From positions 1 through 64,000 of the forward strand of contig JAHHHL010000007.1 in NCBI GenBank assembly GCA_019359375.1: a stretch of 64,000 nucleotides of DNA. Reading direction: 5' to 3'. A program made the position numbers and the translations under genes. Positions 1 to 64,000 of this stretch are shown one piece after another. The stretch is from Lyngbya sp. HA4199-MV5. Lineage in GTDB: Bacteria > Cyanobacteriota > Cyanobacteriia > Leptolyngbyales > Leptolyngbyaceae. A model generated the notes under the pieces. The model ran no database searches. It had not been told where the DNA came from and saw nothing but the letters and a program-made list of their open reading frames with translations. Each line of letters starts with the position of its first letter. Position 1 is the stretch's first letter.

Positions 1-90
1 CGCAACTGGTATGAGGTGAAACGCAACTTATTCAATCCCCTCATTGCCGCGTTCATTCAAGACCATCTGGCTCAGTTGGCTGTCGTTTAA
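1..90 (+). CDS. C-terminal end of an unidentified protein (partial)
   Basis: Frame 1 is open from the window edge to TAA at 88-90 and gives 29 residues ending QDHLAQLAVV. The gene starts outside the window. The tail is too short to place in a family. It lies 23 bases before the response regulator start and on the same strand, so the two may be co-transcribed; a partner sensor kinase is possible but nothing in these residues shows it. Confidence 0.45.
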   Translation, partial: RNWYEVKRNLFNPLIAAFIQDHLAQLAVV

Positions 91-113
91 CCCCTATCGC
101 AGCGCTTCTGTCA

Positions 114-719
114 ATGCGTAAGTTCTATGATCATACAATCGTCCAGCAAGGACTCGCTGTCATCATCAATAAACAGGCAGACATGACTGTGGTTGGTAAA
201 GCTAAAGATGGTCTTGAAGCGATCGACCTCTTCCGCCAAACTCAACCCGATGTAACTCTGATGGACTTGCGAATGCCTGAAATGGACGGAGTCGAAGCCA
301 TCACAACCATTTGTGCTGCATTCAATACCGCTCGCATCATTGTCTTGACAACTTACGATAGCGATGAAGATATTTATCGTGGTTTGCGGGCAGGCGCAAA
401 GGGCTATCTGCTCAAGGACTGTAAACCGAATGAGTTGCGAACCGCGATTCGTACAGTTCACCAGGGTCAGCAGTATATTCCACCCAACGTTGGTGCAAAG
501 CTGGCACAGCGAATGAGCCACCCAGAGTTGACCGATCGTGAATTAGATATCCTTCAGTTGATTGCTCAAGGCATGAGCAATCTAGAGATTGGTGCTGCTT
601 TGCACATTACTGAAAATACCGTTAAATCCAACGTTAACTGCATCTTAAGCAAATTGGGAGCTAAAGATCGTACTCAGGCAACGATTATCGCCCTAAAGCG
701 AGGAATCGCCAACCTATAA
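114..719 (+). CDS. NarL/LuxR-type response regulator with damaged N-terminus
   Basis: The protein has a receiver domain (about residues 1-115) followed by a LuxR-type helix-turn-helix (about 135-200), so it should be a DNA-binding two-component regulator. The phospho-acceptor Asp is visible in TLMDLRMPEMDG, the switch Thr in VLTTYDSD and the conserved Lys in GYLLKD. The start of the receiver is abnormal. Relatives normally open with a beta strand and an Asp-Asp pair before H-x-I-V-x-Q-G, while here the first residues are MRKFYDHTIVQQG, so the first strand is largely missing and only one Asp remains. No better in-frame start exists upstream. The HTH also departs from the usual pattern (NTVKSNVNCILSKLG). 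It may be a decaying gene. It sits at the edge of the mobile island. Confidence 0.8.
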   Translation: MRKFYDHTIVQQGLAVIINKQADMTVVGKAKDGLEAIDLFRQTQPDVTLMDLRMPEMDGVEAITTICAAFNTARIIVLTTYDSDEDIYRGLRAGAKGYLLKDCKPNELRTAIRTVHQGQQYIPPNVGAKLAQRMSHPELTDRELDILQLIAQGMSNLEIGAALHITENTVKSNVNCILSKLGAKDRTQATIIALKRGIANL

Positions 720-727
720 GTCTGTAT

Positions 728-982
728 TTGCCACGCTGTTTGATGAGTCCTGTAGCAGGAAAATCAGACAAATCCAATTACAAGGAGTTCTGTATCTCCT
801 CATGCATCTATCCACGATATCTATTCTTTAATAAAGAATATATTGCACTTGACCTAATCACATTGTTGGCTATTGCAATTGCTCTAGCTGTCATTGAGTC
901 CTGGCACAAGCGGTTGTTTCAGCAACCTCACGCTCATCGCTGGTTCGGTTCAATCAAAGATGTCCGATTTGGCAACAGATAG
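728..982 (+). other. Doubtful small reading frame with one hydrophobic segment
   Basis: An 84-residue frame opening with TTG follows the response regulator. It holds one hydrophobic stretch (LITLLAIAIALAVIESW) and a basic tail. No family was recognised and no convincing ribosome binding site is seen. It could be a remnant of a membrane protein or chance. It is listed because the hydrophobic segment is coherent. Confidence 0.2.
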
Positions 983-1230
983 TAAAAGAAGTCCACTACC
1001 TCTTAAGCGTTGAAATGGATGAACTTAATCTTGATGTGAGATCACCAAAAACCGCAAAGAGCCAAGCTGTGGAAATACAGCAGACCTCTCAAACCCCTAC
1101 TATTGGTCAGCCTTTACGATCGTGAGCATTCCCTGGTAAGCGTTTCTTAATAGTTAACATTTGCCAATATTCCTACGACGGCTTCGCTTAAGGAAGTAAA
1201 AGCCCTATTCCCTAACGGTCTCAGCCTCTC
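983..1230. other. Non-coding stretch outside the CAST end repeats
   Basis: No credible gene is seen. A partial copy of the transposon-end motif (AACATTTGCCAATATT, about 1156-1171) may mark the outermost site of the decayed CAST end. I could not fix the element boundary or a target-site duplication, and no tRNA gene is visible next to it. Confidence 0.35.
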
Positions 1231-1571
1231 AAAATTCTGCGCTGCTCATTTGCTAGCACCTTTAAATGACCGTTTTTACGGGAAAGCTAATTTTGCGTCA
1301 CTTGTTTCAGCTCTCGGGCAAACTAAAGTCTGAAGTCCTTATAGATTCATAGTTTCAGTAGCCAAAATTCTGCGCCACCCATTTGCTAGCACTTTTTAGG
1401 GCTGATTTCCATCCAGAACATTTTCATTATTGTCAGAGAATAATTTTGCGTCACTCATTTGCTAAAGATAGTTGCCAGGGCTTCAAAAGGGTGGAAACCT
1501 TGAAAGTTAATCTGGACAGCGATTTTAGTCCCTAAAAATTGCGCCATCTATTTGCAAATTGCGCCATTTTA
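1231..1571. mobile_element. Decayed CAST transposon end with repeated TnsB-type sites
   Basis: Five related sequences of about 22-30 bases occur at 1231-1259, 1289-1310, 1364-1392, 1441-1467 and 1534-1571. They share AATTNTGCG(T/C)CAC, usually followed by CATTTGCTA; the last contains the TTGCGCCAT core twice. Repeated TnsB-binding sites of this kind are typical of the ends of Tn7-like and type V-K CAST elements. The position fits the right end, because type V-K CASTs run tnsB-tnsC-tniQ-cas12k-tracrRNA-CRISPR-right end, and here cas12k, tracrRNA and array lie in that order on the minus strand and point at this segment. The repeats are seen directly; the TnsB assignment is inference. Confidence 0.6.
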
Positions 1572-1926
1572 CGTGCTCAGTCACAACAACCATGTCAAGA
1601 GATGAAAAGGATAAGCACCATGTCTGATTGCTGTATGATGCGATGACTGGCTGACTTAAGTTTTGCACCGTAAATTCCTCCTTGGATTTCTAGAACGTTT
1701 CTCCTGTCGCTGCCATAGTGACCAATTGCCTACAAAAGCATTGGAAATTAAGCCAACAAGGTTTTGGTAGCCATCGCCTTGTTGCTCTTTAAAACGGTTC
1801 TACAAAAATAATTTGCAGACCCTTGCCTCTTTCAACCTACCCTTGAGAACCAACTACGACCTTTCTGCTTCCTTATAGAGGAGAGTTAAAGGCTTAGTGC
1901 TAAGCTGCTGTGACTTTGTGAGCCGT
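1572..1926. other. Non-coding spacer between CRISPR array and transposon end
   Basis: No gene with support is seen here. On the minus strand it follows the last CRISPR repeat, so it is the array trailer leading into the right-end repeats. It may hold one further degenerate spacer directly after the repeat that ends at 1927. Confidence 0.3.
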
Positions 1927-2106
1927 CTTTCAACCCACCTGTTGCCAGGAAGTCAATGGCGACCCAGCCCAGAGCGGCTGCCAGGTCAGCGATGGAAACT
2001 TTCAACCCACCTGTTGCCAGGAAGTCAATGGCGACCTTACCTGATCCTCTGGTCGGTTTGGTCTTTAACCTTTCAACCCACCTGTTGCCAAGAAGTCGAT
2101 CGCGAC
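1927..2106 (-). CRISPR. Short type V-K-like CRISPR array, three repeats and two spacers
   Basis: Three 37-bp repeats lie at 1927-1963, 1999-2035 and 2070-2106, separated by spacers of 35 bp (1964-1998) and 34 bp (2036-2069). Read on the minus strand the repeats end in GGTGGGTTGAAAG, the 3' end typical of repeats used by Cas12k systems. The two copies at 1927 and 1999 are identical. The copy at 2070-2106, nearest the tracrRNA and so leader-proximal, differs at several bases in its 5' half (GTCGCGATCGACTTCTTGGC against GTCGCCATTGACTTCCTGGC) but keeps the 3' end. The spacers match nothing I can recognise inside the window. The array lies between the cas12k pseudogene and the transposon end, the canonical CAST position. 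Confidence 0.85.
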
Positions 2107-2394
2107 TCTTGGCGCTGAAAGGCTGGTCGAGCTTGGCTTGCCAGCACACTTTTGGCAGAGGTTACAGCATTCTTAGACAGAAAAGCTTCTTCCCGTCAAA
2201 GAAGCGCCAGCAAGTAGTGCACAAAGCCAGTGCCGACAAGCCTCTAGCGTTTTGGCAAACCGCTCAGGATATTTGACCTCGCTTCGGTTTGCCAAAAAAA
2301 GGGTAGGCTCGACCCATGCTTGGGGCGTATAGTAGGTGTCCCCCATCCTTCAGCAGTCTTAAAAGATCGCTCTGCTGGCAGATAGCACATGTAT

Positions 2395-2587
2395 TTCTGT
2401 ATCCTTTAACTATTAGAGGGTTGAATCACTAATAGCCAGAACGGCTTCCTAGGGTGGGTGGCGCACCCGCGTACCCATGATGTGGCGTTTGCACCCTGTG
2501 CTTGACAGGCAAAGAACAACCACATTGTTTCAGAAGCGAACAACTACCGGGGACGGAAAGCAGAAAAACTGACCCCGTATTTTTAGA
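2395..2587 (-). ncRNA. tracrRNA-like segment of the CAST remnant
   Basis: On the minus strand between cas12k and the array, this stretch resembles the known type V-K tracrRNA from memory: CTTTCCGTCCCCGGTAGTTG near the 5' side (compare the CTTTCTGACCCTGGTAGCTG region of the Scytonema RNA), then a GTGCGC-containing part, then GGCTATTAGTGATTCAACCC near the 3' side. The bases TTCAACCC (2425 down to 2418) pair perfectly with GGGTTGAA in the CRISPR repeat, as expected for an anti-repeat. Exact ends are estimates. Folding with the repeat and comparison with Cas12k tracrRNA models would decide. Confidence 0.6.
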
Positions 2588-2655
2588 TGCAAAGCAGCGC
2601 GCCGATACCTGATTGCTTTGTCAAGGTTCAAGCTGTCTTCGCGAACCAAGATTGG

Positions 2656-4592
2656 CTACCCAGCGATCGCGAGTGCTACGGCTTTGTCGCGCAATTCTCC
2701 CTCTTTGGGCTGGGTGCCAGTCATGACTGGCACCCCAGTTTTGGCAGCACAAGCACGAATACAGTGGGCAAGCTGTTTGTGATTCCAACGGTGATGGAAC
2801 ATTCATAACTCCTTAGCGTACTGTTTTTGCAGTTTGACATTATCGTCTGGAAATTTTCGCCTTGCTCTCGCCTGCATCTCGCATTCCACACTCTCCCGTA
2901 AATCCCAAAATCCGGCAAAGTAAGGCGACTTGCCTGCCACTGCTGAGCCAGTTGCAAAATTTTTTTCGCCATGACCCGATTGAGATGTTGTGCCAGGTCG
3001 GACTCCTGACTGCTTTCGGCATACAAACCATGCCTCTGTTGGTCGCCCCTCTGCGTCAAGTTCTGATGGCGTAACCGACGCCAGTGATTGAACAAGCGGT
3101 AGTCCTTAAACTGAAGTTGCTTCACACTGCGCTTACTCTTGTGGCTGGCTGGGAACTTCGCAGTGCGTTTCGTGAGTAGGGCGAGTCGATCATCCGTTAA
3201 TAAACTCCGTAGATTGCAAAAGTCCAAGACCGCCTGCGATCGCGTATCGACCACGGCAACTTCTAAGACGTTTTTTCGACTGAAGCACACGCCAATGGCA
3301 ATATCCCGTTGTGGGGCAAAAGGCTGTCGCGGCGGGCGGCGGGGTGAAGCATTACCGAGACGAGTGAGAGTCGAATGCAGTCGCTTGGCGGCTGTCTGAC
3401 GCTGTTTGCCTTGCTGCTCCACACTCTCTTCGTCTAGCTCTGCATCAATTTGTTCCAGTGCTCTTGAGACAACAAGCATCTCTCCACCCTCATGCACTTG
3501 TTGATCAACTTGCTGCTCTGCCAATTTCACCTTCTCCTCTACCTGTGCAAGTCTTTCAAGTGTTTTAGCAAGTTTCTCTTGCCGCACTTCTTCCGTGCCC
3601 TCAGCCGTTAACAAACGAGGATCAATCGTACAGTGAAGGTATAAACGATGGGTCTGCCAGGGGACTTGCTTGCTTAGAGTCAGGTAGAAAAGGCTGGTGG
3701 ACCATAAGTCAGGTTCGCTCTGCTGCATCGCAGTACCGTTTGGCCGCGTACAAAACCATCTCAGCCAAAGGTTTTGAAGTTTCCAATGCTGCTGCTTGTG
3801 TAACTGTTGACGGTCTTCCTCCCACAGCAAGCAAGCGGATCGCAAAGCGCATAAGCCCAGCGAAAATTTGTTGTCCTGATCGCGTGCCTTAAATTCTTCC
3901 TCGTCAGTCACAAACTGTTGAATGATTGGCTGTTGACGGCAAGCACAGTACACTCCAAACCTGAAACGGCGCAGTTCTTTACCCTTGAAACGGACGTAAA
4001 TCCGCTCTACTAATTTTTTCCGTCGTTTGCGGGTTCTACAGCGCTTACGCTTGCGTTGCTTCTGCACATCAACTGTGCTCGGCACTGTTTGGCGTGAAGC
4101 TGGAGCTTTGACTGCGTCCGAGGGGTCGTCTGCTTCCTGTGACCAATACAAGTCGTCAGTACTGCCGAAGAGCAAGGGGTAAGGAAGGGATTCAAACTGA
4201 GTAGAGAGCTTTGCCGTCCGTCGCGATAGATCCCTTTCCCAAGCCTCAAACTCAGCCTCGGCATTCAGGCAGTCAATAGAGATAGCTCAGTGCCCAGAGC
4301 CCTAAACTCATATCATTGGCAGACTGGCGGCTCAGCAACGCACGATGCCATTGCAATCAGAAGGTAACCGGAATAAAGGTAGTATGCTCAGCAAACGCGA
4401 TCGCCTCGTCGATAGATTGCTGTGCTCGATCTCCGGTTGGATCGCGACCGATGGGTAATCGACTTGCCATTGCTTTTTCAAGTCTCTGAATTTCAGTCCT
4501 TTTCTTCTCCAGCCGCAACTCAAGCTTGTCTGGATCTTCCTCTTCCTCATTAACCTTGGAGTCATTTCTCAGTAAATCAACGTGAGTTCGAC
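2656..4592 (-). pseudogene. cas12k: Cas12k pseudogene (type V-K CAST effector, frameshifted, N-terminus lost)
   Basis: Cas12k is the nuclease-dead effector that, with crRNA and tracrRNA, directs type V-K transposon insertion. Three frame segments match the family in order. About 4592-4360 encodes RTHVDLLRND, an acidic EEEEDPDK stretch and EIQRLEKAMASRLPIGRDP, then meets TGA at 4357-4359. About 4292-2905 is the long central frame with ESLPYPLLFGSTDDLYW, RLYLHCTIDPRLLTAEGTE and the RuvC-like IAIGVCFSRKNVLEVAVVD, where the usual catalytic Asp is absent, as in active Cas12k. A one-base loss near 2904 shifts the frame, and the C-terminal tail continues as NLRESVEC, then HHRWNHKQLAHCIRACAAKT to TAG at 2656-2658, with one in-frame TGA at 2803-2805 where relatives have Arg. 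The first roughly 190 residues are missing. The central part carries several insertions relative to the Scytonema protein. Confidence 0.88.
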
Positions 4593-4658
4593 GGGGTTAG
4601 AAGACAGCTGAAGGCAGTGCAGGCAAGCCTTTGCACTCTAAATCCAACGTGAGTTCGA
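4578..4658. repeat. 14-bp direct repeat at the broken 5' end of cas12k
   Basis: CAACGTGAGTTCGA occurs at 4578-4591 and again at 4645-4658, 67 bases apart. The first copy is part of the cas12k coding sequence (the RTHV residues), and the coding similarity stops just there. The duplication probably marks the rearrangement that removed the N-terminal part of cas12k together with the rest of the CAST. Confidence 0.5.
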
Positions 4659-4715
4659 TGAACAGAAATTGACCGAAGAAAAGCTGAGACTGGTCTTGAA
4701 GTATCGGTTTCAGCT

Positions 4716-4826
4716 ATGGACACCATCGTCTCGCGCCTCGACATCGCCCCAAGCTTCTGTGCACTGGACGATTTTTAGCAGCACTGCGAGCAGGGTTGGC
4801 AACACCAAGTCCAGTTGCCCATGTAG
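4716..4826 (+). pseudogene. Possible transposase N-terminal fragment (IS982-like)
   Basis: From ATG 4716 the translation MDTIVSRLDIAPSFCALDDF, a stop, then QHCEQGWQHQVQLPM and a second stop resembles the beginning of IS982-type transposases (x-FCxxDDFC, then a Trp-Gln segment). Only about 36 codons remain and one is a stop. The assignment rests on this short signature alone. Confidence 0.35.
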
Positions 4827-5020
4827 AAGTGGGGAGTAGGGAGTGGGGAGTAAGCAGAGGGATGAGGGATGAGGGATGAAGGCTAAAAGATGAAGGCTAA
4901 AGGCTAAAAGATGAAGGCTAGACGACGTTAAGTAAGGCAACGCGATCGCCCTATCTGCGAATCGATTGTGTGCTGTTCATGACAATGTAGAAGTGGGGAG
5001 TAGGGAGTGGGGAGTGGGGT
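4822..5020. repeat. Low-complexity repeat tract between two transposase remnants
   Basis: GTAGAAGTGGGGAGTAGGGA occurs at about 4825 and again near 4987, each followed by more GGGGAGT units, with GGATGAGGGATGAGG and AGATGAAGGCTAAAGG units between them. No gene is seen. The same kinds of tract recur in many intergenic regions of this window. Confidence 0.7.
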
Positions 5021-5023
5021 AGG

Positions 5024-6243
5024 GTTGATTCTCTAGGCGGAGGGATTTAGGGACCTGGGGCACACTCAGGCGACGCGCTTCCGCAGTTGATTCTCTAGGC
5101 AGAGGGATTTAGGCGAAGCAAAATACGGGGGCGGCAAAAGATGGGCGTCGAAGGGTTAATCGAAGCGTTAAAGACGATACCGGCTGGGCGACGGGGTCGG
5201 AAAGTGCCATATCCGTTGTGGCTGATGTTACTCATGCGTCTTCTGGGCATGATGAGTGGCTACAGTAGCTTCCGGGGGTTAGAAGACTTCATGCAACGGC
5301 ACGCGGCAGAAGTTGCGGCGCGGTTTGGATGCAGCAAAGCGCAATTGCCGCGTTACTCAACCTTGCGCGATAGGGCTCAGCCTGTTGAGGGGGAGGCAGT
5401 CGCAAGGATATTGCAGCCGTGGGCAAACCTAAGCTTAGCGGTCCAGCCTGAGGAGGCGCTTGCCATGGATGGCAAAGCGCTCGCAAGCACGGTGAGCGAC
5501 GCGCAGGGTGAGCACCAAGCTTTTGTCAGTGTGGTGCGTGCGTGTGTGCAGGGGCATGCGTGTGTGGTGGGACAGGTGCGCTTTCAACGCCAGGGAGGGG
5601 AGCGCCATCCAAAGTGTACGCGCCTTGCTGGAAGCGTTGGATGTGCAGGGCGTGTGGGTCACCTTGGAGGCTTTACACGCTCAAAAAACCAGTCTCTGAC
5701 ATGGTGGCAGGCGGCAATCACGACTGCATTGGACTGAAAGCCAAGCAACCGCAGTGATTGCAGCACGCCAGCGACTCGGCGCAAACCCAAGGACCACTGA
5801 GTCACTTGCAAACGCTAGACACCTCGCATGGACGGGTCGTCAACCGGCGCCTTCAAAGCTTGGCGGCTCCCCCCGAATGAGCCTCTGAGTGGGCAGGCTT
5901 AGCCGCCTGCGTGGCGGTTGAACGCTCAGGCGTTCGAGCGGGCAAAGCGTTTTGCCGACAGTCCTGGTTGCTTCTCAGTCACATCGTGGCACCCGACAAG
6001 GTTGTCCATCTGATGCAAGCCCATCGCGGCACCATCGCAAACCAATGGCATTGGGTCCAAGAGGTCGTGCAAGGGGAAGCTGCCTCGTTGCTGCAAGCGG
6101 CAAAACCCGCTACGTTGCTGGCATACTGACGCTCTGGGGCGATTGCTCTGTTGCGCCATGCCGGGTATCCCTCTTGCACCAGAGCACGCCGATTGTTCAA
6201 ACATAATCGCTCCGCACTTCTTTCCTTCATCTAGAGAATCACC
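5024..6243 (+). mobile_element. Degenerate ISAs1-family insertion sequence
   Basis: TTGATTCTCTAG near 5025-5036 at the left and CTAGAGAATCACC at 6231-6243 at the right form inverted ends around a broken ISAs1-type transposase. The left end is duplicated: TTGATTCTCTAGGC plus GGAGGGATTTAGG or CAGAGGGATTTAGG occurs at about 5025 and about 5088, 63 bases apart. The inner or outer copy could be the functional end. No target duplication could be confirmed. Confidence 0.65.
5141..6215 (+). pseudogene. ISAs1-family transposase pseudogene
   Basis: The N-terminal 150 residues are intact from ATG 5141 and show the DDE_Tnp_1-associated domain (GRRGRKVPYPL, MSGYSSFRGLEDFM, YSTLRD) and the first catalytic Asp in ALAMDGKAL. 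Near 5600 the homologous sequence jumps to another frame (AIQSVRALLEALDVQGVWVT, LEALHAQK) and near 5690 to a third (DMVAGGNHDCIGLKAKQPQ). Further pieces of the C-terminus lie at about 6010-6215 (IANQWHWVQEVVQGEAA, then ALLRHAGYPS in another frame). At least three frameshifts and an internal loss make the gene non-functional. Confidence 0.8.
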
Positions 6244-6262
6244 CCTACTCCTTACCCCTCTC

Positions 6263-8086
6263 TCAAGACGTAATCATCACAGGCTCCTGATACAGCAGAG
6301 CCGTAAACGTCACGGTTGATCCTAGCCCTTCGCCCATGCTGTAAAAGCGGACATCGCCACCCATCGCTTCTACCAGCTTTTGGGAGATTGCCAGCCCCAG
6401 TCCGGTGCCGCCATACTGACGCGTGCGTGAGCCATCAATCTGGCTAAACGATTGAAACAGTCGGTCTTGCTTATCTAGAGAAACGCCAATGCCCGTATCC
6501 GCCACGCGCACCTTCACCATACCGGGCAGTTCTTGGTTCTGAAAGCTTACTTTCTTTTTGATGACTTCGATGCTGATCGTTACGCCGCCTTCATGGGTAA
6601 ACTTAATGGCGTTGCCGACCAGATTGAACATCACCTGCTTCAGTCGTAGATAGTCGCCAAAAAGGATGATCTCATCGTCGGTGGGTGGCTTTTGAATTTC
6701 AAAACTCAGCTTCTTATGATGCATTTGGCTGTGGGCAAAACGCTTCACATCGTCCAGAAGTTCGCTCAGATTCACAGGATTTAGCTCAATTTGCAGCGTC
6801 CCCGCTTCAATCTTGGCAATGTCCAGCACGTCTGTGATGATTTCCAGGAGATGCAGAGCCGACCCATAGGCTTCTTTGATAAATTCATACTGCTCTGCCG
6901 GGTCGTCCGCCATGCCATCCAGGATGAGCTTCAAAAAGCCAATCATGCCGTTGAGCGGGGTGCGTAGCTCGTGAGACGTATTCGCCAAAAACTCGCTTTT
7001 GAGTCGAGAGGCTTCCTCGGCTTGCCGCCTTGCGTCTTCCAATTCACGGTGCTTTTGGCGGAGGCTGCCGTTTGCCCGTTGCAGGTCTGCTGTCAGGGTA
7101 TTGCTTTCAGTAAATAAAGACGCATGGGCGATCGCCGTGCCCACCTGATCTGCCATCTCCTGCATCAACTCCAGCTCAGCCTCCGTCCACACGCGAGCAC
7201 GATCGCACTGGTGCAACACAATCAGCCCATTTGGCTGATCCAGGTAGCATGTAGCGACCACCAGCGTTGACTGCTGCTGAAAGTTTGTGTCAAGCCCCTG
7301 TAGATCGGAGCCGCCCTGCACCACGATGGGTTTCAAAGAGGCGATCGCAGCCGCTAATACCGGATGATCTGCCACCCAAAACTCTAAGTCCAGCATAGAG
7401 GGAAAGGCTTCCTGGCAGTATTCTGCCACCACTTTCACCTTCGGTGTGCGTTGCTCATGCGGGCGTTCGTAAGGGCACACCAGACAACGACTGGCTCCCA
7501 GTGCTTTGCCCAAGCCCTGCACCGTTTGCTGCCAGATTGTGGGCAAGTCCAGCGTGCGGCGAATATTCGAGGCAATTTGGGTCAGCAGCTTTTGGTAGCG
7601 ATCGGAACTCAGAGAGATGGCTGGAAAATCACTGGACAGCACATCCCCCAGCGGCATTTTCTCTTCTAGCCCTGGTGCCGCGGCATCGGTTGAGGCAAGC
7701 ATCAATTGACCTGCCACCACTACTGTTGTGGGCGATCGTTGCGGCACCAGAACTGGACTCATCACCAAATCAAACAGCAGCATTTGCTCTGCAATGCGAA
7801 AATAGCAGCAAAAATGCTCTGCCACACGGCAACTCAGCACCCGTTGAAGGCGCTTTAGATAAGCCGTCAGATCAACTGGACTAAAAACCTCGCTGAGATG
7901 ACTACCAACTACTCGCTCTGGCACAACATAACAGTGAGACACCTGTTGCCAATGAAACGATAAATAGCGTCCAGCGACATCCTGAAGAAAGATCAACTCA
8001 TCCGTAAGCTCCGGCAACTGCTCTTTTGCCGCTGTGAATGCCAAACCTTCTGACGGGGAACGTTGAAAATCTATAGGAGAGGTCAT
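6263..8086 (-). CDS. Sensor histidine kinase with PAS-like and GAF domains
   Basis: The protein should sense a signal through its N-terminal domains and autophosphorylate on His. An N-terminal PAS-like region (counting the longest frame, about residues 40-140) is followed by GAF (about 180-340), a coiled-coil linker, HisKA with SEFLANTSHELRTPLNGM (His about 384), and a HATPase domain with the N box (NLVGNAIKFT), G1 (VRVADTGIGV) and G2 (GGTGLGLAIS). No membrane segment is seen, so it is likely cytoplasmic. The frame opens at 8122, but MTSPIDFQ at 8086 looks like the better start. No response regulator is adjacent; the only one in the window is at the left edge, beyond the mobile island. Confidence 0.9.
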   Translation of the reverse strand: MTSPIDFQRSPSEGLAFTAAKEQLPELTDELIFLQDVAGRYLSFHWQQVSHCYVVPERVVGSHLSEVFSPVDLTAYLKRLQRVLSCRVAEHFCCYFRIAEQMLLFDLVMSPVLVPQRSPTTVVVAGQLMLASTDAAAPGLEEKMPLGDVLSSDFPAISLSSDRYQKLLTQIASNIRRTLDLPTIWQQTVQGLGKALGASRCLVCPYERPHEQRTPKVKVVAEYCQEAFPSMLDLEFWVADHPVLAAAIASLKPIVVQGGSDLQGLDTNFQQQSTLVVATCYLDQPNGLIVLHQCDRARVWTEAELELMQEMADQVGTAIAHASLFTESNTLTADLQRANGSLRQKHRELEDARRQAEEASRLKSEFLANTSHELRTPLNGMIGFLKLILDGMADDPAEQYEFIKEAYGSALHLLEIITDVLDIAKIEAGTLQIELNPVNLSELLDDVKRFAHSQMHHKKLSFEIQKPPTDDEIILFGDYLRLKQVMFNLVGNAIKFTHEGGVTISIEVIKKKVSFQNQELPGMVKVRVADTGIGVSLDKQDRLFQSFSQIDGSRTRQYGGTGLGLAISQKLVEAMGGDVRFYSMGEGLGSTVTFTALLYQEPVMITS

Positions 8087-8258
8087 CAGCCAGAATGGGG
8101 TTTTAAAGGGCGCTAGAGGCAATCACGCAGGATAGATGCAGTAAAATTCTAGGCGGTAGCGATGTCTCAACGAAAGGAATGACTAAGCAGAGTGGCAACC
8201 AAGACTCAGTGCAGAACGAACCTCAGACAGTATGGCAAGATGACGATCGACGCTAACC

Positions 8259-8489
8259 CTAATCATTCCATTCGCCCCGAGGCGGTACGGGTGGGTTGCG
8301 CTTCAACGTGCGAGCGAGTTCATCTTCCCGCCCGCCCTGATTTCTCAGCCATTGCCGAATCGCTACTTCAATCACTTTGCTTGGATCATTGGTCAAATGC
8401 TTGAGCTGGTCTAGTAGATCAGGATCAAGCTGGATAGAAACCGCTACTTTTTCAGTCGGGGGATGAGAATGGACAGCAGGCTCGTTCAT
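8259..8489 (-). CDS. Ribbon-helix-helix-type small protein
   Basis: Starting at ATG 8489 (MNEPAVHSH) gives 76 residues. The central part KVAVSIQLDPDLLDQLKHLTN followed by DPSKVIEVAIRQWLRNQG has the beta strand plus two helices pattern of CopG/Arc-type DNA-binding proteins. Such proteins are often antitoxins or small repressors, but no toxin gene follows, so the role is open. The frame is open a further 20 codons upstream, but that part is hydrophobic and unlike the family. Confidence 0.65.
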   Translation of the reverse strand: MNEPAVHSHPPTEKVAVSIQLDPDLLDQLKHLTNDPSKVIEVAIRQWLRNQGGREDELARTLKRNPPVPPRGEWND

Positions 8490-8893
8490 AGGGAGAAACC
8501 GAAGGATTTTGAGAAAGAAAGCACAAACCAAGGCGTGGAATAAATCCATCTTGCCTAGCCTACTACCTGAGCCAAGCGCTAGGCAATGCTTAGAAGTCAG
8601 TATGTATCAATGTATGGCACGGAATCTCATCGGCTTCTTCATAAATTTTACATATCTCTTTCTGAGAGTACATCAGAACATTCAACAGGACGGCGCGATC
8701 GAGTGCCATGCTGCGGCTCAGAAAGCATTACAATACGTGAAGTAGAGATGCCCTGACCTGTGCGATCACTGACATGTCCCACCACCTTTTGGAGTTGGGT
8801 ACGTTAGGTCTGAACCATGCTCGATCGCCTGTCTCTGCAAATCCTGATTTCTGACTCCCGTACTTCATTACTCCTTTTACTCCTTAAAAGTGC
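8490..8893. other. Intergenic region between the divergent RHH gene and lepA
   Basis: No convincing gene is seen in these 404 bases. It must hold the promoters of the RHH gene (minus) and lepA (plus). Open frames here have no recognisable content. Confidence 0.4.
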
Positions 8894-10702
8894 ATGACCG
8901 ACGCACCTGTCTCTCATATCCGTAACTTTTCCATCATTGCCCACATCGACCACGGCAAATCAACCCTGGCCGATCGCCTGCTGCAAGACACAGGCACCGT
9001 CCAGGCGCGGGAGATGAAAGAACAGTTTCTAGACAATATGGAACTGGAGCGGGAGCGCGGCATCACCATCAAGCTACAGGCTGCCCGCATGAACTACACT
9101 GCGCGGGATGGACAGCAGTACGTCTTAAACTTAATTGACACACCAGGGCACGTAGATTTCTCGTATGAAGTCTCGCGATCGCTGGCTGCTTGCGAAGGAG
9201 CTCTTCTTGTCGTGGATGCGTCTCAGGGCGTAGAAGCGCAAACCTTAGCCAACGTTTACCTTGCGCTGGAGCATAACCTGGAAATTATTCCAGTGCTCAA
9301 CAAGATCGATCTCCCTGGCGCTGAACCCGATCGAGTCAAACAAGAAATTGAAGAGATTATCGGGCTGGATTGCTCCAATGCGATCCAGGCATCGGCGAAA
9401 GAAGGGATTGGCATTGAGGACATTCTAGAAGCGATCGTTCAGCAAGTGCCGCCGCCTCAAGATACAGTACAGGAACCACTACGAGCGCTGATCTTCGATA
9501 GTTACTACGACCCCTATCGTGGTGTCATTGTCTATTTCCGAGTGATGGATGGAGCGCTAAAGAAGAGCGATCGCGTGCGCCTCATGATTTCTGGTAAGGA
9601 ATATCAGGTAGACGAGATTGGTGTGCTCTCACCCACTCAGGTGCCCGTGGAGCAACTCCATGCTGGCGAAGTGGGCTACCTGGCAGCCGCCATCAAAGCT
9701 GTAGAAGATGCTCGTGTGGGCGATACGATCACCCTCGCCACTGCACCTGCTAAAGAACCCCTTCCCGGTTATGTCGAAGCCAAGCCAATGGTGTTCTGCG
9801 GCATGTTTCCGATCGATGCCGACCAGTTTGAGAATTTGCGCGAGGCTCTAGAAAAACTCAAGCTCAGCGATGCCGCTCTGCATTACGAACCAGAAACCTC
9901 AAGCGCGATGGGATTTGGCTTTCGCTGTGGCTTCCTGGGCTTACTCCACATGGAAATCGTCCAGGAACGGCTAGAGCGCGAGTACAACCTGGATTTGATC
10001 ACGACATCGCCTTCGGTGGTGTATCGCGTGACCACCATCAAGGGGGAGGTGTTAGAAATTGACAACCCCAGCCGCCTGCCCGATCCGCAGCACCGCGAAA
10101 AAATCGAAGAGCCGTATGTGCAGGTAGATATGATCACCCCCGAAGCTTACGTGGGCACCTTGATGGAGCTAAGCCAGGGGCGACGCGGCATCTTCAAAGA
10201 CATGAAGTACCTCACACCGGGACGCACCACGCTGATTTACGAGCTACCGCTGGCAGAAGTAGCTACCGACTTTTTTGATCAGATGAAGTCTCGATCGCGC
10301 GGGTACGCCAGCATGGAATACCAGATCATCGACTATCGGGAGAATCCCCTGGTCAAGCTAGATATCATGATCAACGGCGATCCGGTCGATCCGCTAGCCA
10401 CGATCGTTCATCGTGACAAAGCATACGGGGTCGGTCGTGCGCTCACCGAAAAGCTGAAAGAACTCATTCCTCGGCACCAGTTCAAAATCCCGATTCAAGC
10501 CGCGATCGGCAGTAAGATTGTTGCCAGCGAACATATTCCAGCGCTTCGCAAAGATGTGCTTGCCAAGTGCTACGGCGGCGATATTTCCCGTAAGAAGAAA
10601 TTGCTCCAAAAACAGGCGAAAGGTAAGAAGCGAATGAAGTCGATTGGAACGGTTGATGTACCCCAGGAAGCCTTTATGGCAGTTCTTCGCCTGGAGCAGT
10701 AA
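8894..10702 (+). CDS. lepA: Elongation factor 4 (LepA), back-translocating GTPase
   Basis: LepA is a ribosome-associated GTPase that acts on stalled or mis-translocated ribosomes. The 602-residue length is normal. The GTPase domain shows [10 protein letters not shown] (P-loop), RERGITI (switch I), DTPGHVDF (G3) and NKIDLPGA (G4). The EF4-specific C-terminal region follows, with [15 protein letters not shown] and the basic end [22 protein letters not shown] 8894 starts [20 protein letters not shown], typical for the family. The gene appears to stand alone. Confidence 0.98.
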
Positions 10703-10836
10703 CGCAAACATGGGGTGGTCTTGCTTTGAAGATTTCATGAATTCTTACCAGTGATGACTGTATTTATGCGGGTTTGCCCGTTAATCTTGGGAGAAAGAAT
10801 TAACTTGCAGACATCCTACCCCTCTATTAAGCACTT

Positions 10837-11829
10837 ATGAGAATTCTGGTAACGGGCGGCTCAGGCTTCATCGGCTCTCACTTAATCGATCGTCTCATGT
10901 TGGCGGGTCACGAAGTGATCTGCCTAGACAACTTCTACACCGGGCATAAGCGGAATCTGCTGAAGTGGTTTGACCATCCCTATTTTGAGCTGATTCGTCA
11001 TGATGTGACAGAACCCATCCGGCTAGAAGTCGATCAGATTTATCATCTTGCCTGCCCAGCCTCACCCGTCCATTACCAGTACAACCCCGTTAAAACGATT
11101 AAAACCAACGTCATCGGCACATTGAATATGTTGGGACTGGCGAAGCGGGTGAAAGCTCGCTTTTTGCTTGCGTCTACATCTGAAGTCTACGGCGATCCAG
11201 AGATTCATCCCCAAACAGAAGACTACCGGGGGAATGTCAATACGATCGGCATTCGTAGTTGCTATGACGAAGGCAAACGGGTTGCTGAAACCCTTGCCTT
11301 TGATTACTACCGCCAAAACGATGTAGATATCCGCGTAGCAAGAATCTTCAATACCTACGGTCCCAGAATGCTGGAGAATGACGGTCGCGTTGTCAGCAAT
11401 TTTGTTGTGCAAGCGCTAAAAGGGGTTCCTCTCACCATCTACGGCGACGGTTCACAAACTCGCAGCTTTTGCTATGTGTCTGACCTGGTTGAAGGGTTGA
11501 TGCGCCTGATGAACGGTGATCATCAGGGACCTGTCAACATCGGTAATCCCGATGAATACACCATCCTACAGCTTGCCCAGGCGATTCAGCAAAAGATTAA
11601 TCCAGACTCTGCTATTCGTTTTGAGCCGTTGCCCCAAGACGACCCGCGTCGCCGCAAACCTGATATTACCAGAGCCAAAGAGTGGCTTGGCTGGCAACCT
11701 ACCGTGCCGCTACAGCAAGGTCTTGACTATACGATCGCCGACTTTCGTGCACGCATGAGCGATCCGGAGGCGGTTTCTAATGGTGATACCAGCGATACTG
11801 CTTCACGCGATCACGTCACCCCACTTTAG
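10837..11829 (+). CDS. UDP-glucuronate decarboxylase (UDP-xylose synthase)
   Basis: The enzyme belongs to the NAD-dependent extended SDR family and converts UDP-glucuronate to UDP-xylose for glycan synthesis in the cytoplasm. The N-terminal [10 protein letters not shown] binds [11 protein letters not shown] carries the catalytic Thr/Ser region, and YDEGKR is the YxxxK motif. The family-typical [10 protein letters not shown] and [10 protein letters not shown] are present. The downstream gene in the same direction makes its substrate. The last 20 residues are low-complexity and variable. Confidence 0.93.
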
Positions 11830-11955
11830 AGTGCGCCTGACTGCACTGTACATCGTCGGAACCAGAAACGATCAAGACGTTGGTGCCGTCACAGTTAACC
11901 ATCGTTGTTCCTATTGATTTTTTGACTACCGCTAGTACTTCTTGAGGATTTTTCC

Positions 11956-13371
11956 ATGCGCGTTTGTGTCATTGGTACCGGATACGTTGGCTTAGTCACT
12001 GGAGCCTGCCTCGCCCATGTTGGTCATCACGTCATTTGCGTAGATAACAACGAAGAGAAAGTCAAGCTGATGCAGACTGGGCAGTCACCCATTTTTGAAC
12101 CCGGTCTGTCAGACATTATCAAAGCGGCGATTCAAACAGAGAAAATTGAATTCACAACCGATTTGGCAGCCGGAGTCGCACATGGGCAAATTTTGTTTAT
12201 CGCCGTGGGCACGCCTGCACTGCCCAATGGAGAAAGCGACACGCGGTACGTTGAGGCAGTAGCGCGGGGTATTGGCGCTCACCTCAGTAGTGATCACAAG
12301 GTCATTGTCAATAAATCGACCGTACCGATCGGGTCAGGCGACTGGGTAAGGATGCTCATCATGGAGGGGTTTGCGGAACAGCGAGCAACTCTGAATGCGG
12401 CTGTACTGGCGGGCACTGGAGCGACGGAAGATTTAATGACGCGAAAATCTTCGCTACCAGAACCTGAGTTTGATGTTGTTAGCAACCCTGAGTTTTTGCG
12501 AGAAGGGTGCGCGGTTGAAGATACCTTTAACCCCGATCGCATTGTCTTAGGCAGCAACAGTGAGAAAGCGATCGCGCTGATGCAAGAGCTCTATGAACCG
12601 ATCGTCAACCGTCAGTACGCAGCGGACAAGTCGCTTCCGGCTGTACCTGTTGTGGTGACAGACCTCAGCTCAGCCGAGATGATCAAGTATGCAGCGAATG
12701 CCTTTCTGGCAACCAAGATTAGCTTTATTAACGAAGTGGCTAATATCTGCGATCGTGTAGGTGCTGATGTCGTTGAAGTGGCGAAAGGCATTGGCTTAGA
12801 CTCTCGCGTGGGCAACAAGTTTCTCCAGGCAGGCATCGGCTGGGGCGGCTCGTGTTTTCCCAAAGATGTCTCTGCCCTGATCCATACAGCCGATGACTAC
12901 GGTTACGAGGCACAACTGCTCAAAGCCGCTGTCACCGTCAACCAGCATCAACGCATCATTGCGATCGAAAAACTCCAGCAAGTGCTCAAAATCCTCAAAG
13001 GCAAAACGGTTGGTCTGCTGGGGCTAACCTTCAAGCCGGATACTGATGATCTGCGCGATGCACCCGCCCTCAACATCATTGAGCAACTAGCGCGTCTGGG
13101 CACTAAGGTCAAGGCATACGACCCCATCGTTTCCCAAACCGGGATGCGGCATGGTCTTTCAGATGTCATCGTAGAGACCGATCCAGAACGACTAGCCGAT
13201 GGCTGTGATGCGCTGGTGCTGGTGACAGATTGGAAGCAGTTTCGCCAGCTTGACTACGCCAAAATGGCAACGCTCATGCACAGCCCTGTCATGATTGACG
13301 GTCGCAACTTCCTCGATCGTAAGCAGCTAGAGCAGGCTGGGTTCCGCTACGTGGGTGTAGGGAGAGGGTAA
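11956..13371 (+). CDS. UDP-glucose 6-dehydrogenase
   Basis: It oxidises UDP-glucose to UDP-glucuronate with two NAD. The Rossmann motif GTGYVGLVTGACLAH is at the N-terminus; the catalytic Cys lies in GWGGSCFPKD and the conserved NPEFLREG is present. Length (471) is slightly long because of a short insertion after SGDWVRMLI (residues about 135-160), otherwise standard. Together with the preceding decarboxylase it provides a UDP-glucose to UDP-xylose route. The 126-bp gap may carry its own promoter. Confidence 0.95.
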   Translation: MRVCVIGTGYVGLVTGACLAHVGHHVICVDNNEEKVKLMQTGQSPIFEPGLSDIIKAAIQTEKIEFTTDLAAGVAHGQILFIAVGTPALPNGESDTRYVEAVARGIGAHLSSDHKVIVNKSTVPIGSGDWVRMLIMEGFAEQRATLNAAVLAGTGATEDLMTRKSSLPEPEFDVVSNPEFLREGCAVEDTFNPDRIVLGSNSEKAIALMQELYEPIVNRQYAADKSLPAVPVVVTDLSSAEMIKYAANAFLATKISFINEVANICDRVGADVVEVAKGIGLDSRVGNKFLQAGIGWGGSCFPKDVSALIHTADDYGYEAQLLKAAVTVNQHQRIIAIEKLQQVLKILKGKTVGLLGLTFKPDTDDLRDAPALNIIEQLARLGTKVKAYDPIVSQTGMRHGLSDVIVETDPERLADGCDALVLVTDWKQFRQLDYAKMATLMHSPVMIDGRNFLDRKQLEQAGFRYVGVGRG

Positions 13372-13399
13372 TAAACGCTTTAAGTCCTTTTTCTCTCTG

Positions 13400-13425
13400 T
13401 AGGGACGTTACATGTAACGTCCCTA
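13400..13425. repeat. Palindromic interspersed repeat, copy 1
   Basis: A perfect 26-bp palindrome built on GACGTTACATGTAACGTC, flanked by TAGG and CCTA. It lies between the convergent UDP-glucose dehydrogenase and exbD genes. Three further copies or variants occur at 22531, 61896 and 62738. It could act as a hairpin at both 3' ends. Confidence 0.85.
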
Positions 13426-13830
13426 CGGAGTTGGTCGCTGGGCGGCGATCGCCAGTTTTACCCCCGGAATCAGGCGCAACCGATCCATGACGGCAATCAC
13501 CTGACCGTGACTCACCCGTTCATCGGCGTTAATCACCACCAGAGCGCCAGATCTATTACCCATGAGGGTGCGAATTCTGGTTTGCAAATCGCCTAGCTGA
13601 GCAGGCTGGCGGTTGAGTGAAAGCTGTCCGCGCTGATTGAGTGTCACCACAATCTGGCTCTGAGATTGCGTTTGGGCAGTTACAGCTTTTGGCAGGTTTA
13701 CAGGCAAGCCAGTCGATCGCGTGAGATAGAGCGTAGACAAGATAAAGAATGTTAGCAGTGCAAAGATGACATCGATCATCGGCACAATGTTAATCTGGGA
13801 CGGGTTATCCGGTTCTTCAGGGAGCCGCAT
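13423..13830 (-). CDS. exbD: ExbD/TolR-family biopolymer transport protein
   Basis: ExbD works with ExbB as a proton-driven motor that energises TonB-type outer-membrane transport. The start is set at ATG 13830 (MRLPEEPDNP), which overlaps the end of exbB by 14 bases. One membrane helix follows with the functional Asp (NIVPMIDVIFALLTFFILST), then a periplasmic domain ending in KLAIAAQR. Length is 135 residues, normal for the family. It is translationally coupled to exbB. No tonB is visible in the window. Confidence 0.9.
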   Translation of the reverse strand: MRLPEEPDNPSQINIVPMIDVIFALLTFFILSTLYLTRSTGLPVNLPKAVTAQTQSQSQIVVTLNQRGQLSLNRQPAQLGDLQTRIRTLMGNRSGALVVINADERVSHGQVIAVMDRLRLIPGVKLAIAAQRPTP

Positions 13831-14473
13831 AGGGAATTTCTCCTCGTTCATAGCGGCGGCGATAGAGTAGCTCCATCCGACCACCATATTCTTGAATCAA
13901 GGCAATCTGCCGTAGATACAGCCCTCGAAAGGTGTTGGCGAAGGTCAGCGTGGCGATCGCCACTGCCAGCCCCGACGCGGTTGAAATCAATGCTTCACTG
14001 ATACCAGCACTTACAGGCACCGCATTGCTGGCGCTCACCTCCCCAATTCTAAGAGACGCAAAGGAGCGGATCAGTCCCAAAATGGTGCCCAGTAGCCCTA
14101 GCAAAGGCGACAGGCTGATGATGGTCTCAAAGACAGTATTAAACCGTTTAATCAACGGCAACTCCGCCTGAGCCGCTGTTTCTAGAGCAAGACGAAACTC
14201 TTCGGGGTTAGGGCGATCGAGTCCCAGTGCTGCCCAAAAAACGCGCGCGATCGGCAAATCCAGATTCTGCTCTAGCTGTAGCAGAACCTCTCTGGGGCTG
14301 CGTTGATACAGGTCTAAAATCGCGCGCACAAATTTATCTTGCCGCTGGGTGATGCGTAACCAAAAGCGCAGCCGTTCAAGAATCAAAGCCACTGCCAGAA
14401 TGGAAAAGCCCAGCAGCGGAAACATAACAATGCCGCCTGCTTCAAAGACCTTAGAAATTTGCTGAAATATCAT
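13817..14473 (-). CDS. exbB: ExbB/MotA-TolQ-family proton channel protein
   Basis: ExbB forms the inner-membrane channel of the ExbB-ExbD complex. The best start is ATG 14473 (MIFQQISKVFEAGGIVMFPLLG), 218 residues; the longer frame upstream translates repeat sequence. Three membrane helices are visible (FPLLGFSILAVALIL; ISLSPLLGLLGTILGL; STASGLAVAIATLTFANTF) with the family motif SPLLGLLGTILGLI. It is first in a two-gene operon with exbD. Confidence 0.9.
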   Translation of the reverse strand: MIFQQISKVFEAGGIVMFPLLGFSILAVALILERLRFWLRITQRQDKFVRAILDLYQRSPREVLLQLEQNLDLPIARVFWAALGLDRPNPEEFRLALETAAQAELPLIKRFNTVFETIISLSPLLGLLGTILGLIRSFASLRIGEVSASNAVPVSAGISEALISTASGLAVAIATLTFANTFRGLYLRQIALIQEYGGRMELLYRRRYERGEIPYAAP

Positions 14474-14584
14474 GCTGCACGTTGACGGATGACCGAAAAA
14501 TACGATCACAGAGAGGCGATCGCAAACCTCCCACAGCTTATCAGGTGACGTTGAATCGGCAACACAATTTGAGGGATTGGTGGA

Positions 14585-14700
14585 AGTAGAAGGCAGAGGG
14601 CAGAAGGCAGAGGGCAGAAGGTAAAGTCTGACTGCTGATTGCTGAAAGCTGACGTTACTCAAAACTTTTAGCCTTTAGCCTTTCATCCCTCATCCCTTCT
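14585..14700. repeat. GGCAGAGGGCAGAAGG-type low-complexity repeat upstream of exbB
   Basis: Units of GAAGGCAGAGGGCAGAAGGC are followed by GACTGCTGATTGCTGAAAGC and CTTTTAGCCTTTAGCC with CCCTCATCCC. The tract reaches the stop of the gene at 14690. The same vocabulary recurs in other intergenic regions and inside nadB and panC. Confidence 0.75.
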
Positions 14701-16024
14701 GCCCGATCGTTGCCACCAAATGCTCCACATCCCCCACCACAAGAATTGGCGTTTGCAACTGGTCGCTCAGTGCCGCTACGGTCATATCGTCGAGAAACCG
14801 AGTGTCATTATGCTTCAGCATCAGAGACGGTAGCAGAATGGCATCACCCAGTTCTCGCTCCTTTAAGGCATGAAGAATATCCTGTCCTGTGAGCAGACCC
14901 GTCACCGTCATGGACTGTCCCCAGTATTGACTGGCAAGGGCAACCATGCTCACCTCCAACCCCTCCACAGCATTCAAACGCTTGAGAATGGGCTGAAACG
15001 CCTGCTCAACCGCATTACCAACAACCCATGTAAAGTGTCGAGGGATCGCTAACTGCTGAGGCAGCGATCGCGCCGCCATTTGAAACTGTTTGAGAAACTG
15101 GCGAATGGAGCCAACCCCGTTACCAAGCTGGGGATAGTCTTCGTAGTGAGATTCAGGCGGCAGGTCTTGATGCGCCAGGAGAAACCATTCATCCGCCAGC
15201 CACGCAAAGGTAGAACCAGACTGCTGGCGGAATTTGGCTTGTAGCGCCTGTACCTGCCCAATCACTTCTTGCGCCTTTTCACGGCTCACGGGAATCAGCT
15301 CATCCTCGCCAGGACGAAAGCGCGTCAAGCCCACAGGCACTACAGCAACGGAAGCCACCGCAGGCACTTCATCCCGGTGAAATTGAAACAGATCGAGCAG
15401 AGTACGGGTGAGATGGTCGCCATCGTTGATTCCAGGGCACAAGACAACCTGAGCATGAATCTGTAGCCGTCGCTCTTGGAACCAGCGCAATTGATCCAGC
15501 AGTTGCCCAGCCCGTGCATTCTTAAGCAATCGACTGCGAACGTCTGGCTCTGTGGCATGCACCGACACAAACAGAGGCGAAAGCCGCATTTGCTCAATGC
15601 GATCCCACTCGCGCTGCGTGAGGTTTGTGAGAGTCAAATAACTGCCGTAGAGAAAGCTGAGACGATAATCGTCGTCTTTCAAATAAAGGGTTTGCCGCAT
15701 TCCTGGTGGCTGCTGGTCGATAAAGCAGAAGGGACAGCGGTTGTTGCACTGAATCAGCCCATCGAACAAAGCGCTCTCAAATTCCAGCCCTAAATCATCG
15801 TCGTAGTCTTTCTCGATTTCGACGTGGTGTGCCTTACCAGCAGCATCTAGCACTTCCAGCGCCAACACTTCATCCGCGCAAAGAAACTGATAGTCAATCA
15901 AATCACGCGGACGCTGACCATTAATAGATACCAGTCGATCGCCCGCTTCAAAGCCAACTTCTGCCGCGATCGAATCGGGTATAACAGCCGTGATCAAAGC
16001 TGGACGAGTAGCAGCGTCACTCAT
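14690..16024 (-). CDS. TIGR03279/DUF512 family Fe-S protein with PDZ domain
   Basis: A family conserved in cyanobacteria and many clostridia, of unknown function. The N-terminus forms a PDZ-like domain (VIPDSIAAEVGFEAGDRLVSINGQ). CNNRCPFCFIDQQP follows, a CX3CX2C cluster-binding pattern like that of radical SAM enzymes. The DUF512 region occupies the C-terminal half, with VVPVGLTRFR and a glycine-rich ILLPSLMLKHND. Length 444 is normal. It is separated from uppP by about 180 bases carrying two hairpins. Confidence 0.88.
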   Translation of the reverse strand: MSDAATRPALITAVIPDSIAAEVGFEAGDRLVSINGQRPRDLIDYQFLCADEVLALEVLDAAGKAHHVEIEKDYDDDLGLEFESALFDGLIQCNNRCPFCFIDQQPPGMRQTLYLKDDDYRLSFLYGSYLTLTNLTQREWDRIEQMRLSPLFVSVHATEPDVRSRLLKNARAGQLLDQLRWFQERRLQIHAQVVLCPGINDGDHLTRTLLDLFQFHRDEVPAVASVAVVPVGLTRFRPGEDELIPVSREKAQEVIGQVQALQAKFRQQSGSTFAWLADEWFLLAHQDLPPESHYEDYPQLGNGVGSIRQFLKQFQMAARSLPQQLAIPRHFTWVVGNAVEQAFQPILKRLNAVEGLEVSMVALASQYWGQSMTVTGLLTGQDILHALKERELGDAILLPSLMLKHNDTRFLDDMTVAALSDQLQTPILVVGDVEHLVATIGQKG

Positions 16025-16164
16025 GCAAGAAAGGACAGTGGAGTAAAGTCAAGGCTTGAACGGAATGCTCGTGCCCTGTTCTTCCAATCTACACCTTTCG
16101 CTTCGGCTGGTGTGCGCTCACTGTTTTACAGCAATTTTCGTTTGCATAAACCACGCCCAAGAGT

Positions 16165-16202
16165 GTGAGCGTCTCGCTCACGGACGCGAGCAAGATGCTC
16201 GC
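16165..16202. terminator. Two adjacent stem-loops between uppP and the TIGR03279 gene
   Basis: GTGAGCG-TCT-CGCTCAC (16165-16181) and GCGAGCA-AGA-TGCTCGC (16186-16202) are perfect hairpins directly after the uppP stop on the minus strand. There is no long T-run, so they may stabilise or punctuate the transcript and need not be strong terminators. Confidence 0.5.
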
Positions 16203-16203
16203 A

Positions 16204-17151
16204 CTAACTGTTGTGAAATGCGCCACCAGCAAGCGCTGCTAACAATGCCACACCAAACGCAAGACGGTACCAAACAAAGACCCAGGTGCTTTGACGTTGC
16301 AGAAAGCGCAGTAACCAGGCGATCGAAAGATACGAAAAAATAAAGGATGAGAGGATGCCAACGAGCAACGGCATCAGCATTTGGCTGTCGCTCAGCGAAT
16401 CTTTCGCCTGCACTAGCGTTGCGATCGTCAGTGTTGGAATACCCAGCAAAAAGGAGAACCTGGCGGCTGTTTGTCGCTCTAGACCCAAGAATAGCGCTGT
16501 CGTTAAGGTAGAGCCAGACCGAGAGGCTCCAGGCAAAAGCGCGATCGTTTGACCGATCCCCACCAAGATGCCGTCTTTGGTCTGAAGATCATTGAAGTCA
16601 CGCTTACGACTGCCAATTTTTTCAGCTAATCCCAGCAGCAGAGACATGACGATCGACATCACGGCGATCACCAGTACCCCATCTGGCAGCAAATTTAGTT
16701 TTTTCAGGATAAAGCCAACAGCAAGCGCAGGAATGGTACCAATCGCAATTCCTACCAGAATCTTCCACTCTTCCCGCTGCCAGTCGTGCTGTCGAAACGC
16801 CGCCCAGGCACCTGTCAGGATCTGACGGATATCAGCCCAGAAGTACCAGACAACGGCAATCACACTCCCAAACTGGATGGCATCCACAAACGCTTTTTGC
16901 CCCGTTGCTTCCCAGCCAAACAGTCTTGTAAAGATGAGTAAATGAGCCGTGCTGCTAATCGGCAGAAACTCTGTAATACCCTGCACAATACCGAGTGCGA
17001 ACGATTCAAACACGGCTTCAATCACGTTCACCTCAGACGCAGCGGTGCCTGTTTGAGTTGCAGCGGCTACAACGCTATGCTGCATACCTCCTAAGCCGTA
17101 CCAACTCACGCTGAGCGACGAAAGATCGAGATTTAAAACTGACCAAACCAT
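16204..17151 (-). CDS. uppP: Undecaprenyl-diphosphatase (UppP/BacA)
   Basis: UppP is an integral membrane phosphatase that recycles undecaprenyl diphosphate for peptidoglycan and other cell-surface polymers. The signature GIVQGITEFLPISSTAHL and the second motif LLPGASRSGST are intact, with about eight membrane helices. Length is 315 from the first ATG; MQHSVV at residue 24 (17082) is an alternative start, since the family usually begins shortly before the IEAVFESFALGIVQG part. It appears monocistronic. Confidence 0.95.
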   Translation of the reverse strand: MVWSVLNLDLSSLSVSWYGLGGMQHSVVAAATQTGTAASEVNVIEAVFESFALGIVQGITEFLPISSTAHLLIFTRLFGWEATGQKAFVDAIQFGSVIAVVWYFWADIRQILTGAWAAFRQHDWQREEWKILVGIAIGTIPALAVGFILKKLNLLPDGVLVIAVMSIVMSLLLGLAEKIGSRKRDFNDLQTKDGILVGIGQTIALLPGASRSGSTLTTALFLGLERQTAARFSFLLGIPTLTIATLVQAKDSLSDSQMLMPLLVGILSSFIFSYLSIAWLLRFLQRQSTWVFVWYRLAFGVALLAALAGGAFHNS

Positions 17152-17629
17152 CTACTCTTCCCTACAACGATCGCGTCACAGCATCCAAAACCTCGACTGT
17201 GGCACGCTTGTTACTCCAAATCACACGTACTCCAAGTTACACGTTGCCACAAGGACAAAATGACAGGTGAATGAACTCCGTTAGCACCCCTTTGCTGGAT
17301 GCTACGCTTGCTGGGTGCTACCTGCATCAGTAAAGCCCTGCCCTTGAGATGCGAGCAACAGCTTGGAACAGTATCCGCTATTGCAGAAGCTTAATCCGAC
17401 AAAAGACCGTTCGATCTTTCAGAAGTCAATCTTACATAAAGACGGTGTGAGCGATCGCCCGACTGGGGTACCCACCGAGAGCTTAGCCAAAGCGTGCGGA
17501 GTTGCAAACAGTTCCAGCAGAACTTTAGCGAAAATTTAAGGTAGGATCCCTGTATACCCCCCCTGGGGATGTAGGCGAACGTGTGCTATGTTAAGTAAAG
17601 TAAACTAAATAAGCAATATAAACAATACT
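17152..17629. other. Intergenic region between divergent uppP and DUF3120 genes
   Basis: No gene or RNA was recognised in these 478 bases. The right part contains an A/T-rich stretch (about 17590-17625) that could carry the promoter of the DUF3120 gene, preceded by a C-run (TACCCCCCCTGGGG). Confidence 0.4.
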
Positions 17630-18385
17630 TTGGTTTCCTACACCCCTCGTACCGACGCTGGCTGTTTGCCCCCTTCAGTCATTCATGCAAGCAATGCTTA
17701 TTCTGAGCTGGCTGAAGCGGCTCTAGCCACTGAAACTGCCCCATCCGAAAGGCAGAAGCGCTGGCTCATGTTTTTAGCCGCGATCGTTCTAGTCTCGGTG
17801 CCTGTGTTTGTGCAGGCTCCACTGGTGCGGCTTTTTCCGGTTGGCAGCTTGATTCTGACGGCGGCTTGGTTGGTGCTGGGGCTAAGCCTGATGGCGCGTC
17901 CTGCTGGTCACTATTGGGGGGATTTGCTCATAGGCTTCACCTGGACGTGGCTTGCAGGCTCGGTGTATTGGGGTTGGTTACGGTGGGAGCCATTGCTGCA
18001 TCTTCCGGTTGAGGCGATCGGTCTGCCGTTTGCGCTTTGGGGTGTTTCTCGCAATACAGGTAAGACCGGTAACTTCTTTTACTTCGGGTCGCTATTTGGC
18101 ACCGTTGTAACGGATGTTTACTTCTACCTGGTTGACTTGATCCCGCATTGGCGGCAGTTGATGCGGGTAGAAGCGGAGGCGGTACAGCCAATCTTTCAAA
18201 GTGCGCTCGCTCAAATTCAAACACCGTGGGGCATAGGCTGGGCGATCGCGCTGGCATCGCTCTTGCTAGCAGTCAGTTTTGCACCCCTCTTTTCAAAACA
18301 ACTTCACTGGTGGGCATTTAGTGGCGCGGTGTTGAGTACAATCTTGGTAGATAGTTTGTTTTGGTTGGCGGCGATCGCTGCCTGA
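17630..18385 (+). CDS. DUF3120-family cyanobacterial membrane protein
   Basis: A conserved cyanobacterial membrane protein of unknown role. Five to six hydrophobic segments are visible (for example FLAAIVLVSVPVFVQAP, LILTAAWLVLGLSL, ALASLLLAVSFAPLF), and the WGWLRWEPLLHLPVEAIGLP and FYFGSLFGTVVTDVYFY parts look like family signatures. The start is uncertain: the longest frame opens at TTG 17630 and the only early ATG is at 17768 (MFLAAIV), which would cut the N-terminus short. Confidence 0.75.
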   Translation: MVSYTPRTDAGCLPPSVIHASNAYSELAEAALATETAPSERQKRWLMFLAAIVLVSVPVFVQAPLVRLFPVGSLILTAAWLVLGLSLMARPAGHYWGDLLIGFTWTWLAGSVYWGWLRWEPLLHLPVEAIGLPFALWGVSRNTGKTGNFFYFGSLFGTVVTDVYFYLVDLIPHWRQLMRVEAEAVQPIFQSALAQIQTPWGIGWAIALASLLLAVSFAPLFSKQLHWWAFSGAVLSTILVDSLFWLAAIAA

Positions 18386-18504
18386 ATAAAGCACTATAAA
18401 TTGTTTGCTGCGTCGCATTCTCTCAACCAGACTTCTTAGAAAAGCTTGGCTCAAAATTTTTTTGAACGAATTTTCATGGGAAGACTACACTGGCATAGTG
18501 AGAT

Positions 18505-19539
18505 ATGTCAGGATGCATCATAGGAAAGGATCATTTGTCTCAGCCTGTGGTGACTTTGCAACCCACTCCCCATCTCGTTCTTCGCACCGACTCTGGTAGT
18601 CGGCGGTTGCCGCTTGCCGGTAGCAACTGTTGGACTATCGGTCGTAGTGAAGACAACAATTTTGTGCTGCCCGATCGCTGGATTTCTCGTAACCATGCCA
18701 TGCTGCAATGCATGGAGACCGGAGAGTTCTACTTGATTGACTTGGGAAGCCGCAACGGTTCGTTTGTGAATGGTCGCCGGGTGAGCATTCCAGTCACGCT
18801 ACACAATGGCGATCGGCTCACCTTTGGTCAGACTGATCTTGACTTTTACTGTCCTACGCTCAATCCTCCGGCTGATTCCTCGGCTGGTTCAGATTCCAAA
18901 GAGTTTACGGCAACCGCAACCCTACATGTCCGGCGTTTGATTTCGGTACTGGTGGTCGATATCCGCGATTTTACTGTGCTGACTCGTCAACTGGATGAAA
19001 AGGTGCTGTCGGAAGTCATTGGCACCTGGTTCCGCCACGCGGGTGACATTATTCGCGAGTACGGAAGCTGGGTCGATAAGTATATCGGCGATGCCGTAAT
19101 GGCGATCTGGATTCACGGTCCGCAAGGGGTGAACAACGATGAAATGCTTCGCATTTTCCGCGCCCTCAATGCCTTGCATACGATGACCAGCGATTTGTAT
19201 AACCTGTATCCGCTCCCGTTCCCGCTGCGGATTGGTGCTGGCATTAACACAGGCTACGCGATGGTTGGAAATACGGGCAGTGGCGATCGACCAGATTACA
19301 CCGCTTTAGGGGACACCGTGAATGCCGCCTTCCGCCTGGAAACGTCTACAAAGCAAATTGGGCTAGACATTGCGGTTGGTGAAACGACCTATCAGCATCT
19401 CGTGAATATGGAGATCACGTCGATCGACTTATTCAGAAACTACACGGTTCACCTGAAGGGCTATGACATGCCAACCGTCGCACATGCCTGCTCTTTCCCA
19501 GACCTGGAAACGTTCTTGCAGATGAAGAGTAGAGAGTAA
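18505..19539 (+). CDS. FHA-domain class III adenylate/guanylate cyclase
   Basis: The N-terminal FHA domain (about residues 30-110) binds phosphothreonine peptides, with TIGRSEDNNF, RWISRNHA and DLGSRNGSFVNG. The C-terminal cyclase catalytic domain (about 140-330) makes a cyclic nucleotide, probably cAMP. Metal-binding Asp residues lie in VDIRDFTVL and KYIGDAVMA, and the transition-state pair in TVNAAFRLE. No membrane segment is seen. FHA-cyclases are common in cyanobacteria, where they link Ser/Thr kinase signalling to cAMP. ATG 18505 is the first start, and the FHA fold begins well after it. Confidence 0.93.
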   Translation: MSGCIIGKDHLSQPVVTLQPTPHLVLRTDSGSRRLPLAGSNCWTIGRSEDNNFVLPDRWISRNHAMLQCMETGEFYLIDLGSRNGSFVNGRRVSIPVTLHNGDRLTFGQTDLDFYCPTLNPPADSSAGSDSKEFTATATLHVRRLISVLVVDIRDFTVLTRQLDEKVLSEVIGTWFRHAGDIIREYGSWVDKYIGDAVMAIWIHGPQGVNNDEMLRIFRALNALHTMTSDLYNLYPLPFPLRIGAGINTGYAMVGNTGSGDRPDYTALGDTVNAAFRLETSTKQIGLDIAVGETTYQHLVNMEITSIDLFRNYTVHLKGYDMPTVAHACSFPDLETFLQMKSRE

Positions 19540-19983
19540 CGCCTTTACGAGCAAGCAGAAGGCAGGGGGCAGAAGGCAGAAGAAGGGAGAGTAAAGCAGC
19601 CAGGTTGCAGCCCGGTTAGAAACAGCATTGATTAGAAACAGCATTACGGTTGCTGCTTCTTTGCTGTGAGAACCACTGGGCAAACATCTGAAGCAATGCC
19701 CTCAAGGAGCGTGGCTTTATGAAGGTGTCATTCTGTGCATAGGGGCGTGGCACGCGGTAGAAAGCTTGTGCCTTCGCCCAGAATGATCTGTCGCACGCCG
19801 CGCCCGTACAATGAAAAGGCTGGAGGTTACTGAAGTTATTTCATTTTCATTCCTAAGCGTAAAGATTTGTATCTGGAATCTCCACGTAGACAAGTCATAG
19901 TGAGAGATGGTGTCCAGAAAATGATAGGCTCTGGATAAATGCTGTGTATGGTTTCCATGCAACAGGAAGGGAGGAATAGATTC
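19540..19983. other. Intergenic region upstream of psbU, with a repeat tract
   Basis: A GAAGGCAGGGGGCAGAAGGC tract occupies about 19555-19590. No gene is seen in the rest; the right half should contain the psbU promoter and leader. Confidence 0.45.
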
Positions 19984-20433
19984 ATGAAACGGTTGGTGCG
20001 TGTGTTGATAGTTCTTTGCATGATGGTTGGCTGTTTTGGCTGGCTAGGATTGCCACAGACGGCTGTAGCAGCCAATTTAGGCGATTTAACTGGATATTCG
20101 CTGTCTCGATCGATCGCCCCCACGCTGCTGGCGGCTGAAGCGATTCGTGACGCAGTTGGCGAAAAGCTCAGCTCGGAATATGGTAAGAAGCTAGATCTGA
20201 ACAACACCAATGTACGGGCATTCAGGCAATATTCAGGGCTGTATCCCACTCTGGCAGGGCTGATTGTCAAAAATGCGCCCTACGAAAGCGTTGAAGATGT
20301 TTTGAATATTGCAGGACTGACAGCCGCTCAGAAAGACGTGCTGAAGGCAAACCTCGATCATTTCACAGCCACAGATGTTGAAGAAGCATTGGTGGAAGGA
20401 GCCGATCGGATTAACAACGGGATTTACCGCTAA
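19984..20433 (+). CDS. psbU: Photosystem II extrinsic 12-kDa protein PsbU
   Basis: PsbU binds the lumenal side of photosystem II and stabilises the oxygen-evolving cluster. The start is ATG 19984 (MKRLVRVL), giving 149 residues with a signal peptide ending near TAVAANLG. The mature protein carries the family core [47 protein letters not shown] and the end [12 protein letters not shown]. Compared with usual PsbU there is an extra stretch ([18 protein letters not shown]) ahead of the core. The frame is open 15 codons upstream but lacks signal-peptide character. Confidence 0.96.
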
Positions 20434-20473
20434 TGCGTCTGCTCTGACAACGCTCATCCCATACTGGTAGTGG

Positions 20474-20516
20474 AAATTGCTCAATGACTGGTACACAGTC
20501 GGCGAGCAATTTTTGT
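20474..20516 (+). terminator. Rho-independent terminator after psbU
   Basis: AAATTGCTC (20474-20482) pairs perfectly with GAGCAATTT (20504-20512) and is followed by further T residues. It lies 40 bases after the psbU stop. It also lies inside the longest possible nadB frame, which argues that nadB starts further downstream. Confidence 0.75.
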
Positions 20517-20692
20517 CTTTAGCCTCTGTTTTGACGTTCGCCGTTACACTCAAAGGACTAAGCAGTTCACCACTGAACGCCAGTCCTTTGGATGTCCATC
20601 CACGATTGAAAGCAGTTCTGCTTAAAGCAGCGTTATCAAGCGCTTCGCCTTTATCCAAACTGACTCTAGCCAACCTCAAGAGCCAAAAATTG

Positions 20693-22498
20693 GTGGCATC
20701 TTTGCAACCGTCTGTTTTGCGATCGCCCTCTGCATCAGAAATACCGTCTCAGTTCGATGTTCTCGTAGTGGGAGCAGGTGCGGCTGGGCTTTATACTGCG
20801 CTTTGTCTACCGAGCCACTATCGCATCGGGCTGCTGACAAAAGATACGCTCTCGCTCTCTGCAAGTGATTGGGCACAGGGCGGTATTGCAGCCGTGATCG
20901 ACCCAGCCGATTCGTCATCCTTGCATCTAGCCGACACCTTACAGGCAGGGGCAGGTTTGTGTGACTATGATGCGGTCAAGTTTCTTGTAGAACAGGCTCC
21001 TCAATGCATTCAAACGCTGGTAGAAATGGGGGTTGCCTTCGATCGCCACAGTGGTGAGCTAGCGTTAACGCTGGAAGCGGCTCATTCCCGACGACGCGTG
21101 CTTCATGCTGCTGATACCACAGGGCGTGAAGTGGTCAGTACTCTCACAGCTCAGGTTTTGCGCCGTAAGAACATCCATGTGTTTGCCCAAGCGTTAACGC
21201 TGGATGTCTGGCTCAATGACACGACTCAACGCTGTCAGGGCATTTGCTTACTCTATCAAGGACAAGTCCTCTGGCTCCGGGCAGCAGCCGTCATTTTAGC
21301 AACGGGTGGCGGAGGGCAGGTCTTTGCTCAAACGACGAACCCAGCTCTGAGTACAGGAGATGGTGTCGCGATCGCTCACCGGGCTGGAGCCGTTTTGCGC
21401 GACCTGGAGTTTGTGCAGTTTCATCCGACCGCACTCACCCAGCCTGGGGCACCTCGTTTTTTAATCAGTGAAGCCGTGCGAGGTGAAGGTGCCCACCTGG
21501 TGGATGACCACGGGCGACGCTTTGCGTTTGATTACCATCCTGCGGGAGAACTGGCTCCTAGAGATGTGGTGAGTCGGGCAATTTTTAGCTATCTGCAATC
21601 TACACACGCAGATCCAGCGACAGCCCATGTCTGGTTAGATTTACGATCGATTCCACCCGATACCATTCACCATCGCTTTCCCAACATCATTCAGGTGTGC
21701 CAGCAGTGGGGCATTGATGTGCTGCGAGAGCCGATTCCGGTTGCGCCTGCGGCTCATTACTGGATGGGCGGTGTGGCAACAGATTTGACGAATCAGACAT
21801 CCATTCCCGGTCTGTATGCGGTGGGGGAAGCCGCCAGTACGGGTGTGCATGGGGCAAACCGACTGGCGAGCAATTCACTGCTGGAATGTCTGGTGTTTGG
21901 AGCGCAGTTTGCGCGGTTGGATGTAGAGGAGCTACAAGGCAGAGGGCAGGAGATAGGAGGCAGAGGGCAGGAGATAGGAGGCAGAGGGCAGGAGGCAGAG
22001 GGCAGAAGGCAGGAGGTAGAGAGGCAAGGGTCTCCTGCGGACGATTTTTCTACTCTAAACGCTGTTTTGTCTCAAGCCGATTTTGACAAAATTTATACAC
22101 TACGGCAGGAACTTCCGCGTCTGGTGTGGCAAAGCGCAGGCATTTGTCGGGATGGTTCTGTAATGGCGGCGGCGATCGCGCAAATTCAACGTTGGCAAGC
22201 GGAATTTAATCAACTGGCGATCAGTCGATCGCTGCAACGGCTTCAACCGGAGCAACCTGTGAACGTTACCGTGGTCGAAGCAGACGGGCGGCTTAGAGTA
22301 TGGGCGGAAACTCGAAACCTGCTGGATGTGGCATGGCTGATCCTGAAGAGCGCCCAGTTTCGCACAGAGAGTCGGGGCGGGCATTATCGAGTCGATTACC
22401 CTGAAACGCAGACCCTATGGGAAGTGCATACCCTTTGCCAGAACGATCCCACGGCTCAAAATGGTACCCATTGGAGTAGAGCGCCTGTGCTTACGTGA
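20693..22498 (+). CDS. nadB: L-aspartate oxidase with an in-frame repeat insertion
   Basis: NadB oxidises L-aspartate to iminoaspartate, the first step of NAD synthesis. The FAD-binding VLVVGAGAAGLYTAL, the catalytic-region SDWAQGGIAAVID, the substrate loop EFVQFHPTAL and the second FAD motif YAVGEAASTGVHGANRLASNS are intact. The open frame extends to TTG 20477, but that part overlaps the psbU terminator and resembles no family sequence, so GTG 20693 is chosen; TTG 20690 is equally possible. About 30 residues rich in Gly, Arg, Gln and Glu (nucleotides 21937-22024), between the flavin domain and the C-terminal helical domain, derive from the GGCAGAGGGCAGGAG intergenic repeat and are absent from normal NadB. 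Confidence 0.93.
   Translation: MASLQPSVLRSPSASEIPSQFDVLVVGAGAAGLYTALCLPSHYRIGLLTKDTLSLSASDWAQGGIAAVIDPADSSSLHLADTLQAGAGLCDYDAVKFLVEQAPQCIQTLVEMGVAFDRHSGELALTLEAAHSRRRVLHAADTTGREVVSTLTAQVLRRKNIHVFAQALTLDVWLNDTTQRCQGICLLYQGQVLWLRAAAVILATGGGGQVFAQTTNPALSTGDGVAIAHRAGAVLRDLEFVQFHPTALTQPGAPRFLISEAVRGEGAHLVDDHGRRFAFDYHPAGELAPRDVVSRAIFSYLQSTHADPATAHVWLDLRSIPPDTIHHRFPNIIQVCQQWGIDVLREPIPVAPAAHYWMGGVATDLTNQTSIPGLYAVGEAASTGVHGANRLASNSLLECLVFGAQFARLDVEELQGRGQEIGGRGQEIGGRGQEAEGRRQEVERQGSPADDFSTLNAVLSQADFDKIYTLRQELPRLVWQSAGICRDGSVMAAAIAQIQRWQAEFNQLAISRSLQRLQPEQPVNVTVVEADGRLRVWAETRNLLDVAWLILKSAQFRTESRGGHYRVDYPETQTLWEVHTLCQNDPTAQNGTHWSRAPVLT
21937..22024 (+). repeat. Interspersed repeat inside nadB
   Basis: The 21-bp unit GGCAGAGGGCAGGAGATAGGA occurs twice in tandem and is followed by shorter related units. 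Each full unit encodes seven residues (GRGQEIG), so the reading frame is kept. The same sequence type is intergenic elsewhere in the window. Confidence 0.9.
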
Positions 22499-22530
22499 AC
22501 AGGTTGACTTTTGGTAGAGACATTGTTCTG

Positions 22531-22556
22531 TAGGGACGTTACATGTCACGTTCCTA
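22531..22556. repeat. Palindromic interspersed repeat, copy 2 (imperfect)
   Basis: A copy of the 13400 palindrome with two mismatches in its right arm (ATGTCACGTTCC in place of ATGTAACGTCCC). It lies 33 bases after the nadB stop. Confidence 0.8.
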
Positions 22557-22605
22557 CTACAGAGCGAAACCTGGTTGACTGACAAATCTTTGAGCAAGTA
22601 CTTGA

Positions 22606-22726
22606 ACCCGCCCTGCACTAAAGTGCGGGCTGATGGCAGAAAGTCCTCTTAAGAGGACTACGAGCGTCTGACAACCCGTTAAAACGGGTTTCGCACCATT
22701 AGCCCGGATTTGAATCACGGGCGGGT
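22606..22726. repeat. 121-nt multi-stem interspersed element
   Basis: ACCCGCCC at 22606 pairs perfectly with GGGCGGGT at 22719-22726 and encloses a series of hairpins: CCCTGCAC..GTGCGGG, the 18-bp palindrome AGTCCTCTTAAGAGGACT (22642-22659), AACCCGTT-AA-AACGGGTT (22673-22690) and GCCCGGATTTGAATCACGGGC. It lies between the convergent nadB and HtrA genes. Similar elements are known to me as dispersed repeats in filamentous cyanobacteria. It may end or protect both transcripts. Confidence 0.75.
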
Positions 22727-22816
22727 GAGCAACGAAGCGACCAACCTTTCAAGACTTTTGTCAGTCAATCAGGAGCGAAACACAAGCTTGAGCCATCTTT
22801 GTAAAGCGATCGCGCC

Positions 22817-24049
22817 TTACGGTCGATCGGTCTTGCTCGGGAAAGGGGCTGGCTTGAGTTGCAGGTTACGGCGCTGATTATCGCGCAAAATCTCGACAAC
22901 CAACACTTTGTTAATCGCGCTTGCTTCCACTCGTTCTTGCACATCCGAAGCCGTTTTGACGGGCTTTCCATCCACTTTCTGGATAATGTCTCCCTGTTGA
23001 ATGCCAGACTGGGCGGCTGGAGAATTGTCAAAAACCCGCACAATCAACACGCCCTGATCCTGGCTCACCTTCAGCTTGGCATCCTCATCCTGATTAATTT
23101 CTTTACGCAGGGCGGGGGTCAGATCTACCATCTGAATACCCAAATATGGATGCTCCACTTTGCCTTTAGCAAAGAGCTGGTTGGCGACCCGTTGCGCTGT
23201 TTCGATCGGAATCGCAAAGCCAAGCCCCTGAGCGTCAGCACGAATGGCGGTATTTACGCCAATCACTTCGCCCCGATCGTTCAGAAGTGGACCGCCCGAA
23301 TTGCCAGGATTAATCGCCGCATCGGTTTGAATAAAGCTCACTCGCTTATCGGGCACACCGACCTGAGAGCTGGATCGTCCCGTGGCGCTGATGATGCCTG
23401 CCGTGACGGTGTTATCCAGCCCCAGTGGATTGCCGATCGCGATCGCCCATTCGCCTGGAGTTAAATTATCCGAACGCCCAATCCGCACCGTGGGTAGACC
23501 TGTTGCGCTAATCTTAACGGCTGCCACATCGGTGACAGAATCAGACCCAATGACACGACCTTCAAAGGTACGACCATCTTTCAGCGTCACTTCTACCATG
23601 TCTGCGCCAGCTACCACATGAGCATTGGTCATCAAGCGACCATCGCCACTCAAAATGAAGCCAGAGCCAGTGCCACGCTCAACCCGCTCTTTTGGGACAG
23701 GCATTTCGTTACCAAAGAACCGCCGAAAAAGCGGATTTTGCAGCGCCTCTGGAAGGCTATTTACCACTTTACGAGCGGCATCAATGCGCACAACCGCTGG
23801 ACCAATCCGTTCTACTGCTGTAGCGATAAAGTTAGCGCCATTCGGCTCTCGTATCAGGCTATTTGGCGCGAGAACAGCCGTCTGGCTCGTCGGTTTGCTT
23901 GGCACTGGTTTCAACACAGACGGCATGTCAGCAGAGTTGGATTTAACTCGCTCGTGAGGTAAAAAATAGTAGCTTCCTACAATCCCTGTACCACTGCCGA
24001 TCGCCAGCAACGAAACGTAGGTCGCTAACTGCTTTAAAGAGAGATTCAT
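22817..24049 (-). CDS. HtrA/Deg-family trypsin-like serine protease with PDZ domain
   Basis: An envelope protease for damaged proteins, of the HhoA/HhoB/HtrA group. The start is ATG 24049 (MNLSLKQLATYVSLLAIG), which begins with a membrane anchor or signal sequence. The catalytic triad is visible: His in MTNAHVVAG, Asp in SVTDVAAVKI, Ser in NPGNSGGPLL. One PDZ domain follows (about residues 310-395; GVLIVRVFDNSPAAQSGIQQ). The frame extends 14 codons further upstream without improving the signal sequence. The 3' end faces the multi-stem element after nadB. Confidence 0.93.
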   Translation of the reverse strand: MNLSLKQLATYVSLLAIGSGTGIVGSYYFLPHERVKSNSADMPSVLKPVPSKPTSQTAVLAPNSLIREPNGANFIATAVERIGPAVVRIDAARKVVNSLPEALQNPLFRRFFGNEMPVPKERVERGTGSGFILSGDGRLMTNAHVVAGADMVEVTLKDGRTFEGRVIGSDSVTDVAAVKISATGLPTVRIGRSDNLTPGEWAIAIGNPLGLDNTVTAGIISATGRSSSQVGVPDKRVSFIQTDAAINPGNSGGPLLNDRGEVIGVNTAIRADAQGLGFAIPIETAQRVANQLFAKGKVEHPYLGIQMVDLTPALRKEINQDEDAKLKVSQDQGVLIVRVFDNSPAAQSGIQQGDIIQKVDGKPVKTASDVQERVEASAINKVLVVEILRDNQRRNLQLKPAPFPSKTDRP

Positions 24050-24248
24050 AGCGTGATTAGCCAACAACAGCCGTGCTAGCCCGAACAACATGGGCTTATT
24101 GTAACTGCTTGCCTCTCTTCCAACCGTTCCCGCTTGTCCTGTTCCACGATCCGGACGAGCGTCACTGTGGAAAGAAGGGCATAAAGGGGAACGCGATAGA
24201 GTGGAGAGACCGCATGAAGATACTGCACATTTACGGTGGACTAGCGCT

Positions 24249-25205
24249 ATGAGACAACTTGACTGGAAGCAGCACTGGTTATCGATCCCATTGGGTTGTC
24301 TCGGCTTAATGCTGGTAGCTTTGGGCGCTGGGCGATCGCCGATCGTGGCGCAAGCAGTTCCCGCAACAGTACTGAGTCAATCAACCTGCTCATCTGCTGC
24401 CCTGTCGCGGTTAGTACGGCATAAAGTTGCTTCTGGTGAAACGCTGGAAAGTATCGCACAGCGGTACGATCTAATTCCCTCCACCTTGATGGGCTTCAAC
24501 CCGATGCTGCGGAGTGGCAAAGCACCCGTTGGCGCTGAAATTTTGATTCCTCCTTACAACGGCATTCGGGTTGAGGTCAAGCCCAACCAGACGTGGCGAG
24601 ATGTTGCTAAAGCGTACAAGATTCGCCCTGATGTTTTGTTTGAAGTCAACGGCTGTCAGACCGCTCCTAAAGTGGTTTTTGTCCCTGGTGTGAACTGGTC
24701 TCCGGTGGCAACAGCAACCCCAACCGCTAAACCGGGTGCCACTCAACCAGAGCGTCTTTTGAGCGGTTATCCACTTACCTCCAAACCCGCGCGATCGGCT
24801 CTCTTGCTGGGCTATGGCTGGGGCATTCAGCCACTCACGGGTAAAGTTGGCTTCCACAGCGGTATTGACCTGGCAGCTACCGTCGGGTCGCCCGTGTTAG
24901 CCGTGGCGGATGGCACTGTTGCCTTTGCGGGGAAACAGGGGGCTTACGGCAATCTGGTGGTGATTAACCATGCTGAAGGGCTGCAAACTCGGTATGCTCA
25001 ACTGGCGACTGTGAAGGTCAAAGCAGGGCAAAGCGTCAAACGTGGACAAACGATCGCTACCGTTGGCACCACTGGAACTCGTAGTTCTAAAGAACCGCAC
25101 CTGCATTTTGAAGTGCGATCGCGCTCTGGACTCGGTTGGGTTGCCGATAATCCCGAACCTTACGTCTTAAGAGATCTCCTGCGCCCTGCACAAGCGAAAA
25201 AGTAA
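24249..25205 (+). CDS. Secreted M23 metallopeptidase with LysM domains
   Basis: A murein hydrolase-type protein acting in the envelope. ATG 24249 gives an N-terminal hydrophobic signal (PLGCLGLMLVALGAG). Two LysM-like cell-wall-binding segments follow (HKVASGETLESIAQRYDL and VKPNQTWRDVAKAYKIRP), then the LytM/M23 catalytic domain with GFHSGIDLAA (first His and Asp), GYGWG, GTTGTRSSKEPHLHFEV (HxH zinc motif). All metal ligands are present, so it could be an active endopeptidase or an NlpD-type activator. It is divergent from the HtrA gene. Confidence 0.92.
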   Translation: MRQLDWKQHWLSIPLGCLGLMLVALGAGRSPIVAQAVPATVLSQSTCSSAALSRLVRHKVASGETLESIAQRYDLIPSTLMGFNPMLRSGKAPVGAEILIPPYNGIRVEVKPNQTWRDVAKAYKIRPDVLFEVNGCQTAPKVVFVPGVNWSPVATATPTAKPGATQPERLLSGYPLTSKPARSALLLGYGWGIQPLTGKVGFHSGIDLAATVGSPVLAVADGTVAFAGKQGAYGNLVVINHAEGLQTRYAQLATVKVKAGQSVKRGQTIATVGTTGTRSSKEPHLHFEVRSRSGLGWVADNPEPYVLRDLLRPAQAKK

Positions 25206-25386
25206 GGGCATGCCAACGTCTTGCTCCGAGTCGCTCACCACAAGCATTGAGCTAGCCAAGCAATACTGTTACAACGGGGACTGTTTTGGAAAAAGGGGGA
25301 TCGCAGTCAGCCCACTTTGTTCAACGCTTGGCAAACGTGCCGTCAAGCGCGAGAATAGAAAGAGTTCTGCTCGATGTCAATTTGCT

Positions 25387-26127
25387 GTGAATAACGTTCG
25401 TACCGTCTCAGATACCAAAAGAGCCTTTTACACGATCCATACTCGTCCCATTAATTCGATCTACCGTCGGGTCGTCGAAGAGCTAATGGTCGAGATGCAT
25501 TTGTTGACGGTCAACGTCGATTTCCACTACGACCCTTTCTATGCGCTGGGAGTGTTTACGTCCTTCCATCGCTTCATGCAGGCGTATCGCCCCGAACAGG
25601 ACATCGCTTCGATTTTTGATGGTCTTTGCAAAGCGTTGCAGGATGATCCCCAGCGGTACAGGCATGATGCTGGACGATTGCAAGCTCTAGCAAGCCGTTC
25701 TTCTACAGAAGAGGTGATAAGCTGGCTGGAACAAACGTCTTCGATCGCAGACTTCAATGATTTGCAGCAAGCGGCAGCCGCGATCGCGCACAATGCGAAC
25801 TTTAAGTACAGTCGCCTGTTTGCGATCGGTCTCTTTACCCTACTGGAAACGACGGATGCAGCACTGGTCAAAGATGAGACGAAGCTCCTTGATGCACTCA
25901 AGCGAGTGTGTGGCGCGTTGAATTTATCGTTAGACAAGGTGCAAAAAGACCTGGAACTCTACCGCAGCAATCTTGAAAAAATGGCTCAGGCACAAATTGT
26001 TATGGAAGATGTGCTGAAAGCAGAGCGCAAAAAACGAGAAGACCGTGAGCGGGCAAAAACAGCCGCTAGCTCCGGTTCCTCCTCTGATTTAACCGAGCCA
26101 AAAGAAGAGGCCACTCCAGGGTCTTAA
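25387..26127 (+). CDS. thf1: Thylakoid formation protein Thf1 (Psb29)
   Basis: Thf1 is needed for thylakoid biogenesis and photosystem II assembly and associates with FtsH. The conserved beginning NNVRTVSDTKRAFYTIHTRP and VEELMVEMHLLTVNVDFHYD are present, and the C-terminus is a charged helix (VLKAERKKREDRERAK) typical of the family. The family start corresponds to GTG 25387, giving 246 residues; the longer frame from 25210 shows no family similarity. Confidence 0.95.
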   Translation: MNNVRTVSDTKRAFYTIHTRPINSIYRRVVEELMVEMHLLTVNVDFHYDPFYALGVFTSFHRFMQAYRPEQDIASIFDGLCKALQDDPQRYRHDAGRLQALASRSSTEEVISWLEQTSSIADFNDLQQAAAAIAHNANFKYSRLFAIGLFTLLETTDAALVKDETKLLDALKRVCGALNLSLDKVQKDLELYRSNLEKMAQAQIVMEDVLKAERKKREDRERAKTAASSGSSSDLTEPKEEATPGS

Positions 26128-26432
26128 GCAGCAGTTAATCTAGATGTCTCGATCGCGTGCAGGGCGACCGAGGCGCATCATTCTGAGCGTGGCGGGCTAT
26201 AGCGATCGAGAGGTTGCTCAGGGCACATCATATTTTTCTTCTGCCTCCTGCCCTCTGCCTCCTGCCTTTTGCTACACGTATGACGGGCTAAAGTTCGCTT
26301 TGTGGCGTGGTCAATCCGGTTTAGAATACTCTGTGTTGGCATGTTTGCAGCAGAAACAGTGGTTTTCACGTTCTACGTCCTCGTCTTGTGACTGCCAATT
26401 CAAACTCGTAACGACAAAGGAAACGATTACCC
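26128..26432. other. Intergenic region between thf1 and petM
   Basis: About 26235-26270 is an inverse copy of the repeat family (CTTCTGCCTCCTGCCCTCTG). No gene is recognised. The right part should hold the petM promoter. Confidence 0.45.
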
Positions 26433-26534
26433 ATGAGCGAAATTCTCAACGCAGCTATCTTACCGCCCGTATTGGTTCTCATTGGGCTGAGCGTTGGCTT
26501 CTTGCTGCTCAAGTTGCAGGGCGGCGAAGAATAA
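26433..26534 (+). CDS. petM: Cytochrome b6f complex subunit PetM
   Basis: A 33-residue protein with one membrane helix: MSEILNAAILPPVLVLIG, LSVGFLLLKLQGGEE. The order N-terminal SEILNAA, central helix, then LLKLQGGEE matches PetM (subunit VII) of cyanobacterial b6f. It is too short for normal gene-finding thresholds. It precedes a convergent conserved gene. Confidence 0.92.
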   Translation: MSEILNAAILPPVLVLIGLSVGFLLLKLQGGEE

Positions 26535-26610
26535 GGCTGTGTGGCAAGAGCACGTCTTTTGCCGCATCGTTTGCTCTTTTTTGGATCTCTTTAAATCTTG
26601 TCTTTCAGGT

Positions 26611-27141
26611 TTATCGATTGCCTGTAGGCAAACCAGCAAAGACTTGCTCTACAACCTGCTGAGCTTTGCGATCGAGCCGATTCCAATCGACTTCTCCCGC
26701 TTCATCAAAGAGAGTCGTATCGATTTTGACTCCCTGACTGTTGCCTTGCGTGAGAGCGTGAGACGTTCCACTGGCAGTATCATAGTTCTGAAAACAGATT
26801 TCATAGCAGAGGTTCCAAAGATCCACAGTGATCGTTTGTTCGTTCTGCTGAAGATGCAATAGATAGCCTGGATGCGGTGAAGGGAGTTGCGCTAAAGCTG
26901 CTTCGATCGCGTCTATATCTTCAGGTGAAGCGGTCTTAAGCTCTGTTTGTAGCTGCGTCACTCTTGCCCTGTCATCTGCACTCACTGCGTCAGACCAAAC
27001 GGGCACGTCTTCATACGTCCCTTTCCACGCAGACTGGTCAAGCTGCTTGCGAAGTTGATCAACCAGTCGAATGAAGGCAGGTTGCATTAATTGTTCTGCT
27101 TGTTGCCAGGTCACCAAGTCCTGGAACTTTGGCATCGCCAT
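26611..27141 (-). CDS. Conserved cyanobacterial protein of unknown function
   Basis: About 176 residues from ATG 27141 (or MPKFQDL at 27135). It is soluble, acidic and without a signal. I recognise the pattern MPKFQDLVTWQQAEQLMQP, then SAWKGTYEDVPVW, QLPSPHPGYLLHL, and VDWNRLDRKAQQVVEQVFA from cyanobacterial hypothetical proteins, but no function is known to me. The frame is open further upstream to 27228 but the extra part is unlike the family. Confidence 0.75.
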   Translation of the reverse strand: MAMPKFQDLVTWQQAEQLMQPAFIRLVDQLRKQLDQSAWKGTYEDVPVWSDAVSADDRARVTQLQTELKTASPEDIDAIEAALAQLPSPHPGYLLHLQQNEQTITVDLWNLCYEICFQNYDTASGTSHALTQGNSQGVKIDTTLFDEAGEVDWNRLDRKAQQVVEQVFAGLPTGNR

Positions 27142-27683
27142 AGAGAAAGCGTGTTGTTTGCAACATAGTATCTTACCGAGATGGAGCGATTGCTCACGAT
27201 TTCGCAACAAGATTGCAACAATCGGCACATATCTTAGTCAAGGTATGGAAGGCGTAAAAACTTCGGAAGCCCTTTCTAGTAGTGATTTTCAACACCTATA
27301 GAGCGCAATCGCGTGTCTTTGGCAGACATATCTATTCAAAAACCGTCACAATACCGAGGACAAAGTTTATTTAACTTAATAAACTTGGGGTACTATAAGC
27401 CAGTAGGTACAAATTCTTAATTAGCTGATTGTTTAACACGTCTACTTAGTCTGTGAAGGAGACATCTAGTAAGTGCCGTGCCGGGTCAAAGTTTTTGACC
27501 TTGAACCTTACGATTCATACACGGTAGTTGCTGCTCAGTTATCAATTGCAAGCGCGTCTGGAGCTATCCAGTCCTCCACTTGGATAAGTGGGCTTCTCTG
27601 CGGATTAGGTTTGGGTTGCTTCTTGCTCATCATCCAGCAACCCCAAGGCTTTTTATCCTCGCCACCTCAAGTAAGTTTTCAAG
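27142..27683. other. Intergenic region upstream of ndhD
   Basis: The region holds a 9-bp inverted repeat AAGTTTATT-TAACTT-AATAAACTT at 27363-27386, followed by GGGGTACTATAAG. It is a plausible regulatory site or promoter for ndhD. A GTG frame from 27473 runs into ndhD in another frame and is probably chance. ndhF, often located just before ndhD, is not here. Confidence 0.4.
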
Positions 27684-29288
27684 ATGGATACCCAATTTCC
27701 TTGGCTCACAACCGTTACCCTGCTGCCCCTTGCAGCCTCTCTACTCATTCCGGTGTTGCCGGATAAGCAGGGCAAGACGATTCGCTGGTATACCCTTTCG
27801 GTGGCTCTGCTCGACTTCGCGCTGATTGTCTACGCGTTTTGGCAACATTACGACTTCCAGAACTCTGATTTGCAGTTGGTGGAGACGATCGCCTGGGTGC
27901 CTCAACTGGGTTTGAACTGGTCGTTAGCGGTTGATGGCATTTCGATGCCGCTGGTAGTGCTGTCTGCTTTTGTGACAACCCTGGCGATCCTGGCTTCCTG
28001 GAAGGTAACTGAGAAACCCCGCTTGTTCTACTTTCTGATGCTGGCAATGTTCAGCGCTCAGATTGGAGTGTTCTGCGCTCAAGACATCCTCCTGTTCTTC
28101 CTGATGTGGGAGCTAGAGCTGGTTCCAGTCTACATTCTGATTTCCATCTGGGGCGGACAAAAGCGCCTCTATGCTGCGACGAAGTTCATCATCTATACGG
28201 CGATCGGCTCGATCTTCATTCTGGTTGCAGCTCTGGCGATGGCGTTCTACGGCGGTAACGTAACGTTCGACATGCATGAGCTTGGCTTGAAAGATTACTC
28301 GCTCACCTTTGAACTGTTTGTCTACGCCGCTTTGTTGATTGCCTACGGGGTTAAGCTGCCCATCTTCCCGCTACACACCTGGTTGCCCGATGCCCACAGT
28401 GAAGCGTCAGCACCTGTTTCGATGATTCTGGCAGGCGTGTTGCTCAAGATGGGTGGCTATGCCCTCATTCGGATGAACATGGAAATGCTGCCGGATGCCC
28501 ATTTCTACTTCGCTCCGGTGCTGGCAGTGCTGGGTGTGGTGAACATTGTCTACGGCGCGATCGTCTCATTTGCCCAGCGCAACTTGAAACGTCGGATGGC
28601 TTACTCTTCAATCTCCCATATGGGATTTGTGCTGCTGGGTATCGCTTCCTACACGGAAATTGGTCTCAGCGGTGCCGTGCTTCAGATGGTTTCTCACGGG
28701 TTAATTGCGGCTGCCCTGTTCTACCTGTCTGGCATTGCCTACGATCGCACCCACACCTTAGCGCTGGACAAGATGGGTGGTTTGGCAAAATCCATGCCCA
28801 CCGTTTTTGCACTCTTCACGGTTGGTTCGATGGCATCGCTGGCACTGCCCGGTATGAGTGGCTTTGTGAGTGAGTTAGGGGTTTTCCTTGGCTTTGCCAC
28901 CAGCGATTCTTATACCTCTACCTTTAAGGTCGTTGTGGTCTTGCTGTCAGCCGTGGGCTTAATTCTCACGCCAATTTACCTGCTCTCGATGCTGCGAGAA
29001 ATGTTCTACGGTGAAGAAAGCGCTGAATTCAAGGGGACGTTTCTGCTGGATGCTAAGCCCCGTGAAGTCTTCATCACCGCTTGTCTCTTGCTTCCCGTGA
29101 TTGGCATCGGGCTATATCCCAAACTGGTGACGCAGGCATATGATGTGAAGACGGTAGAGATTGCCAGCCATGTGCGATCGGCAACGTCCACCGTAGCGCA
29201 TCAACCACTCGAAGTGTTCTCTCAACTCTCGGAGGCACCTGCGCTGAGTCGTTCTGCAACGCCAGAACTTCTGGGTATTGTCAAATAG
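27684..29288 (+). CDS. ndhD: NAD(P)H-quinone oxidoreductase chain 4 (NdhD1-type)
   Basis: NdhD is a proton-pumping membrane subunit of the thylakoid NDH-1 complex, used in cyclic electron flow and respiration. At 534 residues with about 14 helices it has standard length. [20 protein letters not shown] at the start, [17 protein letters not shown] (conserved Glu), [20 protein letters not shown] (conserved Lys region) and [16 protein letters not shown] match NdhD1-type proteins. It appears to stand alone and ends in a strong terminator. Confidence 0.96.
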
Positions 29289-29334
29289 GGTTGTCTTAGC
29301 AACGTCTGTCTACACAGCGGCGCCAAAGCCAGAG

Positions 29335-29370
29335 AGTCCGTACGATCGATTGGGATCGTGCGGACTTTTT
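29335..29370 (+). terminator. Rho-independent terminator after ndhD
   Basis: AGTCCGTACGATC (29335-29347) pairs with GATCGTGCGGACT (29354-29366) with one G-T pair, a six-base loop and a following T-run. It lies about 46 bases after the ndhD stop. Confidence 0.88.
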
Positions 29371-29434
29371 AGCTGAAGCGGCTTGAGTCGCGGTAATCTG
29401 AAAGCGAGACACTGCATACACACGTTGGAGCTTT

Positions 29435-30490
29435 ATGACTGAGAGTTTGCGTGACCTCCAGACACAGGCTGGTACTGTCTTTGAGGCAACTGAAACAGTG
29501 CCTTTGAGCTTTGGCAACGATGATGCAGCATTACAGGCTGCACGATCGGGTGTGGCAATCTGCGATCGTAGCCACTGGGGACGGCTTGAACTGACTGGAG
29601 CCGATCGCCTCACCTTTTTGCACAACCAGAGCACTAACGACTTTAAACGCCTGAAACCGGGCGAAGGCTGCGATACCGTTTTTGTCACGTCTACCGCGCG
29701 GACGATCGACCTGGCAACGGCTTATGTGCTCGAAGAGTCTGTTTTGGTGCTAGTTTCACCCAACCGCCGCGACTACCTGCTCAAGTGGCTCGATCGCTAC
29801 ATCTTTTTTGGCGATCAGGTCACGTTGACTGATGTGACTGAGCAAACGGCAACGTTTAGCTTGCTTGGCCCTGAAAGTAGTGCGTTACTCAAGCAACTGG
29901 GCATCGAGCTTCCTGCTAAGACTCAGTACGCAAATCATCAACTGGTTGCGTTGGCTGGGCAGTCTGTGCGCGTTGCTGTTGGAAGTGGGTTGGCACTAGA
30001 AGGCTACACGTTGATGGTTGATCGGTCTGCGGCGGCTTCTGTCTGGCAGACGCTAGTAGAGGCAGGTGCAGTGCCACTGGGCGATCGAATCTGGGAGCGC
30101 TTACGCATTGAGCAAGGACGACCCGCACCCGATCGCGAACTGACTGAAGACTACAACCCACTGGAAGCAGGACTGTGGCAAATGCTTTCGTTTGATAAGG
30201 GTTGCTACATCGGGCAGGAGACGATCGCCCGTCTCGATACATACAAAGGCGTAAAACAGCAGCTTTGGGGTATTCGTCTTAAGCACAGTGCTGCACCAGG
30301 AACCCCAATTACTTTAAACGGAGAGAAGATTGGTACGCTGACCAGTTTGACTGAAACAGATCAGGGAGCTTTTGGGCTGGCATACATTCGCACGAAAGCA
30401 GGAGGGGATGGTTTGCACGTAACAGTCGGCGAAACCGAAGGGGATGTGGTAGACGTGCCCTTTACTACGCGCGATCGCGTAAGTGAGTAG
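29435..30490 (+). CDS. YgfZ/GcvT-like folate-binding protein
   Basis: Relatives of the glycine-cleavage T protein that assist Fe-S cluster maintenance using folate. The YgfZ signature is present as FDKGCYIGQETIARL (K-G-C-Y-x-G-Q-E) and the N-terminal RSGVAICDRSHWGRLELTG, FLHNQSTNDF part fits the GcvT N-domain. Length is 351. The catalytic residues of the aminomethyltransferase cannot be confirmed, so a role in Fe-S repair is more likely than in glycine cleavage. Confidence 0.88.
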   Translation: MTESLRDLQTQAGTVFEATETVPLSFGNDDAALQAARSGVAICDRSHWGRLELTGADRLTFLHNQSTNDFKRLKPGEGCDTVFVTSTARTIDLATAYVLEESVLVLVSPNRRDYLLKWLDRYIFFGDQVTLTDVTEQTATFSLLGPESSALLKQLGIELPAKTQYANHQLVALAGQSVRVAVGSGLALEGYTLMVDRSAAASVWQTLVEAGAVPLGDRIWERLRIEQGRPAPDRELTEDYNPLEAGLWQMLSFDKGCYIGQETIARLDTYKGVKQQLWGIRLKHSAAPGTPITLNGEKIGTLTSLTETDQGAFGLAYIRTKAGGDGLHVTVGETEGDVVDVPFTTRDRVSE

Positions 30491-30533
30491 CTTCTTTCTA
30501 AGGATCGTGGATTTAATAAAACCGGATTCTTGC

Positions 30534-30634
30534 GTAGGATGTGTAAAGCCGTTCCGGCATACCAGAAAAGCGCCGCGTAACGCATCGCCTCTGGGTCTTG
30601 TGATGCGTTACGGCTAGTGCCTAACACATCCTAC
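30534..30634. repeat. MITE-like inverted-repeat element
   Basis: GTAGGATGTGT (30534-30544) pairs with ACACATCCTAC (30624-30634), and inside it GTAACGCATC (30577-30586) pairs with GATGCGTTAC (30602-30611). The roughly 100-bp nested palindrome lies between the convergent YgfZ and ferredoxin genes and has no coding content. The words resemble a dispersed cyanobacterial repeat. Confidence 0.75.
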
Positions 30635-30662
30635 AAAAGCCGATCTTATTTAATTCTCATTC

Positions 30663-31034
30663 CTAAAGTTTAGATTTCGGAACTGCGTGGAAATGAGGTG
30701 AAAGCATCGCTCGCACAGGACGACCATTAATCAGATGGCGCTTTACCACTTCTGGCACTTCTTCTGGTCGCACCCCGCAGTACCAGATGTTGTCTGGCAA
30801 GATGCGAACCATGGGTCCGTTGCCGCACTGTCCCATACAGCCCGCTTTGATGACCGACCATCCTGGCACGGGTCTTGCTTGAAACGCCGCCAGCACCGCG
30901 ATCGCTCCCTGTTTGAGACAGGTGCGATTTTGGCAGATGAGAATCTGCTGCATGGCTGGCTCAGCAAACTCTGGAGATACATTCACGGGCGATCGGCTTG
31001 AACGTAAGAATCGGATTGAAAGGAGAGACTGCAT
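30663..31034 (-). CDS. Thioredoxin-like (2Fe-2S) ferredoxin
   Basis: A small electron-transfer protein with a thioredoxin-fold [2Fe-2S] domain. The cluster ligands are ICQNRTCLKQGA (CX4C... type) and KAGCMGQCGNGPMV. The first family-like residues are QQILICQNRTC, so the real start is probably near MQQILIC (30953) or a GTG slightly upstream; the longest frame is listed. The C-terminus VRPEEVPEVVKRHLINGRPV matches NuoE-like ferredoxins. Confidence 0.88.
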   Translation of the reverse strand: MQSLLSIRFLRSSRSPVNVSPEFAEPAMQQILICQNRTCLKQGAIAVLAAFQARPVPGWSVIKAGCMGQCGNGPMVRILPDNIWYCGVRPEEVPEVVKRHLINGRPVRAMLSPHFHAVPKSKL

Positions 31035-31185
31035 CGCTTTTGCCTCACAGTATCCAGTCTAAAAGCTTTTTACGTAACAAAAATCGACTTTTGTAAAGTC
31101 ACTGGACTGTAAGCAATGAGCCAGAATAGGGGATGGTAAAGCTTAGCTGGCGCATTGCGACCATCGCGCCGAGGAGATCAGGAGC

Positions 31186-31914
31186 ATGGCAGAGAACACC
31201 AACCTCTTTTGGTTTGGTTTTTTGATTGAGTTTGTTTTTATCTTGGCGATCGTCAAGCTGGTAGACTTAGGCTCCAATAGCAATGACAAGCTTGGTGCCG
31301 AACGTCATCGCTTGAGGCGAGAGTACGAACGGATGAAGCAGGCGCTAGAGCAAAAGGCAGAACTAGCGCAAGAAAACCTGCGTCTGCAAGCCTTGCAGCA
31401 GCGTACCGAGCAATTGACTCAAGCACGCCCTGATCTTCAACCTGATGCACAGCCACTGGAATTCTTAACGAGTGAGCATCAGCAACGTCAGCAAGCTTTA
31501 CAGCAAGAAAACGATCGCCTCACACAGAAATGCGCCCAGCTTGAGCAGGCATTACAGCAGCAAGAGACAACGCTTACGGCAACGTTCCGCCGCTCACTCT
31601 TTAAGCAGCTTCAAACGCTATTCACGCACCACCCCAGCATTAGTAAAATCATTGAGGCGAAACCAGACTTGCCTGCCAAAAGTTTAACGCCCATGTTTGT
31701 TCCCCTGGAGAATTTGATTCAGAGCTGGGGCTACCACCAAATTGGTACAGCGTGGGAACAAGTGGCTTACGATCCAACCCTGCATCAACCCGATGCTCCC
31801 GATATTGCACCCGGTGAATTGGTCTACGTTCGCTTTGTGGGCTATCGGGATGGGGATACTATTCTCTGCCCTGCCAAAGTGAGCCGCACATTAACCAAGG
31901 CGATCGGTGCCTAA
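31186..31914 (+). CDS. Membrane-anchored coiled-coil protein with GrpE-like C-terminal domain
   Basis: An N-terminal hydrophobic segment (LFWFGFLIEFVFILAIVKLV) is followed by a long coiled coil rich in Gln and Leu (about residues 45-130) and a C-terminal domain. That domain resembles the GrpE beta-wing: WGYHQIGTAWEQVAYDPTLH, PGELVYVRFVGYRDGDTI, LCPAKVSRT (compare FDPxxHEA and GYxxxDRVLRPAKV of GrpE). GrpE is the nucleotide-exchange factor of DnaK. Soluble GrpE has no membrane segment, so this may be a tethered variant. The assignment is by motif only. Confidence 0.6.
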   Translation: MAENTNLFWFGFLIEFVFILAIVKLVDLGSNSNDKLGAERHRLRREYERMKQALEQKAELAQENLRLQALQQRTEQLTQARPDLQPDAQPLEFLTSEHQQRQQALQQENDRLTQKCAQLEQALQQQETTLTATFRRSLFKQLQTLFTHHPSISKIIEAKPDLPAKSLTPMFVPLENLIQSWGYHQIGTAWEQVAYDPTLHQPDAPDIAPGELVYVRFVGYRDGDTILCPAKVSRTLTKAIGA

Positions 31915-31919
31915 GAGCT

Positions 31920-32015
31920 TGAGAAGTAATTAGTTGTTGGTTGTTGGTTGTTAGACTCGTCGCTCGATCGGTACGGCTCACGAAAAACTAACAACTAAAA
32001 ACTAACAACTACTAA
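31920..32015. repeat. TTAGTTGTTGGTTGTTGG / AACTAACAACT inverted repeat tract
   Basis: TAATTAGTTGTTGGTTGTTG and the nearby AAAACTAACAACTAAAAAC run are inverted copies of the same word set around GACTCGTCGCTCGATCGG. A close relative lies at 56450-56630, which shares the middle segment. Confidence 0.7.
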
Positions 32016-32394
32016 AGGATCGCTCCAGCAATGCAGCCAAGTCGGTTTTACTGATGCGCCCGGTCACAACCTCTTGCACCAAGGTATACGCTTGCTCATC
32101 GGTCAGCAGCAGTCGATAACCATTGACGCGCAGGAAGGTATCCATCACAGCAAAGGCGGTGCGCTTGTTGCCGTCTAGAAAGGGGTGATTTTTCGCTAGA
32201 TGGTAAAGGTAAGCGGCGGCTTGTTCATAAATTGTTGCATGAAGAAACTCACCGCCAAAGGTTGCTTGCGGTTGCGCTAACGCTGATTCCAGTAGACCTT
32301 CATCTCTGATACCAGCAGTGCCGCCATATTTCTTAAGCTGTCTGGTGTGGATGCTTAGCGTTTCAACCACCGAAAGAAATTTAGGAGTTAGCAA
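32002..32394 (-). CDS. Doc/Fic-family toxin
   Basis: Death-on-curing-type toxins are Fic-fold enzymes that modify elongation factor Tu or other targets. The Fic motif HPFLDGNKRTAFAVM (HPFxxGNKR) is intact, with the family-typical YGGTAGIRDEGLLESALAQP near the N-terminus. Length 130 is normal. The start overlaps the end of the upstream antitoxin gene by 14 bases, the usual arrangement of a toxin-antitoxin operon. Confidence 0.9.
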   Translation of the reverse strand: MLTPKFLSVVETLSIHTRQLKKYGGTAGIRDEGLLESALAQPQATFGGEFLHATIYEQAAAYLYHLAKNHPFLDGNKRTAFAVMDTFLRVNGYRLLLTDEQAYTLVQEVVTGRISKTDLAALLERSFSSC

Positions 32395-32575
32395 GACGAC
32401 GGTACACCTCTTCTCGTTCTCGCTCCGAATCTAAATAGGCTTGCCACACTTCAGGACGAACGGCGGGTGGATTGTCTGCTGGTGCTTCTAGGGAATGGAT
32501 AAACGTCAGCACATCCGAGAGCTTTGGTTCGGGTAGCTGGTCGAGGGCTTGAATGATCTGTTCTTTGGTGGTCAT
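32381..32575 (-). CDS. Antitoxin of the Doc-type pair (DUF2281-like)
   Basis: A 64-residue acidic protein directly upstream of the Doc toxin and overlapping it. TTKEQIIQALDQLPEPKLSDVLTFIHSLE resembles the N-terminus of DUF2281-type antitoxins, and the C-terminus (VWQAYLDSEREREEVYRRLA) is helical and charged as expected for a toxin-binding tail. No clear DNA-binding domain is seen; assignment rests on the operon. Confidence 0.75.
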   Translation of the reverse strand: MTTKEQIIQALDQLPEPKLSDVLTFIHSLEAPADNPPAVRPEVWQAYLDSEREREEVYRRLANS

Positions 32576-32669
32576 CGTTCTTCACAGCACTATGTCTAGC
32601 TTACTCTGAGTTTAGTTTGAACCACGCTACAAACCATATTTTTAAGAAGGCAGAAGGGTTGAAGCTGCC

Positions 32670-33401
32670 TCAGAGAACGGCTTCTAGCGGCACATCCAGC
32701 ACGGGAAACTGTGCCCAATTGGCAGCATCAAAGTGCCACCATTCTGTCTGCAAGGGTGCGAACCCACGCTTTACCATTGCCTCTTTCAAGCGCTGACGAT
32801 TTCGTTTGGCGATCGGGCTAGCGCCGTCATAGTCTATATCAGCTTGCTCGGTAAAGTCATCGAACGCTGTGGGCATGGTGAGTTCCTTGCCCAGCTGATC
32901 GACCAGCGTGACATCGACCGCAGACCCACGATTATGCCGTGAACCAGTGGCGGGATTAGCCACGAAGCGATTGTCTGGAACCAGCTTCCACATTTGTTTC
33001 TGTACAGACAGCGGACGGTAGCAATCATAGACCTTTAGCCCCAGCCCTTCAGCTTCAAGATCTGACTGCACTTGCGAAAGCTGTTCTGCGGCGATCGCCC
33101 TCAGCAAGCAGCGCGACTGTTTGTAGAGTGTCCGACGCATGAAATTATTGGTGGTCGCATAGCGCATATCGAGGTGAATCCGGGTATTGATCCCGTGCAG
33201 ATCCACAAGCTGTGACTGATTGGCTCGTTTCCGGGGCGATGCGGTAAAAGTTGCCGTTGGTCGAGGCGATGTTACGGTGGGGCTGGATGTAGCGCTTGAG
33301 TCAGCAGCACCTGGTGAATAGCTCTGACAGGCGATCGCGAGCGATAGAAGCGCGATCGCGGTAAATTTAAGCCAGTAGTGAATTTTGTTTAGAGGTTTCA
33401 C
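32670..33401 (-). CDS. VanX-type D-alanyl-D-alanine dipeptidase lipoprotein (M15D)
   Basis: The enzyme cleaves D-Ala-D-Ala dipeptide, probably for cell-wall recycling. An N-terminal signal ends with the lipobox LAIAC at about residue 25, so it is likely an envelope lipoprotein. The zinc motifs SRHNRGSAVDVTL (SxHxxGxAxD) and EWWHFD (ExxH) are intact. A Thr/Ser/Pro linker lies between lipobox and domain. Relatives in other bacteria give vancomycin resistance; here no van cluster is near. Confidence 0.92.
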   Translation of the reverse strand: MKPLNKIHYWLKFTAIALLSLAIACQSYSPGAADSSATSSPTVTSPRPTATFTASPRKRANQSQLVDLHGINTRIHLDMRYATTNNFMRRTLYKQSRCLLRAIAAEQLSQVQSDLEAEGLGLKVYDCYRPLSVQKQMWKLVPDNRFVANPATGSRHNRGSAVDVTLVDQLGKELTMPTAFDDFTEQADIDYDGASPIAKRNRQRLKEAMVKRGFAPLQTEWWHFDAANWAQFPVLDVPLEAVL

Positions 33402-33507
33402 TTAGTTAATTCTCATGTGTAAGCGATAACACTCAGTGTTCCCGTGATGTGCAGTTCGCTGACCAAAAAATCGTCGCCCCTTTAGAATAGAAATCTGCCC
33501 TTCCAAA

Positions 33508-35031
33508 ATGGAAGTCCTGACGAATCAACTCGTTCCACGATCGCAGCCGAGGCTACCCATGATTGCAACTCCGCTTCTTCGCTCTAGAGAATTGCCAACA
33601 TTAGACTACACATCGACGCGCGATCGCTTTGATGCGACCTGGGAATCTCCCTTATCGACCTTATTGGGGTTAGGACGTGCAGCCGGTGCAGACTTCGTTG
33701 AGTTCTTCTTAGAGCGAGTCAACTATATTAGCTGCCTCGCTGAAGATGACGCAATCACCAGCATTTCGCCACGTCTCTCCACAGGTGCAGGTATCCGCGT
33801 CTTTCGTGGTCAAACAGACTGCTATGTCAGCACCAATGATCTGACCTTTGCTGGTTTGAAGGCTGCTCTGGAAAAAGGATTATCCATTTTGGGCTTGCAG
33901 TTACCATCACCTGGCTCCTACATCCCGGAGATCAACCTGGAACCGCTGCGGGATTATGCCGTCCTACGCGGTAAAGAATCCTGGCTCTCAGAATCTAGCT
34001 CCATGCGTGAAATGGGCGAGGTGCTGTTGGATGCCAACGCCCGGTTGCAGCAAAAAGCGACCCACGTACAATCCCGTCGCGCCGTGTACTTCCGCGATTG
34101 GCAAGAAGTGCTGGTTGCATCGAGTGACGGCACGTTTGCCAGAGACATTCGCCTGACGCAATCGGTAGGTTACAACTTGCTGTGTGCCGATGGTGCGAAC
34201 CGTGCTTCCATTGGCGAACGCGCAGGCAATACCAGCGATCCAAACTTCCTCCGCACCTGGGACTACGCTTCTACTGCTGAAAGTGTGGCTGAGTCTGCTG
34301 GCAGAATGCTCTATGCCGACTATGTGGAATCAGGCACCTATCCGATCGTCATGGCAAATAAATTTGGGGGGGTGATCTTTCACGAAGCCTGCGGGCACCT
34401 GTTGGAAACCACCCAGATTGAGAGACGCACCACTCCATTTATCGATAAGAAGGGCGAAAAGATTGCCCACGAAAATCTCACTGCCTGGGACGAAGGGCTT
34501 TCAACCGATGCCTTTGGCACGATCGACATGGATGATGAAGGGATGCCCGCCCAGCGCACACTTTTGATTGAAAAAGGCGTGCTGAAGAATTTCATTGCCG
34601 ATCGGGCTGGCTCTATTCGTACCGGACATCCCCGCACGGGCAGCGGTCGTCGTCAGGGCTACACCTTTGCGGCAGCATCCCGCATGCGGAACACTTACAT
34701 TGCTCCTGGTGACTTCACCAACGAAGACCTGTTCGCTTCCATTGAAAAAGGGATTTACTGCAAGAAAATGGGTGGCGGCAGTGTGGGGGCGACTGGACAG
34801 TTTAACTTCTCGGTGGATGAAGCCTACCTGATCGAAAACGGTAAAATCACTAAACCTTTGAAAGGTGCAACGCTGATTGGTGAGGCCAAGGAAATCATGA
34901 ACAAAATTTCTATGTGTTCCAACGATCTTGACCTTGCAGCAGGCTTCTGTGGCTCAGTCAGCGGTAGCGTTTACGTCACCGTGGGGCAACCTCACATCAA
35001 AGTCGATTCTATCACCGTTGGCGGACGGTAG
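33508..35031 (+). CDS. tldD: TldD-family metalloprotease subunit
   Basis: TldD and TldE together form a protease that processes small peptides. The metal motif [11 protein letters not shown] (HExxxH type) and the TldD-type C-terminus ([21 protein letters not shown]) are present. Length 507 is close to the family norm; M at 33562 (MIATPLLR) is a possible later start. No tldE homologue is adjacent: the next gene is convergent pilQ. Confidence 0.93.
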
Positions 35032-35086
35032 GGGAAAGGATAACGCTAAAAAATGAGCATCTCGTTGAGCAGCAAGCTTTTCCCTA

Positions 35087-37918
35087 CTAACGCGTTGACT
35101 CAGTGCCAGGTGGATCACTTGAGGGTCTGGCTGGAGGCTGTGTCGGTGGTGCGTTCCCAGTCGGGGCTGCTGGTGTGCTTGGCTGTGGGGTAGGATTCGT
35201 TTGAGTGGGTGCTGGAAGAGTCTGCGGTGCGACGGGTTGTGGAGCAGGAGTTGCCTGAGTCGGCGCGATCGGTGCGTTCTGCGGAGTTGCTGAGGGCGTT
35301 TGAGGGACTGGCACACTTCCCTGGGATGGCACATTACCTTGCGGCAGTGTATTGTTCTGCGACGGCTGAGGCAATCGCTGCAAAAACTTCTGCACATCGG
35401 GTCCGGGCAGATAGTTGTAGCCGTAGGGCGATCGATCCGAATCATCCAAAATCTGCGGTGTCACCAGCACGACGACTTCATTGCGCGATCGCTCCTGTCG
35501 GCGATTGCGAAACAGCAGGTTAAGCAGCGGAATGTCACCCAAAATCGGCACTTTGGTAATGATTTCTCGATCTTGCTCCTGAATGATGCCCGTTAGAATC
35601 AACGTTTGACCATCCCGCAAGCGAATTTTGCCTGTTTCTAGGCGGCGGCGATTGACCAACTGTTGAATGAGCAGGTTGTTGCGCGACGGATCGGTAATTT
35701 GCTGACCAAGGGAACTGACTTCAGGTGAGACGGCGATCGTGACAAAGTTGTTGTCATCAATCTGATCGACCTGCACATTCAAAATCACACCCACATCCAC
35801 AGGCGGCTGCGGCAGAATCCGCGTAGAGGTCACGTTGCCCTCCGTCACGCGCTGTTCTGTGAAGCCCGAAAACACTTGTGAGGTCAAATTCACCTGCGAT
35901 TGATTGCCTTCCTGCACAATCAAAGTAGGATCCGTCAGAATCTTGGCATTGCCAGAAACGACCTGAGCCTGGAGATTCAACAAAAACTGTGTGGGAAATT
36001 GGAATAACGGTGAGAGTCCATAGGTGAGTGCCTGACCCAACACGGTCGTCACATTGCCGCTCGTGCTGACGGTTGAACCACTGGTTAGCCCTGTCACGAC
36101 TGGAGCCAGTGGATTCGCGTTCGTGGGGCTGGCAGGCTGAAAGCCCAGCGTATTACCCTGGCGATCGGTCACTTGAGCGCCCGTATTCAGCGGTGGCTGT
36201 ATGTTGGCGAAGGGGTTGGCGATCGTTGAGGGACTGGTAAGGCTATTTGAATCAATTAGCGATGGATTTACCGGACCAACGTTAACGCCGCCTCGCCCCT
36301 GATTCACATTAAAGAAGTTACCCGCCACGCCAAAGGAAAAACTGGAGCCAATATTGCTCGTTTTTGACAGATCGACTTCCACAATCTTGACGTTCACCGC
36401 AACCTGCTTCCGCCGCACATCCAGCTTGTTGAGATAGTCTGTTGCAAGCTGCACCTGTTCAAGTGAACCGACGATCGACAGCGTATTCGTCCGCGCATCG
36501 GCAGTCACCTGCAAGCCTCTAAAAATAGGACTTCTGGCTGTAGCACTGTTGTTTGCCCCTAATTCTTCCAGCACTTGCAGCGCCCCTTTATAGGGAATGT
36601 TCTCAGTGTTGGTGCTGGTTCTACCAACCTGGCTTGTCGTCGTACTGCCGCCCTGTCCGCCGCCACTGGTGAGGCTAGAAGCACTCACCGCTGTGGTTGT
36701 CAGGTTTGTTTGCGGTAAGGTTGCCCGCATTTGATTGAGCCGCAGGGTGCGGGTCACGTAGCTGCCTGTTGTAGCGGGTAGGTTCAGACCCACAAAAATG
36801 GTTTTGCCGACCCGATTCGCCTTCAGCCCTTTCGCCCGCAGGATGTAGTTAAACACGTCCTGAATCGGCTCGTTCTCAATATCCAGCGAAATATTAGAAT
36901 CAATGATCGAGGCGGCTTGACCAGACGCTCCAGCAGCAGGTGCTCCGCCTAAATCTTCGGCATACACGATACCCAAGTCAGCAGCGCGTGCCAAAAGTGC
37001 CAATGCCTCCCGAACAGGGGTCTCGCGCAACACGACGCGCTCAATGCGGGCAGCAGTCCCCAGGTCGATTGTGGTGGGCTGAACGTTGAGATCGGTGTAG
37101 GTAATGCGGCTACCAGGCGGCGGTGTTGAGGGATTTGGAACTGGAGTGCTTGAGGTTGGCGCTGGAGTGCTTGAGGGCGTGGTTGCAGGGATCGGTCTGG
37201 GAAGGGGTTGGATTGGTCCAGGGGTGGGCGAGGGAGCAGTGGTCGGAGTCGTGATGGTAGGAATCTGAGAACTATCAGGGGCAGACATCAGTGGGCTGGT
37301 TGCCGTCGGTGCTGGAGCAGTGGTCGGAGTTCTGAGGGTTGGTCTGGGAAGCGTGGGCAGATTTGAGCGCGGTTGAGACGATGGATTGGTGGTCTGTCCT
37401 GTTGTCGAGTTGGTACCTGGCAGCGCGGCATAAAGCAGACTGAGGGTTAGCTTCGTACCATCCTGCTGTGCCTGCCCCATCAGGGAACCCGGTTTGCCAG
37501 TCACAGTTACCTGAACGCTGCTGGTGCTGGTAGCTGTAATGCTTATTGTCTCAATGCTGGGTGCCGGGTTCTCCTGGCGGTAGGGCTTGGCTGCGGCTGC
37601 GCTCAGTTGAGCATTGGTGATGTTGGCAACCCAGGTATTCCCTTGCCCGCTGGTGAAAATTTGAGGACGATCGCCACCCCCGTTCTTCCCCGTTGCCTGA
37701 AGCTGTAGCACAATATCAATGCCGCTAGCCGTGGGGGTCAAGGTAATGCCAGTGACCTGAGTGAGCGCCCTGGCAGGTTGAGTAACCAGCGCGATCGCGG
37801 CTGCACCAGACAATAAGCCACCGATCACAACATGGTGCCGTTCCAAGCATTCCTCCTCTGTGCCAAACAAAGCGCGTGTACCAAATAAAGCGCGTAAACG
37901 CCCTGGATGAGACTGCAA
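35087..37918 (-). CDS. pilQ: Type IV pilus secretin PilQ with AMIN domain
   Basis: PilQ forms the outer-membrane pore for type IV pili, used in motility and DNA uptake. In order: a signal-like stretch (GLLSGAAAIALVTQPARA), an AMIN domain (about residues 50-165), a long Pro/Thr/Ser linker (about 170-275), secretin N-domains, the secretin core with VPILGDIPLLNLLFRNR and ELVVLVTPQIL-type motif (here EVVVLVTPQILDD), and a Pro/Gln-rich tail of about 100 residues. No ATG precedes the signal part cleanly and an alternative start such as TTG may be used. The usual partners pilM, pilN and pilO do not precede it: a 340-bp repeat-rich gap and a glycosyltransferase lie upstream. Confidence 0.92.
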   Translation of the reverse strand: MQSHPGRLRALFGTRALFGTEEECLERHHVVIGGLLSGAAAIALVTQPARALTQVTGITLTPTASGIDIVLQLQATGKNGGGDRPQIFTSGQGNTWVANITNAQLSAAAAKPYRQENPAPSIETISITATSTSSVQVTVTGKPGSLMGQAQQDGTKLTLSLLYAALPGTNSTTGQTTNPSSQPRSNLPTLPRPTLRTPTTAPAPTATSPLMSAPDSSQIPTITTPTTAPSPTPGPIQPLPRPIPATTPSSTPAPTSSTPVPNPSTPPPGSRITYTDLNVQPTTIDLGTAARIERVVLRETPVREALALLARAADLGIVYAEDLGGAPAAGASGQAASIIDSNISLDIENEPIQDVFNYILRAKGLKANRVGKTIFVGLNLPATTGSYVTRTLRLNQMRATLPQTNLTTTAVSASSLTSGGGQGGSTTTSQVGRTSTNTENIPYKGALQVLEELGANNSATARSPIFRGLQVTADARTNTLSIVGSLEQVQLATDYLNKLDVRRKQVAVNVKIVEVDLSKTSNIGSSFSFGVAGNFFNVNQGRGGVNVGPVNPSLIDSNSLTSPSTIANPFANIQPPLNTGAQVTDRQGNTLGFQPASPTNANPLAPVVTGLTSGSTVSTSGNVTTVLGQALTYGLSPLFQFPTQFLLNLQAQVVSGNAKILTDPTLIVQEGNQSQVNLTSQVFSGFTEQRVTEGNVTSTRILPQPPVDVGVILNVQVDQIDDNNFVTIAVSPEVSSLGQQITDPSRNNLLIQQLVNRRRLETGKIRLRDGQTLILTGIIQEQDREIITKVPILGDIPLLNLLFRNRRQERSRNEVVVLVTPQILDDSDRSPYGYNYLPGPDVQKFLQRLPQPSQNNTLPQGNVPSQGSVPVPQTPSATPQNAPIAPTQATPAPQPVAPQTLPAPTQTNPTPQPSTPAAPTGNAPPTQPPARPSSDPPGTESTR

Positions 37919-38264
37919 GCGTTACCAACTCGCTCATACACGATTAACATCACCTCTAACACGGCTGTCTGACATAAGAACGCGCAATCGATCGCGAAGC
38001 CTCAGCAGTTCACAGATGCTACCTCAGATCTGCCGCTATGAAACACTGGCAAGGTAAAGGCTCTGTTAAGGAGAGGGAGTTGTTAGTTGTTAGTTGTTAG
38101 TTGTAAAGCCCTAAAGCCTTTCGGCATATCAGAAACAGGCATACCAGAAAGGTTGTTAGTGCATGAGCCTTTCCTGACTCCTTCTAAAAACTTTTCTTGA
38201 ATGCCCAAAGGGCTATACAACTAAAAACCAAAAACTCCTTTGCCTTCTGCCTTCTGCCTCTCCC
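37919..38264. repeat. Composite repeat region between pilQ and the glycosyltransferase
   Basis: From about 38080 the region consists of GTTAGTTGTTAGTTGT units, AAAGCCTTTCGGCATA, GCATGAGCCTTTCCTGACTC and GCCTTCTGCCTTCTGCC. The part 38155-38236 is nearly the exact inverse of 50305-50390, about 12 kb away. No gene is seen; the left part may hold the pilQ promoter. Confidence 0.75.
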
Positions 38265-39455
38265 TCACCCCCACACCACCTGCGATCGCTCATGCAGCAC
38301 CCGCCCATAAACCGCCTCTGTTTGCAGCGCTAGCTTGTACCAGTCAAACCGATGCTTTAAATCAGCATAGGCATTGTCCACCAACCATTGGGCGTAGCCT
38401 GGATGCCGCAAAACTTCTAAGATGCCCCAGGCAAGGGAATCAGCGTTATTCGTCCAGGTGACAATGCCCGTTTTGGTGTGGCGCACAACTTCTGGCAAGC
38501 CGCCCGTATCGGAAACCACGACGGGGACGCGTGCCGCAAAGCTTTCTAGCGCCACAATGCCAAACGGCTCGTAAAGGCTAGGAAAAACGGCACAGTCTGC
38601 CACCGTTTGAAAGCGATCGAGGTCAGCATCTGACATGAAGCCCGTAAAGTAACACTGATCCCAAATGCCCAATTCCCACGCTTGCCGTTTCAGATAGTCT
38701 GTGTTGCCGCCGCCGATCAGCACAAACTTAACGCCATGATCACTTGCCTGAATGACCTTTGGTGCCGCACTCAGCAAAACCGAAACGCCTTTTTCGTAAG
38801 TCATCCGTCCGACATAGTAGGCAATTTTTTCCTCGTCTGCCGCAAAGCGTCGTCGAAACGTCCAATAGTCAAACTCTGGATCACGATGTTTTTTCTCAGG
38901 TCGAATGCCGTTATACACTACGTCAATCTTGTTCCAGGGGGCAGCGAGTGTGCGCTCAACTTCTAACCGCATGTAATTGGTACACACAATAATGCGCCAT
39001 GCATTGTGCGCTAGCATCCGCTCTTTGTGGTGGATGTAGTACTGAACATCGGTGTGAATACCGTTTTGGCGACCAAATTCGGTGGCGTGGATGGTGGCGA
39101 CCAGAGGCACTTTGAACGTGTGCTTGAGCGCGATCGCCGCATCTCCTACCAGCCAATCGTGAGCATGAATCAGGTCAAACGGTCCTTCTTCTAGCAGCAG
39201 CTTGCCACCGTGCTGACCAAGGCTTTCGTTCATGTTGACGACCCAGTGAAAAAAATCACTGCTGAGACCAACGCTGACCCGGTGGACGTGAATGCTATCC
39301 ACAACTTCATAACAAGGCGCTTGCCCAAACTCGACCGTGACCAAATGGATTTCGTGCCCCTGCTTCGCAACTTCAGGGTACAGCTCTGCTACGTGTCGAG
39401 CGATTCCACCGACAATACGGGGTGGAAATTCCCAAGCCAGTACCAGAATCTTCAT
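38265..39455 (-). CDS. Glycosyltransferase family 4
   Basis: A nucleotide-sugar-dependent GT-B enzyme. ATG 39455 (MKILVLAWEFPPRIVGGIARHV) starts with the acceptor-side Gly-rich loop. The C-terminal half has YVGRMTYEKGVSVLLSA, the donor-binding region and the EX7E signature EPFGIVALESFA. The acceptor is unknown; relatives are annotated near glycogen synthase and LPS transferases. It lies head to head with the Usp gene. The frame opens two codons earlier. Confidence 0.92.
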   Translation of the reverse strand: MKILVLAWEFPPRIVGGIARHVAELYPEVAKQGHEIHLVTVEFGQAPCYEVVDSIHVHRVSVGLSSDFFHWVVNMNESLGQHGGKLLLEEGPFDLIHAHDWLVGDAAIALKHTFKVPLVATIHATEFGRQNGIHTDVQYYIHHKERMLAHNAWRIIVCTNYMRLEVERTLAAPWNKIDVVYNGIRPEKKHRDPEFDYWTFRRRFAADEEKIAYYVGRMTYEKGVSVLLSAAPKVIQASDHGVKFVLIGGGNTDYLKRQAWELGIWDQCYFTGFMSDADLDRFQTVADCAVFPSLYEPFGIVALESFAARVPVVVSDTGGLPEVVRHTKTGIVTWTNNADSLAWGILEVLRHPGYAQWLVDNAYADLKHRFDWYKLALQTEAVYGRVLHERSQVVWG

Positions 39456-39730
39456 CAGCAATCGTCTCGACAGTTGACTTATTTTAACGTTGCGCCGTTC
39501 TCTCCCTAAAGTAACTCAAGAGATCCAGCCGCTTTATAGGAGGGCTGACCCGATCGTGCTCCCAATCGCTCACGCCCATGATCGATCGAAAGCGCGACAA
39601 AGCATCAGCCTTATGGGCAATGACGAACGCATAGCGTCATCGCTACCGTAATCTAGTAGTATGCACTACAACAGATAAACTAGATGGGATGGTTTGAACC
39701 AAGTAATGATAAGGGTAAGAGACTAACGCC

Positions 39731-40888
39731 ATGACTCAAACAAGCGCTCCAGTCCTTTTTCCTCCGTTTCTTGTGGCAACCGATGGTTCACCGAGTGCCT
39801 ATCTCGCACAGAAGTTATTGGTGATGATCGCTCAATCCACCCAATCACAGCAGAATGTCAACGGGCGCTCGATCGTGACAGTACTGTCAGTACAGCCTCG
39901 GCGCTCTAGCCGCTCAAAGCGAGCAGTTCCTACACAGCCATCCACTCAGGCTTCCTTGTCAACTGCCTTGACCGAGACAACTGGTCAGGAACCTCTATCT
40001 ACCGCCGCCAATGCTCCTTTAGAACCCGCTCTAGAATCGACGGCTGCGATTGCGCCAACGCCAAGTGCAGACGACTTAACTAAAATGATGGAGGCACTGC
40101 CACCCATATCCTTTACGGTACAAGTGCGCCAGGGACGACCTGCGATCGAGATTTTGAACTGTGCGCGGGCGATGAAAGCTGGATTAATTGCGGTTGGATC
40201 GCGGGGTACCACCAATATCCGTGGGCGGCTGATGGGTAACGTGTCGGTTGTGATTGCACGCTATGCTCCCTGTAGCGTGTTGGTGTTTCGCGGCGCAGTG
40301 ATGCCCCCCGAAGCAGAACCAAATTTGCATCATCTTTTGCTGGTGGTGAATGACTCTCCAGCCACTCGACAGGCGATCGAAGCCACTCGTCAACTGATCC
40401 CAGCGGGTGTACGGCAGCTTACGATTCTCTATGCCGAACATCCCTTAAACGCCGATTATCTGTTTGGTCCGTTTGCCACGCCAACTCCTAGCTGGCAGCT
40501 CAATCAATCCTTGCAAGAGGCCCAAAAAGAACAAAGCGAGGCAGTGCTTGAACAGACCAAAACTGCTTTAAGTGCCTCAAACCTTGAGATTCACACCCTA
40601 CGTCAAACGGGTGATCCAGGACCGTTGATTTGCCAAATCGCTCAACAACAGCAGGTAGACCTGATTGTGCTGGGTGGTAACGCCATGCAGCGCTGGTTAC
40701 GCTTCCCGTCTGGTGAAGGGTTATTTCCCTTGCAATCCTTTCGGCGATCGAAACAACCGTCGGGGGTTGAGACCATCAAGCAACCACCCGCCTTACGTAA
40801 TGCCCGTCTTAGTGCTGCTGAAGATTACACATTGCATCATGCACCCTGTCCAGTACTGCTTTGTCGTTCTACTTCAGGACAGATCTGA
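39731..40888 (+). CDS. Tandem universal stress protein (two UspA domains)
   Basis: Two UspA domains fold into an ATP-binding alpha/beta structure. The first (about residues 10-195) ends AVGSRGTTNIRGRLMGNVSV, close to the G-2x-G-9x-G-S nucleotide motif, and carries an Ala/Thr/Pro-rich insertion of about 70 residues. The second (about 205-385) has DLIVLGGNAMQRW and ends HHAPCPVLLC. Stress or nutrient roles are usual; no specific partner is visible. Confidence 0.88.
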   Translation: MTQTSAPVLFPPFLVATDGSPSAYLAQKLLVMIAQSTQSQQNVNGRSIVTVLSVQPRRSSRSKRAVPTQPSTQASLSTALTETTGQEPLSTAANAPLEPALESTAAIAPTPSADDLTKMMEALPPISFTVQVRQGRPAIEILNCARAMKAGLIAVGSRGTTNIRGRLMGNVSVVIARYAPCSVLVFRGAVMPPEAEPNLHHLLLVVNDSPATRQAIEATRQLIPAGVRQLTILYAEHPLNADYLFGPFATPTPSWQLNQSLQEAQKEQSEAVLEQTKTALSASNLEIHTLRQTGDPGPLICQIAQQQQVDLIVLGGNAMQRWLRFPSGEGLFPLQSFRRSKQPSGVETIKQPPALRNARLSAAEDYTLHHAPCPVLLCRSTSGQI

Positions 40889-41002
40889 GCTAGCATTACG
40901 GTTCAGTTACCGATCACCAGAATTAGGTTAGAAAGGGTACTCTATAAAGTAGAGAGATACATTAATTTAATTGAATGTTTTAATGTTCGCTCAGCGTTTT
41001 GA

Positions 41003-42322
41003 ATGAACGCGATCTTGTCCCGTGTATGTGAAGTGCTGGAAAGAGATGGCATGCAGGCATTTTCTGAAAAGCAAACCAGCGACGAAATGCTGCTGCAACT
41101 GTTGCTGTTTATTGACAAGCGACCGAGTTCGAGAGAGCGGATTCGGCACGTTCGAGATGCGCTGAAAGATCTCAGAACCGCGTATCCTTTTGAGCTAGAG
41201 GTGATTGATGTCAGCGAGCAACCCTACTTAGCAGAACACTTTCGCTTAGTAGCAACACCGGCGTTAATCAAGCTGCATCCTCAGCCGCGACAAACGCTTG
41301 CAGGTAGTGATCTCGTTGCCCAACTGCAACACTGGTGGCCTTACTGGCAACGCTCGGTCGAAGCCTATCTGGTTAATGATAGCCATCAGCAGCCCTTAAG
41401 CGAAAATCTCGCAGCGTTAAAAGCAGGCACTATGGCGGATGGAACAAGCGCTGACCCTTCAAGCAAAGCGGCTGACGCTAACCTTACAAGCAAACCTTCC
41501 GGGAGCGGAACATCTAGCGCTCTGGGCACGATCGCCCGCTCTACTGAACTGATTCATTTGACGGATGAAGTCTTTCGTCTCAAGCAAGAAAAAGCTGAAT
41601 TGGAGCACCAGTTGCGCTTTAAAGATGAAATTATCTCCATGCTGGCTCATGATTTGCGTAACCCTCTCACCGCTGCATCGATCGCCATCGAAACCCTCGA
41701 AATGGGACATAGTGTTACCGAAGGTTGGTCTTCTCGACTCACGCCTACTCTCACCGCCCAACTTCTGAAGCACGCTCGTACCCAAACCCGCGCGATCGAC
41801 CACATGATCACGGACATTTTGCAGGCAGCACGGGGTACTAGCGGCGAGTTGCGTATTGTCCCTCAAAAGCTGGATCTGGGCGGACTGTGCCTTGAGGTGC
41901 TGGACTATTTACAAGACCGTTTTCAGGCAAAAGCGCAGCGCGTGAAGCACGACATTCCCTCCGATTTGCCTGGTGTTTATGCCGATAGCGAACGTGTGCG
42001 GCAAGTATTGGTCAACCTGCTCGATAACGCGTTCAAGTACACGCCGACCGGAGGCTCCATCGTCATCTCAATTCTGCATCGCACGACGCAAAAGGTGCAG
42101 GTCAGCGTCTGCGACAACGGTCCTGGCATTCCCGAAGAAAACCGCAATCGCATCTTTGAAGACCACTTTCGCCTGGAACGAGATGAGGCAAAAGAAGGCT
42201 ATGGCATTGGGCTATCGCTTTGCCAGCGCATCATTCGTGCTCACTACGGGCAGATCTGGGTCGATTCAACACCCAACACAGGGAGTTGTTTTCACTTTAC
42301 GTTGCCCGTCTGTCGCACCTAA
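41003..42322 (+). CDS. sasA: Circadian input/output sensor kinase SasA
   Basis: SasA binds the KaiC clock protein and phosphorylates RpaA to drive circadian transcription. The N-terminal KaiB-like thioredoxin domain (about residues 25-110) shows [18 protein letters not shown] and [19 protein letters not shown]. The kinase part contains [14 protein letters not shown] (phospho-His), [23 protein letters not shown] and [12 protein letters not shown]. Length 439 is longer than in unicellular species because of an Ala/Ser/Thr-rich linker (about 140-175). kai genes and rpaA are not in the window. Confidence 0.95.
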
Positions 42323-42374
42323 TGCGGCGGCGCGTGGTTAACCAGCGCATCCAAACGCTGAAAGGCTCAAGCAA

Positions 42375-42821
42375 TTACTGCTGAGGTGTTTGGGTCGCGG
42401 AGATGGAAGGCTGTGGTGTAGGGGCTGGGTTTTGCAGCACGGCAATGGCGATCGACCACCCAATGACCACGCCTAACCCACCAAAGCGCACAATTTGCCA
42501 GAAGGGTTCTCGCAAGCTGCCCCAGGAAAACAGTCTGCTTTCTAAATTCACCTCCAGTGCGTCAAGTTGTGACTGTAAGCTGGTGAGTTCGGCTTTGAGT
42601 GCTGGCGAAGGCGATCGCTGAAGTTGGCGTTTAACGTCGTCCTTGCGCCCCTCTAGCGTTGCCCGTGCTTGCTCATCTTGCTGCACCTGCACATAGCGTT
42701 CCTTAAGTGCCTGAAGCGATCGCTCAACGTCTGCCAACTCTTGCTCAAAGGTCTGTGCTTCTGACAGTGCTTCGCCATTGCGATCGGGGGGCGGATCAGA
42801 AGAGGATTGAGGCAGCGGCAT
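42375..42821 (-). CDS. Coiled-coil protein with one membrane helix, unknown function
   Basis: A 148-residue protein with an acidic N-terminus, a central coiled coil (about residues 25-95, ERSLQALKERYVQVQQDEQ and following) and a single C-terminal membrane helix (LGVVIGWSIAIAVLQ) before a Pro/Thr/Gln tail. No family is recognised. It is divergent from the next small gene and overlaps its longest frame by a few bases. Confidence 0.65.
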   Translation of the reverse strand: MPLPQSSSDPPPDRNGEALSEAQTFEQELADVERSLQALKERYVQVQQDEQARATLEGRKDDVKRQLQRSPSPALKAELTSLQSQLDALEVNLESRLFSWGSLREPFWQIVRFGGLGVVIGWSIAIAVLQNPAPTPQPSISATQTPQQ

Positions 42822-42878
42822 AACGGCAGTAGTAGAGTAGAGCTATCTTTAGATTATGCCCACGATCGCAGCAACCCT

Positions 42879-43196
42879 ATGCCTGATCCGTCCATCTCCA
42901 CCACGCCATCCCCAACCGTTCTCGCTGATAGTCTTGACCTGAGCCAACTTAGCGCTGCCGAACTAGCACAAGCGCTGCTGGCAAAACTCGCCATTACCGA
43001 ACGAGACTGGCATCGCCTCAAGTCTAACCGTAAAGCGCGTGCCAACGAACAAGCTGCCGCTGCGATCGTCTTCCTCCTCAAAGACCAGCCGGAAGAAGCA
43101 CTTCCCAGACTTCAGCAAGCCGTGGCGTGGCTCGATCGTTCCATTTCTGCGCCACCTTGCCCGTCGCACGGCGATCGGGTGAGGGGAGAGGAGTGA
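42879..43196 (+). CDS. Small cyanobacterial protein (possibly DUF6439)
   Basis: Starting at ATG 42879 (MPDPSIST) gives 105 residues. The conserved-looking core is LSAAELAQALLAKLAITERD, WHRLKSNRKARANEQAAAAI and VFLLKDQPEEALPRLQQA, all helical. It resembles small cyanobacterial proteins of unknown function; the DUF6439 label is a guess from memory. The C-terminus translates the beginning of a GGAGTGAGG repeat tract. Confidence 0.65.
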   Translation: MPDPSISTTPSPTVLADSLDLSQLSAAELAQALLAKLAITERDWHRLKSNRKARANEQAAAAIVFLLKDQPEEALPRLQQAVAWLDRSISAPPCPSHGDRVRGEE

Positions 43197-43279
43197 GGAG
43201 TAAGGAGTGAGGGGTAATAAAGATAACCAACGATGAGTTGAGTGGCGATCGAGTGGCTCGTGCTGCTTCATCCTTGACA

Positions 43280-44188
43280 TCAAGGCACTACCGAAACTGC
43301 ATCCAAACAGTTCTTAACGAGGAAGTCAACGAAGCACTGCACTTTTGGCAGCGGGTAGCGATTGCTGGGAAAAATGGCGTAGATTCCCACATCACTTTCA
43401 TCTTCATACTCAGAAAGGATGCGGATGAGTTGCCCTGATCGCAACGCCTGTCCTGCTAGAAACGTGGTTACACGCGCAATGCCCATCCCTGCTAGCACCG
43501 CTTCATACAAGGCAGCTCCGCTATTCACCGTAAAATTTCCACCCACATTCATTTCTCTCAGCCCACTAGAGTCACGAAAGCGCCATTGATTTAAGGTGGT
43601 TTTGTGCGCATTCAGGGCGAGACAGTTGTGCGCCGCTAGCTCATCGGGAGTGTTTGGAGTGCCGTAGCGATCGAGATAGACAGGAGCCGCGCAAAGAATG
43701 CGGCGATCGGACACTAAGCGGCGAGTAATCAGAGAAGAATCTGCCAGTTCACTCACCCGAATCGCCACATCAATGCCTTCGCCTACAACATCAATCACAT
43801 CATCCGTCAGCACCAGTTGAAGATTTAAGCGTGGGTAATGGGTCAAAAACTCAGGCAGCCAGGGAAGCAAATGGCGATGGGCAAACAGGGTTGAACAACT
43901 CACATGCAGCACGCCCTGAGGTGCTTCGCTGTGCTGTTTTGCCTCGCGATCGGCTTCCTCTAAATCTGCCAAAATTCTGAGGCAGCGATTGAAATAACGC
44001 TCTCCCACTTCAGTCAAACTGAGGCTACGAGTCGTGCGATTGAATAACCGTACCCCCAACTGGTCTTCAAGCTGGCTGATGCGGCGACTGATGGCTGATG
44101 GGTTGATGTCTAACGCCACGGCTGCTTTCGCAAAGTTGCCACTGTTGACGACTTGCACAAAGACTTCCAGATCTTGGAGACGGCTCAT
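43280..44188 (-). CDS. LysR-family transcriptional regulator, divergent from the SDR gene
   Basis: An N-terminal winged helix-turn-helix (MSRLQDLEVFVQVVNSGNFA, AAVALDINPSAISRRISQLE, then RLFNRTTRSLSLT) and a C-terminal LysR substrate domain. Length 302 is normal. This subgroup resembles the PecT/AaeR-like regulators of oxidative or aromatic stress. It lies head to head with the SDR gene over 139 bp, and the gap contains a T-N11-A box, so it likely controls the SDR-ABM-CMD operon. Confidence 0.93.
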   Translation of the reverse strand: MSRLQDLEVFVQVVNSGNFAKAAVALDINPSAISRRISQLEDQLGVRLFNRTTRSLSLTEVGERYFNRCLRILADLEEADREAKQHSEAPQGVLHVSCSTLFAHRHLLPWLPEFLTHYPRLNLQLVLTDDVIDVVGEGIDVAIRVSELADSSLITRRLVSDRRILCAAPVYLDRYGTPNTPDELAAHNCLALNAHKTTLNQWRFRDSSGLREMNVGGNFTVNSGAALYEAVLAGMGIARVTTFLAGQALRSGQLIRILSEYEDESDVGIYAIFPSNRYPLPKVQCFVDFLVKNCLDAVSVVP

Positions 44189-44194
44189 AATTAA

Positions 44195-44209
44195 TGCATT
44201 TTTAGCATG
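44195..44209. promoter_or_regulatory. T-N11-A box in the first LysR intergenic region
   Basis: ATGC-ATTTTTA-GCAT is an interrupted palindrome with T-N11-A spacing, the usual LysR recognition pattern. It lies 7 bases upstream of the regulator's start and faces the divergent SDR gene. Binding is inferred. Confidence 0.55.
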
Positions 44210-44327
44210 ACTGTCGTGACAAAAGAAGGCATTGTCAATATTTTAGGCATGAATCTACACTGAGACTATCAAGCCTCATTTCGCAGCGCAAGGGATCTTT
44301 AAATTACTCTCTGAATCTATAAAAACA

Positions 44328-45248
44328 ATGACGAAACACAACACGCATCGGCAGCCGAATCGTCGTCAATTGATTCAAACGGGACTCGCTGGAATGGCTG
44401 GCGTTTCTATGGTTGGATTAGCTCAACAGACGATCGCTCAAGAAACAACCGCTCAACCATCTCAGCCCGCAACCAACTCGGTGACTCGGCGCGATCGCTT
44501 TGCTGACAAAGTGGTAATGATTACTGGCGCAACCTCTGGCATTGGACGTGCAGCCGCGATCGCCTTTGCCCGTGAAGGAGCCAAAGTTGGTTTCTGCGGA
44601 CGGCGAGCAAACTTGGGGGCTGAGGTCGAGCAGCAAATTCGGCAAAGTGGAGGCGATGCCACTTACATCAAGGCGGATGTGACGCAGCCTAAAGAAGTTG
44701 CGTCGTTTGTCGATCGCATTGTTGAAAAATACGGTCAATTGGACGTGGCATTCAATAATGCAGGCGACGTACTCACAAAGCCACTGCACGAAATTACTGT
44801 AGAGGAGTGGGATCGGACTCAACATACAAACCTACGGGGTGTTTTTCTGGCGATGAAATACCAGATTCCACACCTGTTAAAGCGCGGTGGAACCATTGTG
44901 ATTACTGCCTCTCAACACACGGTAGCCACGCGACCGGGGTTTGCTGCCTATACTGCGGCGAAACGGGCACTACTGGGTTTAGCGCAGGTGGCAGCACTGG
45001 ATTATGGTCGGCAGGGCATTCGCGTGAATGTGCTTTCGCCCGGAATCACCGATACGCCGCTGTTTCAGCGAACAACCGGAGGCAATCCGGAGAAGGTAGA
45101 AGCGTCTCGACAGTTAGTGGATGCGCTGAAGCGAATTGCAACGGCAGAAGAGATTGCTGAAGCGGCATTATTTCTCGCATCCAACGATTGTCCTTACATT
45201 ACAGGCACGTCTCTTCTAGCCGATGGCGGCATGATGTCTGGGTTGTAA
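44328..45248 (+). CDS. Short-chain dehydrogenase/reductase with twin-arginine leader
   Basis: An NAD(P)-dependent oxidoreductase. The N-terminus (PNRRQLIQTGLAGMAGVSMVGLA) is a Tat-type leader, so it may act outside the cytoplasm. The Rossmann motif TGATSGIGRA, FNNAGDV and the active-site YTAAK with upstream Ser (ITASQ) are present. Length is 306. It starts a likely operon with the ABM and CMD genes. Confidence 0.92.
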   Translation: MTKHNTHRQPNRRQLIQTGLAGMAGVSMVGLAQQTIAQETTAQPSQPATNSVTRRDRFADKVVMITGATSGIGRAAAIAFAREGAKVGFCGRRANLGAEVEQQIRQSGGDATYIKADVTQPKEVASFVDRIVEKYGQLDVAFNNAGDVLTKPLHEITVEEWDRTQHTNLRGVFLAMKYQIPHLLKRGGTIVITASQHTVATRPGFAAYTAAKRALLGLAQVAALDYGRQGIRVNVLSPGITDTPLFQRTTGGNPEKVEASRQLVDALKRIATAEEIAEAALFLASNDCPYITGTSLLADGGMMSGL

Positions 45249-45298
45249 AAATGTCTGGACACTCAGAATTAGTTTGAACTTTACAGCGACAAAAATAA

Positions 45299-45601
45299 AT
45301 GGCACATCAACCGCTGACGATCGTGGCTCGTTTCAAAGCAAAACCCGGTATGGAAGCACGAGTCAAGCAAGATTTACTGGCTATGCTGGCTCCCAGCCGT
45401 TCTGAAACTGGATGCCTTACCTATGACTTACATATCAATTTGGCTGATCCATCCATGTTTGTTCTCTACGAAATTTGGCAAGATCAAGCGTCTCTCAATG
45501 CTCACTTTACAATGCCCTACTCAAAACAGATTGCGAAAGCGTTTGAAGAAACGTTAGTGGAACCGTATGAAATGACACTTTTGCAACAAATATCCCAGTA
45601 A
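45299..45601 (+). CDS. Antibiotic biosynthesis monooxygenase (ABM) domain protein
   Basis: A 100-residue dimeric alpha-beta barrel protein. LTIVARFKAKPGMEARVKQDL, RSETGCLTYDLHIN and FVLYEIWQDQASLNAHF match the ABM family (YgiN-like), often quinone-reactive or quinol monooxygenases. It lies 50 bases after the SDR gene and 22 before the CMD gene, in the same direction. The tight spacing supports one transcript. Confidence 0.9.
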   Translation: MAHQPLTIVARFKAKPGMEARVKQDLLAMLAPSRSETGCLTYDLHINLADPSMFVLYEIWQDQASLNAHFTMPYSKQIAKAFEETLVEPYEMTLLQQISQ

Positions 45602-45623
45602 CTCAATTCATAGAAGAGAAACC

Positions 45624-46940
45624 ATGCAACCTTCATCTCAACGAGTGCGCCGATCGCTCCTCACATCTGCAATGGCAACGCTATCAACCGTTATGCTGGG
45701 ACTCTTCACCCAAAAAGCGCCCGCTCAAGCGAACAATCGCTACGATCGCGGCATTGAAACGCTCAAACGAGTTGGAGGTAAGGATTACGATCGCGCCATT
45801 CGTCCCCTAGAAGCATTTTCGCCCGCTTTAGCCAAAATGCTCGTAGAACATGGGTTTGGTGATGTTGTGTCCCGTCCCGGACTCGATTTGAAACAGCGAG
45901 AAATTGTCATTGTTGCAGCATTAACTGCGATCGGCTCAGTGCGTCCTGCTTTGAAGTTTCATATTCATGGGATGTTGAATGTGGGCTGTACACCTCAAGA
46001 AGTGGTTGAAACTGTTCTCCATGCTGTTGTGTATGCGGGTTTTCCAGCCGCGCAAGATGGGATGACGATCGCCCGTGAAGTCTTCAAAGAGCGTAATGTA
46101 GAGTACAAGCCGGTTTCATCTCGACCAGAGGGCGATCGCTATCAGCTTGGTATTCAAAATTTGCAGCAAACGGAAGGCGATCGCGTCAAAACCATTGCCA
46201 CTCGGTTTGCCGCGATCGCTCCAGATTTATCCCGGTTGATCATTGAATTTGCGCGAGGTGAAATTTGGAATCGGCGTGGACTCAGCCTTAAATCCCGCGA
46301 GTTTGCCACACTTGCAATGGTGACAGTTCTGGGAAATCAGCCCCATTCGATTCAGGCTCATGTTGAAGGTGCCTTGCGATCGGGCGCAACGGAAACTGAA
46401 ATCAAAGAATTGATCTTGCAAATGACTGTGTATGCCGGGTATCCCAAAACATTAACGGCTGTAGCTGCTGCGCAGTCAGTCTTTACCAATCTCAAGCAAC
46501 GAGGAATTCCACCTGCCAGCCCACAACCAGAGCTAGAAAGTCGGCGGCAAGCAGAAAGCAACGAAGCACGGTATCGACGAGGGTTAGAAGCGCTCAACCA
46601 AATCAGCAAGGCATCGGGTGAAGCAGTTGTGAAAAGCTTTGAAGATATTGCGCCTGACCTGGGACGTTATATTGTGGAATTCTCTTACGGGGATGTGTTT
46701 TCGCGCCCCAATCTGGATCTGAAAACCCGCGAACTGGCGACTGTTTCAGCGTTAACAGGCTTAAATACCACTGCCTCAGAATTGCCGCTCAAAGTTCATG
46801 TCAATGGTGCTTTAAATGTGGGAGCCGATCGCCCAGAAATTATTGAAGCCATCATGCACATGATCCCATATGTTGGCTTTGTGAAAGTGCAGCAGGCAAT
46901 GGCTCTGGCGGAAGAAGTCTTTAAGGAACGAAATGTTTAA
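45624..46940 (+). CDS. Exported protein with three carboxymuconolactone-decarboxylase domains
   Basis: An N-terminal signal peptide (LLTSAMATLSTVMLGLFTQK, cut near APAQA) is followed by three CMD/AhpD-like domains, each about 120 residues, at about 45-160, 170-295 and 310-435. Each has the same run: YxRGxEtL, SPALAKMLVEHGFGDVVSRP-like, LDLKxREL, then the helix pair ending in AYAGFP, VYAGYP or IPYVGF. The CxxC of AhpD peroxidases is absent (only a single Cys in NVGCTPQE), so redox catalysis of the AhpD kind is unlikely. It is third in the SDR-ABM operon. Confidence 0.9.
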   Translation: MQPSSQRVRRSLLTSAMATLSTVMLGLFTQKAPAQANNRYDRGIETLKRVGGKDYDRAIRPLEAFSPALAKMLVEHGFGDVVSRPGLDLKQREIVIVAALTAIGSVRPALKFHIHGMLNVGCTPQEVVETVLHAVVYAGFPAAQDGMTIAREVFKERNVEYKPVSSRPEGDRYQLGIQNLQQTEGDRVKTIATRFAAIAPDLSRLIIEFARGEIWNRRGLSLKSREFATLAMVTVLGNQPHSIQAHVEGALRSGATETEIKELILQMTVYAGYPKTLTAVAAAQSVFTNLKQRGIPPASPQPELESRRQAESNEARYRRGLEALNQISKASGEAVVKSFEDIAPDLGRYIVEFSYGDVFSRPNLDLKTRELATVSALTGLNTTASELPLKVHVNGALNVGADRPEIIEAIMHMIPYVGFVKVQQAMALAEEVFKERNV

Positions 46941-47115
46941 GTCGATTTAAAGACCTGAGGTTATACCTCTATCCAAGTGTAACCTCGTGTGGTTTCAACA
47001 GCGATCGCCGATCTTTCACCCGAAAGTTGATCTTGCCAAAGGGAGCAGCGTTTGATGCCAGGGTTATATCGTGGATATTGGTTACGGTGTGCATCAAGTG
47101 CTAGTGGCTCAATAG

Positions 47116-48012
47116 TCAGGGTGAACCACCAGCAGATTTGATTGTTTTGAGCAGTCTGATACATTCGTGGACAACGGGCGAAGTCTCGTTCTGTCGCCAC
47201 GCGAAAGCCAGTTTTAGCGATGGAAAATCCCCAACTAAAGAGCGGTAAATAACCCCTTTGGCACTCAAGTTTTGGATGGCAGAGAGGACAAACGTAATGC
47301 CAACCCCAGCCGCCGCCAGTCCCAACCGAGTTTGAGCGAGTTCAGCCTCCTGCACGATGTTAGGCGTAAACCCAGCCTGTTCACAGTATTTGATGAAATC
47401 TGCATACAGGACAGGGGCAAGCGATCGTGGGTAAAAAATCAGCGGTTCGTTTGCCAGAGCCGTAAGCGCTATCTCTGGCTGTCGTGCGAGTCGATGAGAG
47501 TCGGGCAGTGCTGCAATGTAGACTTCTTCAGAAATTAAATGAGTCGCAAGAGACGGTTCACGAATCGGTAGATAGACAAAGCCCAGATCGATGTCATGGG
47601 TTCGGAGGGCTTCTACCTGCGCTTCGGTGCCGCCGCTAGTCAGCAGCAATTCAACCTGGGGATACTGCGATCGGTAAACTCTCACAATGTCTGGTGCAAG
47701 GCTCAATAAAGTCGATTCTGTAAAGCCAATCCTAAGTCTGCCCATCGTTCCATTGGCAACCTGTTTCGTCACCTGGATACCTGCTTCGACTTCGTGCAGA
47801 ATGCGATGGGCGGTTTCGAGGAATTTTTGACCTGCATTGGTTAATCGAACCCATTGTTTTGTGCGTTCAAACAGTTGAACCTCCAGGTTGTCTTCCAGAG
47901 CTTGAATTTGCTTGCTAAGTGCAGGCTGGCTCAGGTGCAATATCTCAGCCGCCCGACCAAAGTGGAGGGCTTCAGCCACGGTAATGAAATATTTGAGTTG
48001 GCGGAGTTCCAT
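47116..48012 (-). CDS. LysR-family transcriptional regulator, second copy in the stress cluster
   Basis: ATG 48012 (MELRQLKYFITVAEALHF) begins a CbnR/CatR-like HTH (AAEILHLSQPALSKQIQALE), followed by the effector domain. Length 298 is normal. It is unrelated in detail to the regulator at 43280. The gene is divergent from the small exported protein and aldo/keto reductase genes, and a perfect inverted repeat lies just upstream of its start. Confidence 0.93.
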   Translation of the reverse strand: MELRQLKYFITVAEALHFGRAAEILHLSQPALSKQIQALEDNLEVQLFERTKQWVRLTNAGQKFLETAHRILHEVEAGIQVTKQVANGTMGRLRIGFTESTLLSLAPDIVRVYRSQYPQVELLLTSGGTEAQVEALRTHDIDLGFVYLPIREPSLATHLISEEVYIAALPDSHRLARQPEIALTALANEPLIFYPRSLAPVLYADFIKYCEQAGFTPNIVQEAELAQTRLGLAAAGVGITFVLSAIQNLSAKGVIYRSLVGDFPSLKLAFAWRQNETSPVVHECIRLLKTIKSAGGSP

Positions 48013-48026
48013 ATACATCATCTGTT

Positions 48027-48045
48027 AATAACCTACAGTTATTAC
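48027..48045. promoter_or_regulatory. Perfect inverted repeat upstream of the second LysR gene
   Basis: TAATAAC-CTACA-GTTATTA is a perfect 7-bp inverted repeat with T-N11-A spacing (T48030 to A48042). It lies 15 bases upstream of the regulator's ATG, a position typical for autoregulation by LysR proteins. Binding is inferred. Confidence 0.6.
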
Positions 48046-48117
48046 GCCATAGCGAATTAGAAATAACAACCTTCTAACCCAGCGCTACCATCTGGTTAGG
48101 CACATTCTTCAAGGGTA

Positions 48118-48465
48118 ATGAAACATTCAGTTATTACAACGGCATTGACGCTGCTCATGGCTACTGTCAGCCCTTTCCCCAGAGCGATTGCCAACACCAA
48201 TTTGTCTACAACCGAAACCGATCGCGCTCCTGAGTTGCAACAACCCGATTCTGCAACCCGTGAGAATTTTCCCAATCTCGGTACAAACTTGCCTGGTCAG
48301 CGCATTCAGCCATCTCAGTCTCGATCGTCTGATGGGAAGCCAACGCCTGATACATATGAATTAACTAAATCTTATCCGGCTTACTGCGAATTCTATTTAT
48401 TCAATGTAGAACCGGGCAGTTGGCAGTTTAAGCAAGACATTCAGCGATGCCTTTACGGTCAGTAA
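48118..48465 (+). CDS. Small exported protein of unknown function
   Basis: A 115-residue protein with a signal peptide (VITTALTLLMATVSPFPRAIA). The mature part is polar and ends YPAYCEFYLFNVEPGSWQFK, QDIQRCLYGQ with two Cys that could pair. I do not recognise the family. It lies between the divergent LysR regulator and the aldo/keto reductase. Confidence 0.6.
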   Translation: MKHSVITTALTLLMATVSPFPRAIANTNLSTTETDRAPELQQPDSATRENFPNLGTNLPGQRIQPSQSRSSDGKPTPDTYELTKSYPAYCEFYLFNVEPGSWQFKQDIQRCLYGQ

Positions 48466-48504
48466 CACCAATTTAAGTAGACTTCGCTACACATCGACCC
48501 TCTG

Positions 48505-48530
48505 TAGGGGTGAACGGCTGTTCGCCCCTA
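48505..48530. repeat. Inverted repeat TAGGGGTGAAC / GTTCGCCCCTA
   Basis: TAGGGGTGAAC and TTCGCCCCTA form a nearly perfect stem around GGCTG. The words are common in dispersed cyanobacterial palindromes. It lies after the small exported gene and may act as a terminator for it. Confidence 0.6.
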
Positions 48531-48573
48531 ACCGATCTGCTCTCAAATCAACTTGGTATAAGGAGCCTAAATC

Positions 48574-49680
48574 ATGATTCCAACTCAACATGATGCTGTG
48601 CCTAATCCTTCCTCTACATCGCTTTCCCGCCGAGCCACCCTGCGACTGATGGGATTGGGTGCAGTCAGTACGATGATTTCCTCTGCACTCCATAATTGCG
48701 GCACCAGACAGGCACAGGGGCAAACATCACCTGGACTAAATCAACCATCGGAACTCATTACCAAAGAAATTCCGCAAACCAAAGAGCGAGTGCCCGCGAT
48801 CGGTTTGGGAACTTTTATGACCTTTGATGTCAAGCCAGATCAATCCCGCGAGCATTTGCGAGAAGTGCTGCGCCGCTTTCGGGCGGGAGGCGGACGGATG
48901 ATCGATGTATCGCCGCTCTACGGGTTGTCTGAGGTAAATGTGGGTGAATTTGCTGCCTCGCTGGGCATGACAAACGATCTCTTCATTACCAACAAAGTCT
49001 GGGCAACGGGTGAATTTCTGGGCGATCGCTCTCAGGCACAAAAACAATTTGATCAATCATTGAAACGATTGTCGCGCGATCGCCTGGATGTGATGCAGGT
49101 TCACAGTTTGGTGAATGTGGATGTGATGCTGCCACTGTTACGGGCATGGAAGCAGGAAGGAAAAGTTCGCTATGTGGGTATCACCCATCATGAATCTGTG
49201 TATTACGGCGCGATCGAACAGTGGATTGGGCGCGGCAATTTAGATTTTGTGCAAGTGCGCTATTCGATCGCCCAACGCCAAGCCGAAGACCGAATTTTGC
49301 CAGCCGCCGCCGAACGAGGGGTTGCCGTTTTAGTCAACATGCCGTTTGAAAAAGCGCGATTGTTTGAACTGGTGAAAGGACGATCGCTGCCCGATTTTGC
49401 GCGTGAAATTGGTTGTGAGAACTGGGCGCAGTTTTTTCTCAAATACACAATCTCACATCCTGCCGTCACTTGTGCCATTCCGGCGACCTCTAATCCTGAC
49501 CATGTGGCTCAAAATATGGGAGCACTCAGAGGCACTCTGCCTGATCAAGCGATGCGAACCCGCATGGTGAAACATATGGAAAGCATCCCAGGGTTTGATA
49601 AGCTGACGCAGACATCCTGGTATCCCGGCAAGCAATTCAGTGGCTTGGTACGCTTGCCGAATCCACGCCCGATTGGCTAA
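48574..49680 (+). CDS. Aldo/keto reductase with twin-arginine leader
   Basis: A TIM-barrel NADPH-dependent oxidoreductase. The N-terminus SRRATLRLMGLGAVSTMISS is Tat-like. PAIGLGTFMTFDV, then MIDVSPLYGLSEVNVGEFA carries the catalytic Asp and Tyr, FITNKVWATG the Lys, and DVMQVHSLVN the His. Length 368 includes the leader. A Tat leader on both this enzyme and the SDR suggests a shared envelope redox function in this cluster. Confidence 0.9.
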   Translation: MIPTQHDAVPNPSSTSLSRRATLRLMGLGAVSTMISSALHNCGTRQAQGQTSPGLNQPSELITKEIPQTKERVPAIGLGTFMTFDVKPDQSREHLREVLRRFRAGGGRMIDVSPLYGLSEVNVGEFAASLGMTNDLFITNKVWATGEFLGDRSQAQKQFDQSLKRLSRDRLDVMQVHSLVNVDVMLPLLRAWKQEGKVRYVGITHHESVYYGAIEQWIGRGNLDFVQVRYSIAQRQAEDRILPAAAERGVAVLVNMPFEKARLFELVKGRSLPDFAREIGCENWAQFFLKYTISHPAVTCAIPATSNPDHVAQNMGALRGTLPDQAMRTRMVKHMESIPGFDKLTQTSWYPGKQFSGLVRLPNPRPIG

Positions 49681-49791
49681 ACCAATGAGCGATCCTTACT
49701 CGGTTAGCACTACCCCGAAAACCAACCGCCGCAACGCTTACGCCGATTGACTAAAACCTCTGAGGTTTGCGTCAGTCCTAAACTTAAAAAC

Positions 49792-50061
49792 TCAGCCTTC
49801 CTTCACCACTTTCAGTTTCTTGCGTTCTGGTGGCAGGGTGAGCGAGAATTGACCCGCTAGTTTGACATCCTTTTGCCCAGTCTGGGTTGAGGTCTCGATC
49901 GGGGCATTGCGAGCCGGCGACTGTGCCTGAATCGCTTGGCTGATGGGGTGATGGAGAAGGGTCAGCAAACAAGAACAGCCTGTCAGCAGTAGCAAATCTA
50001 ATTCTTTGCTCAACAGTCGTCGCTGGGCTTTGCGAGATGGCTTCAGTCTGGGGCGCATCAT
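49792..50061 (-). CDS. Hypothetical small protein with one hydrophobic segment
   Basis: Starting near MMRPRLKPSRKAQRRLLSKE (about 50061) gives about 89 residues with a basic N-terminus, a short hydrophobic stretch (LDLLLLTGCSCLLTLL) and a charged C-terminus (LPPERKKLKVVKEG). The longest frame extends to 50208. No family is recognised. It could be a signal peptide-bearing protein or chance. Confidence 0.4.
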   Translation of the reverse strand: MMRPRLKPSRKAQRRLLSKELDLLLLTGCSCLLTLLHHPISQAIQAQSPARNAPIETSTQTGQKDVKLAGQFSLTLPPERKKLKVVKEG

Positions 50062-50208
50062 AATGTTGTAACGATCAATAAACAGATTGACATCAGCGGA
50101 TGGAACGCTCGGAGTTCTCAGTATACCCAAGACGATCGTCAACCTGATTAGTTTAGACTGACCAATTGACAAGCCTGTTCCTGGGGTTGCCAATGTCACT
50201 CTCAGCAA

Positions 50209-50485
50209 GGAATCATCAGCGTTTCTCTAGCTGCTGACGGCTGATCGATAAGGCGGAGGGCAGGAGGCAGAGGGCAGCAGGGATGAGGGATGAGGGATGA
50301 AGGCAAAGGAGTTTTTGGTTTTATAGCCCTTCGGGCATTCAAGAAAAGTTTTTAGAAGGAGTCAGGAACACCTCATGCACTAACAACCGAGAACCAACAA
50401 CTAACAACTAACAACTAATAACTGGGTTAACTCCCCACGCTGACCACTGACCGCTGATTGCTGACTGCTTGTAGAACAAACAGAC
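50209..50485. repeat. Composite repeat tract upstream of the thioesterase 3' end
   Basis: GGCAGGAGGCAGAGGGCAGC, GGATGAGGGATGAGG and then a segment (about 50305-50390) that is the near-inverse copy of 38155-38236, followed by AACTAACAACTAACAACTAA. No gene is seen. Confidence 0.75.
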
Positions 50486-50914
50486 TCATTGCTGCTGCTC
50501 AAAAAATTTCTGCGACATAAAGCTGGGAATGGGCACAGGGCGAATCCGTTTACCATCCACAAATGCTCCTGTTTGCGTTGCGATCGTGGCGACTTTACCA
50601 TTACACATAATTTCTGCCTGCACTGTCCACTTTAAGCGCGTCAAATGTCCCATCCAAATCTGCCCCGTTACCTGATCAAACAGGCGAATGGGTCGCTTAT
50701 AGGAAATTTGGGTTTCAGACAGAATGGGAAAGATAGTTTGCTCTTGCTGATACAGCGTCGGGAAGTGTTCTTCTAACAGCTTGATGCGTAAATCTTCGAG
50801 CCATCGCAGATACACAATATTGCTAACAATGCCAGCAAAGTCAATGTCATAGGTCTTGACTGGAATGTCGATCGCAATCAACAAGGGTCTGGAGGTTGAT
50901 TCAAGTACTGGCAT
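50486..50914 (-). CDS. Hot-dog-fold acyl-CoA thioesterase (4HBT family)
   Basis: The enzyme should hydrolyse acyl- or aroyl-CoA. KTYDIDFAGIVSNIVYLRWLEDLR is the 4HBT signature with the active-site acid, followed by ISYKRPIRLFDQVTGQIWMG. Length 142 is normal; the last residues are Gln-rich. It lies 70 bases after a TetR gene in the same direction, and the gap contains a copy of the operator found upstream of tetR. Confidence 0.88.
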   Translation of the reverse strand: MPVLESTSRPLLIAIDIPVKTYDIDFAGIVSNIVYLRWLEDLRIKLLEEHFPTLYQQEQTIFPILSETQISYKRPIRLFDQVTGQIWMGHLTRLKWTVQAEIMCNGKVATIATQTGAFVDGKRIRPVPIPSFMSQKFFEQQQ

Positions 50915-50938
50915 GGTTACTCTCGGTTTAAACGACTG

Positions 50939-50952
50939 AGACCGATCGGTCT
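50939..50952. promoter_or_regulatory. TetR operator between tetR and the thioesterase gene
   Basis: AGACCGATCGGTCT is a perfect 14-bp palindrome, identical to the core of the site at 51592-51607. It lies 25 bases upstream of the thioesterase start. The GACCGATCGGTC pattern is typical for TetR-family operators. Confidence 0.75.
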
Positions 50953-50983
50953 TTTTGAGTGTAAAAAAAGATTGAATGCCGAC

Positions 50984-51577
50984 TTAGACACTCAATTCCT
51001 GCACGAGGTAGCGATGTAAATGCTCGATCGCCCGCTCTAGATATACCGTATTGCTGTAAAGTTTGCTCATCATTAACGCGCCTTCGATCGTGGCAATGAG
51101 AATCGTTGCTACCGTCTCTGGCTCCGCCGTAACGCGAATTTCGCCTCTAGTAATGCCTTTAGCAATAATGCGAATAATCAATCGTTGCCAGGAAGTCATC
51201 GCCTGCTGCGCCCGATCTCGGAGTGCTGGATGAGCATCATCGCTTTCTACAGCAGTATTCAATAAAGGACAACCACCCGGAATGGGAGGATTATCCACAA
51301 ACTGTTGATAAACCTGAAGCATTGCCTGCAATTTTTCAATCGCATAGCGTTTACCCCGTATCGCTTGTAGAAACTGTTGGCTACTCAATTGAATCGCAAA
51401 GTCAAAAGCAGCTAAAGCCAGTTCTTCTTTGCTATGGAAATGGTTATAAATGCCTCCCTTTTGCAACCCAGTAACACGCATAATATCCGATATCGATGAG
51501 CCAGCATAACCCTGTTGGTTAAAAAGCCCAGCCGCTTGCTGAATAATCTTTGCCCTGGTTTCTGCCGCTTTTTGCAT
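50984..51577 (-). CDS. TetR/AcrR-family repressor
   Basis: The N-terminal HTH is clear (RAKIIQQAAGLFNQQGYAGS, SISDIMRVTGLQKGGIYNHF, HSKEELALAAF), followed by a TetR C-terminal domain of the type with PIPGGCPLLNTAVESDD. Length 197 is normal. It is flanked by two copies of one palindrome, one upstream of itself and one upstream of the thioesterase, so it probably represses both. The ligand is unknown; the thioesterase suggests an acyl or aromatic compound. Confidence 0.93.
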   Translation of the reverse strand: MQKAAETRAKIIQQAAGLFNQQGYAGSSISDIMRVTGLQKGGIYNHFHSKEELALAAFDFAIQLSSQQFLQAIRGKRYAIEKLQAMLQVYQQFVDNPPIPGGCPLLNTAVESDDAHPALRDRAQQAMTSWQRLIIRIIAKGITRGEIRVTAEPETVATILIATIEGALMMSKLYSNTVYLERAIEHLHRYLVQELSV

Positions 51578-51591
51578 AGAATCTACAACTC

Positions 51592-51607
51592 AAGACCGAT
51601 CGGTCTT
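51592..51607. promoter_or_regulatory. TetR operator upstream of tetR
   Basis: AAGACCGATCGGTCTT is a perfect 16-bp palindrome 15 bases upstream of the tetR start, placed for autorepression. The 14-bp core recurs at 50939. Confidence 0.8.
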
Positions 51608-51659
51608 TTTTAGTATACAGATAACGTACATCGATCGTCCATGCTAAGTTTAAGCCCCT

Positions 51660-51755
51660 CAGGATTCAGGAGTCAGCAATCTGCTTTTTAGCCTTTAGCC
51701 TTTAGCCTTCATCCCTCATCCCTTCTGCCTTCTGCCCTCTGCCCTCTGCCTTTTC
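51660..51755. repeat. Low-complexity repeat tract before panC-cmk 3' end
   Basis: Units TTTAGCCTTTAGCCTTC, CATCCCTCATCCC and TTCTGCCTTCTGCCCTCTGC directly abut the stop of panC-cmk. No gene is seen. Confidence 0.75.
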
Positions 51756-53441
51756 CTATCGTTCTGCTCGCGTTGCGTAGAGTTGCACAATGCGATCGAC
51801 GACTTCAGCAATTGTGAGAGCATCGGTTTGGATTTCGATCGCATCCTCTGCCTGCCGTAGAGGAGCCAGGGTGCGGGTGCTGTCCTTGCGATCGCGATCG
51901 TAAATTGCCTGCTCTAACTCATCCAGGCTGATGTCGCTCCTACCCTGGTTTTTGAGGTCTTGCTGCCGTCGGCGTGCCCGTTCCTGTACGGATGCCGTCA
52001 AAAACAGTTTAAGTTCTGCATCCGGAAACACATAGGTGCCAATGTCGCGACCATCAATGACAATGCCGCCATTTTTGCCATAGCGTCGTTGCTGCTGCAC
52101 CAATTCGTGGCGAACGGTTGCTTGTGCCGCGATCGCCGACACCTTCGAGGTCACCTCAAGGCTCCGAATGTCCTGAGTCACATCCTGACCATTAATCGAA
52201 ACGCTCACAGAAGATGGATGACCGCTCACGGCAATTTCGCACTGGCTGACCAGTTCCGCAATGCTGGGTTCGTCGTCGATCGCAATGCCAGACTGCAACA
52301 CAAGCCAGGTCACTGCCCGATACATCGCGCCTGTATCCAGATAGAGCAAGTTGAGTTCGTGGGCGACTTGACGAGAAACGGTTGATTTGCCAGCGCCAGC
52401 GGGACCATCGATCGCCACAATGGGCTTCCGCGCCGACAACACCACATTGTCAATGAGGCGCGTTGAGCCAAGACGAGCCGCGACTGCCAATAAGCCTGTT
52501 TCTTTCACCATGTCTAGAGGTTCCAACGTTGAAGGATGAACGAGTTCGATGTATTCGGGAGCGATCGCCGGGATGCGCTCCAGCTCTGTTTTAACCGTTT
52601 TGATCAGCACTTCGCTGACATGCTCACCTGTCCGGAACACTTCCTCAGCCGTCCGTAAGCCGCGATAAAGCGCTGTCGCCTGTTCCTTTTGGTCTGCGGT
52701 CAAATATTGATTGCGCGAGCTAAATGCCAGCCCAGTTGCTTCCCGGACAGTGGCACAAGGAACGATGGTAACAGGCAAATTCAAGTCTGCCACCAGTCGT
52801 TGAAGAATCGCTAACTGCTGCGCGTCCTTCTGTCCAAAGTAGGCTTGCTGTGGCTGCACAATGTTAAACAATTTGGTCACGATCGTCGCCACACCTTGAA
52901 AATGCCCGATGCGCGATCGACCACAGAGAACAGAGGTCATCGCGGGTGGCGGAACCACTTGGGTGGGTGAGGAGTGAGGAGTGAGGGGGGAGGGGTAAGG
53001 GGTGAAGGGTAAAGGGTGAAGGGTGAAGGGTCTAAGAGCCTCCACTTTCCCTGCTCCCTCTGCCTTCTGCCTTCCGCCCTCTGCCTCCCCCCCAACTCCC
53101 ATCTCCTCTGCACTCGGTGCAAAAATTACATCGACCCCAACTTGCTCGCACAAGGCACGATCGTGCTCCAGGGTGCGGGGATATCGGTGGAAATCTTCAG
53201 TTGGGGCAAACTGAAGTGGATTGACAAAAATGCTGACTACGACGAGTTGATTTTCGCGACGTGCTTTTTGAATCAGGCTGAGATGTCCGACATGGAGTGA
53301 TCCCATGGTGGGTACTAGCCCGATCGCCCTCACTGCTGTCGTATCCGATTCACCTGTAGTTGGGCGATCGCAGAGAACTTGACCGGAGCGGTATTGATTG
53401 AGATAACAACGCAATCCGGCAACGGTTTTAAACAAACGCAC
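51756..53441 (-). CDS. panC/cmk: Bifunctional pantothenate synthetase / cytidylate kinase
   Basis: The fusion is standard in cyanobacteria: PanC joins pantoate and beta-alanine for CoA synthesis, and CMP kinase phosphorylates CMP and dCMP. PanC motifs are VPTMGSLHVGHLSLI (HxGH region), FVNPLQFAP and YFGQKDAQQ; the kinase has AIDGPAGAGKSTVSRQ (P-loop), DTGAMYRA and GRDIGTYVFPDA. Residues about 115-159 (nucleotides 52965-53099) are an insertion made of two low-complexity repeats, directly between VDVIFAPSAEEM and TQVVPPPAMTSVLCG, which are adjacent in normal PanC. The frame is intact across it. Confidence 0.96.
   Translation of the reverse strand: MRLFKTVAGLRCYLNQYRSGQVLCDRPTTGESDTTAVRAIGLVPTMGSLHVGHLSLIQKARRENQLVVVSIFVNPLQFAPTEDFHRYPRTLEHDRALCEQVGVDVIFAPSAEEMGVGGEAEGGRQKAEGAGKVEALRPFTLHPLPFTPYPSPLTPHSSPTQVVPPPAMTSVLCGRSRIGHFQGVATIVTKLFNIVQPQQAYFGQKDAQQLAILQRLVADLNLPVTIVPCATVREATGLAFSSRNQYLTADQKEQATALYRGLRTAEEVFRTGEHVSEVLIKTVKTELERIPAIAPEYIELVHPSTLEPLDMVKETGLLAVAARLGSTRLIDNVVLSARKPIVAIDGPAGAGKSTVSRQVAHELNLLYLDTGAMYRAVTWLVLQSGIAIDDEPSIAELVSQCEIAVSGHPSSVSVSINGQDVTQDIRSLEVTSKVSAIAAQATVRHELVQQQRRYGKNGGIVIDGRDIGTYVFPDAELKLFLTASVQERARRRQQDLKNQGRSDISLDELEQAIYDRDRKDSTRTLAPLRQAEDAIEIQTDALTIAEVVDRIVQLYATRAER
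52965..53099 (-). repeat. Two low-complexity repeats inserted in panC
   Basis: Read on the minus strand: a GGAGGCAGAGGGCGGAAGGC-type tract, then a CACCCTTCACCCTTTACCCC-type tract, 135 bases (45 codons) in all. Both types are otherwise intergenic in this genome. The length is a multiple of three and no stop occurs in the reading frame. Confidence 0.9.
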
Positions 53442-53644
53442 CGTAACCCCCCATGATGAATGGTCTCCTGAGACAGCGAATTAACGCCACAACTTCAGTC
53501 GGTGCCTCACACCCTAAAACCTGAATTTCCCTGTTAAGCCTATCAGCAAGACGGCGACTGCTGCCACTTGAAACGGATCTGCCCTACCGCTGCCCATTTT
53601 AACGAAGAGCGTTAGGATGTCGTCTGTAAGCTCTTCTTCAGACT

Positions 53645-54424
53645 ATGAACTTTTTCACGCAAGTGCTACATCTGCTTGGTTCGGGAGCGGCTGCATTCAT
53701 CACTGCTCGTAATATGCGCGACCCACTGACGCGACCCAACACGCTAGCAAGCTTACAATTGGCGGAATCTGGTTCGGTGCCTTATTTAGAAGCGTTGCGC
53801 GATCGTGCCGCTGCCGAAGGCGATACCTGGCTGGCAGAAAAACTCACCCGCCATGCCAATGATGAGCGTCGTCATGGGCAGATTTTCGCGCACGCTTTGA
53901 AGCAGCTTAACAAAGAAGTCATTGACCTCAAAACCTCTCCCAGACCAACCAACACGGAAGAAAAGCCCGAAAAACGCAAACGCAATCCCTTCTTTGATGC
54001 GTACTTTGAAGGCTATACCCAGGCAGACTTGAAACCAGAGGCGATCGATTGGATTGCGTTTTTAGGCAGCACGTACATTCTGGAACTGGATGCCAGCAAA
54101 GACTTTGTACGCATGGCAAATGTTTTGCCAGAAGACGAACCCGTCAGCGCCAAGCTTAAAAAAGGGATTCTCAGCGTCGCCAGTGACGAAATAGGGCACG
54201 CGGCTTACCTGCGTGAAGCGCTAGAGCGACGTTTAAGCGTTCAGCAAGTAGACACTGTGATCGACTCCTGGCGGACTCGCAAAGTCAACGCCATTCTCGC
54301 AATGGTGAGCAATTTCATCCACAGGAGTGGTAAATCCCCATCTCTCGTTAGAGATGGCGTACCCACTGAAATGTCGGAGGCTTCGGCAGAGCGGGAGTTA
54401 GTGGGTAGTAAGAGTCGGGGGTAG
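53645..54424 (+). CDS. Ferritin-like di-iron domain protein with repeat-derived C-terminus
   Basis: A helical-bundle protein with two metal-ligand helices: ANDERRHGQIF and SVASDEIGHAAYLREALE, each E-x-x-H-like, plus the first ligands in SGSVPYLEALRDRA and STYILELDASKDF. Such proteins store iron or oxidise substrates; the substrate is unknown. The natural C-terminus seems to end near VNAILAMVSNFIHR; the following 32 codons translate a two-hairpin repeat (54330-54407) and look recently added. ATG 53645 is a good start. Confidence 0.8.
   Translation: MNFFTQVLHLLGSGAAAFITARNMRDPLTRPNTLASLQLAESGSVPYLEALRDRAAAEGDTWLAEKLTRHANDERRHGQIFAHALKQLNKEVIDLKTSPRPTNTEEKPEKRKRNPFFDAYFEGYTQADLKPEAIDWIAFLGSTYILELDASKDFVRMANVLPEDEPVSAKLKKGILSVASDEIGHAAYLREALERRLSVQQVDTVIDSWRTRKVNAILAMVSNFIHRSGKSPSLVRDGVPTEMSEASAERELVGSKSRG
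54338..54407. repeat. Two-hairpin element at the 3' end of the ferritin-like gene
   Basis: CCATCTCT-CGTT-AGAGATGG (54338-54357) and TACCCACT (54360-54367) pairing with AGTGGGTA (54400-54407) are perfect stems. The arrangement resembles the hairpins at ends of IS200/IS605-type elements, but no tnpA or tnpB is near. It overlaps the last codons of the gene. Confidence 0.55.
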
Positions 54425-54653
54425 GGAGTCAAAAATCGGGAGCAGGGGAGGAGGTAGAGGGCAGAAGGCAGGAGGCAGGGGACAGGGGAAGCAGAGGCTC
54501 TTGCCCAACCCTTTACCCTTCACCCCACACCCCATACCCCACACCCTCTGCCTTCCTTCTTGCCACTAAAAAGCTGGATCAGCGATCGCCAATCCAGCAC
54601 AGGATACTAGGTACTTAGTGAAAGCGTAACCGAACAATGATGGAGTGCAACGC
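54425..54653. repeat. Repeat tract between ferritin-like gene and sigF
   Basis: GGGCAGAAGGCAGGAGGCAG units followed by CCCTTCACCCCACACCCC and CTCTGCCTTCCTTC lie at about 54450-54560. The rest shows no gene. Confidence 0.65.
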
Positions 54654-55484
54654 TTAGGGATCGGTCTGCAACACTTGAGGTTGGAGGAGCGTTACCATTT
54701 GCTGAATCCCGCGATGGATGCGGCGGGTGACGGTCATGGGGCTAACACCAATCTGCTCTGCAACTTCTTTGCGGGACAAGTCTTTGATGAACACAAACTC
54801 GATCGCCTGCCGTGTTTTGTCTTCCAGTTGGTTCAAGGCTCGCTGAAGCTGTTGGCGGTCTTCCTCTAGATTTTGCAGGTTTTGATAGTGAGCATCGGTC
54901 AAGGTGTCGCCAAGCGTCATAGGAGAGTCAATTTGCTGACAGATAGTGGCATCCAGGCTGAGCGGCAACCGATTTTTGGTGGCTAACTTGCTTTCACGCC
55001 ACTCGTTGACCGTAACCCCTAAAGCATCTGCAATCTCGTCATCGCTGGGTTGGCGACCCGTAGCTTCCATCAACGCTTCACGGACTCGTTGACCTTCTTT
55101 GTTGAGTTGCTGCCAGCGACGGGGAATCTTAACAGTACCGCTGCGATCGCGCAGGAAGTGCAGCATTTCACCGCGAATATAAGGGACGGCAAAGGAACTG
55201 AACGCGCACCCTTGATGAGGATTAAAGCGCTCGATGGCACGGATCAAACCCAGGTAGCCAATTTGTTCCAGATCTTCGTAAGGCTCCGCGCATTGGTGGC
55301 TGACGCGATGAGCAATCTTTCTCACTAAGCCTGCGTTTAACTGCACCAGTTGGTTGCGAACCCTAACCGAAGGCTGCTGATAGTAGGACATCAGCAATTC
55401 CATACCGCGTGAACGAATCGAGGATTGAGTAGCCATCATCTGCAGGTCACCTTTCACTTCAGAGTTGAGCCTATTGTTCTTCAC
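54654..55484 (-). CDS. sigF: Group 3 RNA polymerase sigma factor SigF
   Basis: SigF-type factors direct RNA polymerase to genes for type IV pili, motility and stress in cyanobacteria. Region 2 is seen as CAEPYEDLEQIGYLGLIRAIERF with AFSSFAVPYIRGEMLHFLRD, region 3 in TGRQPSDDEIADALGV, and region 4 HTH in RKEVAEQIGVSPMTVTRRIHRG. Length 276 is near normal; the true start may be MMATQSSIRSRGMELL a few codons in. The window also carries pilQ, a possible target. Confidence 0.93.
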   Translation of the reverse strand: MKNNRLNSEVKGDLQMMATQSSIRSRGMELLMSYYQQPSVRVRNQLVQLNAGLVRKIAHRVSHQCAEPYEDLEQIGYLGLIRAIERFNPHQGCAFSSFAVPYIRGEMLHFLRDRSGTVKIPRRWQQLNKEGQRVREALMEATGRQPSDDEIADALGVTVNEWRESKLATKNRLPLSLDATICQQIDSPMTLGDTLTDAHYQNLQNLEEDRQQLQRALNQLEDKTRQAIEFVFIKDLSRKEVAEQIGVSPMTVTRRIHRGIQQMVTLLQPQVLQTDP

Positions 55485-55712
55485 GGGGAGGGGGTCTCAC
55501 CATCGTCGATCTACGGTACTCATACAGGGGGGCTGAGGAACACTTCGGCATAAACACGTAAGTTGGCTCGTTCGCTAGCAGTCTGATGCTTCATCAATGC
55601 GGCACAACCAGGAGGGTAAATAATCAGCCGCACCCGGATCGGTTTCTCAAAAACCGAGCGAAAATAGATACTATGACGATCCATTACTGTTTCTTAAACG
55701 AGAGAGCGTCCT

Positions 55713-56441
55713 GTGAGTAATACCAGTAACTTTCGGCAAGCCATGCGTGAGGCTCAAGGTCACGCACTTGTGGGTCCTAATGTCATTGCCAATGCGCTGC
55801 CCTGGTTGGGTGGTGGACTCGTACTCACCGCTGTGGGTACCTTTGGCGGTCTCAAGGTTCTACAAAATAATCCCGAAATCTTCTTCCCCACCGTAATCGG
55901 TGCTGTGGTGGTAGAACTTATTCTCTTTTTTGTGGCATCTAGCGTCGCAGAGAAAGGAAACAACGCGATCGCCCTGCCCCTGCTGGCAACCTACAGCCTG
56001 CTATCGGGATATACGCTCAGTGGTCTGGTGGCGATCGCCCTCCGCACTCAAGGCGTTGGCATCAATGGAGTCGGCATTGCGGCGCTTGGCTGCGGGATCG
56101 CCTTCATTGCAGGTCGGCAGATTGGCTCAAACCTGAGCGATGCTGATGGTTCAGCCCTGGCGAAAACGGTGCGGCTCGGTATTATTGCCCTGTTTGTGGT
56201 GGTGCTGCTGCAATTTGGGCTGAGTTTCTTTGGCATCTACACACCAACCTTTTTAGAAGTTGCGATCTCAGGGATCGGAGTCCTTCTGTTTGCGGGTGCA
56301 GCGGTTGTTGATTTTTACATTCTGCCCCGTACATACCGAGACGATCAGTATTTACCTGCCGCGCTGTCGATGTATTTGACCTACATCAACCTGTTCGTCT
56401 TTATTTTGCGGTTGCTGATTGCCTTAAATGGACGACGCTAA
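55713..56441 (+). CDS. Bax inhibitor-1/YccA-family membrane protein
   Basis: A seven-helix membrane protein of the TMBIM/BI-1 family, which includes calcium-leak channels and the FtsH regulator YccA. The C-terminal signature YLPAALSMYLTYINLFVFIL, RLLIALNGRR is typical, and the family Asp pair region is AAVVDFYILPRTYRDD. The start is GTG 55713 (MSNTSNFRQAMREAQGHALV). Its role here is not known. Confidence 0.85.
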   Translation: MSNTSNFRQAMREAQGHALVGPNVIANALPWLGGGLVLTAVGTFGGLKVLQNNPEIFFPTVIGAVVVELILFFVASSVAEKGNNAIALPLLATYSLLSGYTLSGLVAIALRTQGVGINGVGIAALGCGIAFIAGRQIGSNLSDADGSALAKTVRLGIIALFVVVLLQFGLSFFGIYTPTFLEVAISGIGVLLFAGAAVVDFYILPRTYRDDQYLPAALSMYLTYINLFVFILRLLIALNGRR

Positions 56442-56768
56442 GGGCTTGTAAGGTAATTAGTTGTAAAGCCTTTCCTGCGGAGCGCTCTGCGAACGGCATG
56501 GCTTCGCTGGGGTTGTACGGGCTGTAAAGCCTTTCAGTCATCTAGGAAAGGGCATTCAAGCAAAGTTGTTAGACTCATCGCTCGATTGGCACGTCTGACC
56601 AACAACCAACAACTAACAACTAACAACTAACAACTCTGCTTCATACTTTGTTACGGAGACGCGATCGCAGCTTCATGAAAGACAGATGTGTTCACGGACT
56701 GACGATCGCGTTTCTGTATTCGGCAATCGCCTAGACTAGGATGGAACTGTTTATTGTTTGCGATCGTG
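56442..56768. repeat. Inverted repeat tract upstream of prfB
   Basis: TAATTAGTTGTAAAGCCTTTC, a TGTTAGACTCATCGCTCG segment shared with 31945-31970, and AACAACTAACAACTAACAAC runs occupy about 56450-56635. The rest should contain the prfB promoter. No gene is seen. Confidence 0.7.
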
Positions 56769-57882
56769 ATGGAAACCCTCGACATTAAGCGAGAAGTTGA
56801 ATTGTTGTCTGAGCGCCTGGGTAAAACTCAGGACTATCTTTGACGTACCCGCACTCACGGCTAAAATTCAGGATTTAGAACAAGTCGCCGCCCAGCCAGC
56901 CTTTTGGGATGATCAGAACAGCGCCCAACACACGCTGCAAGAGCTAAACGACCTCAAAGCGCATTTGCAGCAGTTTGACCAGTGGCAGGCAAACCTAGAA
57001 GATGCCAGGGCGGTATTAGAGCTGCTGGAATTGGAAGAAGATGCGTCCTTGCTGGAGGAAGCTCACTCAAATGTGACGCAGCTCAGCCATGACCTCGATC
57101 AATGGGAACTGCAACAACTGCTGTCTGGCACCTACGACCAGAAAGGTGCGGTTTTAACCATTAATGCGGGTGCTGGTGGTACAGATGCTCAAGACTGGGC
57201 AGAGATGCTGCTCCGCATGTACTTTCGTTGGGCAGAAGACCATCGGTACAAAGTTCATGAAGTGGAGCGATCGGACGGCGATGAAGCTGGGATCAAATCC
57301 GTCACGCTCGAAATTGATGGACGCTATGCCTATGGCTACCTGAAGTCCGAAAAGGGTACTCATCGCCTGGTACGTATCTCACCCTTTAATGCCAACGACA
57401 AGCGCCAGACGAGCTTTGCTGGAGTCGAAATCATGCCCCTCATTGACAACTCCGTGCAGCTTGACATTCCCGACAAAGATCTGGAGATCACCACCTCCCG
57501 CGCAGGTGGCAAAGGTGGGCAGAACGTAAACAAGGTGGAAACCGCCGTGCGGATTTTGCATATTCCGACGGGGATCGCTGTGCGGTGTACCCAGGAGCGA
57601 TCGCAGTTGCAAAATAAGGAAAAGGCACTGGCAATTCTCAAAGCCAAGCTGCTCATTGTTGCACAGGAGCAAAAAGCTAAGGAAATTGCGGACATTCGTG
57701 GCGATATGGTCGAGGCGGCATGGGGCAACCAGATCCGCAACTATGTGTTTCACCCCTATCAAATGGTGAAGGATCTTCGCACAGGTGTTGAAACGACAGC
57801 CATCAACGATGTCATGAACGGTGAGCTAGACCCCTTTATTCAAGCGTATCTACGTCAAGAAGCCCAACTGGTCGATAGTTAG
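56769..57882 (+). CDS. prfB: Peptide chain release factor 2 with programmed +1 frameshift
   Basis: RF2 ends translation at UAA and UGA. ATG 56769 opens a 24-codon leader ending DYL followed by an in-frame TGA at 56841-56843. Reading resumes one base later, so the gene is join(56769..56840, 56842..57882). The shift site TATCTTTGAC is the classic CUU-UGA-C sequence; the upstream pairing element is weak (CAGGAC where E. coli has AGGGGG). The body shows the GGQ motif in [15 protein letters not shown] and the codon-specificity region around [12 protein letters not shown]. Low RF2 levels favour the shift, so the gene autoregulates. Confidence 0.97.
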
Positions 57883-58033
57883 TTCTACGAATAAAGGCTT
57901 TACAAAGACTCATGGTAAAGCGATGAAGTCTAAGTACAAGTCGTTTACGCCTATCTCATCAATTTGATAGCGTACACAGGAAAGGTTTGTGCGACACATT
58001 TTTCCTTTTTGAAATTTTTGAGGCTGACGTGCT

Positions 58034-59326
58034 ATGGCTGATCTTGCTACCCATCAGGTGGATGATTCGATTCACTCAACAGCCGCGACAGATGCTTCAC
58101 GAAAAGGGATGCTGCTGGTGCTACCAGTGCCGCTTCGGCTCGTAGGCGATCGTTTGCTCTTTGAAGCACAAGCCTGCAACGGGTTGGAACAGTGGGCAGA
58201 CAATTTTGGGTTCGTTACTGTAGCCTCACTGCTCATGCCAGAATCTTTGGCAGCCGAGCAAACTAACATTGTGTGGCGTGACACTGCAACCCTGGCAGAC
58301 CCGCAGCGCTTCGAGTTTGTACCCTTACCCTGGGCGTATTCAATACCCTTGTTCCTCACTCACTATCGCGCCACCCAAGCCTTATTGGCGCAGCTAGTCA
58401 AGCGTAGCCGCTACTTGCAGTTCTGCCTGGGCGGGTTGGTGGGTGATTGGGCAGCGGTGGGGGCGATCGCGGCTCATCGGCAAAAGCGCCCCTACGCGAT
58501 CCACACCGATTGGGTCGAGCACGAGCATATTCGGCAAGTGTCTAAAGGTACAGGCCTGCCGAAGCGCTTGAAAGCCAACGTGCTTTCAGTGGCAATGGAA
58601 AAATACAATGCATGGATTATTCGGCGAGCCGCGCTGGGTCTATGGCATGGAGCCGACTGCTACTCCGCCTACAGCCCACTTTGTAACAACAGCTTTTTGA
58701 TTCACGACATTCATACAAAGGCTTCAGATACCATTGCACCAGCCGCGCTGAGCGAAAAGGTGAATGCTGTTTTACACAATGAACCCATTCACATTTGCTA
58801 CGCCGGACGGATGGAACCCATGAAGGCTCCTTTGGACTGGCTTAAAGCGGTTGAACGGGCACATCGTTTGGGTATCAACCTGAAAGCTACTTGGCTTGGT
58901 GCGGGCAGTCTGCTCGGTGAAATGCAGCGCTTAATCGCCGATCGCGGCTTAGAATCTGTCGTTGAATTGGCAGGGTTTGAGAGCGATCGCGATCGCCTGC
59001 TGCAAAAAATTCGGGCTGCCCATGTGATGCTCTTTACGCACATTACATCAGAATCGCCGCGCTGCTTGATCGAAGCACTCATTAGCGGTACTGCGATCGT
59101 GGGTTACCAAAGTGACTATGCCGACGATCTCGTCAAAGAGTTGGGTGGTGGTGCCTTTGTGCCAATCCATCAATGGGAAAAGTTGGGCGATTTGATTGCC
59201 ACCCTGTCGAACGATCGTCCTCGCTTAGCGACGTTAGTGCAGCAGGCAGGCGAGAACGGGAAGCGCTTTAACTCTGAGGTCGTTTTTCGTGAGCGCAGTG
59301 AGTTGTTAAAAGCGCATCTGGTCTAA
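58034..59326 (+). CDS. Glycosyltransferase (GT-B, family 4-like)
   Basis: A GT-B fold protein of 430 residues. The C-terminal donor domain is recognisable: HICYAGRMEPMKAPLDWLKA, ATWLGAGSLLGEMQ, and SESPRCLIEALISGTAIVGY containing the acidic EX7E-like position. The N-terminal half is not similar to any family I know. Acceptor and product are unknown. It is preceded by an AT-rich 150-bp gap and followed by a palindromic repeat. Confidence 0.8.
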   Translation: MADLATHQVDDSIHSTAATDASRKGMLLVLPVPLRLVGDRLLFEAQACNGLEQWADNFGFVTVASLLMPESLAAEQTNIVWRDTATLADPQRFEFVPLPWAYSIPLFLTHYRATQALLAQLVKRSRYLQFCLGGLVGDWAAVGAIAAHRQKRPYAIHTDWVEHEHIRQVSKGTGLPKRLKANVLSVAMEKYNAWIIRRAALGLWHGADCYSAYSPLCNNSFLIHDIHTKASDTIAPAALSEKVNAVLHNEPIHICYAGRMEPMKAPLDWLKAVERAHRLGINLKATWLGAGSLLGEMQRLIADRGLESVVELAGFESDRDRLLQKIRAAHVMLFTHITSESPRCLIEALISGTAIVGYQSDYADDLVKELGGGAFVPIHQWEKLGDLIATLSNDRPRLATLVQQAGENGKRFNSEVVFRERSELLKAHLV

Positions 59327-59337
59327 TGTACGAGGAC

Positions 59338-59415
59338 TTACGCAAACCTCGGAGGTTTAATCAAGCATCAAGCCTCTAGCCAACATACTGACTTAAACCT
59401 CCGAGGTTTTGGTCA
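59338..59415. repeat. AAACCTCGGAGGTTT palindrome pair
   Basis: AAACCTCGGAGGTTT (about 59346) and TAAACCTCCGAGGTTT (about 59396) are palindromes about 50 bases apart, inverted with respect to their neighbours; a related AAACCTCTGAGGTTT lies near 49756. Together they could fold as a terminator region after the glycosyltransferase. Confidence 0.65.
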
Positions 59416-59521
59416 TCTGGTTTTGGTCAATCTGGTCGCTGCTGAGCAACGATTTACTGGACGTTTATCCGCAAAGCAACGCTTGTTACTATAAGTGGGT
59501 AAGGTCATCGCGGTGAATTTT

Positions 59522-59773
59522 ATGGAACCCCAGAATGCCAGTGCTGAAGCGAACCTGCCTGAGTCAGCAGAACCTGTGCTTGCGCCTGACATCACACAGG
59601 CAGAACTAGCGATCGCAGCACCGCCACCAGCCGCAACGGAGCCAAAACCGAGTTATGTGAAGCTTGCCATGCGAAACATGGTGCGTAAACGTGGTCTTTC
59701 GCTGCAACACTTTACGCTAACCACGATCGGGCTTCTGGCGTTTTTCGTAGGGCTTGCCTATTTGACTCGCTAA
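59522..59773 (+). CDS. DUF3285-family small membrane protein
   Basis: ATG 59522 (MEPQNAS) gives 83 residues: a variable Ala/Pro-rich N-terminus, then the conserved block PSYVKLAMRNMVRKRGLSLQ, HFTLTTIGLLAFFVGLAYLT, which contains one membrane helix. The family is found in cyanobacteria only and its function is unknown. It lies directly upstream of ybeY in the same direction, which is its frequent position. Confidence 0.9.
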   Translation: MEPQNASAEANLPESAEPVLAPDITQAELAIAAPPPAATEPKPSYVKLAMRNMVRKRGLSLQHFTLTTIGLLAFFVGLAYLTR

Positions 59774-59826
59774 AATTTCAATTGCTCCAGACTTGGCTTA
59801 CGCAGTTGCAGAGGTAGATCGAAACC

Positions 59827-60360
59827 GTGAACGTTGAAGTTTGCATACAAGACGACGAGGAGGAACTTCTAGAGGGCGATCGTGAAGTTGACGCAAAGAA
59901 TACTGCCAACCGCCCGATCGCGCCTGAAACATGGGAACGCTGGTTTCAAGCCTGGTTGGAGGTGTTACAGCCCGACCAGTCACCAATTCATGCTTACGAG
60001 CTAAGCCTTCGCTTCACAAGCGATCAAGCGATTCAGCAATTGAACCATCAGTATCGCCAGCAAGACCAGCCAACAGATGTACTGGCATTTGCTGCACTTG
60101 AATTCATGTGCCCTCAGCCACAAGAACTTCAGGCTACTCTGCCGCTCTACTTAGGCGATATCGTGATCTCGATGGGTACGGCACAACAGCAGGCAGAGGC
60201 GCAAAACCACCCGCTAAAGGTTGAACTCGCGTGGCTAGCCGCACATGGACTGCTGCATCTGCTGGGGTGGGATCATCCGGACGCAAACAGCCTCGACCGA
60301 ATGTTAAAGCAACAGCGAGATCTGCTTGAAAGCATTGGACTTGTCAGCAAGACCGGGTAG
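59827..60360 (+). CDS. ybeY: Endoribonuclease YbeY (rRNA maturation factor)
   Basis: YbeY is a metal-dependent RNase needed for 16S rRNA 3'-end maturation and ribosome quality control. The signature HGLLHLLGWDH (H3xH5xH) and PTDVLAFA are intact. The start is GTG 59827 (MNVEVCIQDDEEE). Length 177 is normal for cyanobacteria. It is followed 167 bases later by dgkA; this order is conserved in cyanobacteria. Confidence 0.95.
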   Translation: MNVEVCIQDDEEELLEGDREVDAKNTANRPIAPETWERWFQAWLEVLQPDQSPIHAYELSLRFTSDQAIQQLNHQYRQQDQPTDVLAFAALEFMCPQPQELQATLPLYLGDIVISMGTAQQQAEAQNHPLKVELAWLAAHGLLHLLGWDHPDANSLDRMLKQQRDLLESIGLVSKTG

Positions 60361-60527
60361 AATGCTCCGTAGTTTGTAGCTCAGGCTATGATCTGCACAA
60401 GCCGAGTGCATATGTCATCTATGCTTTTCTGAGACAGATTGTTCGTTTGGTAAATTTTAGACTCTTTTGTCGGTCGTAGTAAACTCGGTGCTTATAATCG
60501 CTTCACAGTTCTCTCTCCCTGTGGTGT

Positions 60528-60992
60528 ATGCCTCCTGACCTTCAAGCTCAAACTCCTGATCGTGCCAATGGCAAAGTGGTACCGATCGCGACGCTAAACC
60601 GCGACCTTTCCTGGCAAGTAGCACCAAGCCTGCTAGTTAGCTTCAAATATGCGTGGGCTGGTGTTAGCTATGCGTTTCAAACGCAGCGTAACTTCCGGGT
60701 ACATGTGTTTGTTGGTTCGTTTGCGCTGGCACTGGGTCTTTTTTTACAGCTCAGTGCGGTGGAAATGGCAATCATTGGTCTGACGATCGGGGCTGTCCTG
60801 GCAATGGAGCTGTTGAACACCGCCTTAGAATCGGTCGTTGATTTAACCGTCAAGCAGTCCTACCACGAGCTTGCCAAAATCGCGAAAGACTGTGCAGCCG
60901 CAGCCGTTCTGGTTTCAGCCCTCGCTGCCGTTTGCGTGGCGAGTTCGCTATTGCTACCGAAACTATGGCTATTGGTTGCCGCTTATTTCTAG
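60528..60992 (+). CDS. dgkA: Diacylglycerol kinase-type membrane protein (DgkA family)
   Basis: A small integral membrane kinase of the prokaryotic DgkA/UdpK family, phosphorylating diacylglycerol or undecaprenol. AGVSYAFQTQRNFRVHVFVG is the N-terminal amphipathic part, AMELLNTALESVVDL holds the catalytic Glu and Asn, and HELAKIAKDCAAAAVL the next helix. Three helices are visible in 154 residues. It lies after ybeY, the usual order. A repeat tract follows at 60993. Confidence 0.93.
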   Translation: MPPDLQAQTPDRANGKVVPIATLNRDLSWQVAPSLLVSFKYAWAGVSYAFQTQRNFRVHVFVGSFALALGLFLQLSAVEMAIIGLTIGAVLAMELLNTALESVVDLTVKQSYHELAKIAKDCAAAAVLVSALAAVCVASSLLLPKLWLLVAAYF

Positions 60993-61286
60993 GGCAGAAG
61001 GCAGGAGGCAGAGGGCAGAAGGATGAGGGATGAAGGCTAAAGGCTAAAGGATAAAAGCTAAAGGATAAAAAGCTGATGGCTGAGGGCTAGGTAGAGGAAT
61101 GAGGGATGAGGGATGAGGGATGAAGGCTATAGCTTACTTCTGCCGAGCAGCAGGCTAAAACGCTGCTAGCTGAGTGCTGAGCGGCTAAAAAGCTGACTTC
61201 TGACTCCTCAATCAACTCGAAACTCAAAACTGATCGCTAAAAACTCATATCGTTGGCTTCTCACGACTCATTTAGGCTCACTATCT
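60993..61286. repeat. Repeat tract between dgkA and trpG
   Basis: GGGCAGAAGGCAGGAGGCAG, GGATGAGGGATGAAGGC and GGCTAAAGGCTAAAGGA units fill about 60993-61190, with TGACTTCTGACTCC at the end. No gene is seen. Confidence 0.75.
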
Positions 61287-61886
61287 ATGATTCTTGTTAT
61301 TGACAACTACGACAGTTTTACCTATAACCTGGTGCAATATCTGGGTGAGCTGGGGAGTGAGTTTTCGGTCGCAGCGGATGTTCAGGTTTATCGCAATGAC
61401 CAGATCTCGTTGGCGGAGATTCGTCAGCTTCAGCCGGATGCGATCGTGATCTCGCCGGGTCCCGGTCGTCCTGAGGATGCGGGCGTTTCGCAAGCCATTA
61501 TCGAAACCTTTGGGGCAGCATTGCCGATTTTGGGCGTTTGCCTGGGACATCAGGGCATTGGGCAGGTTTTTGGTGGCAAGATTGTGTCTGCACCAGTGCT
61601 GATGCACGGCAAAACGTCGCCTGTTCATCACACTGGAGTGGGCGTTTTTCAAGGATTAGAAAATCCACTGACCGCAACCCGGTATCATAGTCTGGTGATC
61701 GATCGGCAGGCTTGCCCAGAAGTACTGGAGATTACAGCCTGGGTGGACGACGGTACGATTATGGGTGTGCGTCATCGGCAGTATCCCCATGTTCAAGGCG
61801 TGCAGTTTCATCCTGAAAGTGTTCTCACAGCCTCCGGTAAGCAGCTATTAAGGAACTTTTTAGCGTCGATCGCCAGTCAGCGCTAA
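61287..61886 (+). CDS. trpG: Anthranilate/aminodeoxychorismate synthase glutaminase (TrpG/PabA)
   Basis: A class I glutamine amidotransferase that supplies ammonia to anthranilate or 4-amino-4-deoxychorismate synthase. The N-terminal [20 protein letters not shown], catalytic Cys in [11 protein letters not shown] and the His-Glu pair in [10 protein letters not shown] are all present. Length 199 is normal. Only this glutaminase is in the window, so TrpG and PabA cannot be told apart. Confidence 0.93.
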
Positions 61887-61895
61887 TGGCATATG

Positions 61896-61921
61896 CAGAG
61901 ACGTTACATGTAACGTTCCTA
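61896..61921. repeat. Palindromic interspersed repeat, copy 3 (imperfect)
   Basis: CAGAGACGTTACATGTAACG plus TTCCTA is a copy of the 13400 palindrome with one mismatched pair. It lies in the gap between trpG and the MBL-fold gene. Confidence 0.75.
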
Positions 61922-61954
61922 CAGCCTTTGTATTGGTTTTGGTGAGGGGAGATT

Positions 61955-62725
61955 ATGAGACGGCGGCGATTGCTACGCTACGCAGGGGCAGGCTTACTGT
62001 CTACGATCGGGTTGGGAGCAGCTTCTGGGTTGCAGGGCTATCGCGCTCAGAGTAGCGGCGGTCTGGGCGTGCAGTGGTTAGGGCATTCCTGCTTTTTGTT
62101 TACAGGCGATGGGCGACGGATTTTGGTCAACCCGTTTCGATCGCTGGGCTGTACGGCTGGTTACAAGGCACCGAAAGTGTCGGTAGAATTGGTCTTGATT
62201 AGCAGTCAGCTATTGGATGAAGGAGCCGTGGAAATCATTCCTGGCAACCCACGCTTGCTGTATGAACCGGGCGTGTATCAGTTTAACAAGAAGCGGTTCC
62301 AGGGCATTCAGACGGAGCACGATCGCTTTGGTGGCAAACGTTTTGGGATGAACGTGGCGTGGCAGTGGCAGCAGGGAGGGCTGAAGCTGCTGCATTTAGG
62401 TGGCATCGCCGCGCCCATTTCGTTGGAACAAAAGATTCTCATGGGTCGCCCAGATGTCCTGTTCATCCCAGTCGGCGGTGGTGCGAATGTTTATACGCCA
62501 GAGGAAGCCAAACAAGCCGTGCAGGTGCTCAATCCCAAGTTGATTGTGCCCACGCATTACCGCACCAAAGCGGCAAGCAAGGATTGCGAAAGCGTGGGGG
62601 TCGATCGTTTCCTGGCGCTCATGAGTGGTACGCCAATTCGTCGAGGTGGTAATGCCCTGAGTTTGCGATCGGCAGATTTACCCAAAGACGGATCAGCCAT
62701 CCAAGTGTTTAGTTACCCGTTTTAG
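61955..62725 (+). CDS. Metallo-beta-lactamase-fold protein lacking the canonical metal motif
   Basis: The fold is recognisable from LGVQWLGHSCFLFTGDGRRI, ILVNPFRSLGC, LHLGGIAAPI and LIVPTHYRT (UlaG-like). The HxHxDH motif that binds zinc in this superfamily is replaced: where it should occur the sequence is LVLISSQLLDEGAVEI. An Arg-rich signal-like N-terminus (RRRRLLRYAGAGLLSTIGLG) suggests export by the Tat route. The same change occurs, as I recall it, in other cyanobacterial relatives, so it may be a family trait. Confidence 0.8.
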   Translation: MRRRRLLRYAGAGLLSTIGLGAASGLQGYRAQSSGGLGVQWLGHSCFLFTGDGRRILVNPFRSLGCTAGYKAPKVSVELVLISSQLLDEGAVEIIPGNPRLLYEPGVYQFNKKRFQGIQTEHDRFGGKRFGMNVAWQWQQGGLKLLHLGGIAAPISLEQKILMGRPDVLFIPVGGGANVYTPEEAKQAVQVLNPKLIVPTHYRTKAASKDCESVGVDRFLALMSGTPIRRGGNALSLRSADLPKDGSAIQVFSYPF

Positions 62726-62737
62726 ATTGCTCGTGGG

Positions 62738-62763
62738 TAGGGACGTTCCATGGAACGTCCCTA
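62738..62763. repeat. Palindromic interspersed repeat, copy 4 with compensatory change
   Basis: GGACGTTCCATGGAACGTCC inside TAG..CTA is a perfect 26-bp palindrome like 13400, but the centre ACATGT is CCATGG. Both arms changed together, which keeps the stem. Confidence 0.85.
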
Positions 62764-62866
62764 CAGAATGTAACTCCTATCCTCTCTCCCAAAGGAGACA
62801 GATTTTTTCTCTCGGTCGTCTAAGATGACGGTGTGAGGACGATCAGACGCGTTTGGGCAGGTAGTG

Positions 62867-64000
62867 ATGCAAACAAAAAATCTTTCTGCCTCTGAGACGG
62901 CGGCTCAATTTCATGCACTGCAAATGCAGTTGCGCGATCGCTGGCAGACTGTGGAGCGCTTTGATGGCAGCGATGCCGATATCGTGGTGGTACCCTCGCT
63001 TAGCCTTGACCAGCATGAGTTGGTCAAAATTCAGGGGGTGCATCATTACGAAGAGCGTTTGCTATTCTCGCTGATTCGGCTCCGTAATCCTCGCACGCGG
63101 CTGGTATACATTACGTCTCAGCCCCTGCATCCCAGCGTGATTGACTACTACCTGCAACTGCTGCCGGGTATTCCGTTTTCCCATGCCCGCGATCGCCTGC
63201 TGCTGCTGTCCACCTACGATTCGTCGCTGAGTCCCCTGAGCCAAAAAATTCTCGATCGCCCACGCTTGCTGGAGCGGATACGGATGGCGGTGCAGCGCGA
63301 TCGTGCCTACATGATTTGCTATAACTCTACGACCGCCGAGCGGGATCTTTCGGTAAAGCTCGACATTCCCCTCTATGCCCTTGACCCTGCTTTGCTGGAA
63401 TGGGGCACCAAAAGCGGCAGTCGTCAGATTTTTGCCGAGACAGGTGTGCCACACCCTGATGGCAGCAACAGTCTGTGGAGTGCTGATGCACTGGCGATCG
63501 CGGCAGCAGAACTTTGGGAACGTCAGCCTAGCCTCAAACGCATGGTTGTCAAGCTCAATGAGGGCTTTTCGGGAGAAGGCAATGCCATTTTAGATCTGCG
63601 TCCGATTCAGTTTGCCGCGCCGGATACGACTTCGCATGAGAAACGGGTCGATGTCTTGAAAGATCAGTTTCAGCACCTCGCGTTTGAAGCCGCTACGGAA
63701 ACCTGGGCAAACTTTAGCAATCGCATCCCCCAACTAGGCGCGATCGTCGAAGCGTTTCTTGAAGGTGACACGAAGCGATCGCCTAGCGTGCAAGGCAGAA
63801 TCACGCCAACGGGCGAAGTCGAAATTCTGTCTACCCACGATCAAATTCTCGGTGGACCCAGCGGACAAATTTATCTGGGTTGTAGCTTTCCCGCCGACGA
63901 AATGTACCGTTTGCGGTTGCAGGAGTTGGGACTGCGGATCGGCAAGAATTTAGCCGAAAAAGGTGCAATGGAACGCTTTGGTGTCGATTTCGTTGCCGTC
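62867..64000 (+). CDS. PGM1-like ATP-grasp peptide ligase (partial)
   Basis: From ATG 62867 the frame is open to the window end (378 codons, cut off). I recognise an ATP-grasp-type C-terminal part related to the peptide ligase PGM1/carboxylate-amine ligase group: KRMVVKLNEGFSGEGNAILD, GAIVEAFLEGDTKRSPSVQG and STHDQILGGPSGQIYLGCSF. Such enzymes join a carboxylate to an amine using ATP; in Streptomyces PGM1 makes pheganomycin peptides. The cyanobacterial role is unknown. GTG directly before (62864) is an alternative start. Confidence 0.75.
   Translation, partial: MQTKNLSASETAAQFHALQMQLRDRWQTVERFDGSDADIVVVPSLSLDQHELVKIQGVHHYEERLLFSLIRLRNPRTRLVYITSQPLHPSVIDYYLQLLPGIPFSHARDRLLLLSTYDSSLSPLSQKILDRPRLLERIRMAVQRDRAYMICYNSTTAERDLSVKLDIPLYALDPALLEWGTKSGSRQIFAETGVPHPDGSNSLWSADALAIAAAELWERQPSLKRMVVKLNEGFSGEGNAILDLRPIQFAAPDTTSHEKRVDVLKDQFQHLAFEAATETWANFSNRIPQLGAIVEAFLEGDTKRSPSVQGRITPTGEVEILSTHDQILGGPSGQIYLGCSFPADEMYRLRLQELGLRIGKNLAEKGAMERFGVDFVAV

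Follow-up and report, generated by a model that had tools for sequence, protein, structure and literature searches.

The window analysed here, a stretch of 64,000 nucleotides from Lyngbya sp. HA4199-MV5, contains on its forward strand an open reading frame for a protein of 242 amino acids. A sequence-only reading had proposed a membrane-tethered GrpE-like protein at this site, and the frame is present as claimed, including the quoted motif YDPTLH..PGELVYV..GYRDGDTILCPAKV. The C-terminal end of the protein carries YDPTLHQPDAPDIAPGELVYVRFVGYRDGDTILCPAKVSRTL. The following features were assigned:

31186-31914, forward strand: gene for the membrane-anchored GrpE-like protein, 242 aa, ATG start, read from the open reading frame
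31171-31184, forward strand: Shine-Dalgarno-like sequences GAGGAG (31171-31176) and AGGAG (31180-31184), read directly, function presumed
31207-31263, forward strand: predicted N-terminal membrane helix, residues 8-26 (FWFGFLIEFVFILAIVKLV), Kyte-Doolittle value 2.35
31291-31629, forward strand: helical stalk or coiled coil, approximately residues 36-148, from predicted helices and coiled-coil profile matches
31633-31734, forward strand: short-helix region, residues 150-183, from the family alignment to GrpE chains
31735-31893, forward strand: beta-wing-like domain, residues 184-236, with YDPxxHQPD and VRFVGYRxGDxILxPAKVSRTL, from strands, conserved columns and HMMs

A structure model of low confidence places helices at residues 5-80 and 92-148 in the stalk and at 152-158 and 174-180 in the short-helix region, and strands at 184-186, 191-194, 200-202, 212-216, 218-222 and 230-233 in the wing-like domain. 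Residues 150-183 may be the counterpart of those GrpE helices that face Hsp70. On the reverse strand, the gene is accompanied by genes for a ferredoxin-like protein of the thioredoxin fold (30663-31034; PF01257, 24.1 bits at a cut-off of 24.8), a small Fic/Doc protein (32002-32575; PF02661, 77.3 bits) and a D-Ala-D-Ala dipeptidase-like protein (32670-33401; PF01427, 125.6 bits). A gene of 64 codons with a weak match to DUF2281 (E 0.054) overlaps the Fic/Doc gene upstream, a layout resembling that of toxin-antitoxin modules. Deduction of a function from the neighbours (GCV_T-like, ferredoxin-like, Fic and dipeptidase) was rejected, as the surroundings at the related loci L011 and L013 differ.

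The proposed order of a membrane helix, a coiled coil and a GrpE-related domain was borne out by the hydrophobicity of residues 8-26 (Kyte-Doolittle value 2.35 at a window length of 19) and by profile comparisons. All six distinct proteins of the window clade exceed a value of 2.2, which reflects hydrophobicity only, while 1.6 was attained neither by any of 18 proteins of the helix-turn-helix (HTH) branch of the family nor by the first 150 residues of any of 14 canonical cyanobacterial GrpEs. Within 15 residues on each side of the helix, the net charge is -1. Since several Arg and Lys residues follow further downstream of the helix and no positive charge precedes it, the GrpE part is probably cytoplasmic (N-out, C-in).

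Homologues from Stenomitos rutilans, Tildeniella nuda, Leptolyngbya sp. ES-bin-22 and Stenomitos frigidus are 78-88% identical to the window protein over the full length, a more distant protein from FACHB-471 is 52% identical. A genome of the same genus (G135) has a sequence identical to the S. rutilans locus, and the source organism is probably Stenomitos-like. Comparison of the window gene with its four clade homologues gave dN/dS ratios of 0.07-0.08, and all ten pairs of window-type genes ranged from 0.06 to 0.14, synonymous sites being saturated in part. Conservation is highest in the C-terminal part (0.04-0.09 in the nine computable pairs of ten). These ratios reveal purifying selection on the gene, and because the subclade moreover groups at a support of 100/99, the gene is not a chance frame.

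Taken as a single sequence, the window protein resembles GrpE weakly. The Pfam model PF01025 gave 13.9 bits, at a gathering cut-off of 25.8, and matched residues 97-141, which belong solely to the coiled coil; the C-terminal part alone gave 17.1 bits, again below the cut-off. Other coiled-coil families score like PF01025, and one NCBIfam GrpE model extends to the wing (residues 174-233, E 0.078). Such scores would also be expected of a membrane coiled-coil protein whose likeness to GrpE is a chance effect of the coil, but longer GrpE alignments of the family, a search with the beta part and the linkage to Hsp70 described below make this explanation highly improbable. It is through its relatives that the resemblance becomes solid. 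A profile of eight family sequences (A3) retrieved GrpE as the top three PDB matches (3a6m, 1dkg and 4ani among them; E 3.8e-5, 9.5e-4 and 1.9e-3). The profile of the HTH branch detected 4ani (7.6e-4) and 3a6m (1.9e-3), mixed with HTH proteins. A profile of 36 sequences of the window's own branch (A7) found 1dkg as its sole GrpE, at E 0.0098, a weaker result that counts against the reading. On the level of individual sequences, 20 of the 36 domain sequences of the branch matched Pfam GrpE at E≤0.1, down to 9e-7, and the family ranking second was matched by 4 of 36; the matching part was located solely for the window sequence, where it is the coil. Two members of the branch match PF01025 over the whole domain, though below the cut-off (G073:C16, 6-162, 19.6 bits; G017:C73, 9-161, 22.2 bits). 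Alignment of the branch with the 14 canonical cyanobacterial GrpEs by hhalign yielded an E-value of 3.7e-6, a probability of 73 and 18% identity over 142 columns. The same comparison with the full-length HTH branch produced a one-column alignment, a negative result that is ascribed to a failed run because the HTH protein L016 passes PF01025. Finally, HMMs restricted to the beta part of either branch were run against 6,229 open reading frames, and the best match outside the family was in both cases the canonical GrpE L134 (E 0.0016 and 4.8e-5). That the beta part alone still puts canonical GrpE first among matches outside the family speaks against a coiled-coil effect.

The same genome harbors a canonical GrpE on contig C55, which scores 145.6 bits to PF01025 and adjoins a dnaK gene. 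Three GrpE-like paralogues exist in this genome; the one on C5, an HTH protein, lies above the PF01025 cut-off (32.6-32.7 bits, model positions 26-162), and the C11 copy is 46% identical to the window protein over residues 61-237. The wing of canonical GrpE carries the motif DPxxHxA. While the canonical GrpE of this genome has DPSLHEA, the window protein has DPTLHQP, i.e. HxA is replaced by HQP. The label of a canonical GrpE was therefore rejected, in view of the missing motif, the score below the Pfam cut-off and the canonical GrpE on C55. As judged by the comparisons within the family, the window protein is a divergent sister of GrpE, homologous over stalk and beta-wing. Further GrpE paralogues with approximately 43-98 bits to PF01025 (G046:C16, G088:C2, G057:C1, G005:C1 and others), one of them in a frame of 1067 aa, were observed in some cyanobacteria, at sites without GrpE-like profile matches among those listed.

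The expectation of a GrpE-like C-terminal fold was not contradicted by the predicted structure, although the model, which was built from six sequences, is of low confidence (pLDDT 56, pTM 0.26). The ten best PDB matches obtained by Foldseek were all GrpE chains, with probabilities of 0.66-0.98 and E-values of 3.7e-3 to 4.4e-2, none below 0.001; the next match had a probability of 0.04. With VIA, seven GrpE entries reached Z scores of 4.9-7.3 and the next chain 3.1, values below 8 being middling according to the tool. A domain-only model (pLDDT 63) ranked GrpEL1 first at E 0.11 and did not improve the fold match. For a model of this quality, GrpE appears to be the only solved fold above noise, and other folds could still fit. 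R216, the arginine of VRFVGY, is invariant in 36 aligned rows of the branch and is a candidate contact to the nucleotide-binding domain of Hsp70.

The family is widespread in the class. The A3 profile detected it in 199 of 242 class genomes at E≤0.001, the A7 branch profile in 198 of 242 at E≤1e-10; some genomes possess two or three GrpE-like genes, and the small genomes of family f2 among those listed have none. A tree of 65 domain sequences, taken from 68 loci after removal of two duplicates (L055 = L010, L056 = L014) and without L110, whose frame was lost in gene calling, splits with a support of 100/94 into an HTH branch of 19 rows and the window branch of 46 rows. The labels TM and HTH had been set by the C-terminal motif and not by the N-terminus, and L113, labelled TM, falls into the HTH branch. 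L016, the only HTH-branch protein run against Pfam, contains a Cro/C1-type HTH domain (PF13443) ahead of the GrpE-like part, and the other proteins of this branch align with it in that region. A hydrophobicity of 1.6 is reached in 36 of the 46 window-branch rows, by L091 through its HTH. Instead of a membrane helix, an HTH-like N-terminus occurs in L087 and L091, the first rows of the branch in the midpoint-rooted tree, and in f5 genomes. PF13443 places L106 just above and L091, L094 and L109 just below its cut-off; in L086, L087 and L093 the HTH was recognized by eye. Judging from this distribution, an ancestor with an HTH and a later swap to a membrane anchor is likely as the simplest reading, and it would be a clear case of a co-chaperone relocated within the cell. 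One protein (L077:5188-6033) seems by eye to combine a TM helix with an HTH-like stretch and might be an intermediate of the anchor change. In seven of the 18 HTH loci the GrpE-like gene lies just behind an F6 gene, whose product we take from its sequence to be Dps-like, or else near an F5 gene (eight loci in total; the HTH loci concerned are L016, L095, L096, L097, L099, L111 and L114).

A search for conserved neighbours, which the sequence-only reading had suggested, was successful for the relatives but not for the window gene itself, beside which no Hsp70 is encoded. Directly downstream and on the same strand, 35 of 47 window-branch genes (profile rows of at least 154 bits, the intermediate rows G104 and G094 left out) are followed by an Hsp70 gene, 3-325 bp behind the domain match. 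Among the 32 distinct linked loci that were read, ten show a 4-bp overlap between the Hsp70 start and the stop of the gene before it. The 12 branch genes not counted as linked include G101 (L091), which is cut by a contig end with the start of the Hsp70 gene still present. The paired Hsp70 comprises approximately 525 aa and retains the ATPase signatures and the beta domain. Its representative on C11 aligns to DnaK residues 5-489 with 23-24% identity and ends soon after, which leaves no room for a lid. All Hsp70-family frames in the 68 loci have 511-551 aa or are cut by a contig end, and none is a full DnaK.

Class-wide, a branch gene was found in 44 genomes and the C11-type Hsp70 in 63; 40 genomes have both, four only the GrpE-like gene, 23 only the Hsp70 and 175 neither. 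The 23 genomes possessing the Hsp70 without a branch gene count against a pairing as exchange factor and chaperone. Another lidless Hsp70, the C90 type (E≤1e-100), tracks the HTH branch, with 177 genomes containing both, nine only the HTH-branch gene, 12 only the C90 type and 44 neither, as obtained by subtraction from the genome tables (G094 and G104 left out). Eight f5 genomes lack both the HTH-branch gene and the C90-type Hsp70. When any GrpE-like gene and any short Hsp70 were considered, both were present in 191 genomes, only the Hsp70 in ten, only the GrpE-like gene in seven and neither in 34. These co-occurrence counts and the Fisher tests on them ignore relatedness and are descriptive only. 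In the HTH branch, none of the 18 loci has an Hsp70 beside the GrpE-like gene. A phylum-wide profile search in 146 genomes gave three matches outside the class, each adjacent to a short Hsp70 on the same strand and with differing gene order; measured from stop to stop, the Hsp70 frames have 555-607 aa. Since all three are adjacent to such a gene, the pair may predate the class Cyanobacteriia; transfer would be another explanation.

Some further observations were made at these loci. L140-L147 (genera g37, g101 and g120 of family f23) contain a relative of the paired Hsp70 and no adjacent GrpE-like gene, apart from one match at noise level in L145 (E 0.072); in L142 and L143 a membrane protein of 581 aa with a sensor-like start is encoded directly upstream of it. 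Near the Hsp70 pair there are also genes for proteins with an N-terminal double motif like DAVLGGxxPPTGAVLGGLEGVKQRL, which are possible clients or adaptors; WD40, LRV/HEAT or pentapeptide repeats follow the motif in those checked. Twenty such genes occur in ten of 33 linked loci (L015:1205-5120, corresponding to C11:33.7-47 kb of the own genome, L058, L059, L066, L068, L072, L073, L075, L079 and L087) and none in 16 unlinked loci, and the 18 HTH loci yielded one match that looks unrelated. In the own genome, one double-motif N-terminus has eight matches (E≤2e-8), of which C11 carries seven. Some pairs are also accompanied by an AAA ATPase, presumably Ycf46-like, and a DUF1257-type protein (L075:3367-5436, L079:6925-9019, L087:1002-4492, L110:6862-8875, L187:2-1072). 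The assignment was made by Pfam (PF00004, PF06868) for the L075 pair and by BLAST family for the others, the AAA gene of L187, outside the class, having been recognized by eye.

The window gene is an orphan within this Hsp70-linked branch. Its clade consists of six rows (support 100/99) with two sister rows (96/86) inside the branch (100/94), and neither the window gene nor its seven closest relatives in the tree have an Hsp70 gene next to them. In L057 the gene is followed by the contig end; the only C11-type Hsp70 of that genome is located elsewhere. All six genomes with a window-type gene possess a second branch gene, a C11-type Hsp70, an HTH-branch gene and a C90-type Hsp70. In five of them, the second branch gene and the Hsp70 are adjacent; in ES-bin-22 they are on separate contigs. 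The window genome has its intact pair on contig C11. Hence, the orphan is seen as an additional membrane unit that most likely serves the paired C11 Hsp70 in trans, and another Hsp70 partner is possible. In the sister genomes G115 and G183, which contain the orphan membrane GrpE-like gene, the C11-type Hsp70 is absent, so that a different partner is needed there.

With moderate confidence, we regard the window protein as an orphan membrane-tethered putative nucleotide exchange factor, from a divergent and largely cyanobacterial branch of the GrpE type, that would act in trans on a lidless Hsp70. A single TM helix would hold a long dimerising stalk and the beta-wing at the cytoplasmic face of the thylakoid or plasma membrane. 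The wing would force apart the nucleotide-binding domain of the short Hsp70, which keeps its substrate-binding beta domain, whereupon ADP release would reset the chaperone and concentrate it at the membrane. The partner would most likely be the Hsp70 that forms a gene pair with the sister paralogue on C11. According to the available text of studies on GrpE complexes, the wing wedges between lobes IB and IIB of the nucleotide-binding domain and the stalk reaches the substrate domain (PMC11685456, PMC10803776). As the Hsp70 considered here has no lid, the contact of wing and lid described there for GrpEL1 would be without counterpart (PMC11685456, PMC10803776).

The sequence-only reading had named DnaK as the chaperone that could be recruited. 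This point was not upheld, since gene order and co-occurrence tie the relatives to the short lidless Hsp70, which is probably the partner of the window protein as well. That the protein is instead a membrane exchange factor for a canonical DnaK, most likely the thylakoid-binding DnaK3, is considered unlikely. The genome does encode three full DnaKs, one of them in a frame of 860 aa with a long C-terminus, DnaK3 of Synechocystis is reported in the consulted part of one paper to bind thylakoids (PMC7281324), and in G115 and G183 an Hsp70 other than the C11 type must serve. On the other hand, the Hsp70-family frames of the 68 loci include no full DnaK, a dnaK gene on C55 is adjoined by the canonical GrpE, and the canonical HxA motif is lost. 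A second alternative, which appears quite improbable, is a scaffold that has lost exchange activity and pairs with or caps GrpE-like paralogues, or docks Hsp70 at the membrane. The divergent wing with HQP in place of HxA, the three GrpE-like paralogues that could mix in dimers, and the presence of an intact pair in the same genome as the orphan would all be compatible with it, but the strongest conservation is found in the C-terminal part, which fits a retained contact to Hsp70.

Beyond the trans-acting exchange factor proposed for the window, cyanobacteria and a few other members of the phylum might possess a second, anchored chaperone system, an idea that is put forward tentatively and with more doubt than conviction. 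It would consist of the lidless Hsp70 and a GrpE-like protein whose stalk is fixed to DNA by an XRE-type HTH or to the membrane by a TM helix, the anchor having been swapped; the repeat proteins with the double V/I-L-G-G motif at their head would be possible clients, and the window gene would provide a second membrane address for the same Hsp70. The GrpE-like protein and the short lidless Hsp70 form a small two-gene system. As a study of Nostoc punctiforme counted a single GrpE (PMC9239167), whereas at least one additional GrpE-like gene exists in 198 of the 242 genomes of the class, some of the chaperone system of cyanobacteria may have been overlooked. Recruitment of bacterial Hsp70 to membranes is usually credited to J-proteins. 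An exchange factor, if fixed to the membrane, would set where the Hsp70 cycle ends, not where it starts.

The statement that no characterised example of this architecture is known is consistent with the literature covered. Neither a membrane-anchored GrpE nor a GrpE-like/lidless-Hsp70 pair was described in the searched portions of the open-licence literature, and a 2025 review of GrpE-like factors does not mention the terms transmembrane, membrane-anchored or cyanobacteri. Canonical GrpE (PF01025; 1DKG, 4ANI, 3A6M, 8GB3) has the order of stalk helix, short helices and beta-wing that is predicted here and shares the motifs DPxxH and GYxxGxxxLxxAxV. The window protein differs from it by an identity of 18% in the profile alignment, by the N-terminal TM helix, by HQP and by a short Hsp70 as its likely partner. 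The only membrane-associated exchange factor encountered is Snl1 of yeast, which is anchored by an N-terminal helix and, by the part of the report available, was the only one known in 2014 (PMC3962485). Snl1, however, contains a BAG domain, i.e. it is an exchange factor of another kind, and resides in the eukaryotic ER. As to the gene pair, the second GrpE of Myxococcus xanthus, GrpS (MXAN_6672), is encoded directly upstream of the second Hsp70, MxDnaK2, according to excerpts of two studies (PMC11019930, PMC10313047). It is likened to the present pair by description; these excerpts speak of a GrpE homologue and of a DnaK as its partner, and mention neither a membrane helix nor an HTH. In Nostoc punctiforme, an Hsp70 team of DnaK1, DnaJ3 and GrpE is tied to the type IV pilus, and the sections consulted of this 2022 mBio study count a single GrpE (PMC9239167). 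That system differs from the one described here in using this single counted GrpE and DnaK1. GAP1-N2 GTPase conflict systems, as far as described in the passages available, contain GrpE beside Hsp70, in some cases with a second Hsp70 that lacks the peptide-binding part (PMC7159879). Those systems are described as mainly from actinobacteria and firmicutes and are associated with GTPases, whereas the Hsp70 paired with the GrpE-like proteins keeps its beta domain.
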